A stretch of DNA of 35,295 nucleotides from positions 1 through 35,295 of IMG/VR virus record IMGVR_UViG_3300024305_000004; one strand, given 5' to 3'. The number at the start of each line of letters is the position of its first letter. The first letter of the stretch is position 1. Under the pieces are notes generated by a model, which was given only the letters and a program-made list of their open reading frames with translations, did no database searches and had not been told where the DNA came from. This DNA comes from a virus. Below, one piece after another: positions 1-35,295 of the stretch. A program made the translations under genes and the position numbers.

Positions 1-99
1 ATGAATTTCCAGTATTCGCGCCAGTTCGGATTCGGAGCGTGCCCCAACGGCCTGGAGGATTCGCTGGAAACGAGCTTCAAAGGATTTCGCAGTATCCAC
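1..99 (-). CDS. Phage repressor (CI/Mu c-like), N-terminal fragment
   Basis: This reading frame starts with GTG at 99-97 and runs off the left edge, so only 33 residues are seen. They begin VDTAKSFEARFQRILQ and contain a segment (ARSESELARILEIH) that looks like the first half of a helix-turn-helix in CI-type repressors. A GGAG Shine-Dalgarno lies six bases before the GTG. The gene diverges from the early operon, exactly as the immunity repressor does in Mu-like phages. It would hold the early promoter off in the lysogen. The family is inferred from the N-terminus and position only; the sensor or C-terminal domain is outside the window. Confidence 0.75.
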   Translation of the reverse strand, partial: MDTAKSFEARFQRILQAVGARSESELARILEIH

Positions 100-279
100 G
101 GTGAACTCCGAAAGCCAAAGTCCGAATGCGTGTTTTGCAATCCGCGTTTAAAGCCAAACAGTTAACGCTTAAATGCAAAAACAGAACACCGAATTTGGTT
201 TTTGACTTGACCGCAGCCTGCTTTTGCCTTTAATTGAAGCTGCGGGCGGTAAAGAAATCATCGTAGCTGTTTGACCTTA
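100..279. promoter_or_regulatory. Divergent immunity/early control region
   Basis: This gap between the repressor and the early operon is AT-richer than its surroundings. It holds two copies of AAAGCCAAA (111-119 and 150-158) 39 bases apart, and an imperfect dyad around GCGTTTAA (145-152) and TTAACGC (162-168). These are candidates for repressor operators, as expected between a Mu-like c gene and its early promoter. No binding site is proven. A short reading frame from base 1 (ATG to the TAA at 163-165) lies opposite the repressor gene and is not believed to be a gene. Confidence 0.5.
207..234 (+). promoter_or_regulatory. Candidate early promoter
   Basis: TTGACC (207-212) and TTTAAT (229-234) are separated by 16 bases and each differ from the sigma-70 consensus at one position. 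The pair points at the first early gene and lies beside the putative repressor operators, as expected for a Pe-type promoter. This is pattern matching only. Confidence 0.5.
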
Positions 280-354
280 GCCGTCCGCCTTGAACGGGTC
301 AACGTCCGGAGCGTTAGAGATTCCGGACGGCAACCCCTCAACATGACGGACGGC
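280..354 (+). promoter_or_regulatory. Leader with mutually exclusive hairpins before the first early gene
   Basis: GCCGTCCG (280-287) can pair with either of two identical CGGACGGC copies (324-331 and 347-354). CGTCCGGA (303-310) pairs perfectly with TCCGGACG (322-329). The second CGGACGGC copy contains the only Shine-Dalgarno-like bases (GGACGG) before the GTG start at 360. One fold would hide the ribosome site, while the 303-329 hairpin competes for part of the other partner. A small reading frame with a TTG start at 271 ends at TGA 361-363, overlapping that GTG. The arrangement looks like an attenuator or translational switch; function is inferred. Confidence 0.45.
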
Positions 355-359
355 ATCTT

Positions 360-824
360 GTGAGCACGGTTCAGCTTTCCCTCTTCAACGACCAGCCAGC
401 CCGCCTTGCCGGGCTGAATGCCACGCTCAAGGCATCCATGCAGCGTGCCGTCGCTTCGTGCGGGCTTTCCCGTGCGCAAGTGGTGGACCGAATGAATGCC
501 CTGGCGTCGGATTCTGGCGTCAAGCTGACCACCGGAAACGCCCGCCTGCTGTCGCCCGCCACGTTCGAGAAGTGGCTCAACCCCGCTGACCGCGAACACC
601 TGCCCTCGGTGCTGGCCCTTGAAGTCTTCTGCCTTGCTGTGGGCAGCGTGCAACCCTTGGCTCAACTGCTGGGGCTGCTCGGCTGCGGGGTCATGACCGC
701 CGAGGACAAGCGCCTGCGCGATTACGGGCATGTGTGCTGGGAAACCAAACGTCGCCGCAAGGCGGTCCGCCAACTTGAAATGGAGCTTGAAGATGACCTG
801 GGATTGGCGAATCGGCACCGGTAA
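360..824 (+). CDS. Early regulatory-type protein of unknown function
   Basis: A 154-residue protein in the slot just after the early promoter, where Mu carries ner. The GTG start at 360 is the only reasonable start: the frame is closed by a stop at 315 and the next ATG is at 437. The segment from about residue 35 to 85 (LSRAQVVDRMNALA, then SPATFEKWLNP) reads like a helical DNA-binding region, and the C-terminus is basic and helical (ETKRRRKAVRQLEMELEDDL). It overlaps the next gene by 32 bases, so the two are probably cotranslated. I do not recognise a named family. A DNA-binding role is an inference from position and helix pattern. Confidence 0.7.
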   Translation: MSTVQLSLFNDQPARLAGLNATLKASMQRAVASCGLSRAQVVDRMNALASDSGVKLTTGNARLLSPATFEKWLNPADREHLPSVLALEVFCLAVGSVQPLAQLLGLLGCGVMTAEDKRLRDYGHVCWETKRRRKAVRQLEMELEDDLGLANRHR

Positions 825-1041
825 GGAACGCCAGACCTACCACATTCTTGATTGGCTGCGGCGCAATCGCATCCGTCAGTTGGTCATTGCGGAGGAACTC
901 GGCGTCAACACGTCCCTCGTGTCCAGCACGATATGGGGGCGGCGGAACAACCGGCGCGTACTGCGCAAGCTGCTGGACCTTGGCTGCCCGGCGCGGTTCC
1001 TGAATCTGCCCGACGACATGTCTTCCCGCGAGGCCGCGTAG
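793..1041 (+). CDS. Small helix-turn-helix protein, Ner/Cro-like
   Basis: An 82-residue basic protein beginning MTWDWRIGTGKERQ. The ATG at 793 is chosen over upstream in-frame codons because GGAG sits seven bases before it and the protein then starts just ahead of the conserved part. Residues about 26-50 (IRQLVIAEELGVNTSLVSST) form a clear helix-turn-helix, followed by a basic helix (RRNNRRVLRKLLDLG). The size and position beside the transposase match Mu Ner, which shuts down early and repressor transcription. Whether it plays that role or acts as a Cro-like antagonist of the repressor is inference. Confidence 0.75.
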   Translation: MTWDWRIGTGKERQTYHILDWLRRNRIRQLVIAEELGVNTSLVSSTIWGRRNNRRVLRKLLDLGCPARFLNLPDDMSSREAA

Positions 1042-1050
1042 GGGGCCTCC

Positions 1051-3234
1051 ATGGAACCGGTGAAGGAAGGATACACCACGCTGGAGCTTGTCCCGCTTCT
1101 CGGCATTCAGGACCGGGCGGTACAACTGCGCGCCAAGCGTGAACGCTGGGAATCCCGCCAGCGTGAAGGCCGGGGCGGGGGCAATGTGTGGATCATCTCC
1201 TCCATGCCCAAGTCCACACGCAAGGCCCTGCTGGACGGGATGTTGCGCACGGCGGCGCAGGAGGCGGAAAAGAACCTGCCCGCGTTGCCGCCGCTCGATG
1301 CCGCAGACCCGCGCCGGGCCATCGCCGCCCGCATGTCCCCGCTGAAGCACTGCTCCAACCGCCAGCGCGAAATCGCCATGGCGCGCCTTGCCCTTATCCG
1401 CGAGGTGGAACGCCTTGCCGTGCTGACGGGCGTGGACGCGGCCATCATGAAGCTGGTGCAGGACGCTGCCGACGGCACGCTGCCCGCGCACCTGATGCGC
1501 GCGGTGCGCGACGCCAACGACCGCTTCGGCAGCGGCGACAAGCGCGGCCTTTCGCGGCGCAGGCTGTACGCATGGCGCACCCTGTACATCAAGGGCGGCG
1601 AAGACGCCTTGGTGCCCAAGCACAAGGCCAAGGACATGACGGTGCCGCCGTGGGCGGACGCCTTCCTCGCGTTCTTCCGTCTGCCGCAAAAGCCGTCCCT
1701 GACGCAGGCCCACCGCGACCTGTGCCGCGCCTACGCGGACGGCGCGCTGACGGGCACGCCGCCGTCCATCCACGCGGTAAAACGCTGGGCGGCCAAGGTG
1801 GCGCTGCCGGAACTGGAGCGGGGCCGCAGGACGGGCAACGCCCTGCTGAAGCTGCAACCGCACAAGCGCCGCTCCACAAAGGACATGCTGCCCGGCGATT
1901 GCTACACGGCAGACGGCACCACCTTCGACGCCGAAATCCGCAATCCGCACAACGGCCAGCCGTTCAAGCCGGAAGTCACCATCGTGCTGGACATGGCCAC
2001 CCGGCGTTGCGTGGGCATTTCGCTGAACTACGCGGAAAACGCCCAGGGCGTGCTGGATGCGTTGCGCATGGCCTGCCTGTTCGGCGGCATTCCGGCCATG
2101 TTCTACTCGGACAACGGCCCCGGCTACGACAACCTGCTGCTGACCGCCCCCGGCACGGGGATGTTGGCCCGGCTGGGCATCGAACGCGCCGCGTCCATTC
2201 CGGGCCGCCCGCAGGGCAAGGGCCTGATGGAGCGCGCCGTGCCCACCTTCTGCGACCCGGTGGCCAAGCGGTTTGCCACCTGCACGCACCGCGACATGGA
2301 CGCGGACGCGGCCAAGAAGGTCTACAAGATCACCCGCGAAGCCCTGAAGCGCGGCGCCCGCACGGCCCTGATGCCCACGTGGGACGAATTCAAGACGGCC
2401 ATGCTGGAGCGCGTGGCCGAATACAACGCCACGCCCCACCGCGCGCTGCCCATGACCACCGACGCCAGCGGCAAGCGCCGCCACATGTCGCCCGACGAGG
2501 CGTGGCAGCACTTCCTTTCCACGGGGTGGGAACCGGTGCGCGTTCCCGCCGACTGCTCCAACGATTTCTTCATGCCCGCAGAGCGCCGCATCGTGCGCAA
2601 CGGCGAGGTGCGCTTCGGCGGCGGCATCTACTACGCCGACGACCTTGCCCCGCACCACGGCGACGCGGTGATGGTGCGCTACGACGTGTGGGATGCCAGC
2701 CGGGTCTACGTCTGGACCATGGACGGCCACAAGATTTGCGACGCCGTGCTGGACGGCAACAGCATTCCCTACTTCCAGCAAACCCGCATCGAAGCCGCCC
2801 GCGCCCAGCGCGAGGCCGCACAACTCAAGCGGCTGGAGGCCAAGGCGGGCCGCATCGCGCCCGGCGCAACCCTTGTGCTGCCCGAAGCTGGCCACCCCCA
2901 CGTCATCACCCTGGTGGCCGACAGCCTTGCCCCGCGTGAACCGCTGCCCGCACGGGCAGACGAACCCGCCGCCCCCAACATCGCCCCCTCCATCACGCTG
3001 GACGTTGCGCCCCTGCGCGCCCCCGCCCCCGAACAACAACCCCGCCCGTGCTTCGCGCACGGACACGAGCGGTACGAATGGCTGATGCGCCACAAGGACC
3101 GCTGGCTGGACAAGGATGAACCGTGGCTGTGCCGGTACGTCGAAACCTTCGAGTACGCCGACAGCCACGACCGCTACGTGCACGAAGGCATCGCGTGGCC
3201 GGGCTGGAAGGCCCTCGCCCATACCGAGAACTAG
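1051..3234 (+). CDS. A: Mu A-like DDE transposase
   Basis: This 727-residue protein cuts the prophage ends and joins them to target DNA, driving integration and replicative transposition. The N-terminus holds the Mu-type winged-helix end-binding region, followed by helical DNA-binding subdomains and a retroviral-integrase-like core. The catalytic carboxylates are visible as D288 (CYTADGT), D354 (FYSDNGPGY) and E394 (GKGLMERA). A C-terminal beta-barrel region and a Pro/Ala-rich linker follow, then a tail that in Mu contacts B. It is longer than MuA (663 residues). GGGGG before the ATG serves as ribosome site. The next gene is its ATPase partner, nine bases downstream. Confidence 0.96.
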   Translation: MEPVKEGYTTLELVPLLGIQDRAVQLRAKRERWESRQREGRGGGNVWIISSMPKSTRKALLDGMLRTAAQEAEKNLPALPPLDAADPRRAIAARMSPLKHCSNRQREIAMARLALIREVERLAVLTGVDAAIMKLVQDAADGTLPAHLMRAVRDANDRFGSGDKRGLSRRRLYAWRTLYIKGGEDALVPKHKAKDMTVPPWADAFLAFFRLPQKPSLTQAHRDLCRAYADGALTGTPPSIHAVKRWAAKVALPELERGRRTGNALLKLQPHKRRSTKDMLPGDCYTADGTTFDAEIRNPHNGQPFKPEVTIVLDMATRRCVGISLNYAENAQGVLDALRMACLFGGIPAMFYSDNGPGYDNLLLTAPGTGMLARLGIERAASIPGRPQGKGLMERAVPTFCDPVAKRFATCTHRDMDADAAKKVYKITREALKRGARTALMPTWDEFKTAMLERVAEYNATPHRALPMTTDASGKRRHMSPDEAWQHFLSTGWEPVRVPADCSNDFFMPAERRIVRNGEVRFGGGIYYADDLAPHHGDAVMVRYDVWDASRVYVWTMDGHKICDAVLDGNSIPYFQQTRIEAARAQREAAQLKRLEAKAGRIAPGATLVLPEAGHPHVITLVADSLAPREPLPARADEPAAPNIAPSITLDVAPLRAPAPEQQPRPCFAHGHERYEWLMRHKDRWLDKDEPWLCRYVETFEYADSHDRYVHEGIAWPGWKALAHTEN

Positions 3235-3242
3235 GAGACACC

Positions 3243-4025
3243 ATGCGCAAGCAATTCGTCAGGACGGAAAACTACACCCGGTTCACCGCAGGCATTCAGG
3301 CGGTGGAACAGCGCGGCGCGGCGGAGGCCGGGATGATGCTGGTTCACGGCGCGCCGGGCTTCGGCAAAAGCCACACGGTGGGGCATTGGGCCGCCGAAAC
3401 CGGGGCCGTGTTCCTGCGGGCCAACGTGGACTGGACCCCGAAGTACTTCCTGACCGAACTGGCCAAGGAACTGCGGGTGGACCCGCGCGGCACGGCGCAG
3501 CAACTGTTCGGGCGCTTGCTGGAACACGTGGTGGAAACGCAGGCCCCGCTGGTCATCGACGAGGCGGAATTCACCCTGTCCTCGTCCGCCGCCGTGCTGG
3601 AAAAGGTGCGCGACCTGTCCGACAGGGCCGAGGTGACCGTGGTGCTGATCGGCATGGAACGCATCCAGCAGAACATCGCCCGGCACAAGCAGATCAACAG
3701 CCGCATCGCGCAGGTGGTGGAATTCCGCCCCGCCTCGCTGGCCGACGTGGCCCATGCCTGCGGGCAACTCTCGGAAGTGCCCCTGGCCGATGAACTGGTG
3801 GCCGAGGTGCATCGCCTGTCCGCCGGGCGCATGCGCGAAGTGCTGAACATCGTGGCCACCATCGAACGCATCGCCAAGGTCAACGAACTGGCCAAGGTGG
3901 GCATGGCCGACGTGGCCGGTGTGCCCCTTTCCTACGATTGGCAGGCCCGCGCCCCGCGCATGGCCAACACCGGCAGACAGGGCCGCGCCCCCCGCACGGG
4001 GGCGCAGGCGGCGGGGGGGCGTTAG
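3243..4025 (+). CDS. B: Mu B-like AAA+ ATPase, transposition target selector
   Basis: A 260-residue AAA+ ATPase. In Mu, B forms ATP-dependent filaments on DNA, delivers target DNA to the transposase and protects the phage from self-insertion. Walker A is GAPGFGKS (residues 36-43) and Walker B is LVIDEAE (103-109), followed by a sensor-like stretch (VLIGMERIQQN) and a small helical lid domain. The C-terminus is basic, Gly/Arg-rich and probably disordered. ATG 3243 is preceded by AGGAGACACC. The frame stays open upstream into the transposase gene, but the conserved protein begins here. It follows A directly and is presumably cotranscribed with it. Confidence 0.93.
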   Translation: MRKQFVRTENYTRFTAGIQAVEQRGAAEAGMMLVHGAPGFGKSHTVGHWAAETGAVFLRANVDWTPKYFLTELAKELRVDPRGTAQQLFGRLLEHVVETQAPLVIDEAEFTLSSSAAVLEKVRDLSDRAEVTVVLIGMERIQQNIARHKQINSRIAQVVEFRPASLADVAHACGQLSEVPLADELVAEVHRLSAGRMREVLNIVATIERIAKVNELAKVGMADVAGVPLSYDWQARAPRMANTGRQGRAPRTGAQAAGGR

Positions 4026-4619
4026 ATGGCGTGGTACGGCACCCCCTTGCTGCAACAGGTGGCGGACCAGCCGCGCCTGCTGCGTGAACTGGTGGCGGCT
4101 CTCGGCACCTCGCGCGAGGGCACGCGGCTTTCCTGCAAGGCGCTGCACAAGCGCGGCTACGCCACGTTCGAGGACGGCATCCTGACCATCACCGATGCCG
4201 GGCGCACCGTCCTGGCCAACGGCATCGAACTGCGCTCCGGCCCCGACAGCAGGAACGTTTCGACGCGGGCGGGTAACACCCTGCGCGCCAAGGCGTGGCG
4301 GGCCATGCGCATGCGCGACGGCTTCAGCCTGGACGATTTGCTGACCATGCTGTGCGACGGCAGCGAAGCCTACGCGGAAAAGAACCTTGGCGACTATATC
4401 CGGGCGCTGGCCTGCGCGGGCTACCTGCTGGCGCTGCCCCGCCGGGGCAATGGCCCGCACCCGCAACGCTACCGCCTGCGTCGCGACCGCAACACAGGGC
4501 TGGAGGCCCCGGCCTTCAACAAGGCCACCCGCACCCTGACCGACCTCAACACCGGTGAAGTCTTCCGCATCCCTACGCGGGCCGAACTGGCGCAACAGGG
4601 GGCCACTCATGACGCATGA
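4026..4619 (+). CDS. Early-region protein, winged-helix-like, unknown function
   Basis: A 197-residue protein whose ATG directly follows the B stop codon; a G-run before it gives the ribosome site. Residues 10-70 (LLRELVAALG, SCKALHKRGYATFEDG, ILTITDAGRTVL) fit a winged-helix pattern with a beta wing. A second helical segment (residues 90-140) contains DGFSLDDLLTML and a region resembling another winged helix. The C-terminus is basic and then hydrophilic. Genes of this kind commonly follow B in Desulfovibrio Mu-like phages, but I know no tested function. DNA binding is inferred from the fold pattern. The end overlaps the next gene by 11 bases. Confidence 0.75.
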   Translation: MAWYGTPLLQQVADQPRLLRELVAALGTSREGTRLSCKALHKRGYATFEDGILTITDAGRTVLANGIELRSGPDSRNVSTRAGNTLRAKAWRAMRMRDGFSLDDLLTMLCDGSEAYAEKNLGDYIRALACAGYLLALPRRGNGPHPQRYRLRRDRNTGLEAPAFNKATRTLTDLNTGEVFRIPTRAELAQQGATHDA

Positions 4620-4938
4620 CTGGCTGGAACTGCTGCGCCACGCCGCCGCAGACCGCACCAAGGCGGCGGTGGCCCGCGAACTGGGCGTGTCCCGGCCATC
4701 GGTCAGCCTGCTGCTGGCCGGGCGCTACCCTGGCCGCACCGACCGCATGGCGCAACGCATCCTCGAAACCTACGGGCGGGTGGCGTGCCCCTTTCTGGGG
4801 CGTGAACTGACCGCGCTGGAATGCGCCCGCCACAACGGCCCCATACCGACATCCAGCCCGGCAGCCCTGCGCCACTGGCGCGCCTGCCAGGCCTGCCCCC
4901 ACAGACCCCAACCCGAACAACCCAACGGAGGAAACTGA
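4609..4938 (+). CDS. Small helix-turn-helix protein with four cysteines
   Basis: A 109-residue protein starting MTHDWLELLRHAAADR. ATG 4609 lies inside the end of the previous gene, with a GGGGG ribosome site. Residues about 16-40 (TKAAVARELGVSRPSVSLLL) form a textbook helix-turn-helix with LacI/XRE-like spacing. The second half carries C60, C72, C93 and C96; the last two are in CQAC, and together the four could bind a metal. The C-terminus is Pro/Gln-rich. It probably regulates transcription of phage or host genes; the target is unknown. It is translationally coupled to the preceding gene. Confidence 0.75.
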   Translation: MTHDWLELLRHAAADRTKAAVARELGVSRPSVSLLLAGRYPGRTDRMAQRILETYGRVACPFLGRELTALECARHNGPIPTSSPAALRHWRACQACPHRPQPEQPNGGN

Positions 4939-4939
4939 C

Positions 4940-5434
4940 ATGGCGACTGCCGCAAAGAAGCTGAAGAAAGTGCAGGAATCCAACGTGTCCCACCTGCCCA
5001 CGCCGCCCACGCCTACCGTCAGGCTGGGCAAGCAGACCTTCGCCGCCCCGGCCTCGCTGGGCGAACTGGTGCTGCACGGCGCGGCCCTGAAGAACGAGAT
5101 CGACGGGCTGAAGGACAAGCTGGAGGAAGTGAACGCGAAAATTCTTGCGGAGGTGCCGCGCTGGATGGACGGCAACGGCACCCTGCACATCGTCATCGCG
5201 AGCGTGGACTGCACCGTGTCCCTGCGCGATTCCGTGGCCATTGCCGACGTGGGCACCCTGCGCGAACTGCTGGGCGACCGCTTCCCCGACCTCGTGAAGG
5301 AAAAGGCCACCTATTCGCCCGAACCCAAGCTGGTCAGCCTTGCCCTTGATGGCGACGACCCGATGCAGTTTGCCGTGGCCAACTGCCTGCGGATTCAGGA
5401 AGCCAAGGCCACCGTGAGCTACAAGGCCGCGTAA
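4940..5434 (+). CDS. Conserved-looking early protein of unknown function
   Basis: A 164-residue protein with a strong ribosome site (GGAGGAAAC) before ATG 4940, one base after the previous stop. The Lys-rich start and a Pro/Thr linker precede a coiled-coil-like helix (residues 44-72, LHGAALKNEIDGLKDKLEEV). A mixed alpha/beta domain follows, ending YSPEPKLVSLALDGDDPM. In Mu-like phages this region carries small replication-support genes such as Gam. I see no Gam signature here, so that identity is not claimed. It is the last gene before a set of terminator-like hairpins, and so ends the early block. Confidence 0.7.
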   Translation: MATAAKKLKKVQESNVSHLPTPPTPTVRLGKQTFAAPASLGELVLHGAALKNEIDGLKDKLEEVNAKILAEVPRWMDGNGTLHIVIASVDCTVSLRDSVAIADVGTLRELLGDRFPDLVKEKATYSPEPKLVSLALDGDDPMQFAVANCLRIQEAKATVSYKAA

Positions 5435-5443
5435 CCCCGCGAA

Positions 5444-5528
5444 ACCGCCCTTACGGGGGCGGTCGCCGGGGCGTGGCGGCCCCGGCCTGACGAGCAGCCA
5501 ACGAGAAGCCCCCGCTGCGAGCGGGGGC
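5444..5528. terminator. Three consecutive GC stem-loops between convergent genes
   Basis: Three perfect hairpins lie in a row: ACCGCCC/GGGCGGT (5444-5450 with 5457-5463), GCCGGGGC/GCCCCGGC (5465-5472 with 5479-5486) and GCCCCCGC/GCGGGGGC (5508-5515 with 5521-5528). They separate the end of the early block from the convergent lipoprotein gene. None has a long T-run on the plus strand. On the minus strand the third is followed by TTCTCGTT, a weak U-tract. They probably work as a bidirectional terminator. Confidence 0.6.
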
Positions 5529-5551
5529 GATGAGGTATAGCCGTGGCAATG

Positions 5552-5974
5552 CTAAGTGTCAGTTTTTTCAGGTTCGGGCTTTTTCTTTTTCGCAGGGGGC
5601 GTGGTGGAGCCGATGCGAGTTACAACATCATTTTCGTCATACATTATGGCGAGATATTTCTTTTCCCCTTGGAAACCCTCGACCGGCGTTCCCACAACTT
5701 CCCAGATGCCAAAGGTCAGAACATCCATCACGCCATGTCCGATTGCACGGCCTGCGGATGGCTCATTCCCGAGTTCATATGCGTACACGTCATGCCGGAC
5801 CCCATCAGCTTCTCTGATTTCAGCAGGTGCCCCTAAATGTAGTTCAACCTCACCGCGTGTGGCTCCCACACGAATCGCACCAAGGTCAGGGTCTTTTTTG
5901 CCGGACATGGCCATTCCAACACTGCACCCAGAAAGAAGTGCGAGCAAAACAACAGCAAGCAACGCTCTCATCAT
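5552..5974 (-). CDS. Cargo lipoprotein, BamE/SmpA-like
   Basis: A 140-residue lipoprotein on the strand opposite the phage operon. The frame reaches further upstream, but AGAGGGGTGG sits just before two adjacent ATGs (5974 and 5971), and from there a signal peptide begins (MRALLAVVLLALLSGC). The lipobox LLSGC gives a lipidated cysteine. The mature part contains AIRVGATRGEVELHLGAP, which resembles the BamE/SmpA fold, then GHGVMDVLTFGIWEVVGTP. The C-terminus is Lys/Pro-rich. The strand, isolation and envelope location mark it as cargo. It could alter the envelope or receptor access in the lysogen; the role is inferred. TTGACA lies upstream but without a properly spaced -10. Confidence 0.85.
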   Translation of the reverse strand: MMRALLAVVLLALLSGCSVGMAMSGKKDPDLGAIRVGATRGEVELHLGAPAEIREADGVRHDVYAYELGNEPSAGRAIGHGVMDVLTFGIWEVVGTPVEGFQGEKKYLAIMYDENDVVTRIGSTTPPAKKKKPEPEKTDT

Positions 5975-6118
5975 CCACCCCTCTATTTTTATATCGAAAG
6001 AGCAGCATTTTCCTAGTCTTGTCAATCTCTCTAACGAAATTGGTCCGCCCACTGTCTATGCATATGCCGAACAGTAAATCTCGGTGCCAAGTTGGCTACA
6101 ACCTGCTGGAGGTGGCAC

Positions 6119-6559
6119 ATGGCGACTTCTGACGCCCGGCCCGAAGGCCGCAATTCACTGCTGGCCAAGATTCACATTGCCCGGAAGGACTTGGCCCTGG
6201 GCGAGGACGTTTACCGCGACCTGCTGGAACGGGTGACCGGGCAACGCTCCGCATCCGGCCTGACGGACAGGCAACTGGTGGCCGTGGTGGCCGAACTGCG
6301 GGCCAAGGGCTGGCAGCCCAAGGCGGCACCGCGCAAGGGCCGCAAGCCGCGCGTGAAGGCCGGTGGTTCCGCCCTGCTGGCCAAGATGGAGGCGCTGCTG
6401 GCCGACAACGGCAGGCCGTGGAGCTACGCGGAAGCCATCGCCCGGCGCATGTTCGGGGTGGAGAAGCTGGAATGGTGCGACGCGGACCAGCTAAAGGCCG
6501 TCATGGTGGCGCTGGTAAAGGATGCGCGCCGCCGCGAGGGCAAGGAGGAAGAGGCATGA
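6119..6559 (+). CDS. gemA: gp16/GemA-like protein (DUF1018)
   Basis: A 146-residue protein preceded by GGAGGTG. The segment LLAKIHIARKDLALGEDVYRDLL, then LTDRQLVAVVAELRAKGW, is the hallmark of the Mu gp16 family, followed by a basic linker (GRKPRVKAG) and a C-terminal helical domain with LEWCDADQLKAVMVAL. In Mu, the gene product changes host DNA supercoiling and gene expression during development. Its stop overlaps the start of the Mor gene, so the two are coupled, matching the Mu order gp16-mor. An in-frame TTG at 6092 has no good ribosome site and is rejected as start. Confidence 0.88.
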   Translation: MATSDARPEGRNSLLAKIHIARKDLALGEDVYRDLLERVTGQRSASGLTDRQLVAVVAELRAKGWQPKAAPRKGRKPRVKAGGSALLAKMEALLADNGRPWSYAEAIARRMFGVEKLEWCDADQLKAVMVALVKDARRREGKEEEA

Positions 6560-7017
6560 CGCGCGATGCCTTGCAGATCATGCAGCACGAGGACAGCATG
6601 CCCGCCATGGCCCGCGAGATTGCCGGGCTTATCGGCATGCCCGATACCCTGCGGCTGGTGGAGGCGCTGGGCGGCACGACGTTCCCGGTTCCCAAGCGGG
6701 GGAACAAGCTGGGCGAACTTCGCTTCAGCATGCTGGAGCAAGCCGTGGGCGTGGTCTCCTCTGACATCCTGTGCAAGCAGTACGGCGGAACCAACCTGTA
6801 CATACCCCGCTGTGCCGATGCGTTGCGCAGGGCGCGGGATACGGAGATAATCCGTCATTTCGATGCCGAGATACGGACCGGGCGCACCGGAACGGAAGTT
6901 GTCGCGGAGCTCGCCCTGCGATATAGGCTGTCTGACAGGCGCGTCTGGCTGATCTTGAAGGGAACGGATATCGCGCCAGACCGTCAACCTGCCCCAGCAC
7001 AGGGGCGGCTGGTGTAG
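6556..7017 (+). CDS. mor: Mor-family transcription activator
   Basis: A 153-residue protein of the Mor/C family, which binds dyad sites as a dimer next to weak promoters and recruits RNA polymerase to turn on middle or late genes. The N-terminal dimerisation part includes MAREIAGLIG and LRLVEALGG. The conserved turn YGGTNLYIPRC is followed by a helix-turn-helix (VVAELALRYRLSDRRVWLILKG). AAGGAGGAAGAGG precedes ATG 6556, which overlaps the previous stop. Only one family member is present, so it may activate the late operons directly. Its targets could be the three repeated elements at 7697, 17741 and 30356; that link is inference. Confidence 0.9.
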   Translation: MTRDALQIMQHEDSMPAMAREIAGLIGMPDTLRLVEALGGTTFPVPKRGNKLGELRFSMLEQAVGVVSSDILCKQYGGTNLYIPRCADALRRARDTEIIRHFDAEIRTGRTGTEVVAELALRYRLSDRRVWLILKGTDIAPDRQPAPAQGRLV

Positions 7018-7025
7018 AGGGGCAT

Positions 7026-7691
7026 ATGAAACGTAGTATACTTGTGGCGTTGTTCTTCGTGCTGATCGCGAGCGTTGCCTATGCTGGCGACAATAAGGTT
7101 CCGCTCTATAAAGATTTTTATCATGGAATGACAAGAAGTGACGTGAACAAACGCGCAAACGTCGTCCCTTGCCTTTTTGAGGACGGCTCAGATTCTTTGT
7201 GCGTAAATGATGCGATGTTTGCTGGTGTAAAATGGAAGCAGGCGTTTAATTTTTCTGATGGAAAACTTACTCATATCACAATTGCCAGCAAGCTTAACGA
7301 TAAAAATTATTCTTCTACGTTAGGAGCAATTGTAAAAAATAATTTTGTTCCCGCATTGATGCGGATGAAAAATGAAACTTGTGATTTTAGTCAAGTATAT
7401 AATAGCATGGATAGGTCTAAGGCAGAGGCATACATAAATGAATTTGAAGCACGCGGACTGCGGTCTGAGAGCATACTCTACATATTTCTTGAGAAAGATG
7501 TTATTGCATCTGCAAAAGGGTCCACAAATATTTCAGAAATTATTAAACAATCTCCCGTAACAATGCGACAGGTTGAAATGGAGATATTCAATAGCGATGG
7601 GGATTCGTGGCTTGCCGTGCGTTTCCTGGCTCCAAAAATGTCGCATGGTATTCTTCTAAAGCAAATGGAAGACAGTACGGAGACCTTCTAG
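7026..7691 (+). CDS. Secreted cargo protein, unknown function
   Basis: A 221-residue protein, strikingly AT-rich compared with its neighbours. The N-terminus MKRSILVALFFVLIASVAYA is a Sec signal peptide with cleavage expected after residue 20. The mature part begins GDNKVPLYKDFYHGMTRSDV; the FYHGMTRSDV stretch recalls the GMT motif of BamE/SmpA-like folds. Cysteines at 49, 59 and 119 could form a disulfide. GAGGGG precedes the ATG, eight bases after mor. It lies between mor and the first repeated late element, so it is probably acquired cargo acting in the periplasm. Function unknown; a lysogen-conversion or exclusion role is only a guess. Confidence 0.85.
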   Translation: MKRSILVALFFVLIASVAYAGDNKVPLYKDFYHGMTRSDVNKRANVVPCLFEDGSDSLCVNDAMFAGVKWKQAFNFSDGKLTHITIASKLNDKNYSSTLGAIVKNNFVPALMRMKNETCDFSQVYNSMDRSKAEAYINEFEARGLRSESILYIFLEKDVIASAKGSTNISEIIKQSPVTMRQVEMEIFNSDGDSWLAVRFLAPKMSHGILLKQMEDSTETF

Positions 7692-7696
7692 CTCCC

Positions 7697-7760
7697 CACT
7701 GAACCCCTTCCCCCTGTCTCCGCCCCCGGTTGCTGCCAATATGGCAGTGACCGGGGGCGG
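7697..7760 (+). promoter_or_regulatory. Late element copy 1, before the lysis operon
   Basis: Bases 7697-7719 are identical to two other places in the window (17741-17763 and 30356-30378); the core reads ACTGAACCCCTTCCCCC. The element is followed at once by a dyad: CCGCCCCCGGT (7720-7730) with ACCGGGGGCGG (7750-7760), and an inner stem CTGCCA/TGGCAG (7733-7738, 7742-7747). The holin starts 60 bases later. Position matches Mu Plys. It may be a late promoter/activator site, or a terminator of the cargo gene in front. There is no T-run after the hairpin, which speaks against a simple terminator. Confidence 0.6.
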
Positions 7761-7820
7761 CTGCATTGTGGCGGCTGCCCTGACGAAACGTGTTGCACCT
7801 GTTTCGCAAGGGAGGCCGTC

Positions 7821-8192
7821 GTGTCCATCCTGTCCCGTCTGCGCGGCATCCGGCATACGCGCATGCTGCTGTGCAGCCTGATTGCCGTCGCGCTGTGGCT
7901 GTTCCTTTGGCACGCCTCGCCCAGGGAGGCGCTTATCGTCACCTACAAGCTCACTCAGGTCATGCTGGCCGCAGTGGTCACCTACTGGATCGACCGCTGG
8001 CTGTTTCCCTACGCCCGGCCCGAAGGCTACCTGTGCGAGGAATGGCGCGACCGCATCGGCTCCGGCGACTGGCCCGATGGCGTCGATGACTTCCCGGTGG
8101 TGACGGAATCCAAGACCCTGTTCATGGTCGCCTGCCTGCGTCGCAGCTTCCTGATGGGCGCGGCGATGCTGGCCGTGGAACTGGGACTCTAG
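7821..8192 (+). CDS. Putative holin
   Basis: A 123-residue membrane protein with a GTG start and the ribosome site AGGGAGG. Hydrophobic segments lie at about residues 14-31 and 40-56, with a weaker one at 104-122; a polar loop (PEGYLCEEWRDRIGSGDW) lies between. It is the first gene of the lysis block and directly precedes the muralytic enzyme and spanins, so it most likely forms the inner-membrane lesion that triggers lysis. Annotation rests on topology and context; holins are poorly conserved in sequence. Confidence 0.8.
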   Translation: MSILSRLRGIRHTRMLLCSLIAVALWLFLWHASPREALIVTYKLTQVMLAAVVTYWIDRWLFPYARPEGYLCEEWRDRIGSGDWPDGVDDFPVVTESKTLFMVACLRRSFLMGAAMLAVELGL

Positions 8193-8194
8193 CC

Positions 8195-8983
8195 ATGGGC
8201 GCGCCGCATGTCCGCAAGACCATTCGCCTGCCCGGCGGCTGGTCCCTACAATTGTGTGCCCCCGCTTCCTCCGGCCCCCGCTGGGCCAGGGTTTCGGCCT
8301 ATTTCGCGCTCATGCTGGGCAGCCTGCTTTCGGTCCTGTGGGAAGCGGGGCGCGCCGTGGTGATCGTCGTGCTGGCCACGCTCTTGCTGGGCGTCTGGCT
8401 GGGCGACTTTGCCCGCGCCGCATCCATCCCCCGTGAGGCGCAGGCGCACCGCTCCGTGCTGGTGCGCGCGGCCCGGCTGGAATGGGGCCTTGGCGCGCCG
8501 GTGGCCACCTTTGCGGCGCAGGTGCAGCAGGAAAGTGAGTGGAAGCCCGACGCCGTGTCCCCCGTGGGTGCGCAGGGGCTGGCGCAGTTCATGCCATCCA
8601 CCGCCCGCTGGCTGCCCATGGTCATGCCCCAAACCGGCCAGCCCGCCCCCTTCAATCCCGCGTGGGCGTTGCGCGCCATGGTCGCCTACGACCTGTGGCT
8701 GCACCAGCGCGTGCGCGCCGCCACCCCTTGCGACCGCATGGCCATGGCCCTTGCCGCCTACAACGGCGGGCTGGGCTGGGTGCAGCGCGACGCCAAACTG
8801 GCCGCTGCGCGCGGGCGCAACCCCGCCGCGTGGTGGGGCAACGTGGAGGCCGTCAACGCCGGGCGTTCCGCCAACGCCTTCCGCGAGAATCGCGGTTACC
8901 CCCGGCGCATCCTGCTGACGCTGGAACCGGTCTACGAGGCGGCGGGCTGGGGCGGGGGAAGCTGCGATGGGGGGCATTCCTGA
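8195..8983 (+). CDS. Lytic transglycosylase endolysin with N-terminal membrane segment
   Basis: A 262-residue SLT-type transglycosylase that cleaves peptidoglycan. The catalytic glutamate is E113 in QQESEW, followed by GAQGLAQFMPST (residues 125-136) and AAYNGG, the three family motifs. The N-terminus holds hydrophobic stretches at about 34-49 and 53-69, so the enzyme is membrane-tethered or a signal-anchor-release endolysin reaching the periplasm without the holin channel. It starts two bases after the holin stop and its TGA overlaps the Rz start. Confidence 0.93.
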   Translation: MGAPHVRKTIRLPGGWSLQLCAPASSGPRWARVSAYFALMLGSLLSVLWEAGRAVVIVVLATLLLGVWLGDFARAASIPREAQAHRSVLVRAARLEWGLGAPVATFAAQVQQESEWKPDAVSPVGAQGLAQFMPSTARWLPMVMPQTGQPAPFNPAWALRAMVAYDLWLHQRVRAATPCDRMAMALAAYNGGLGWVQRDAKLAAARGRNPAAWWGNVEAVNAGRSANAFRENRGYPRRILLTLEPVYEAAGWGGGSCDGGHS

Positions 8984-9678
8984 TGCTGGAAACCATCGCC
9001 GGATTCCTGTCCCCAAAGCCGCGCCTGCTGGCGCTTGCCGCCGGGGCCGCCGTGCTCGCTGTACTGCTTGCCGTGGCCGGGGTGCGTTGCGTCCTGCTGT
9101 CGGCCAGCCTCAAGACCGAGCAGGCCGCCCACGCCGCCACGGCGGAACGTGGCCAGCGGGCGCTGGCCGAACTGCGGGCCGAGCACGCGGACGAAAACAC
9201 CGTCCGCGCCCTGGCCGTGGCCGATGCGGAGCGTACCGCCCGGCGCAAGCTGGAGACGGAAACCGCCCGCGCCAACACCCTTGCGGCGGAACTGATGCAG
9301 ACGCGCACGCGCCTTGCCGATGCCCGCCGCGAATTCTCCCGGAGGATTGCCGCCCATGCCGCGCAAGACACTGCTGTTGCTGGCCCTGTGTTCGGCCCTG
9401 ATTTCGTGCGCCTGTACAACGAGGCAATCGGCCTCGCCCCTGCCGCCGGTGCCGGTGGTGGCCCCGTGCCCGAAGACGCCGCTGCCGCCGGAACTGGCGC
9501 AACCGCCCACGCCGCCCCCGGCGCTGACGCCGGGCTACTTCGCGCAGCACCCGGAATAGCGGGCGCAGCCACCGTCAGCGGGGCAGACATCCTTGCCCAC
9601 ATCCGCGACTACGGCGGGCGCTGCCAGGCGCTGGAAGCGCAGGTCAACGCCCTGGTCAACTTCGCGGAGGCCCCATGA
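8983..9678 (+). CDS. Rz-like inner-membrane spanin
   Basis: A 231-residue protein starting MLETIAGFLSPKPRL. It has one membrane segment (about residues 14-40) and then a long helical coiled-coil stretch (41-115) rich in Glu, Ala and Arg, ending in a periplasmic tail. This is the topology of Rz, which pairs with Rz1 to fuse inner and outer membranes in the last lysis step. The frame is open much further upstream, but ATG 8983 overlaps the endolysin stop and has a G-run ribosome site. It fully contains the Rz1 gene in another frame; the Ala/Gly-rich stretch after residue 140 is the part constrained by that overlap. Confidence 0.85.
   Translation: MLETIAGFLSPKPRLLALAAGAAVLAVLLAVAGVRCVLLSASLKTEQAAHAATAERGQRALAELRAEHADENTVRALAVADAERTARRKLETETARANTLAAELMQTRTRLADARREFSRRIAAHAAQDTAVAGPVFGPDFVRLYNEAIGLAPAAGAGGGPVPEDAAAAGTGATAHAAPGADAGLLRAAPGIAGAATVSGADILAHIRDYGGRCQALEAQVNALVNFAEAP
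9356..9559 (+). CDS. Rz1-like outer-membrane spanin lipoprotein, nested in Rz
   Basis: A 67-residue lipoprotein encoded wholly inside the Rz gene in the +1 frame. It begins MPRKTLLLLALCSALISC, a signal peptide with lipobox ALISC (C18). The mature part is Pro-rich (LPPVPVV, PKTPLPPEL, PPTPPPALTP), the classic Rz1 composition. GGAGG lies ten bases before ATG 9356; the in-frame ATG at 9314 would put polar residues before the signal and is rejected. It works with Rz across the periplasm. Confidence 0.9.
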   Translation: MPRKTLLLLALCSALISCACTTRQSASPLPPVPVVAPCPKTPLPPELAQPPTPPPALTPGYFAQHPE

Positions 9679-9941
9679 GCATGGAATGGGTGCTGCTGCT
9701 GGTCACCACGCTGCTGGGGGTGGTGGGCAGCCTTGGCGGCGTGGTGCTGTACGGGCTGAAGCAGGAGAATGACAGCCTGAAGGCAGAGCTGGCGGAACTG
9801 CGCCAGCGCGTCACCGACCAGTGCGTGCGCCGCGACGATTACGTGCTGATGCGCACCGAAATGCTGGACCGCCTGAAGGACATCGAAGCCAAGCTGGACA
9901 AACTCTCGGACCGCCTCGGCTCCCTGCCCGGCGGCGCATGA
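9675..9941 (+). CDS. gp25-like protein (DUF2730)
   Basis: An 88-residue protein with an N-terminal membrane segment (residues 5-26, VLLLVTTLLGVVGSLGGVVL) and then a coiled-coil (ENDSLKAELAELRQRV, ending EAKLDKLSDRLGSL). This matches Mu gp25/DUF2730, found between lysis and packaging genes. Its function is unknown; topology suggests a membrane-anchored helper in lysis or assembly. ATG 9675 overlaps the Rz stop codon. Confidence 0.82.
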   Translation: MSMEWVLLLVTTLLGVVGSLGGVVLYGLKQENDSLKAELAELRQRVTDQCVRRDDYVLMRTEMLDRLKDIEAKLDKLSDRLGSLPGGA

Positions 9942-9954
9942 TGCGGAGACACGC

Positions 9955-10170
9955 ATGACCAAGGATGACTGCGCCGGTGAAGCCGGGCGCGAACTGCAAC
10001 TGCTGCAAAGCATCGCGGAAAAGGTGGACCGGGTGGACCGACGCACCGCCCGCATGGAGCGCCGGGCCATCACCGCCGGGGCGGTGGCCGGGGGCATTTC
10101 CGGCGGGCTGACCGGCGGTCTTGTGGCCGTGGGCATCACCTACATCAAAACCAAGCTGCTGGGGGGCTGA
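9955..10170 (+). CDS. Small membrane protein with amphipathic helix
   Basis: A 71-residue protein with a charged helical N-terminal half (LQLLQSIAEKVDRVDRRTARMERR) and a Gly/Ala-rich C-terminal membrane segment (residues 40-62, TAGAVAGGISGGLTGGLVAV). No named family is recognised. It sits between the gp25-like gene and the small terminase, in the slot of Mu gp26. GGAG precedes the ATG and the next gene starts one base after its stop. Confidence 0.7.
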   Translation: MTKDDCAGEAGRELQLLQSIAEKVDRVDRRTARMERRAITAGAVAGGISGGLTGGLVAVGITYIKTKLLGG

Positions 10171-10171
10171 C

Positions 10172-10672
10172 GTGGCCCACGCCGAGGAAACCCGGCGGCA
10201 ACTGCGCGCCGCCTTCATCTACGACCAGTTGCCGCTGGAAATGGCCGCCACCAGGGCGGGCGTGCCCGCGTCCACGGCGGCCCGCTGGAAGCGGCAGGCC
10301 AAGGCCGACGGCGACGATTGGGACAAGGCGCGCACCGCCAGCATGCTGGCCATGGGCGGCACCGACGACGTGGCCCGGCAGGTGCTGACCGACTACATGG
10401 TGCAGCACAAGACCCTGCTGGACGAACTGCGCGAAGGCACCCTGAAGCCCAAGGAACGCGCGGACATCCTTGCCAGCCTTGCCGACAGCTTCAACAAGAC
10501 TGTGGCCGCCTGCCGCCGCGTCATGCCGGAAACGAATGAACTTGCAGTGGCGCTGCGTATTCTGAACAGGCTCGCTGAATTCGTACAAAGAGAATATCCG
10601 AATCACATTGAGGCATTTCTTGAGATACTGGAGCCATTCGGTGAGACTTTAACACAAGGGAAAGAGGTTTAG
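10172..10672 (+). CDS. Small terminase-type DNA-packaging protein (gp27-like, DUF1804)
   Basis: A 166-residue protein with a GTG start after a GGGGGG site. The N-terminus has a helix-turn-helix (LPLEMAATRAGVPASTAARW) that probably recognises packaging DNA; the rest is helical (VARQVLTDYMVQHKTLLDEL, RADILASLADSFNKTV). Size and order before the large terminase match Mu gp27. The last roughly 45 codons are noticeably AT-richer than the rest, and the stop codon overlaps the stop of a convergent cargo gene. This suggests the 3' end was replaced by recombination when the cargo entered. Confidence 0.85.
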   Translation: MAHAEETRRQLRAAFIYDQLPLEMAATRAGVPASTAARWKRQAKADGDDWDKARTASMLAMGGTDDVARQVLTDYMVQHKTLLDELREGTLKPKERADILASLADSFNKTVAACRRVMPETNELAVALRILNRLAEFVQREYPNHIEAFLEILEPFGETLTQGKEV

Positions 10673-10947
10673 ATTTTTTCCTCTTCATATTCCCACTTTG
10701 TCTCAATATCGAAGAAATATCTCAGGGTTGAATATGAGTCATTCCCCCATTTTTCATATAGGTGTGTTGGAAATTCATTATATGTTCTGATTGCGTGAAC
10801 TCGCTTTCCGTTAAAGTCATTGTCGAGTGATGTGTATGTGATTTCAACAGTGAGAGTACCTGTCTCACCGTCAGAGTTGGCTGATGGTTCAAATTCAATC
10901 CTGTGGATAATGTGGGAATCTTGAATTTTCTGCGGAGAGTCTGACAT
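10669..10947 (-). CDS. Small cargo protein between the terminase genes
   Basis: A 92-residue acidic protein (starts MSDSPQKIQDSHIIHRIEFE, ends YFFDIETKWEYEEEKI) on the minus strand in AT-rich DNA. Its TAA overlaps the stop of the small-terminase gene and its ATG overlaps the ATG of the large-terminase gene, since both share CATG at 10945-10948. AGGA lies ten bases before this ATG; the earlier ATG at 10968 lacks a site and lies inside terminase. No family is recognised; it has no signal or membrane segment. The exact fit between two essential packaging genes marks it as cargo acquired together with flanking terminase DNA. Confidence 0.75.
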   Translation of the reverse strand: MSDSPQKIQDSHIIHRIEFEPSANSDGETGTLTVEITYTSLDNDFNGKRVHAIRTYNEFPTHLYEKWGNDSYSTLRYFFDIETKWEYEEEKI

Positions 10948-12601
10948 GGCTAAATATCCTTTTGGCAAAACGTTTCAAGAAGGGGTAGCCGCCCTTGCCG
11001 CGTCACTAAAGATGCAAATACAGGCTGAATGCCGGTCATTTCCTGCCGACGCCTCCACGTCTGCAAGGCGGCGAGAGATGGCGCACGAAAGCTTTTCCTT
11101 TTTCCGTCGTACCTATTTTCCGCACTACGTCAAGAGCGATAGAGATTCTGCTCTTCATATATGGCTGGACGAGGAACTGCCCGGCATCGTGGCCGCGCCG
11201 GAAGGCGTGAAGCTGGCCGTGGCCGCCCCGCGCGGCGAGGCCAAGTCCACCTATGTGGCGTTGTTCTTCGTGCTGTGGTGCGTGCTGACCGGGCGCAAGC
11301 GGTACCTGCTGCTGATAGCCGACGCGCTGGAACAGGCCGCCGCCCTGCTGGAGGCGGTGAAGGTGGAACTGGAGGCCAACCCGCGCATCGGCATGGACTT
11401 TCCCGATGCCGCCGGGCAGGGCCGGGTGTGGAACGTGGGCACCATCGTTACCCGCAGCAACGTCAAGTTGCAGGCGCTGGGCGCGGGCAAGCGCATGCGC
11501 GGCCTGCGCCACGGCCCGCACCGTCCCGACCTTGCCGTGCTGGACGACCTGGAGAACGACGAGAACGTCCTGAAGCCGGAACAGCGCGACAAGCTGCAAG
11601 GCTGGCTGCAACGCACGGTGCTGTCCCTTGGCCCGGCGGATGACAGCATGGACGTGATCTACGTTGGCACCATCCTGCACTACGATTCGGTGCTGGCCCG
11701 CACGCTGCAAAAGCCCCTGTGGCGGGGCAAGCGGTTCCGGGCCGTCATTCGCTGGCCCGACCGCATGGACCTGTGGGACCGTTGGGAAGGCATCCTGCGC
11801 GCCGAAGGGGCGGACGCCGCCCGCGCCTTCCACGCTGCCAACGCGGCGGACATGGAGCGCAACGCCGAGGTATCGTGGCCGTCCATGCGCCCGCTGTACA
11901 AGCTGATGCTGAAGCGGGCCGAAGACCACGCCGCCTTCGACGCGGAACAGCAGAACGACCCGCTTTCCGGCGACGACGCCCCCTTTGCCGCCTGCATCAC
12001 CTTCTGGGTGGACCGCCGGGCGGACTGGCTGTTCTTCGGCGCGGTGGACCCGTCGCTGGGCAAGCACGGCGCGGGGCGCGACCCTTCGGCCATCCTTGTG
12101 GGCGGCTTCCACCGGCCCACCATGACGCTGGACCTGGTGGAAGCCCTGATCCGCAAGCGCCACCCCGACCGCATCATAGAAGACGTGATTGCCGCGCACC
12201 TTGAATACCGCTGCCTGCTGTGGGGCGTGGAGGCCGTGCAGTTTCAGGAATTCTTCGCCCACGTGCTGGCGCAGCGGGCCGTGGCGCGCGGCATCGCCAT
12301 TCCCGTGCAGCCGGTGGTCAACAGCACGGACAAGCACCTGCGCATAGAAACCCTGCAACCCTACATGGTGCAGGGGCGCATCCGCCTGCACCCCTCGCAG
12401 CAGACGCTGATAGACCAGTTGCGCCACTTCCCCAAGGCCGACCACGACGACGGCCCGGACGCGCTGGAAATGCTGTGGCGCATGGCCAGCGGCGGCTTTG
12501 TCAGCCTGCGCGACGCCTTCACGGCGGCCCCGCGCCGCAGCCCCTTCCACGATATGGACACCGACGGAGATGACCATGGGCTTCATGGATCGTTTGTCTA
12601 G
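10946..12601 (+). CDS. Large terminase subunit (gp28-like)
   Basis: This 551-residue motor pumps phage DNA into the procapsid and cuts it (headful packaging in Mu). The ATPase has a variant Walker A AAPRGEAKST (residues 93-102) and Walker B LAVLDD (196-201). The nuclease half shows AVDPSLG, a typical first metal-binding Asp, and a late DGPDALEM acidic motif. Length agrees with Mu gp28. CGGAGAG precedes ATG 10946. The first about 70 codons are AT-richer than the rest, matching the recombinant patch around the cargo gene. The end overlaps the portal gene by 26 bases. Confidence 0.93.
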   Translation: MAKYPFGKTFQEGVAALAASLKMQIQAECRSFPADASTSARRREMAHESFSFFRRTYFPHYVKSDRDSALHIWLDEELPGIVAAPEGVKLAVAAPRGEAKSTYVALFFVLWCVLTGRKRYLLLIADALEQAAALLEAVKVELEANPRIGMDFPDAAGQGRVWNVGTIVTRSNVKLQALGAGKRMRGLRHGPHRPDLAVLDDLENDENVLKPEQRDKLQGWLQRTVLSLGPADDSMDVIYVGTILHYDSVLARTLQKPLWRGKRFRAVIRWPDRMDLWDRWEGILRAEGADAARAFHAANAADMERNAEVSWPSMRPLYKLMLKRAEDHAAFDAEQQNDPLSGDDAPFAACITFWVDRRADWLFFGAVDPSLGKHGAGRDPSAILVGGFHRPTMTLDLVEALIRKRHPDRIIEDVIAAHLEYRCLLWGVEAVQFQEFFAHVLAQRAVARGIAIPVQPVVNSTDKHLRIETLQPYMVQGRIRLHPSQQTLIDQLRHFPKADHDDGPDALEMLWRMASGGFVSLRDAFTAAPRRSPFHDMDTDGDDHGLHGSFV

Positions 12602-14261
12602 CGCCGCGCGCGCCTTTACCCGCACCTTCATGCCTTCGGGCGGCCTGCAAACCCGCGACGGGGCCACGGCGGATGCCCCGCTGGACGCGGCGCTGGAAGG
12701 CCGTTCCAGCGCCGCGCCCCTGCTGTACTGGGAACGCTGGGCCAACCTTACCCACGGCCTCACGCCCGCCCGGCTGAAGAACATCCTGCAATCCGCAGAC
12801 GATGGCGACATCCTGCAACAGCACGTCCTGTTCGCGGACATGGAAGACCGCTGCGAACACCTTGCGGCGGAACTGGCCAAACGCAAGCGGGCGCTGCTGA
12901 CGCTGGACTGGGAAATCCTGCCGGGGCGGGCAGGGGATGCGGCGGCGCGCCGCGTGGCCGACGCCGTGCGCGAACAGTTCGACGCGCTGGCCAACGTGGA
13001 TGACCTGTTTCTGGACATGGCCGACGGCGTGGGCCACGGCTTTGCCGCGCTGGAAATAGAATGGGGGCGCGAGGGCAAGCTGCACCTGCCGCAGGCGTTC
13101 CACTTCCGCCCGCAGACGTGGTTCCAGACCCCGCCGCACGACCGCAACGCCCTGCGCCTGCGCGACGGCACGGCACAAGGCGCGGAACTGGAAACGCTGG
13201 GCTGGGTGCTGCATACCCACCGGTCCCGCTCCGGCTGGCTGGCCCGCGCCGGGCTGTTCCGCGTGCTGGCGTGGAGCTACCTTATCCGGTCCTACGCGCT
13301 GGCCTCCAACGCTGCCTATGTGGAAGTTCACGGCATGCCCTTTCGCCTGGGCAAGTACCCGGCAGCCAGCACGGAAGAAGACAAGGCGGCCCTGCTGCGG
13401 GCGTTGCAGGCCCTTGGCCGCGATGCGGCGGGCATCATCCCGCAGGGCATGGAGATCATCTTCCAGACGCCGCCCAACTCCACCCACGACCACTTCGGCG
13501 TGCTGGTGGACCGCTGCGAACGCGGCATGTCCAAGGCCATTCTGGGCGGCACCCTGACCAGCCAGGCCGACGGCAAAAGCAGCACCAACGCGCTGGGCGC
13601 GGTACACAACGAGATTCGCCACGACCTGCTGACCTCGGACGCGCTGCAAATCGCGGGCACGCTGACCCGGCAGGTACTGGCCCCGCTTGCCGTGCTGAAC
13701 TCGGGCGTGGCCGACGCCCGGCTGCTGCCGTGGTTCCGGTTCGACACCCGGCAGGCGGCGGACATCGCCACTTACGCCGACGCGCTGCCCAAGCTGTCCG
13801 GGGTGATGCGCATCCCCGCCGCGTGGGCGCATGAAAAGCTGAAGATTCCCCTGCCGCAGGGTGACGAGGAAGTGCTGGGCACCCGCGCCGCCGGTGCTGA
13901 TGCGGGTGACGATGGTGCGGACGATGAAGGCGCGGACGATGGCGATGCGGAAGGCCGGGCCGCCGCCGTGGCGCTGGCCGATGCGCACGGGGACGCAGAT
14001 GGTGACGGCGGCGCGCCGTACCCGGACCAGCAGGCGCTGGACGACGCCGAGATTCCCGACGGGGCCATGCTGGCCGCCATGGAAGAACTGCTGGAGCCGC
14101 TGATGCAGGAACTGCGCGACGGCGCGGAACCGGCGGACCTGCTGGCCCGCCTTGCCGAACTGTACCCCCGGATGGAGGGCCGCAAGCTGGAAGACCTGCT
14201 GGCGCGGGCGCTGTTCGTCAGCGAGGTGTGGGGGCGCGTCAGCGCGGGGGAGGATGCCTGA
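12576..14261 (+). CDS. Portal protein (gp29-like, DUF935)
   Basis: A 561-residue protein forming the dodecameric ring at the head vertex through which DNA passes. Family features include the segment LTHGLTPARLKNILQSADDGD, then KRALLTLDWEI and DGVGHGFAALEIEW, typical of DUF935 portals. The C-terminal quarter is very acidic (DADGDGGAPYP) with helical repeats. GGAG six bases before ATG 12576 decides this start; the ATG at 12570 lies too close to the same site. Confidence 0.93.
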   Translation: MGFMDRLSSAARAFTRTFMPSGGLQTRDGATADAPLDAALEGRSSAAPLLYWERWANLTHGLTPARLKNILQSADDGDILQQHVLFADMEDRCEHLAAELAKRKRALLTLDWEILPGRAGDAAARRVADAVREQFDALANVDDLFLDMADGVGHGFAALEIEWGREGKLHLPQAFHFRPQTWFQTPPHDRNALRLRDGTAQGAELETLGWVLHTHRSRSGWLARAGLFRVLAWSYLIRSYALASNAAYVEVHGMPFRLGKYPAASTEEDKAALLRALQALGRDAAGIIPQGMEIIFQTPPNSTHDHFGVLVDRCERGMSKAILGGTLTSQADGKSSTNALGAVHNEIRHDLLTSDALQIAGTLTRQVLAPLAVLNSGVADARLLPWFRFDTRQAADIATYADALPKLSGVMRIPAAWAHEKLKIPLPQGDEEVLGTRAAGADAGDDGADDEGADDGDAEGRAAAVALADAHGDADGDGGAPYPDQQALDDAEIPDGAMLAAMEELLEPLMQELRDGAEPADLLARLAELYPRMEGRKLEDLLARALFVSEVWGRVSAGEDA

Positions 14262-14263
14262 CC

Positions 14264-14485
14264 GTGTCCATCACCCGTGACCTGGACATCCGGCTGGGGC
14301 CGTTCGTGTTCCGCGCCGTGCTGGAAACGTCGCGCCCGTGGGGCCTCATGCGGCGGAACGGCACGGTTGCGCCGCTGGCGTGGTGCTGGGGGCAATCCGA
14401 ATCCCCCGACCGTTTCCTGCATTTCCGGTTGCTGGTGCTGGGGCCGGTGGGCATGGCGTTCGGTCGCATCCTGCCGGTGCGGTAA
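14264..14485 (+). CDS. Small hypothetical protein between portal and gpF
   Basis: A 73-residue protein with GTG start (VSITRDLDIRLGPFVFRAVL) two bases after the portal stop; GGGGGAGG is ten bases upstream. It is rich in hydrophobic and Arg residues with beta-like spacing and ends six bases before the gpF-like gene. The packed spacing argues for a real gene in the head operon. I do not recognise a family; a head-assembly accessory role is a guess. Confidence 0.6.
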   Translation: MSITRDLDIRLGPFVFRAVLETSRPWGLMRRNGTVAPLAWCWGQSESPDRFLHFRLLVLGPVGMAFGRILPVR

Positions 14486-14491
14486 TCCGTC

Positions 14492-15748
14492 ATGCCCGAA
14501 ATCCCTTCCCTCTCCTACGCCATGGGCCTGCCGCCCAAGGACGCCATCGTCTACTTCACGGCCAAGGGCTACGCCGTCACCTTCGACTGGAAGGAACTGT
14601 GGCAGCAGGCCCACGCGCAGGCGTTCACCGTGGCCGGGGTGGCCCGGCTGGACGTGTTGCAGGACATCCGCGACGGGCTGACCACCGCCCTGCGGGACGG
14701 CAAGACGGAACGCTGGTTCCGTGAAACGCTGGAGCCGGTGCTGCGCCGCAAGGGCTGGTGGGGCAAGCGCACGGATACGGCGGCAGACGGGACCGCACGC
14801 ACTGTGCGCATGGGCAGCCCCGCCCGGCTGCGGCTGATCTACCGTCAGAACATGCAGGCCGCTTACATGGCCGGGCGCTACAAGCAGGCGCTGGAAAACG
14901 CCGACGCGCGCCCCTTCTGGCAGTATGTATCCGTGCTGGACGCCACCACGCGCCCCTCGCACAAGGTGTTGCACGGGCGCGTGTTCCGCAGCGACGACGC
15001 CTTCTGGTCCACCCACTACCCGCCCAACGGCTGGGGCTGCCGGTGCCGGGTGCGTACCCTGTCGCAACACCGGCTGAAGGCGGAAGGGCTGTCGGTGGAG
15101 CGGGGCGCGGGCCGCATGGTCACGCAGGAGCGCGAACTGGTGGACCGCCGCACCGGAGAGGTCACCCGGCGCACCGTGACCGGCTACAAGGTGCCGCAGG
15201 CCGGGGAAATAGCCTGGACGGACCTTGGCTTTTCCTACAACCCCGGCGCTGCCGGGCTGGCCAACATGCTGGACGAGGCGGCGCGCAAGCTGCGGGCGGC
15301 AGACCCGGCGCTGGCCGCAGCCGCCGTGCGTCACCTGACAAAAGGCGAGGCCTTCGCCGCGTGGGCCGCCGCGCCGCAGGGGCATTTTCCCATGGCCGTG
15401 CTGGCGGCGGACGACGCCGCGCGCATCGGCGGCACCAGCGCCCTTGCCCGGCTGTCGCCGGAAACCTGGGCCAAGCAGCGGCGGCACCACCCGGAACTGA
15501 CGCTGGCCGACTACGCCCGCGTGCAGGACGTGGTGGAACAGGGAGAAGTGGTGCAGGACGGCGCGTTGCGGCTGGTCTACGTGCTGGACGAGCCGGGCGG
15601 CTACGTCAGCGTGGTCAAGGCCACCCGCAAGGGCGACGAACTGTATCTGGTCAGCTTCTGGCGCTTGAGCCGCGACGACGCCCAGCGGGCGCGCATCGTG
15701 GGCCAGTTGCGGAAGACGAAAAAGAAACAGCCCGGCGCGGACCACTAA
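14492..15748 (+). CDS. F: gpF-like minor head protein fused to PBECR-type nuclease domain
   Basis: A 418-residue protein. The N-terminal two thirds is the Mu gpF/SPP1 gp7 minor head module, with the marker DATTRPSHKVLHGRVF (150-165) and HYPPNGWGCRCRV (175-187), possibly a metal site. From about residue 300 a second domain begins: LSPETWAKQRRHHPELTL, VVEQGEV and YVSVVKATRKGDELYLVSFW. This matches the phage-barnase-EndoU-colicin-RelE (PBECR) nuclease-like domains often joined to head proteins. Such domains are proposed to be carried in the head and delivered with DNA, acting on host RNA or rival elements. Catalytic residues cannot be fixed by eye. Confidence 0.88.
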   Translation: MPEIPSLSYAMGLPPKDAIVYFTAKGYAVTFDWKELWQQAHAQAFTVAGVARLDVLQDIRDGLTTALRDGKTERWFRETLEPVLRRKGWWGKRTDTAADGTARTVRMGSPARLRLIYRQNMQAAYMAGRYKQALENADARPFWQYVSVLDATTRPSHKVLHGRVFRSDDAFWSTHYPPNGWGCRCRVRTLSQHRLKAEGLSVERGAGRMVTQERELVDRRTGEVTRRTVTGYKVPQAGEIAWTDLGFSYNPGAAGLANMLDEAARKLRAADPALAAAAVRHLTKGEAFAAWAAAPQGHFPMAVLAADDAARIGGTSALARLSPETWAKQRRHHPELTLADYARVQDVVEQGEVVQDGALRLVYVLDEPGGYVSVVKATRKGDELYLVSFWRLSRDDAQRARIVGQLRKTKKKQPGADH

Positions 15749-15762
15749 CGGTCGCACCGGGC

Positions 15763-15880
15763 GGATACAAGGGGGCGGTGGGGCCTGCCACCCGCAGAAG
15801 CGGAAACCCCACAAGGCGCTCCGGGCCATGGCCCGTGCTACGGCAGGCAGAATATCACCGTGTCGCGCCCGTCTTGTACC
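15763..15880 (+). ncRNA. Structured pseudoknotted RNA between gpF and gpG
   Basis: The 145-base gap between gpF and gpG has no gene but dense complementarity. GTGGGG (15778-15783) pairs with CCCCAC (15807-15812). CCTGCC (15784-15789) pairs with GGCAGG (15842-15847), crossing the first stem. CCGC/GCGG (15792-15795, 15800-15803) forms a hairpin with loop AGAA, and CGGGCCATGGCCCG (15822-15835) forms another. An outer stem pairs TACAAG (15766-15771) with CTTGTA (15873-15878), plus GG with CC. The strand order is that of HDV-like ribozymes (P1, P2, P3, P1', P4, P2'), but the P1.1 pairing and the usual L3 are missing. It could be a ribozyme relative or a translation control element for gpG, whose Shine-Dalgarno follows directly. 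Confidence 0.45.
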
Positions 15881-15893
15881 AAGGAGACTAGCC

Positions 15894-16388
15894 ATGATCG
15901 AAATAGAGGTCAACTTCGACGGCCTGGAGCACGGGCTTACCCGCCTTGCGGAACTGGGCCGGGACATGACGCCCGTTACCCGGCAACTGGCGGGCGTGCT
16001 GGCCGACGCGCCGGAGCGGGCCTTTGCCGGGCAGCGCGACCCGGTCACCGGCAACGCATGGCACCCGCTGTCGCCGGTCACCATTGGCCGCCGCGCCAAG
16101 ACCGGGCACGATGGCCCCATCCTACAGGTGCGCGGCCAGCTTGCGGGCAGCCTGCACGCAGACTACGGCCCGGACCATGCCACCGTGGGCACCAACGTGC
16201 CCTATGCCCCCACCCACCAGTTTGGCGCGAAGAAAGGCGCGTTCGGCTCCACCAAGCGGGGCGGCCCCATCCCGTGGGGCGACATCCCGGCCCGGCGCTT
16301 TCTGGGCGTGGGGCCGGAGGACGAGGAGGAGATTCGGGGGATTTTGGGGGAAGCGGCGAGAAGGGCGTTAGCGGGGGTGGGGACGTGA
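15894..16388 (+). CDS. G: gpG-like virion morphogenesis protein (phage_tail_S family)
   Basis: A 164-residue protein starting MIEIEVNFDGLEHGLTRLAE, with AAGGAGA before ATG 15894. The middle RDPVTGNAWHPLSPVTIGRR and the segment HATVGTNVPYAPTHQFG, ending IPARRFLGVG, match the Mu gpG family needed for head completion and tail joining. The frame is open further upstream, but that DNA is the structured gap. The last about 20 codons use runs of G unlike the rest of the gene, next to the junction with the GHKL cargo. Confidence 0.9.
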   Translation: MIEIEVNFDGLEHGLTRLAELGRDMTPVTRQLAGVLADAPERAFAGQRDPVTGNAWHPLSPVTIGRRAKTGHDGPILQVRGQLAGSLHADYGPDHATVGTNVPYAPTHQFGAKKGAFGSTKRGGPIPWGDIPARRFLGVGPEDEEEIRGILGEAARRALAGVGT

Positions 16389-16423
16389 GTGGCGGAAAGT
16401 CCGACGCCAGTATGAGCGAGTCT

Positions 16424-16486
16424 TGTTGCGAGGCTGCTAACGCAATGCTAACGTAGTTAGCTATAGCGCAACAGATAGGGGGTATT
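16424..16486 (+). promoter_or_regulatory. Dyad-rich control region in front of the GHKL cargo gene
   Basis: Between gpG and the cargo gene lie TGTTGCG (16424-16430) and its inverted copy CGCAACA (16467-16473), enclosing two direct repeats TGCTAACG (16435-16442, 16446-16453), a dyad CTAAC/GTTAG (16448-16452, 16456-16460) and the palindrome GCTATAGC (16460-16467). This looks like an operator with its own promoter; TATAGC is a possible -10. The cargo would then be expressed in the lysogen independently of the late operon. No regulator is visible beside it. Confidence 0.45.
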
Positions 16487-17746
16487 ATGAGGCTTACCGT
16501 CCCGAGAACGTTTAGTTTCTATCCAGAAGGTTTTTGTGACTTTTCCACGGTGTTGTCCTTTTTTGATTGGAATCCACAAAGCGACCATGTCGAAATTGAT
16601 TTGAGTGCGTGTGCAAACGCAAATTTCCAAGCGCTATCTTTGATTACATTGTATTGCTTTTTTATGTCGTCAAAAAACATCCGAGTTGACATCATACCAG
16701 ACGTGAATAGCATGTATTCTCCGTCAGCAATGTGGAAGAGTATGGGATGCAAAGGATGGAGAAAAGTCCTGTCTGGAGAATCTGATCAGTTTATTTCAAC
16801 TCGTTATAAGCCACTTTTTGCTCTTAAAGATAATGAATCTTTCAAATCTGCAATAAGCAATGTTGAAATATATACAAAAAATTTAGGGTTAGAATATGAA
16901 AAGACATTGCGTTATGTCATGTCTGAATTGTTCTACAATGCAATGGAACATGGGGTTTCAGTTCATAAGAAGAATAATAGGGCAATTCCTCCTATTGTTC
17001 AGTATACATGGTATAAGCGAAGAGATGAAATACAATTTATCATAGCGGATTTAGGCATTGGAATCAAAAGGCATCTTGAACAGTCCAGCATGCCGTTTGC
17101 GGATAGCTGTGAGGCAATAATTGAAGCAATAAAACCGGGAAAGTCTGGAACATTTGGTGCGTCAAGACCATACGAGAGCAAAAACAACGCTGGAATGGGG
17201 CTGTACATATCTAACAATATTATTAAAAAGTTACATTCAGACATGCATATTATATCATATGATGGCAGTGTGCATATATCTCCTTCAGACGTCACTCACA
17301 AAAAGCTGGAAACTCCTTGGCCAGGAACGTTCGTATGGCTCACTGTAAAACTGAATAAAAACTCACGATTTACTTACGAGAGCACGTTGTCAGAATTGCG
17401 ATCTGCTGCGGAGAGAGAGATTTTAGAGAAAGATTCTAGTGAAATATCGAAGACCCTTCTTGTAGATATATATAATTATTTTGGAAGAAATGCAGAGGTA
17501 AAACCTGAAGCAATTGCGTATCGCGACAAATACATACTTCCTGCAATATTGGAAGGAAAAAGTATAAAGCTTGATTTTTCTGGCGTTGTATCATCTCCTC
17601 ACAGCTTTCTTAATGCCCTACTGGCAACCCCTGTAGAAAAGCTTGGAATGACAGCTTATAAAAGAATAAAAGTTGTCAATGCGGACTCGGACATACGAGA
17701 GACTATTGACTATATAATGGACGAGAACACCTCGTCATCCCACTGA
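16487..17746 (+). CDS. GHKL-ATPase flanked by STAS-like domains (DUF4325-type C-terminus), cargo
   Basis: A 419-residue AT-rich protein after AGGGGG and ATG 16487. Residues about 1-110 read like a STAS-type fold (VEIDLSACANANFQAL). Residues 130-290 form a GHKL ATPase: N-box SELFYNAMEHG (146-156), G1 box ADLGIGI (187-193), G2 box NNAGMGL (233-239) and PGTF (279-282). The C-terminus from about 330 contains KSIKLDFSGVVSSPHSFLNA, the signature of STAS-like DUF4325. Known STAS/GHKL pairs are separate anti-sigma and anti-anti-sigma proteins; here both types sit in one chain. No membrane segment or histidine-kinase dimerisation region is seen. Host regulation or phage defence are inferred possibilities. 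Confidence 0.85.
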   Translation: MRLTVPRTFSFYPEGFCDFSTVLSFFDWNPQSDHVEIDLSACANANFQALSLITLYCFFMSSKNIRVDIIPDVNSMYSPSAMWKSMGCKGWRKVLSGESDQFISTRYKPLFALKDNESFKSAISNVEIYTKNLGLEYEKTLRYVMSELFYNAMEHGVSVHKKNNRAIPPIVQYTWYKRRDEIQFIIADLGIGIKRHLEQSSMPFADSCEAIIEAIKPGKSGTFGASRPYESKNNAGMGLYISNNIIKKLHSDMHIISYDGSVHISPSDVTHKKLETPWPGTFVWLTVKLNKNSRFTYESTLSELRSAAEREILEKDSSEISKTLLVDIYNYFGRNAEVKPEAIAYRDKYILPAILEGKSIKLDFSGVVSSPHSFLNALLATPVEKLGMTAYKRIKVVNADSDIRETIDYIMDENTSSSH

Positions 17747-17795
17747 ACCCCTTCCCCCTGTCTTGCACCGCATGCCCCCGTATACCGGGGGCATG
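17741..17795 (+). promoter_or_regulatory. Late element copy 2, before the protease/capsid operon
   Basis: Bases 17741-17763 repeat exactly the 23-nt element found at 7697 and 30356. The TGA of the GHKL cargo gene lies inside it. Seven bases later come CATGCCCCCG (17771-17780) and CGGGGGCATG (17786-17795), a perfect 10-bp stem with loop TATAC. The 3' arm contains the likely ATG of protease I (17793) and the only G-rich ribosome site, so the hairpin would also hide translation start. Position matches the Mu late promoter PI. Confidence 0.62.
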
Positions 17796-18953
17796 TCGCA
17801 TTTAAAGCCCCCGCGTACAACGCACCCCACCGCAGTCCTTACCGTGCCCCTTTCCGTGGGCGACGGCACTTCCGACCTTCCCGACGGGCTGAACGTCCAG
17901 CTTCTGCCGGACGGCAGCTTTACCGCGCGTGATGGTCGCCCCGCCTCCATGACCAAGGGCGCGCTGACAGCGTGGTGCCTTGATGCAGACATTGCCGCCC
18001 CCGTGGTGGCCGATGCGCAGGCCCGCGAAACCCCGCTGGTCATCGACTACGAACACCAGACCCTGAACGCCAGACAGAACGGCAAACCCGCCCCGGCTGC
18101 CGGGTGGATTGATGCCGTCACCTACCTGCCGGGCCGTGGCCTGTTCGCCGCCGTTACCTGGACCGAGCGTGCCCGCGCCTACATCGAAGCGGGCGAGTAC
18201 CGCTTCATCTCCCCCGTCTTTTCCTTCGACGCCGCAACCGGCGCGGTGCTGCGCCTCATCAGCGCCGCGCTTACCAACACCCCGGCCCTTGACGGCATGT
18301 CCGTCGTGGCAGCCGTGGAAGACCTCGCAACACAGGAGACCGCAATGGATGAACTTCTGGAGCGCCTGCGCTGGATGCTGAACCTGCCCGTCACGGCCAC
18401 GGCGCAGGACATCATGGCCCAGTTGGACAAGCTGAAGGCCATGCTGGGCGGCGAAGGCGAAGCCGCCGCTACCGACGGTGCACCCCCCGCAGGCCAGCCC
18501 GCCCCCGTGGACCTGCTGGCCCTGCTCACCGAACAGCGCGCGCAGATTGCCGCGTTGTCGGCGGCCACCCCGGACCCGGCCCGCTTCGTGCCCATGGAGG
18601 CGCTGACCGCCTTGCAGCAGTCCGCTGCCGCCTTGCAGGCCCGCGTGGCCGAACTGGAAACCGGGCAGACCGTGGCCGCCATGGCGGTGGAAATCGACGC
18701 GGCGCTGGCCGATGGCCGCCTGAACAGGGCCGTGGAGCCTTGGGCGCGCGAACTGGCCAGAACCGACCCCGACGCCCTGCGCAACTACCTTTCCGTGGCC
18801 GTGCCGGTGGCCGCCCTGACCGCCATGCAGACCACCCGCGTTACGCCCCAGCCCGTGCCGGGCACGGCGGCCCTTACCGACGAAGACACCTACACCATGA
18901 ACCAGTTGGGGCTGACTCCCGAAGAGTTCCGCGCCAGCAAGGAGGGCAAGTAA
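17793..18953 (+). CDS. I: Prohead protease I
   Basis: A 386-residue homologue of Mu gpI, which processes the prohead and, through its C-terminal half, serves as scaffold. The N-terminal protease domain contains PLVIDYEHQT (81-90), then GWIDAVTYLPGRGLFAAV and YRFISPVFSF, typical of peptidase U35 family I proteins. The C-terminal half is helical. The start is uncertain: the frame is open to 17763 with ATGs at 17772 and 17793. The later one is chosen because the stretch before it is the hairpin. The gene contains an internal scaffold start (18345). Confidence 0.9.
   Translation: MSHLKPPRTTHPTAVLTVPLSVGDGTSDLPDGLNVQLLPDGSFTARDGRPASMTKGALTAWCLDADIAAPVVADAQARETPLVIDYEHQTLNARQNGKPAPAAGWIDAVTYLPGRGLFAAVTWTERARAYIEAGEYRFISPVFSFDAATGAVLRLISAALTNTPALDGMSVVAAVEDLATQETAMDELLERLRWMLNLPVTATAQDIMAQLDKLKAMLGGEGEAAATDGAPPAGQPAPVDLLALLTEQRAQIAALSAATPDPARFVPMEALTALQQSAAALQARVAELETGQTVAAMAVEIDAALADGRLNRAVEPWARELARTDPDALRNYLSVAVPVAALTAMQTTRVTPQPVPGTAALTDEDTYTMNQLGLTPEEFRASKEGK
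18345..18953 (+). CDS. Z: Scaffold protein from an internal in-frame start (Mu Z-like)
   Basis: Within the protease gene, ATG 18345 (residue 185 of I; MDELLERLRWMLNLPV) is preceded by CAGGAG at ideal spacing, far better than anything before the main start. It would give a 202-residue helical protein (MAQLDKLKAMLGGEG, an Ala/Pro linker, then ALQQSAAALQARVAELE), fitting a scaffold that is removed during maturation. Mu and related phages make scaffold Z from the 3' part of I in the same way. Confidence 0.75.
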   Translation: MDELLERLRWMLNLPVTATAQDIMAQLDKLKAMLGGEGEAAATDGAPPAGQPAPVDLLALLTEQRAQIAALSAATPDPARFVPMEALTALQQSAAALQARVAELETGQTVAAMAVEIDAALADGRLNRAVEPWARELARTDPDALRNYLSVAVPVAALTAMQTTRVTPQPVPGTAALTDEDTYTMNQLGLTPEEFRASKEGK

Positions 18954-18956
18954 TCC

Positions 18957-19886
18957 ATGGCCGTCATCACCAGCGCGCTGCTGAACAGCCTGCGCACCGG
19001 CTTTTCCGCCGCCTTCCTGCGCGGCAAGACCAAGGCCGCGCCCATGTGGGACAAGGTGGCCACGCTCATTCCCAGCACCGCCGCGCAGAACACCTACGGC
19101 TGGCTGGGCCAGTTCCCCAAGCTGCGCGAATGGGTGGGCGACCGCGTGTTCAAGGACATGAAGGAACACGGCTACGCCATCTCCAACAAGCTGTACGAAG
19201 GCACCGTGGGCGTTTCGCGCACGTCCGTGGAAGACGACGCCCTGGGCATCTACACGCCCCTGTTCGAGGAAATGGGCTACGGCGCGGCCACCCACCCCGA
19301 CGAACTGGTCTGGCCCCTGCTGGCCAACGGGCACGCCCGCACCTGCTTCGACGGCCAGAACTTCTTCGACACCGACCACCCCGTCTACCCCAACGTGGAC
19401 GGCACCGGCGAGGCCATGCTGGTCAGCAACAACCTAGTGCCCGGTGCCACCCCCGGCGCGGCGTGGTTCCTGCTCGATGTCAGCCGCCCGCTGAAGCCGC
19501 TGATCTTTCAGGAGCGCACCAAGCCCGAACTGCAAATGATCTCCAACCCCGACAACGACCACGTGTTCATGAAGGACGAGATTCCCTACGGCGTGCGCTA
19601 CCGCTGCAACGCGGGCTACGGCTTCTGGCAGATGGCCGTGCGCAGCCAGCACCCGCTGACCGCCGACAACTTCGAGGCGGCGTTGGTGGCCCTGCAAACC
19701 ATGAAGGCCGACGGTGGCCGCCCGCTGGGCCTTGGCAGCGGCGGCAAGGCGTCCACCCTGCTGGTGGTGCCGCCCACCCTGAACGGCGCGGCCCGTGGCG
19801 TTGTGGGCGTGTCCGAACTGCCCGGCGGCGGCACCAACAAGTGGTTCGACGCGGCCACCGTGGTGCCCGTGGCGTGGCTGGGCTAG
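18957..19886 (+). CDS. T: Major capsid protein (Mu T-like)
   Basis: A 309-residue HK97-fold capsid protein forming the icosahedral shell. It begins MAVITSALLNSLRTGFSAAF and carries the Mu gpT marks AAQNTYGWLGQFPKLREWVG, the repeated RVFKDMKEHGYAISNK region and FFDTDHP, ending FDAATVVPVAWLG. Length agrees with Mu T (305). A GGAGGG site lies before ATG 18957, which follows the I stop by three bases. Confidence 0.95.
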   Translation: MAVITSALLNSLRTGFSAAFLRGKTKAAPMWDKVATLIPSTAAQNTYGWLGQFPKLREWVGDRVFKDMKEHGYAISNKLYEGTVGVSRTSVEDDALGIYTPLFEEMGYGAATHPDELVWPLLANGHARTCFDGQNFFDTDHPVYPNVDGTGEAMLVSNNLVPGATPGAAWFLLDVSRPLKPLIFQERTKPELQMISNPDNDHVFMKDEIPYGVRYRCNAGYGFWQMAVRSQHPLTADNFEAALVALQTMKADGGRPLGLGSGGKASTLLVVPPTLNGAARGVVGVSELPGGGTNKWFDAATVVPVAWLG

Positions 19887-19897
19887 GGAGGCGCGCC

Positions 19898-20281
19898 ATG
19901 CGGTACGCCGTAATTACCCGGAAGAACGTGGAATGCCGCTACCGGGCCGGGCTGCGCTTCAGCCCGGAGCGGACGGTGGTGGACGCCGACGAACTGGGGC
20001 CTGCCCGCATGTCGGCCATCCTTGCCGACCCGGTGCTGCTGGCCGTGCCGCTGGGCACGCCGGTGGATGTCGGGGAAGCGGAAGCCGGGGCGGTGGCCGA
20101 TGCGGCCCTGTCTGCCCCGGTCGCCCCGGTTGGTCAGGGCGAGGGCGGCACGGGCGAAGTCACCGCCGCGCAGCATGCGGAAGCCCCGCAGCCTGCCACC
20201 GAAGCGGCCCCGGCCCCGGCTGAACCCCCCACCGGCCCGGCCAAGCCCGCCAGCAAGCCCAACAGCAAGGCGGGCAAGTAG
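19898..20281 (+). CDS. gp35-like protein (FluMu N-terminal type)
   Basis: A 127-residue protein; GGGAGG precedes ATG 19898, and the upstream open frame is only a shadow of the capsid gene. The N-terminal part (ITRKNVECRYRAGLRFSPE, then LLAVPLG) resembles the N-terminal domain of Mu-like gp35/HI1506 proteins. The C-terminal half is an Ala/Pro/Lys-rich disordered tail (EAAPAPAEPPTGPAKPASKP). Probably a head accessory or head-tail joining protein, by position between capsid and gp36. Confidence 0.75.
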   Translation: MRYAVITRKNVECRYRAGLRFSPERTVVDADELGPARMSAILADPVLLAVPLGTPVDVGEAEAGAVADAALSAPVAPVGQGEGGTGEVTAAQHAEAPQPATEAAPAPAEPPTGPAKPASKPNSKAGK

Positions 20282-20701
20282 ATGGCCTACGCCACCCCCG
20301 ACGATCTGGTCGCGGCCTTCGGGCTGGACGAGGTGATAGCCGTCACCGACCGCGAGAACACCGGGCAGGTGGACGCCACCGTCGCGCTGGAGGCCCTGAA
20401 CCGGGCCTCCAGCGAGGCGGACAGCTACCTTGCCGCGCGCTACCCGCTGCCCCTGGCAGAGGTGCCCCCGGCGCTGCTGACCGCCGTGTGCGACATGGCC
20501 CGCTACCGGCTTACCGGGGGCATGGCCACGGAAACGGACACCATCGTCGAACGCTACCGGGCCGCCGTAAGCTGGCTGCGCGACGTGGCGGCGGGCCGGG
20601 CCGTGCTGCCCGGCGCGGCGGCCCCGGCCCCCGGCAGCGGGGTGGTTATCCATGCCGGGCGGCGCGTCTGGCTGCCCGCGCCCGAAGGGGACGACGCATG
20701 A
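20282..20701 (+). CDS. gp36-like head-tail connector (DUF1320)
   Basis: A 139-residue protein starting MAYATPDDLVAAFGLDEV, with RASSEADSYLAARYPLPL and DMARYRLTGG, the DUF1320 pattern of Mu gp36. These helical proteins are adaptor-like connectors under the portal. The ATG follows the previous stop without a gap, and its TGA overlaps the gp37 start. Confidence 0.9.
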   Translation: MAYATPDDLVAAFGLDEVIAVTDRENTGQVDATVALEALNRASSEADSYLAARYPLPLAEVPPALLTAVCDMARYRLTGGMATETDTIVERYRAAVSWLRDVAAGRAVLPGAAAPAPGSGVVIHAGRRVWLPAPEGDDA

Positions 20702-21318
20702 TCGCCGCCATAGAAGACGCCATCATCCGCCGCCTTGGCGAGGCCGGGCTGCCGTACCTGCGCACCGTGGCCACCTACGGCGGCGAACTGGACGGGGATG
20801 CCCGGCAGGTTGTCCGGGCCTTTCCCGCCGTGTGGGTGGCCTTCAAGGGCGAGGGCGACCCCGCGCCCGTGGGCACCAGCCGCACCGTCTGGCACGTGCC
20901 CGCCACGTGGGTGGTGCTGGTGGCGGCCCGCAACCTGCGCAACGAGGCGGCCACCCGCAAGGGCGACGCCGTGCAGGTGGGCACCTACCAGATGCTGGAA
21001 GACGTGCGCGCCCTGCTGATGTGCCAGGATTTCACGGAACAGGGGGCGGCCCAGGGGCTGGAAATGGACCCGCTGCGGCCCGGTCGCACCCGCAGCCTGT
21101 ACAACGGCAGGCTGCAAGACCAGGGCGTCAGCGTCTACGCGCAGGAATGGCACACCCGCTACCCCCTGCGCCTGCCCGCGCCGCCGCTGGACCCGGCCAC
21201 GCCCCCCGGCGCGCCCCTGCCGCAACTGGCAGCCGTGGGCCTGCGCTACCACCTGCAACCCGACGACGGCGAGGCCGACGCCGTGGACCTGCTGACCCTG
21301 CAACAGGGGAGGAACTGA
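20698..21318 (+). CDS. gp37-like tail completion protein (DUF1834)
   Basis: A 206-residue protein starting MIAAIEDAIIRRLGEAGLPY, the usual DUF1834 opening; ATWVVLVAARNLRNE and GTYQMLEDVRALL agree. Mu gp37 is thought to terminate the tail or join it to the head. ATG 20698 overlaps the gp36 stop; upstream open frame is shadow. Confidence 0.88.
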   Translation: MIAAIEDAIIRRLGEAGLPYLRTVATYGGELDGDARQVVRAFPAVWVAFKGEGDPAPVGTSRTVWHVPATWVVLVAARNLRNEAATRKGDAVQVGTYQMLEDVRALLMCQDFTEQGAAQGLEMDPLRPGRTRSLYNGRLQDQGVSVYAQEWHTRYPLRLPAPPLDPATPPGAPLPQLAAVGLRYHLQPDDGEADAVDLLTLQQGRN

Positions 21319-21319
21319 C

Positions 21320-21523
21320 ATGCTCGTGAAAGCCGCCCCCGGCGTGAAGGTGCCCGTGGAAGGCATGCCCCGCCGGTACATCGAACAGAACCCGGTGGAA
21401 GTGCCGGATACCCCGTACTACCGCCGCCGCATCACCGATGGCGATTTGATGGTGGTCCCGGCCTCTCGCGCCGCCGCCAAGGCCACCGCCGTCAAGAAGG
21501 AGGCCAGCAATGACCAGCCCTAA
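21320..21523 (+). CDS. gp38-like small protein (DUF2635)
   Basis: A 67-residue basic protein (MLVKAAPGVKVPVEGMPRRY, then VEVPDTPYYRRRITDGDL), the DUF2635 pattern of Mu gp38, always next to the sheath gene. Its role is unknown, probably tail assembly. GGGGAGG precedes the ATG, and the last 14 bases overlap the sheath gene. Confidence 0.88.
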   Translation: MLVKAAPGVKVPVEGMPRRYIEQNPVEVPDTPYYRRRITDGDLMVVPASRAAAKATAVKKEASNDQP

Positions 21524-22931
21524 CGTCAGCTTCGACACGCTGCCGTCGTCCATCCGCAAGCCGGGCAAGTATCTGGAGTTCAACACCCGCCTTGCCGTGC
21601 GCACGCTGCCCGCCAACGAACAGCGCGTGCTTCTGGTGGCCCAGCGCACCGCCGGGGGCAGCCAGCCCGCGCTGGTGCCGGTGGACGTGTTTTCGGACGA
21701 GGAAGCCCGCATCCTGTTTGGCGAGGGCAGCGTGGCCCACCTGATGGTGCGCGCCGCCATCATCGCCAACCCGTACCTGTACCTGACCGTGGTGGCCGTG
21801 GATGACGACGATGCGTCCATTGCCGCGTCCGGCACCGTGGGCATCACCGGCACGGCCACGTCTTCGGGCGTCATCGCGCTGGCCATAGGCAACCAGACCG
21901 TGAAAATCGCGGTGGCCAAGGGCGACACCGCCGCCGTTGCCGCCGCCGCGCTGGCGCAGGCCGTCGGCACGGCCCGGTACCTGCCGGTCACGCCCGCCGC
22001 CGAGGGCGGTGTGGTCACGCTTACGGCCCGCAACAAGGGCGCGCTGGGCAACCAGGTGCCGCTTTCCGCCAGCCATACGGTGCAGGGGCTGACCGTGCAG
22101 GTAACGGCCATGTCCGGCGGGCAGACGGACCCGGACATTGCCGGGGCGCTGGCCGCCCTGTTTCTGGGCGGACACCACATTCTGGTCACGCCCTACGCCA
22201 CGCAGGACAACCTTGCCACCCTGCGCGACCACCTGGACGCCGTGTCGCATGCGCTGGAACAGCGCGGGGCCGTGGGCGTGTTCGCCACCACCGGCACGCT
22301 GGCGCAGGCCACCACGCTGGCCGGTCAGGTCAACAGCGGGCGTATCTGCGGCGTGGTGCTGCCCGGGACGGTCAGCCTGCCGCACGAGGTGGCCGCCGCC
22401 TACGGGGCAGTGGTCGCCAGCGAGGAAGACCCCGCTCGCCCCCTGAACACCCTGACGCTTTCGGGCATTGCCGTGCCGCCGGTGGCCAGGCGCCTTGGCC
22501 GCATGGAGCAGGAAACGGCCCTGCACAACGGCGTCACCCCGCTGGAAACGGGGCCGGGCGACGTGGTGCAGATAGTGCGCGCCGTCACCACCTACACGGT
22601 GGACGCTCAGGGCGTGGAAGACGTGTCCCTGCTGGACCTGACCACCATCCGCACGCTGGACTACGTGCGCAAGGCCGTGCGCGAACGCATCAGCCTGCGC
22701 TTCCCGCGCGAGAAGCTGTCCGCCCGCACGCCCCCCAAGGTGCGCAGCGAGATCATCGACGTGCTGCTGAAGCTGGAAGAACTGGAAATCGTAGAGGAAG
22801 TGAAGGCCAACCTGCCCGGCGTCATCGTCGAGCGCGACACGCAGGACGCCAACCGCCTGAACGCGAAGATCCCGGTCGATGTGGTCAACGGGCTGCATGT
22901 GTTCGCGGGCCGCATCGACCTTCTGCTGTAA
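21510..22931 (+). CDS. L: Contractile tail sheath protein (Mu L-like)
   Basis: A 473-residue sheath subunit that surrounds the tail tube and contracts on infection. It begins MTSPNVSFDTLPSSIRKPGK and has the sheath features ARILFGEGSVAHLMVRAAI, GGHHILVTPYATQDN and the C-terminal handshake region (DYVRKAVRERISLRFPREKL). Length is close to Mu L (495). AAGGAGG lies before ATG 21510, inside the end of the gp38 gene. Its presence shows a myovirus-type tail. Confidence 0.95.
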   Translation: MTSPNVSFDTLPSSIRKPGKYLEFNTRLAVRTLPANEQRVLLVAQRTAGGSQPALVPVDVFSDEEARILFGEGSVAHLMVRAAIIANPYLYLTVVAVDDDDASIAASGTVGITGTATSSGVIALAIGNQTVKIAVAKGDTAAVAAAALAQAVGTARYLPVTPAAEGGVVTLTARNKGALGNQVPLSASHTVQGLTVQVTAMSGGQTDPDIAGALAALFLGGHHILVTPYATQDNLATLRDHLDAVSHALEQRGAVGVFATTGTLAQATTLAGQVNSGRICGVVLPGTVSLPHEVAAAYGAVVASEEDPARPLNTLTLSGIAVPPVARRLGRMEQETALHNGVTPLETGPGDVVQIVRAVTTYTVDAQGVEDVSLLDLTTIRTLDYVRKAVRERISLRFPREKLSARTPPKVRSEIIDVLLKLEELEIVEEVKANLPGVIVERDTQDANRLNAKIPVDVVNGLHVFAGRIDLLL

Positions 22932-22943
22932 GGAGAGAACCCC

Positions 22944-23318
22944 ATGGCCCTGAAGGAATACCTCGGCGCCGTCATCCTCGAAATCGACGGCAAGGAATAC
23001 GAGGTCGAGTCCGTGGACATCGACCACAAGAGCGGTCGCAAGCTGGTGAAGACCATGAACCGCAAGGGCAAGCCCAGCGGCTTTGCGCAGGGCGTGCACG
23101 AATGGACGCTGAAGCTCACCCTGCCCATCCCCAAGGAAAACGCCCCCGATTGGGACGACATCGTGGGGGCCAAGGTGACCATCTACCCCGTGACCGAAGG
23201 CGGCACCCGCGAATCGTATCTGGACTGCGTGGCCATGGACGATGCCCGCAAGTACAGCGTGGACAATGAGGCGAAAGTGGACGTGACGCTGGCGGCCATG
23301 GACCGGGTGGAGGAATAG
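22944..23318 (+). CDS. M: Tail tube protein (Mu M-like)
   Basis: A 124-residue beta-rich protein (VILEIDGKEYEVESVDIDHK, then EWTLKLTLPIP and YPVTEGGTRESYLDCVAM). Its place between sheath and tail chaperone, with this size and composition, identifies the inner tube subunit corresponding to Mu M (gp40). AAGGAGAG precedes the ATG. Confidence 0.88.
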   Translation: MALKEYLGAVILEIDGKEYEVESVDIDHKSGRKLVKTMNRKGKPSGFAQGVHEWTLKLTLPIPKENAPDWDDIVGAKVTIYPVTEGGTRESYLDCVAMDDARKYSVDNEAKVDVTLAAMDRVEE

Positions 23319-23321
23319 CCC

Positions 23322-23666
23322 ATGACCAACATCATCATGACCCGCACCCCCATGACCGAAACCGGCACCCTGACCATCGGCTGGCAGGATGAAGCCGGTG
23401 ACTGGCACAAGGACTTCGAGATGCGCCTGCCCACCATGGCCGACGTGGAAGACGCCATGGCCGAGGCGGGCGAAGGGGCCAATCAGGCCCGCATCACCCG
23501 CTACGTGTGGGCGCGCACCATCACCCGGCTGGGCACGCTGCCGCAGGATGCCATTACCCCCGAACTGCTGGGGGCGCTGCCGGATACCGAGTTCGGCCAG
23601 CTTAACGCGGCGGAGGAACGACTGCGAAAAAAGCTGATGGCCGCGAGCGCCGTTGCCGCGAGCTGA
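23322..23666 (+). CDS. Tail assembly chaperone, short form (gp41-like)
   Basis: A 114-residue protein (MTNIIMTRTPMTETGTLTIG, FEMRLPTMADVEDAM, ITRLGTLPQDAITPELLGAL). It lies directly between tube and tape measure, the conserved slot of the chaperone pair that coats the tape measure during tail assembly. Near its end the gene contains a dnaX-type slippery site, so this is the unshifted product. GGAGG precedes the ATG. Confidence 0.88.
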   Translation: MTNIIMTRTPMTETGTLTIGWQDEAGDWHKDFEMRLPTMADVEDAMAEAGEGANQARITRYVWARTITRLGTLPQDAITPELLGALPDTEFGQLNAAEERLRKKLMAASAVAAS

Positions 23667-23824
23667 GGCTGGCGGAACTGGCCCTGGTGCATCGCGGCTT
23701 CCGGCTGGAAGAGGTTCGGGCCATGTCCCTGCCCGAAATCCGCACCTACATAGAACTGCTGACGGGGCGCGGCCCCGCGCCGGGCAGCAGACGGGTGGTC
23801 AACCGCAGGCTGAAGAGGAAATAG
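23322..23824 (+). CDS. Tail assembly chaperone, long form by -1 frameshift (gp41-42-like)
   Basis: If ribosomes slip back one base at A AAA AAG (23627-23633), 104 codons of the short form continue as 63 codons in the -1 frame, ending at TAG 23822-23824 (about 167 residues). The extension reads CRELRLAELALVHRGFRLEE and EIRTYIELLTGRG with a basic end, like the second half of Mu-type chaperone fusions. It has no start signal of its own and fills the otherwise empty gap up to the tape measure gene, three bases before its ATG. Confidence 0.85.
23612..23633 (+). other. Programmed -1 frameshift site with upstream Shine-Dalgarno
   Basis: The heptamer A AAA AAG (23627-23633) is in the correct register (CGA AAA AAG). 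GGAGG (23612-23616) lies ten bases before it, the same arrangement that stimulates frameshifting in E. coli dnaX. Downstream DNA has a direct repeat GCCGCGAGC and may fold, but no clear stimulatory hairpin was settled. Confidence 0.85.
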
Positions 23825-23827
23825 CGC

Positions 23828-25768
23828 ATGAACGACATGAGCGTGCAGGTCACCCTGCGCCTGCGCGACCAGATGGGCCGCTATACCAAGCGGGCGCTGG
23901 ACGACGTGACGCGGGCCACCGGGGATGCCACCACGGCAGCCCGTGGCCTTGCGCGCGCCGGTGCCGATACCGACCGCATGCGCTTCGGCGGCCTGCTGAA
24001 CGGGCTGCGGCAGGTGGACCGCCTGTCGCGCGCGGCCATGCAGTCGCTACGCGGGGTGGCCAGTGCCGCATCCAACGCCGCCAAGGCCGCCGGTCAGGTG
24101 GGCAGCGGCCTTACGGCGGGCGGCTACGTGGCCGGGCGGGCACTGGCCAAGCCCATGGACTACGAACACCGCGTGGCGCAGATGGCCAACACCGCCTATG
24201 CCGAGCGCGACGTGGCGGGCCGCCGGGCGGGCATGACCCAACTGGACGCCTCCATCACCGGGGCCGTGCGCACCGGCGGCGGCACCCGCGACGAGGCCGC
24301 CGAGGCGCTGGACAAGATGCTGGCGTCCGGGGCCATCAAGGCGGACGCGGCCACCAGCCTGCTGCCGGTGTTGCAGAAGTATTCCACCGCGTCGGGCGCG
24401 GCGTCCGGCGACCTTGCGGACATTGTCATCCGGGGCGTGCAACAGGGCTTTTTCAAGCCGGAAGAAGCGCAGGCCGCGCTGGACCGGGCCATGGTGGCCG
24501 GGCAGATGGGTGGCTTTGAACTGAAGGACATGGCCCGCTGGCTGCCGCAGATGATGGCCAACGCGCAGGGCATGAAGGGCATGGCCGGGTTCGAGCGGAT
24601 TCTGGCCAGCGCGCAGGCGTCCGCCGTGACGGCGGGCAACAAGGACCAGGCGGGGAACAACCTCGTCAACCTGCTGGCCAAGATGAACAGCAGCGACGCC
24701 GCGCTGGACTTCAAGAAGCTGGGTATCGACCTTTCCGGATCGCTGGCCAAGGCCCGCGAAAACGGCGAACTGCCGCTGGATGCGTTCGTCCGGCTGGTGG
24801 AAACCCGCGTGGTGGGCAAGGACAAACGCTTTCAGGCCGCGCGTGCCAAAGCCGCCGGGGCCACCGGCGGCGACCGCGCGTCCGCCCTGAACGACATGGC
24901 CGACATTCTTCAGGCGTCTGCCGTGGGCCGAGTGATGCAGGACCGGCAGGCCCTGCTGGCCCTTGTCGCGGAGATGACCCAGAAGGGCTACGTGGCCGAC
25001 GTGCTGGGCGGCATGCGCAGCGCCACCGGCGCGGGCGAAACCGCCTTCGGCGTGGTGGCCTCCACCTCTGCCTTCAAGGCGCAGCAGGCCAGCAACGAGA
25101 AGGACATTGCCGCATCCGGCATGCTGGCCCACGTGAAGCCCTATCTGGACCCGGCCATGGAAAGGCTGGCCGCGTTCGGTGCCGAATTTCCCGCCCTGAC
25201 CACGGCGGCCATGGAGGCAACCACGGCCATAGGAGCCATGACGGCGGCGGCTGCGGCCTTTGGCGGGCTGCGCATGCTGACCGGCGGTGCCGGTGCTGCC
25301 GGGGCGGGGGGCGCAGCCGGTATGGCGGGGCGCGGCGCAAGGTTCGGCAAGCTGGCCGGTCGCCTTGCCGGGCGCGCTGGGGGCCTGCTGGCCGTGGCCG
25401 GTGCCGCCTATGACGTGTACGCCACCGAGCAAAGCGCCATGAACCGCAACGACAAGAACGCCGCCCACGTGGCCACGGCGGGCGGGCTTGGCGGAACGCT
25501 GGCCGGGGCATCGCTGGGGGCCAAGGCCGGGGCCGCGCTGGGCACGCTGGTGGCCCCCGGCATCGGCACCGCCGTGGGCGCGGGCGTGGGCGGCATCGGC
25601 GGCGGGCTGCTGGGCTGGCTGGGCGGCACCGGCCTTGGCCAGAAGCTGGGGGACATGATCTTCAAGGACGAGCGCGTGGTGCGCGTGGAATCGGTGCTGC
25701 AACTGGATGGCCGGGAAGTGGCCCGCGCCGTCAACGAAGTGAACGGGCGCGACGCCACCCGCCACTAA
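23828..25768 (+). CDS. Tail tape measure protein
   Basis: A 646-residue protein that sets tail length and occupies the tube lumen. The N-terminal part is helical (VTLRLRDQMGRYTKRALDDV). The TIGR01760-type core contains YEHRVAQMANTAYAE and ITGAVRTGGGTRDEAAEAL. Hydrophobic Gly/Ala-rich segments follow (residues about 460-495 and 550-605), probably inserted into the host membrane during DNA injection. Position after the frameshifted chaperone confirms the role. AGAGGAAA precedes ATG 23828. Confidence 0.93.
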   Translation: MNDMSVQVTLRLRDQMGRYTKRALDDVTRATGDATTAARGLARAGADTDRMRFGGLLNGLRQVDRLSRAAMQSLRGVASAASNAAKAAGQVGSGLTAGGYVAGRALAKPMDYEHRVAQMANTAYAERDVAGRRAGMTQLDASITGAVRTGGGTRDEAAEALDKMLASGAIKADAATSLLPVLQKYSTASGAASGDLADIVIRGVQQGFFKPEEAQAALDRAMVAGQMGGFELKDMARWLPQMMANAQGMKGMAGFERILASAQASAVTAGNKDQAGNNLVNLLAKMNSSDAALDFKKLGIDLSGSLAKARENGELPLDAFVRLVETRVVGKDKRFQAARAKAAGATGGDRASALNDMADILQASAVGRVMQDRQALLALVAEMTQKGYVADVLGGMRSATGAGETAFGVVASTSAFKAQQASNEKDIAASGMLAHVKPYLDPAMERLAAFGAEFPALTTAAMEATTAIGAMTAAAAAFGGLRMLTGGAGAAGAGGAAGMAGRGARFGKLAGRLAGRAGGLLAVAGAAYDVYATEQSAMNRNDKNAAHVATAGGLGGTLAGASLGAKAGAALGTLVAPGIGTAVGAGVGGIGGGLLGWLGGTGLGQKLGDMIFKDERVVRVESVLQLDGREVARAVNEVNGRDATRH

Positions 25769-25788
25769 CGGCGCAACGGGATCATCGC

Positions 25789-27129
25789 ATGGCATGGAAG
25801 GACAACCTGCTGGACGCCAGCTTTCGGGGCGCGGGCTTCGAGGTGCTGCGCACCCGCGACAAGGGCGAACGCGCCCTGGTGGAGCACGAATACCCCTACC
25901 GCCCCGGCGCGGAAGTGGAAGACATGGGGCGCAAGGCCCGGCGCATCAGCCTTACCGCCGTCTTCAACGGGCCGCAGTACGAGGCCGGGCTGGCACGACT
26001 GGTGGCGGCGCTGGAGGAATCCGGCCCCGGAGAACTGGTGCATCCGGTGTTCGGTTCCGTCACCGTGCGCGTGGCCTCGTGGGACATCCCGCACGAAGGG
26101 GAGCAGCCCGACTACGTCGAGGTGGCGCTGGAATTTGTGGAGGCCGGGACCGACAACGCCTTTCTTGGCGCAACGGGTGCGCGCGGCGCGGCGGAAGGCG
26201 CGGCCCTGAACGCGGAAGGCGCGGCGGGCGAGGCCAGCGAGGCGTCGGGCCAATCCTTCGCGCGCTGGCTGGAACAGACCGCCAGACAGTACAGCCTTGC
26301 CGACAAGGTGGACGTGCTGAACAGCATGCACGACACGCTGGACGAGTACGACGCCATACAGCGCGCCGGACGGTCTGCGGTGTACTATCTGGACTTTCCG
26401 TCCGCCTACCTGTCCGACCTTCAGGCCGCGCAGCAGACAGCGGCAGACCCGCTGGCCGTGCAGGGCGGCGGCTTTCGCAACTGGCAAAAGCTGTCGCAGG
26501 CGTTCCCGTCGCGCAGCCTGACCGGGGGCACGGGCCGCAGCTACCCGGCGGGCGTCAGCGCCTATGCGGGCAGCGTGGCCGCTGGGCCGTCCACGGGGCA
26601 GGCCGTTGCCTCTCCCACGGTAAGCATCCCCTCGGTGGACGCCGCGCGCCCGGCCCAGCAGGCGGACCTTTCCACCCCGCAGGGTGCCACCAATGCGCAA
26701 CTGGCCGTGCTGGCCAACGTCACGCAAACGGCGCTGCTGACGGAGCAGGCCACGGCGCTGTTGCAGGCGGAGGCCGCCGCGCCCACCCTGACCCCGCAGG
26801 AAGTGGAGGCCGTGGTGGGCAACCTGCGCGACCGCATGCAGGACGCCATGGACGGCGCGCGCATCGTGTTGCCCGCGCAGGACGCCTATGCCGTGGCGCA
26901 GGCCCTGCGCGATGCGGCGCTGGCGTTGCAGGAACTGGGCGCGGCGGTCATCGAACAAAGCCCGCCGCTGGTGACCCACGTGGTGGACGCCCCCTGCAAC
27001 CTGCACCTGCTGGCCCACCGCCTGTATGGCGACTATCGCCGCGCCGCCGAACTGGAGCGCCTGAACCCGGCCATCCGCAACCCCAATTTCCTTGCCGCCG
27101 GACAGGAGGTCACAGGGTATGCCCGCTGA
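25789..27129 (+). CDS. N: gp43-like baseplate/tail protein (DNA circulation N-terminal domain)
   Basis: A 446-residue protein starting MAWKDNLLDASFRGAGFEVL, the conserved DNA_circ_N domain of Mu N (gp43), with EHEYPYRPGAEVEDMGRKAR. Despite the family name these are baseplate proteins. The middle is Ala/Ser-rich, and the last about 50 residues (LHLLAHRLYGDYRRAAELER, NPNFLAAGQEV) resemble a LysM-like module. It overlaps the next gene by 11 bases. Confidence 0.9.
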   Translation: MAWKDNLLDASFRGAGFEVLRTRDKGERALVEHEYPYRPGAEVEDMGRKARRISLTAVFNGPQYEAGLARLVAALEESGPGELVHPVFGSVTVRVASWDIPHEGEQPDYVEVALEFVEAGTDNAFLGATGARGAAEGAALNAEGAAGEASEASGQSFARWLEQTARQYSLADKVDVLNSMHDTLDEYDAIQRAGRSAVYYLDFPSAYLSDLQAAQQTAADPLAVQGGGFRNWQKLSQAFPSRSLTGGTGRSYPAGVSAYAGSVAAGPSTGQAVASPTVSIPSVDAARPAQQADLSTPQGATNAQLAVLANVTQTALLTEQATALLQAEAAAPTLTPQEVEAVVGNLRDRMQDAMDGARIVLPAQDAYAVAQALRDAALALQELGAAVIEQSPPLVTHVVDAPCNLHLLAHRLYGDYRRAAELERLNPAIRNPNFLAAGQEVTGYAR

Positions 27130-28228
27130 ACGCGACGCCGTCACCCTGATCGTGGGCGGCAGGGAACACCGCGACTGGACCAGCTACGAACTGGACAGCG
27201 ACCTGCTGACCCCCGCCGATGCGTGGCGCGTGTCGCTGGGCATCCCGGCGGACGCCGTGCCGCAGTCGGTGCGCCCGTGGGCCGCCGTCACCATGGCCGT
27301 GGGCGGGCAGGCGGTGCTGTCTGGCCGCATCGACCGGGTGGAACGGGCCATTCGCAAGGGGCAGCACACCCTGTCCCTGTCCGGTCGCGATGGTGCCGCC
27401 GTGCTGGTGGACTGCTCCGCGCCGCTGTTCGTGGCCCGGCAGATCGACCTGGAAGAGGCGGTGGCGCGCATCGTGCGACCGCTGGGCATCAGCCGCGTCC
27501 GGGTGGGGAAACCCGCTCTGGAAGTCAGGCGCGAGAAGATTACCGTTGAACCGGGCATGACAGCGTGGGACGCCCTGCAACAGGTGGCCGAGGCCAACGG
27601 CATGTGGCCGTGGTTCGCGCCGGAGGGCACGCTGGTGGTGGGCGGCCCGGACTACACCGCGCAGCCCGTGGCCGACCTTGTGCTGCGCTTTGGGGACGAG
27701 GGACGCACAAACAACGTGCTGTCCCTGACGGTCAGCGAATCCGTGGAGGGGCGGCATTCGGAGGTCACCGTGCTGGGCCAGAACCACGGCACGGAAGATG
27801 CCGAGGGCGAACACGCCCTGCGCGCCGTGGCCAGGGATTCCGGCGTGGCGTGGCACCGGCCCAAGGTGGTTGTGGAATCGCAGTGCGACACGGAAGACAT
27901 GGCCCGTCGCCGCGCCCGCAAGCTGCTGGCCGACGGGCGGCTGTCCGGTTTTCAGGTGCAGGCCACCGTGCGCGGGCACCGGGCGCTGGATGCCACCGGC
28001 ACCGGCCCCCTGTGGGAACCGGGGCAGCGGGTGCGCGTGCTGTCCGAGCCGCACGGGCTGGACGCAACCCTGTTCCTGATGCGGCGCACCTTCATCGGTG
28101 GCCGCGACCGGGGACAGGTGACGGAACTGCTGCTGAAGGAAGACGGCGTGTGGCTGCCGGACGTGGGCAAGCACCGCAGGCGCAAGAAGGGCGACGCGGC
28201 AACGGAGATGGAGGTGGTAGACCTGTGA
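27119..28228 (+). CDS. P: gp44-like baseplate hub protein (Mu P)
   Basis: A 369-residue hub protein (MPAERDAVTLIVGGREHRDW) corresponding to Mu gp44, a T4 gp27-like trimer at the tail tip. Recognisable parts are VSLSGRD-like beta regions (HTLSLSGRDGAAVLVD), RIVRPLGIS, and EPGMTAWDALQQVAEANGMW. It ends in a basic tail (KHRRRKKGD). GGAGG ten bases upstream supports ATG 27119 over the in-frame codon at 27092. Its TGA overlaps the gp45 start. Confidence 0.92.
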   Translation: MPAERDAVTLIVGGREHRDWTSYELDSDLLTPADAWRVSLGIPADAVPQSVRPWAAVTMAVGGQAVLSGRIDRVERAIRKGQHTLSLSGRDGAAVLVDCSAPLFVARQIDLEEAVARIVRPLGISRVRVGKPALEVRREKITVEPGMTAWDALQQVAEANGMWPWFAPEGTLVVGGPDYTAQPVADLVLRFGDEGRTNNVLSLTVSESVEGRHSEVTVLGQNHGTEDAEGEHALRAVARDSGVAWHRPKVVVESQCDTEDMARRRARKLLADGRLSGFQVQATVRGHRALDATGTGPLWEPGQRVRVLSEPHGLDATLFLMRRTFIGGRDRGQVTELLLKEDGVWLPDVGKHRRRKKGDAATEMEVVDL

Positions 28229-28851
28229 TGCAGCGCGTGCAGGCCATGATCAACCGCACACTGGCCACGGTGCGGCAGGCATTCCGCGCCCGGCTTACCG
28301 GGCTGGACAGCAAGCCCGGCGTGCAACTGGTGCAGGCGGCGGCGCTGGCCGGGGAGCAGGTGCAGGCGGCGGAACTGTTCCAGCACTTCGGCTTCACCTC
28401 GGCCCCGCCCGTCGGTACGCAGTGCATCCTGCTGCCGCTGGGTGGCAAGACGGCCCATTCCGTGGTGGTGGCCACCGAAAACGGGGCCTTCCGCGTGCAG
28501 GCCCTGCAAGGGGGCGAGGTGTGCGTCTACAACCAGTGGGGCGCGAAGATCACGCTGAAGAAGGAGAAGATCGTGGAGGTGGATTGCGACCACTTCCGCG
28601 TGGCCGCCAAGGAATCCATCCAGATGGAAACCAAACAGTGGCAGGCCACGGCCAGCGAGGGGGCAGGTTTCGCCTCGCCAGCATTAGCTATCGGTGGCGT
28701 GGGTGGAAAGAAGGCACTTGCGATGCTGGACGCAGACCTGAACACTACCGGCGACGTGACCTCTGAAGGGGACCATATCGCCAAGGGTATCAGTCTCCAG
28801 CATCACCGCCACCCAGGGGATTCCGGCGGCTCGACGGGGGATGCAGAGTAG
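28228..28851 (+). CDS. gp45-like baseplate spike protein
   Basis: A 207-residue spike homologous to Mu gp45, the membrane-piercing needle. It starts MQRVQAMINRTLATVRQAF, then has the OB-fold part (GVQLVQAAALAGEQVQAAEL, GTQCILLPLGG) and the beta-helix (CVYNQWGAKITLKKEKIVEV). The tip contains HHRH in LQHHRHPGDSGG; Mu gp45 binds iron through histidines there. The last about 60 codons are less GC-rich than the rest, next to the cargo junction. A decayed copy of this 3' end lies at 29590-29723. Confidence 0.92.
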   Translation: MQRVQAMINRTLATVRQAFRARLTGLDSKPGVQLVQAAALAGEQVQAAELFQHFGFTSAPPVGTQCILLPLGGKTAHSVVVATENGAFRVQALQGGEVCVYNQWGAKITLKKEKIVEVDCDHFRVAAKESIQMETKQWQATASEGAGFASPALAIGGVGGKKALAMLDADLNTTGDVTSEGDHIAKGISLQHHRHPGDSGGSTGDAE

Positions 28852-29047
28852 TTATAGCTGCATCTAGGCGCTGTAAAGGAAAATATGAAAGCAGGTTAGC
28901 ATGTAATGTTTCGTATTATTTCTTTCATTTGTGTTGCTCGTTGTATTTAATTTTTTACATAAGAACATATAACAAATGTATTTCTAGTTTGTATCAGACT
29001 GAATACGGCGTCGGGACTGTGAAATCCGCCACGACGCCGTATTAATA
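28852..29047. other. AT-rich intergenic segment after gp45 with long perfect dyad
   Basis: No gene is seen in this AT-rich stretch. Its main feature is AATACGGCGTCG (29002-29013) with its exact inverse (29032-29043), a 12-bp stem with an 18-base loop, just past the stop of the minus-strand cargo gene. It lies between convergent genes and probably stops transcription from both sides, although neither side has a clean T-run. Confidence 0.55.
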
Positions 29048-29332
29048 CTATTTAGGCCCTATATGTAAGATATATTCATTGTCTAATCTTGTTGTAAAAT
29101 CTTTTCCTTCATCTCCTTCTCCTGAAAGTGAATAGCTTCCATCGTTTTTTATAGTATATTTTGCTTTTGAGCCATCTGTAAAAAGGAAATAATGTGAGAC
29201 GCATTCACCATCATGCTCAGTATAGCATGATTTTATTCTTGAAATATTATCAATTCCAACTCTCGATATGGGCTTCTCTGGGGTTATTGTGAGTTTTCCA
29301 TTTTCATCGCGCGTAAGTTTTACGTTTGGCAT
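29048..29332 (-). CDS. Small cargo protein A at the gp45-gp46 junction
   Basis: A 94-residue AT-rich gene on the minus strand (MPNVKLTRDENGKLTITPEK, then VSHYFLFTDGSKAKYTIKND). GGAGAG lies eight bases before ATG 29332. The protein looks soluble and beta-rich, with two cysteines (C36, C44) and no signal peptide. No family is recognised. It stands between intact gp45 and the decayed gp46 copy, so it belongs to the older of two stacked insertions. Role unknown. Confidence 0.7.
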   Translation of the reverse strand: MPNVKLTRDENGKLTITPEKPISRVGIDNISRIKSCYTEHDGECVSHYFLFTDGSKAKYTIKNDGSYSLSGEGDEGKDFTTRLDNEYILHIGPK

Positions 29333-29377
29333 GATGATAACTCTCCAAATTTAGAGGTTAAGGATGAGATGCGCACC

Positions 29378-29575
29378 TGTTCTTGCTGTCTTTCATCCAC
29401 CGCCACGAGGGTGGTGGCATGGGCGCCCTGCGGCATTGGTATATTTATTAACGATTATAGCGATAAGTACTTTTTTAGTCTAGCCAATGCCGCCTCACCA
29501 CGATTGATGCACTCCTCGGCATGTGGTGCGGGACTCTTCCGCAGGGCCATGTTTGCACGAGCTTAAGCTGAGTGG
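29378..29575 (+). pseudogene. Decayed copy of the late element and gp46 5' end
   Basis: From 29378 the DNA aligns with 30363-30565: a degenerate pyrimidine tract with CTGTCTT, then a hairpin (CCACCGCC 29397-29404 with GGTGGTGG 29410-29417) and ATGGG at 29419. An identical 16-mer AGTCTAGCCAATGCCG (29477-29492) matches 30468-30483, and a diverged continuation runs to GAGC/AGTGGG. The frame hits TAA at codon 11 and is shifted by two bases, so it is dead. Many differences are C/T or G/A. It is a relic of a second gp46 start. Confidence 0.8.
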
Positions 29576-29589
29576 GTTGCGGATGTGTT

Positions 29590-29723
29590 TGGCCCACGCT
29601 GGACGCCGCCCCGAACACGACCTGCGACGTGACCCTTGATGGGAACCATGTCGCCGGGGCATCAGTCGGCGGCGCCACCGCCATCCTGGGGATTCGGGTG
29701 GGACGACGGGGGAGGCGGTGTAG
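29590..29723 (+). pseudogene. Decayed copy of the gp45 3' end
   Basis: This stretch aligns with the last about 130 bases of gp45 (28720-28851). Read forward it gives LDAAPNTTCDVTLDGNHVAG, against LDADLNTTGDVTSEGDHIAK in intact gp45, and at DNA level it shares the GGGGATTC and GACGGGGG blocks, ending at TAG 29721-29723. It is cut at its 5' side directly against the gp46 relic. Together the two relics mark the join between two successive cargo insertions. Confidence 0.78.
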
Positions 29724-30315
29724 GATGGCATTGCTTGCGTTGTGGGCGTTTAGCAAAGGTGACCCACAGAGTAGCAACAGCAAGACCAATTTTTACGAAA
29801 AGTGTTGCTTTAGAGCAGTCTGGTGCTTGCATCATAAGCGCGGATATGAAAATCATCGATAAAAAAAGATTTAATATAGACGATTCGTATTCATTATTGA
29901 CTTCAAGCGCTTTTTTGTATTTATCTTTTGCAGTATGAAAAGATTTAGTCCAAAAAAGCCTATCGTTCCCACATAATAAATACAATTCATCTATGTCTTC
30001 AGAATCATCAACATGTTTGTCATCAATCATTATTGATGATGATCTAAAGCATATGCACATAGATAATATTAGTGATGTTACCATCCAAAATATTTGAGAA
30101 GATTCTTCTGCATTTAAGTATGTAAAAATTCCAGTATTTGTTCCGCTAATTGACATTAATTGAATAGACATTATTGCAGAAAATACTGCTAGAATTAATT
30201 TTAACTTTCCTATTAGCGTTGCCCGTCTGTCTTGAAGCATCTTATAGCGTTCCCATATGTTCTTAACTAATACCTCAATATGTTCATGTGAAAATTTATT
30301 TTCTTTTGCAATCAT
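29662..30315 (-). CDS. Four-helix membrane cargo protein B, tail running into a relic
   Basis: A 217-residue AT-rich gene. The frame extends to 30435, but that part lies over the late element and gp46; ATG 30315 has AGG nine bases upstream and gives MIAKENKFSHEHIEVLVKNI. Four hydrophobic segments lie near residues 37-57, 75-91, 145-164 and 170-187, with a charged cytoplasmic loop (DDKHVDDSEDIDELYLLCG) and a helical YKKALEVNNEYE. Residues from about 198 (TPPPPSSHPNP) are read antisense through the gp45 relic, so the true end was probably lost. The layout recalls SLATT-like or exclusion membrane proteins; this is a guess. Confidence 0.7.
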   Translation of the reverse strand: MIAKENKFSHEHIEVLVKNIWERYKMLQDRRATLIGKLKLILAVFSAIMSIQLMSISGTNTGIFTYLNAEESSQIFWMVTSLILSMCICFRSSSIMIDDKHVDDSEDIDELYLLCGNDRLFWTKSFHTAKDKYKKALEVNNEYESSILNLFLSMIFISALMMQAPDCSKATLFVKIGLAVATLWVTFAKRPQRKQCHPTPPPPSSHPNPQDGGGAAD

Positions 30316-30355
30316 TATTTTTTGCCTATGCATAGTTAGAGTTGTTTTGTAGACA

Positions 30356-30406
30356 CACTGAACCCCTTCCCCCTGTCTTCCTTCCCAGCCGCCACTAGAG
30401 TGGCGG
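30356..30406 (+). promoter_or_regulatory. Late element copy 3, before gp46
   Basis: Bases 30356-30378 are the third identical copy of the 23-nt element. Ten bases later CCGCCACT (30389-30396) and AGTGGCGG (30399-30406) form a perfect 8-bp dyad ending one base before the gp46 ATG. As at copy 2, the 3' arm contains the G-rich ribosome site. The hairpin sequence is unlike those of the other copies, so the structure rather than its sequence seems to be kept. Confidence 0.62.
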
Positions 30407-30407
30407 T

Positions 30408-30779
30408 ATGGGTACCGATGCCGCACTTGATACACTTTCGGGCGACTATACCGGCGAACGCATTTCCAGTCTAGCCAATGCCGTCTACCTGCGCCTGATG
30501 ACGCCCCTTGGCACGTGGTGGGCGGACCCTTCCGTGGGGTCGCGCCTGCACGAACTGGAGCGGGAAAAGGACGTGGCGCGGGTGCGGCGTCTGGCCGTCC
30601 AGTACGCCGAGCAGGCCCTGCAACCGCTGGTGACGGACGGACGCGCCCGCGCCGTCAGCGTCACCGTCAGCGGCCTGGGACGGGACGATTCCGGCGGCGG
30701 GCGCTGCCTGCTGCATGTGGAAGTCACCGACGCGGCGGGCCGCCATGAAATGTACACCCATCCCGTGCGGGTTTCCTAA
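30408..30779 (+). CDS. gp46-like baseplate protein (GPW/gp25 family)
   Basis: A 123-residue protein starting MGTDAALDTLSGDYTGERIS, with LANAVYLRLMTPLGTWWADP and RLAVQYAEQALQPL, as in Mu gp46 and T4 gp25-type wedge proteins. It helps form the baseplate wedge. The start follows the hairpin of late element copy 3. A decayed second copy of its first about 50 codons lies one kilobase upstream. Confidence 0.92.
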   Translation: MGTDAALDTLSGDYTGERISSLANAVYLRLMTPLGTWWADPSVGSRLHELEREKDVARVRRLAVQYAEQALQPLVTDGRARAVSVTVSGLGRDDSGGGRCLLHVEVTDAAGRHEMYTHPVRVS

Positions 30780-30788
30780 GGGGCGGCC

Positions 30789-31850
30789 ATGTCTTTCATC
30801 ATCCCCACCTTCGAGCAGATACGCGCGGCCCTGCTGCGCGACGTGAAGAACCTGCTGCCCGACGCCGCCACCACCACGGACAGCGACGCCTACGTGCGCG
30901 CGTCGTCCGTGGCCTCTGCGGTGGAGGGCCTGTACCAGCATCAGGCGTGGATGGCCCGCCAGATACTGCCGGACACGGCGGATACCGCCTACCTTGAACT
31001 GCATGCGTCCTTGCGCGGCATCACCCGCAAGGCGGCCACCACGGCCACGGGCACGCTGTCCGTTACCGGCACCGCCGGAGCAGAAGTGCCCGCGTCCACC
31101 CTGGTGCGCCACGTGGCCACCGGGGTCACCTTTGCCACCACGGCTGCCGTCACCCTGAACGAAGGCGGCACGGCCACCATCGCCTGCGCGGCGGCCAGCG
31201 CCGGGGCCATGTCCGACTACGCCGACGAGCCGGTGCTGTTCGTCACCGCGCCCACGGGCGTGCAGGCCGAGGCCCGGCTGACCCTCACCGGCGGCACCGA
31301 CGCGGAAACCGACGCGGAACTGCTGGCCCGCCTGCTGGACTACATGCGCAACCCGCCCGGCGGCGGCAACCGCTACGACTACCGGCGCTGGGCCATGGAG
31401 GTGCCGGGCATCACCGGGGCGTGGGTCTACCCGCTGCGCCGGGGCATCGGCACCGTGGACGTGGCCGTGCTGTCCGCCGGGGGGCTGCCGTCGGCGGAAC
31501 TGGTGGCCGCCGCACAGGCCAGCATCGATGCCAAGCGCCCGGTGGCCTGCAAGGATGCGCTGGTGCTGCCGCCCGCGCCGCTGCCCGTGGATGTGCAGGT
31601 GCGGGTCCGTCTGTCCGGCGTGCTGCTGGCCACCCTTGCGGCGCAGGTGCAGGCCGCCCTGGCCGCCTACTTCCTGACGCTGGAGCCGGGCGGGCTGGTG
31701 GTGCGGTCGCGCATCGCCGCCATCATTTCCGGGCTGCCCGGCGTGGCCGATTGCGAGGTGGCCGCCCCCGCCGCCAACGTGCAGGCCGTGGTGGATGCCG
31801 CGCGCATCGAATGGCCGCGCCTTGGCGCGGTCACCGTGGAGGCCATGTGA
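30789..31850 (+). CDS. gp47-like baseplate wedge protein (baseplate J family)
   Basis: A 353-residue protein: FIIPTFEQIRAALLRDVKNL, ADTAYLELHASLRGI, LLDYMRNPPGGGNRYDYRRW and VPGITGAWVYPL are typical of Mu gp47 and P2 gpJ. It connects baseplate wedges and fibres. AAGGGG precedes the ATG, and its stop overlaps the GTG of the next gene. Confidence 0.94.
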   Translation: MSFIIPTFEQIRAALLRDVKNLLPDAATTTDSDAYVRASSVASAVEGLYQHQAWMARQILPDTADTAYLELHASLRGITRKAATTATGTLSVTGTAGAEVPASTLVRHVATGVTFATTAAVTLNEGGTATIACAAASAGAMSDYADEPVLFVTAPTGVQAEARLTLTGGTDAETDAELLARLLDYMRNPPGGGNRYDYRRWAMEVPGITGAWVYPLRRGIGTVDVAVLSAGGLPSAELVAAAQASIDAKRPVACKDALVLPPAPLPVDVQVRVRLSGVLLATLAAQVQAALAAYFLTLEPGGLVVRSRIAAIISGLPGVADCEVAAPAANVQAVVDAARIEWPRLGAVTVEAM

Positions 31851-32416
31851 GCGGGCACGCCACCCTGTTGCGCACGCTGCTGCCGCCCGTCAGCTACGAC
31901 CCCAACGGCACAGCCATCGGCGCGCACCTCACCGCAGAGGGCGCGGCGCTGGATGCGGCGCTGGCATCGTCCGTGCGGGCGGTGCTGGGCATCAACCCCT
32001 TCCGGGCCACGGAATGGCTGGAGGATTGGGAGCGCGTCTACGGCCTGCCGGACCCGTGCGCCCGTGCCGACCGTACCCTGCAAGAGCGCATCACCGCGCT
32101 GGCCATCGCCGTGCAGGAGCGCGGCGGCCTCTCGCGCGGGTGGTACGTCCGGCTGGGGGCCATGCTGGGCTACACGGTGACGGTGCGGGAATACCAGCCC
32201 TTCCGGGCTGGGCGTTCGCGCGCCGGTGACGCCCTGACCAACGGCGACTGGCAATTCGCATGGGCCGTGGCCTCGCCCGCGCAGACCGTCCACCGGTTCC
32301 GGGCCGGGCGCAGCGCGGCAGGCGAACCGTTGGCCCATTGGGGCGACGAGATTCTGGAATGCGTGATGCGCAGGCTTGCCCCGGCGCACACCAAAGTGCT
32401 GTTTATCTACGGATAG
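31847..32416 (+). CDS. gp48-like tail protein (DUF2313)
   Basis: A 189-residue protein from GTG 31847 (VSGHATLLRTLLPPVSYDPN) with GGAGG seven bases upstream. ATEWLEDWERVYGLPDPCA and RGGLSRGWYVRLGAMLGYTV are the DUF2313/YmfQ signature, a baseplate-to-fibre adaptor. The upstream open frame is a shadow of gp47. Confidence 0.92.
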   Translation: MSGHATLLRTLLPPVSYDPNGTAIGAHLTAEGAALDAALASSVRAVLGINPFRATEWLEDWERVYGLPDPCARADRTLQERITALAIAVQERGGLSRGWYVRLGAMLGYTVTVREYQPFRAGRSRAGDALTNGDWQFAWAVASPAQTVHRFRAGRSAAGEPLAHWGDEILECVMRRLAPAHTKVLFIYG

Positions 32417-32459
32417 TTATGGATAGTTACGGAACGGAGAGCAACGGACAGGAGCCGCC

Positions 32460-33821
32460 ATGCACCGCATAGACACCCCCGGCGCGACGCCGGACAACCG
32501 CTTTACCGAAGGCGACCCCACCATCCCCACCGCCGCCACGGAAGTCAGCGCCGAATGGCTGACCGCCGTGCAGGAAGAGGTGGCCACCGTCATCGCCGGG
32601 GCGGGCATCGCCCTGGACAAGGCCGACAACGGCCAGTTGCTGGAGGCCATCAAGACGCTGGGGCCGGATCGCTTCAAGGGCTTTGCCACTTCCGGCCAGC
32701 ACGAAGCATGGGAGGCCGATCTGGCGGCCATCAACCGCAACAGCCTGTATGCGGTGCGCAAGGGCACGGCCACCGGCTTGCCGGAGGACATGCCCGCCGA
32801 AGCGTGGGCATTCGTCCACACCATGGTCATGCCCGGCGATGCCGCGCGCACCCAACTGCTGTGGTCCGTGGACGACCCGGACCACCCCGGCTGGTGGCGA
32901 CGGCGCACTGCGGGCGCGTGGGGCGAGTGGAAGAGCGTCGGGTCCGGCGGTTCGGGCATGCCCATCGGCATGACCTTCTGGTGGCCGGGCACCACGCCCC
33001 CGGCGGGGTCGCTGGCCATCAACGACGGGCCGCTGCTGCTGCGCGCGGCGTACCCGCAGTTATGGGCCATGGCGCAGGCCAGCGGAAACATCATCACCGA
33101 GGCCGCGTGGCAGGCGCAGGCCGCCGTGCAGTCGTCGGTGGGTGCGTTTTCCAGCGGTGACGGGGCGACGACGTTCCGCTGCCCGAGATTGCGCGATTTC
33201 GTGCGCGGGGCGGACCCGGCGGGGGGGCGTGGCGTCGGGATGTGGCAGGATGCTTCGAGCATCACCGGTTCCGTGCTCTACGAAGGCGGCTCGCCGGGTG
33301 CTGGTTTGCGGCTGAACCTGGGGAGTCTTGATGGACAACAGCAGGTCCAGTCTTCCACGGCAAACAGCAGCAGCCCCACCACGCAACTCTCCGTGACCAC
33401 CGGGCGCATGCGACCGCCATCGGTCAGTTGGCTGCCCTGCATCAAGGCATTCGACACCGTGACCAACGCGGGCGAGGTGGACATTGCCGCGCTGGCCGCC
33501 ACGCTGACGGACAAGGTGGACAAGTCCGCCTGGGTCACCCTTGTGGCGGGGCGGGCGTGGAAGCTGCCCAACGGACTGATCTTCCAATTCGGGACGTACA
33601 CCGGGCTGGCCTATGACCAGTCGGTGACGATTACCCTGCCTGCCACCATGCCCACCGGCGGGCTGTTCTGCGCAGGCAGTGATGACGACACCGGCAGCAA
33701 CCTTGCTGTCGTGCTGGCAAAGTTCATGAGCAACGGTTCGATCCGCCTGACCAACGACGCCGCCTATGCAGTCACCGGCGGGCGCACCATATCCGGCAAA
33801 TGGATTGCCGTCGGGTACTAG
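32460..33821 (+). CDS. Tail fibre protein with collar-type domain
   Basis: A 453-residue receptor-binding fibre. The N-terminal part (MHRIDTPGATPDNRFTEGDP, then AEWLTAVQEEVATVIAGAGI) is the usual attachment segment of Mu-like fibres. A collar-type fold follows (MPIGMTFWWPGTTPPAGSLA, TTFRCPRLRDFVRGAD, MRPPSVSWLPCIKAF). The C-terminal part from about residue 345 (VDKSAWVTLVAG, LPNGLIFQFGTYTG) is a beta-rich tip resembling fibre tip modules. CAGGAG precedes the ATG. No inverted repeats or invertase for fibre switching are visible. Confidence 0.92.
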   Translation: MHRIDTPGATPDNRFTEGDPTIPTAATEVSAEWLTAVQEEVATVIAGAGIALDKADNGQLLEAIKTLGPDRFKGFATSGQHEAWEADLAAINRNSLYAVRKGTATGLPEDMPAEAWAFVHTMVMPGDAARTQLLWSVDDPDHPGWWRRRTAGAWGEWKSVGSGGSGMPIGMTFWWPGTTPPAGSLAINDGPLLLRAAYPQLWAMAQASGNIITEAAWQAQAAVQSSVGAFSSGDGATTFRCPRLRDFVRGADPAGGRGVGMWQDASSITGSVLYEGGSPGAGLRLNLGSLDGQQQVQSSTANSSSPTTQLSVTTGRMRPPSVSWLPCIKAFDTVTNAGEVDIAALAATLTDKVDKSAWVTLVAGRAWKLPNGLIFQFGTYTGLAYDQSVTITLPATMPTGGLFCAGSDDDTGSNLAVVLAKFMSNGSIRLTNDAAYAVTGGRTISGKWIAVGY

Positions 33822-33829
33822 GAGACACC

Positions 33830-34288
33830 ATGCAGTTGCAGAGTTACTACGCCGCCTCGACCGGCGAGTTCCATATCGAATCGTTGGGCACCGCACCCGC
33901 CGATGCCGTGCCGATCACGCCGGAGGAGCACGAGGCCCTGCTGGCCGCGCAGGACCGGGGCCTGCGCATCGTTCCCGGCGCTGACGGCCAACCCGTTGCC
34001 GTGGATGGCCTGCCTACGCTGGATGATGCCGTGGCCGCCAAAGCGCGCGAAATCCGTACCGGGTACGACACCGCCCTTGCGGGCGTGCTGGCCGGGGCGG
34101 ATGCCACCGCCACCGGCGTGGCCGTGGGTTCGGCCCTGATGGCCGTCACCGACCCGCAGGGACTGGAATATCTGGTGGACATGCTGACCGCCCGCCGCGT
34201 GGCGCTGGAACAGGCCCTGTTGGCCGCGCAGGCCGGAGAGGAACCCTTGGCCGCCGTGCTGGGCATCGTGGTGAGCTATCCCACGTAG
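33830..34288 (+). CDS. Tail fibre assembly chaperone (Tfa/DUF4376-like)
   Basis: A 152-residue protein starting MQLQSYYAASTGEFHIESLG, with ITPEEHEALLAAQDRGLRIV and the helical AKAREIRTGYDTALAGVLAG. Such proteins help fold or attach the fibre and always follow it. AGGAGACACC precedes ATG 33830; the in-frame codon at 33800 lies inside the fibre gene. It is the last virion gene in the window. Confidence 0.85.
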   Translation: MQLQSYYAASTGEFHIESLGTAPADAVPITPEEHEALLAAQDRGLRIVPGADGQPVAVDGLPTLDDAVAAKAREIRTGYDTALAGVLAGADATATGVAVGSALMAVTDPQGLEYLVDMLTARRVALEQALLAAQAGEEPLAAVLGIVVSYPT

Positions 34289-34295
34289 CGTGATT

Positions 34296-34492
34296 GCCCG
34301 GCGCCGGGCGCGTTCACTGACAATTGCAGAGGGAAGAGAAAGGAAAGGCCCGGTCGCGCGCTGCCATATGGGAAGACGCGACCGGGCACGAAGCCGAGAG
34401 GAACAGGCGGGGGCGTTTCCGCGCCCCCACCGGCCCGACCGAGAACTCGCGTAGGCAGGAAATGAATGAAGCGCCCGGCTCGGGCCGGGCGC
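34296..34492. terminator. Run of four perfect stem-loops after the last late gene
   Basis: The 250-base gap has no gene. It contains GCCCGGCGCCGGGC (34296-34309), an 11-bp stem (34348-34358 with 34377-34387, 18-base loop), GGGGGCG/CGCCCCC (34409-34415, 34422-34428) and GCGCCCGGC/GCCGGGCGC (34471-34479, 34484-34492). The last is flanked by ATGAA and TTCAT and has T-rich DNA on both sides, so it is the best bidirectional terminator between the late operon and the convergent cargo gene. The rest could be a structured RNA. Confidence 0.6.
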
Positions 34493-34539
34493 TCTTCATC
34501 ACTAGAGATTCCTCGCAGGAAAAAACGATGAACGGCCTG

Positions 34540-35295
34540 TCAATTTTCAGCGGTTGCACCGAAGAAAACAGGCATGTCTTTGGACACATGAGCCCAGTAC
34601 TGAACCTTGTCGCGATGCGTTTTGACCGAGCCGGGAAGACCTTCCCCTCCGACCAGCTTGAGGTCGCGCAAAATCTGGCCCCTTTGATCTGGCGTATATT
34701 CAGGATTCACGGTTGCGATTAGTGTAATCATGCAGGATATCGTATCCATCGCCGCATTGGCATTTCCGCCCGGTGCCGACATCAGCATGACTTCGCGCAC
34801 CCGGCGGGTTTTCTGGTCCGCAGTAACCAGAAAGCCCACAACGTCCGTCAACATGGCCTGTCCGGTATCCCTGTCTTCACCCTTTTCAATTTTCAAGGCA
34901 GGCAGCTTGTGATTGAATTTAAGCTTTTTTGCTGTCTTGTTGAAGTTCTTGTGGAATTCTTCGATTTTCATATTCATTGAGGCAGGAGGAAGCGGGGCGG
35001 GCGCAGGCTCCTCTGGCTCGCGCTGCGGCTCTGCACTCGGTGCTGGCGCTTGTGCGGGAGTTTGACCGGAGGAGCCTGCGGTGGAAGCAGACTGATTAGT
35101 AATTGTATCGGGTGTTTTCTTGGCAGGTGAAACGACATTAAACGCCATCGTACACGCAATGGATATACCAAAATAAAGACCAAATGCCTTCAACCGAGTC
35201 GGATTTTCGGTCCGTAGTACTAATGAAGGCTTAAGCAAGCCAACTACTGAAGCCAGTAGTGAGCAAAGAACAGCAAGAGCCAGAACAGTGGCCAT
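34540..35295 (-). CDS. Membrane-anchored Pro-rich cargo protein beyond the tail fibre
   Basis: A 251-residue protein whose ATG is the last codon in the window (35295-35293); an earlier start beyond the edge cannot be excluded. Residues 2-21 and about 37-55 are membrane segments. A Pro/Ala/Glu-rich spacer follows (residues 65-105, APAPSAEPQREPEEPAPAP), then a soluble domain (MKIEEFHKNFNKTAKKLKFN, VVGFLVTADQKTRRVREVML, TPDQRGQILRDLKLVG). No family is recognised. Gene position right of the fibre, where Mu has com-mom, and opposite strand mark it as cargo; the domain probably sits in the periplasm. Confidence 0.8.
   Translation of the reverse strand: MATVLALAVLCSLLASVVGLLKPSLVLRTENPTRLKAFGLYFGISIACTMAFNVVSPAKKTPDTITNQSASTAGSSGQTPAQAPAPSAEPQREPEEPAPAPLPPASMNMKIEEFHKNFNKTAKKLKFNHKLPALKIEKGEDRDTGQAMLTDVVGFLVTADQKTRRVREVMLMSAPGGNANAAMDTISCMITLIATVNPEYTPDQRGQILRDLKLVGGEGLPGSVKTHRDKVQYWAHVSKDMPVFFGATAEN

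Follow-up and report, generated by a model that had tools for sequence, protein, structure and literature searches.

Predicted Mor-activated late promoters with leaderless first genes and a palindrome that may mask them in read-through RNA in a Mu-like phage

INTRODUCTION

At the phage Mu promoter Pm, the Mor dyad occupies positions −51 to −36, with its centre at −43.5 (PMC4390567; PMC4287176), and Mu C is known to act at open-complex formation at Plys, PI and PP (PMC4461284). Another kind of late control is described for T4 gene e, soc and I-TevI, where RNA initiated upstream hides the translation start in a hairpin and the RNA made from the late promoter is devoid of the 5′ arm (PMC3014915). 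For gene e, this corresponds to a hundredfold loss of lysozyme synthesis from the long transcripts (PMC3014915).

We analysed a 35,295-nt stretch of viral DNA (IMG/VR record IMGVR_UViG_3300024305_000004, hereafter called the window) in which an identical element heads three operons. The predicted organization is that of Mu Pm, Plys, PI and PP: a Mor-family activator, a dyad at −51 to −36 replacing the −35 element and a sigma70-type −10 box. An earlier note on this DNA had compared the three heads with the Mu late promoters. This is correct for those before the lysis genes and gpI, which have late heads in Mu as well, but the third precedes gp46 and not P (gp44). Other differences from Mu are the sequence of the box, the presence of one Mor-like gene instead of the Mor and C pair, the predicted leaderless starts and a palindrome over the −10 box and ATG.

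Similarly to T4 gene e, the start regions of gpI and gp46 are paired in read-through RNA and freed in RNA from +1, as judged by folding only, and the lysis heads of three other phages (G292, G294 and G299) reproduce the gene e arrangement. However, T4 late transcripts carry a leader with a Shine-Dalgarno (SD) sequence and involve the T4 late sigma factor gp55, whereas leaderless mRNAs are predicted here; also in contrast to T4, the −10 box lies in the loop and the palindrome covers it at all three late operon heads. The Mu-like Pseudomonas phage DMS3 provides a further parallel, since the region from gpG to gpI holds variable cargo there and this cargo immediately precedes a promoter of the present type. 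Unlike the DMS3 anti-CRISPR locus, the window cargo consists of a HATPase/STAS-like gene that is no known anti-CRISPR.

Taken together, we propose Mor-activated late promoters with leaderless gpI and gp46 and an RNA-masking palindrome, a reading to which we give a probability of about 0.78. Mor binding, start sites, leaderless translation and masking are deduced from sequence, conservation and pairing statistics.

MATERIALS AND METHODS

The starting sets were the 80 best gp46 and the 80 best gpI relatives in viral contigs, enlarged by two further scans. Heads were reduced to 92 with <70% identity, kinship being weighted by this simple identity cut-off and not by a tree. For comparison, 78 other gene starts were drawn from DMS3, Mu and a Klebsiella phage. 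In the window, +1 was set to the A of the start codon at gpI and gp46 and was placed by the −10 rule at all sites. Searching entire phage records for the box with 2 mismatches allowed gave too much noise; a two-part scoring matrix (box and −10) was used instead and run over ten further phages and the window.

RESULTS AND DISCUSSION

Three predicted late promoters share an identical element

The 23-mer CACTGAACCCCTTCCCCCTGTCT is identical at positions 7697–7719, 17741–17763 and 30356–30378. Its 17-base core gave three matches in the window with up to 3 mismatches (mean of 0.13 in shuffles, none of 100 shuffles giving three). In the host genome (4.2 Mb) the exact core was found at the three late heads only, and a looser 22-mer again retrieved only those three. 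The statement of the earlier note that the element lies at three places and nowhere else is thus borne out, in the window at up to 3 mismatches and in the host genome for exact matches. At each copy G+C content jumps sharply, from 30–42% upstream, where A+T-rich cargo is located, to 64–67% downstream. The Mor-family gene has a single match in the host genome (G000), and no usable match was obtained with its protein in a search of solved structures. Coordinates of all features are given in Table 1.

Table 1. Coordinates and supporting evidence for the three late operon heads of the window and their surroundings
Feature	Position	Strand	Evidence or remark
Mor-family activator gene	6556..7017	+	Pfam PF08765 E=1.6e-12; phrog_836 late transcriptional activator E=8.5e-38
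Cargo ORF upstream of site 1, 40% G+C, stop 7 bp from box	7026..7691	+	
Site 1 (lysis), predicted Mor box, −51 to −36	7698..7713	+	exact repeat; position of the Mu Pm Mor dyad
Site 1, CTGTCT, weak −35-like hexamer, 17 bp before −10	7714..7719	+	sequence
Site 1, palindrome centred on −10 region, containing two G-T oppositions	7722..7758	+	
Site 1, predicted −10 hexamer CAATAT	7737..7742	+	predicted start 7749/7750
Holin, first gene of lysis operon, SD GGGAGG	7821..8192	+	PF13272 E=1.4e-29
Cargo ORF before site 2, HATPase and STAS-like	16487..17746	+	PF02518, PF14213; phrog_5816
Site 2 (gpI), predicted Mor box, contains stop codon of upstream cargo ORF	17742..17757	+	exact repeat
Site 2, CTGTCT, weak −35-like hexamer	17758..17763	+	sequence
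Site 2, perfect palindrome CATGCCCCCGTATACCGGGGGCATG over −10 and ATG	17771..17795	+	
Site 2, predicted −10 hexamer TATACC	17781..17786	+	
gpI protease, ATG = predicted +1 (leaderless), without SD	17793..18953	+	PF10123 E=1.7e-102
Cargo block upstream of site 3, relic gp46-head/gp45-tail copies flanked by two minus-strand ORFs	28852..30356		
Site 3 (gp46), predicted Mor box	30357..30372	+	exact repeat
Site 3, CTGTCT, weak −35-like hexamer	30373..30378	+	sequence
Site 3, hairpin CCCAGCCGCCACTAGAGTGGCGGTATGGG with one bulged A, spanning −10 and ATG	30384..30412	+	
Site 3, predicted −10 hexamer TAGAGT	30396..30401	+	
gp46 baseplate protein, ATG = predicted +1 (leaderless), without SD	30408..30779	+	PF07409 E=2.7e-18

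The 23-mer includes a predicted Mor-type dyad, clear as ACTGA-N6-TCAGT in the consensus of the relatives, at −51 to −36. This position is exact in the window, where the right half is degenerate (TCCCC vs TCAGT). The first A of ACTGA is 51 bp from the predicted +1 at all three sites; this distance, from Mor box to predicted transcription start, and not that from 23-mer to inverted repeat, is the relevant spacing. The three −10 hexamers are located at −12 to −7, and the CTGTCT at the −35 position matches 3/6.

The same register was observed in the 92 gpI and gp46 heads aligned on their ATG. TATAAT-like scores peaked at −12 to −7, with at least 4/6 in 32 heads compared to 16 at the next offset (−13) and 0–6 elsewhere. 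The most conserved bases of the −10 region were A−11 and T−7 (62% each), and C−1 reached 85%. A CTGAA-N4-TTCAG box with at least 8/10 matches was present in 50 of these heads (1.15 in shuffles), centred mostly at −43.5 or −44.5. The box–ATG distance together with the −10 register constitutes strong sequence evidence for a promoter. The earlier proposal of a late promoter or activator site is supported, since the element heads the holin, gpI and gp46 operons here and the same organization is present before those operons in many other Mu-like phages: the three elements are almost certainly late promoters, a well-supported reading, of which the 23-mer would be the activator-binding part.

SD cores were found in 5/92 late heads compared to 52/78 other genes (p=3e-18). 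As the ATG is at +1 in the box/−10 register and no SD is present, gpI and gp46 mRNAs are predicted to be leaderless, which we consider very probable. The holin gene has a leader; its start lies 72 nt downstream and has its own SD.

The same design in other phages

The check suggested by the earlier note, to look for the 23-mer in related Mu-like prophages, located the element at the same three heads in viral contigs and Desulfovibrionaceae genomes. Nucleotide homology to close relatives resumes at 7697, 17737–17741 and 30356–30357, a few bases from the box. At every site, the upstream cargo varies among relatives while the start of homology stays at the box. In another genus of the same family the element reads ACTGAACCCCTTC[A/C]NCCTGTC, nearer to a full dyad.

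In nearly all of the ten further phages, the lysis, gpI and gp46 heads were the three top hits of the matrix; in one of the ten, G288, the lysis site was low on the −10 part. Three sites were located in the Klebsiella phage and two in DMS3, of which one is directly after the late activator gene and the other directly after the anti-CRISPR locus, before gpI. No matching box was obtained with this matrix in Mu and SuMu. Mu C has its own sites, different from this box. Inverted repeats around the presumed −10 could be seen by eye at the Mu lys and I heads, the folding of lys being not clear-cut. The three-site design recurs in Mu-like phages of many hosts, and the box/−10/ATG pattern makes it possible to read off the late promoters and the true starts of genes in such phages.

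Exact 17-mer matches in other genomes were mostly due to chance. L041 is a genuine distant member, which keeps the 51-bp distance from the 17-mer box to the gp46 ATG; its 17-mer, at 5160–5176 (−), forms the 5′ arm of an intrinsic terminator.

In DMS3 (L404), the annotated gpI start of 19163 should probably be moved to 19037. At 10261, an ORF missing from the annotation begins directly at the predicted late promoter.

A palindrome centred on the −10 box

The inverted repeats following the 23-mer had been described as perfect, different in stem sequence and free of a T-run, and proposed as the place where the activator works. The differing stems and the absence of a T-run were found again at all three sites, and the repeats are real. 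Nevertheless, that of site 1 is imperfect as DNA, with two G-T oppositions that pair as G-U in RNA, and that of site 3 has a bulged A and one terminal G-T opposition. This second dyad is not an activator site but a palindrome that has its centre on the −10 box and often extends over the ATG. It covers the −10 and start codon, and the predicted activator dyad is within the 23-mer itself. We also rejected the second dyad as a common operator, since the stems differ and share only a loose GCCNCC...GGNGGC likeness in some cases.

For a palindrome with its centre near −9, 38/92 heads reached a score of 6 or more, where shuffles predict 3.7, and 24/92 a score of 8 or more, where they predict 0.28. 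Among the 78 other gene starts, two reached a score of 6 and none reached 8. In most of the 38 palindromes the right arm passes through the ATG, as in GTCCATGCCCCGCACACTGCGGGGCATGGAC (L257). A strong symmetric palindrome is absent in more than half of the 92 heads, and some of these may pair asymmetrically. At imperfect positions, G-U oppositions outnumbered A-C (19 vs 8, compared to 187:204 in shuffles; one-sided p=0.015). Pairing in the coding-sense RNA therefore seems to be favoured.

Folding of 61 heads showed strong pairing at −24 to −13 and −7 to −1, with −11 to −9 in an open loop. For the AUG, pairing averaged 0.69 in read-through RNA, 0.57 with shuffled upstream sequence and 0.28 in RNA from +1; its excess over shuffled upstream sequence was only moderate (p=0.002), in contrast to the strong excess at −24 to −13 and −7 to −1. 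For the window itself, folding of read-through RNA left the gpI AUG fully paired and the U and G of the gp46 AUG paired, both being largely free in RNA from +1.

The window and its nearest relatives have retained the palindrome at the lysis head. At site 1 it does not hide the holin start, which is too far downstream and has its own SD; masking of the gene e type does not extend to this start. The lysis heads of G292, G294 and G299 have a hairpin that extends across the predicted transcription start and in which a GGAUGG stretch located before the start codon is paired. The AUG comes directly after the hairpin in G292 and G294, and in G299 a few bases intervene.

Proposed mechanism and alternative readings

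In the mechanism that we propose, the phage's own Mor-like protein would activate the three late promoters, its dimer binding at −51 to −36 in replacement of a good −35. RNA polymerase would use the hexamer at −12 to −7 and start at +1. For gpI and gp46 this would be the A of the ATG, so that their mRNAs would be leaderless; for the holin operon it would be a base within the leader. The palindrome would act as RNA: any transcript entering from the upstream operon or cargo would fold a hairpin against or over the start codon, with no SD to rescue translation, and RNA begun at +1, devoid of the 5′ arm, would be translatable. As only the latter would be unmasked, late proteins would be made only after Mor acts. 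With a hairpin over the transcription start, the late genes would probably be translatable only from RNA of their own promoter and not from cargo read-through. The pairing statistics give moderate support to an RNA role of the palindrome, and we lean towards masking as its main role.

The palindrome could alternatively act on DNA, aiding or restraining opening of the −10 with Mor or binding a dimeric protein, RNA masking being then a by-product of a correctly identified late promoter. The position of the palindrome, with its peak near −9 on the −10 box, would fit such a role, as would its retention at the lysis site, which has no hidden start codon, and the known action of Mu C at open-complex formation (PMC4461284). 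Differing stems between sites are, however, difficult to reconcile with one binding protein. The 19:8 ratio of G-U to A-C also argues for RNA, as do stem variants of close relatives, which are C/T changes preserving G-U pairs. Moreover, the right arm often follows the start codon and second codon, and the hairpins of the G292, G294 and G299 lysis heads span the transcription start and abut or just precede the AUG. We therefore regard an action on DNA as rather unlikely.

That the hairpins are intrinsic terminators, ending or blocking upstream transcription, would agree with their location at operon boundaries. L041 and the G296 and G297 lysis heads do have an intrinsic terminator within the promoter, between box and −10, in keeping with the need for insulation that masking would also serve. 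But the three palindromes have no T-run, the terminator scan detected none between cargo and promoter at sites 1 and 2 and none at the site 3 late promoter, and a terminator-like structure within −200 to −10 was present in only 7/92 heads, making this reading very improbable. Little can be said for the 23-mer as a recombination site for cargo exchange, which the earlier note had raised, or as an attachment site. The 23-mer is the exact right edge of unrelated cargo at the three sites in every relative, yet no copy exists at a left cargo edge, the only three copies all being right edges. Conservation runs on through the −10 and start codon with promoter geometry, distant phages such as L067 have the box directly after the gp45 gene, and the one visible rearrangement, a duplication scar, has its junctions inside gp45 and gp46. 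This possibility, unsupported here, appears the least probable; the sharp boundary at the 23-mer is where promoter constraint begins.

Returning to the masking of read-through RNA, its usefulness would come from the fact that cargo abuts the late promoters without an intervening terminator. Self-masking, if true, would shield the lytic genes from transcription of the cargo and from lysogenic transcription, and would let anti-CRISPR genes and other cargo accumulate directly upstream of late promoters. Masking thus suggests why variable cargo, for instance at the DMS3 anti-CRISPR locus, sits near strong lytic promoters without leaking lytic proteins. We give an even chance to the broader proposition that a large Mu-like phage group uses self-masking late promoters, where the first gene of the capsid and baseplate operons at least has a leaderless mRNA, its start being hidden by a hairpin within the promoter whenever the RNA begins elsewhere. 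Leaderless late mRNAs in laboratory phages would provide a test case for leaderless translation. No description of a self-masking late-promoter arrangement was found in the literature searched, most subscription papers being outside its reach, and literature on leaderless late phage mRNAs and Desulfovibrio start-site maps gave nothing on late-head starts.

Cargo upstream of the late promoters

The cargo ORFs at sites 1 and 2 point towards the late genes and stop 7 bp before the box and inside it, respectively. Cargo stops 2–10 bp from the box in close relatives and further off in the other genus. Orientation is site-specific: plus before lysis and gpI and minus before gp46 in 10/11 cases (sites 1–3, L022–L060, L384–L391). 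PADLOC identified no defence family in the cargo, and the ORF before site 1 had no family match among Pfam and PHROG profiles. The HATPase and STAS-like (DUF4325) protein encoded at 16487–17746 matches phrog_5816 over its full length, and its gene occupies the locus holding anti-CRISPR genes in DMS3.

Before the real gp46 promoter, decayed copies of a gp46 head and a gp45 tail (29386–29563 and 29591–29721) split two cargo blocks. They are read as the scar of unequal recombination; the same layout of decayed copies was observed in L024. The gp46 head also contains, at 30473–30445 (−), a sigma70-like promoter pointing leftward, TAGACT-17-TATAGT, which could drive the two minus-strand cargo ORFs. 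In the relic gp46-head copy, at 29482–29454 (−), the leftward promoter has TATAAT.
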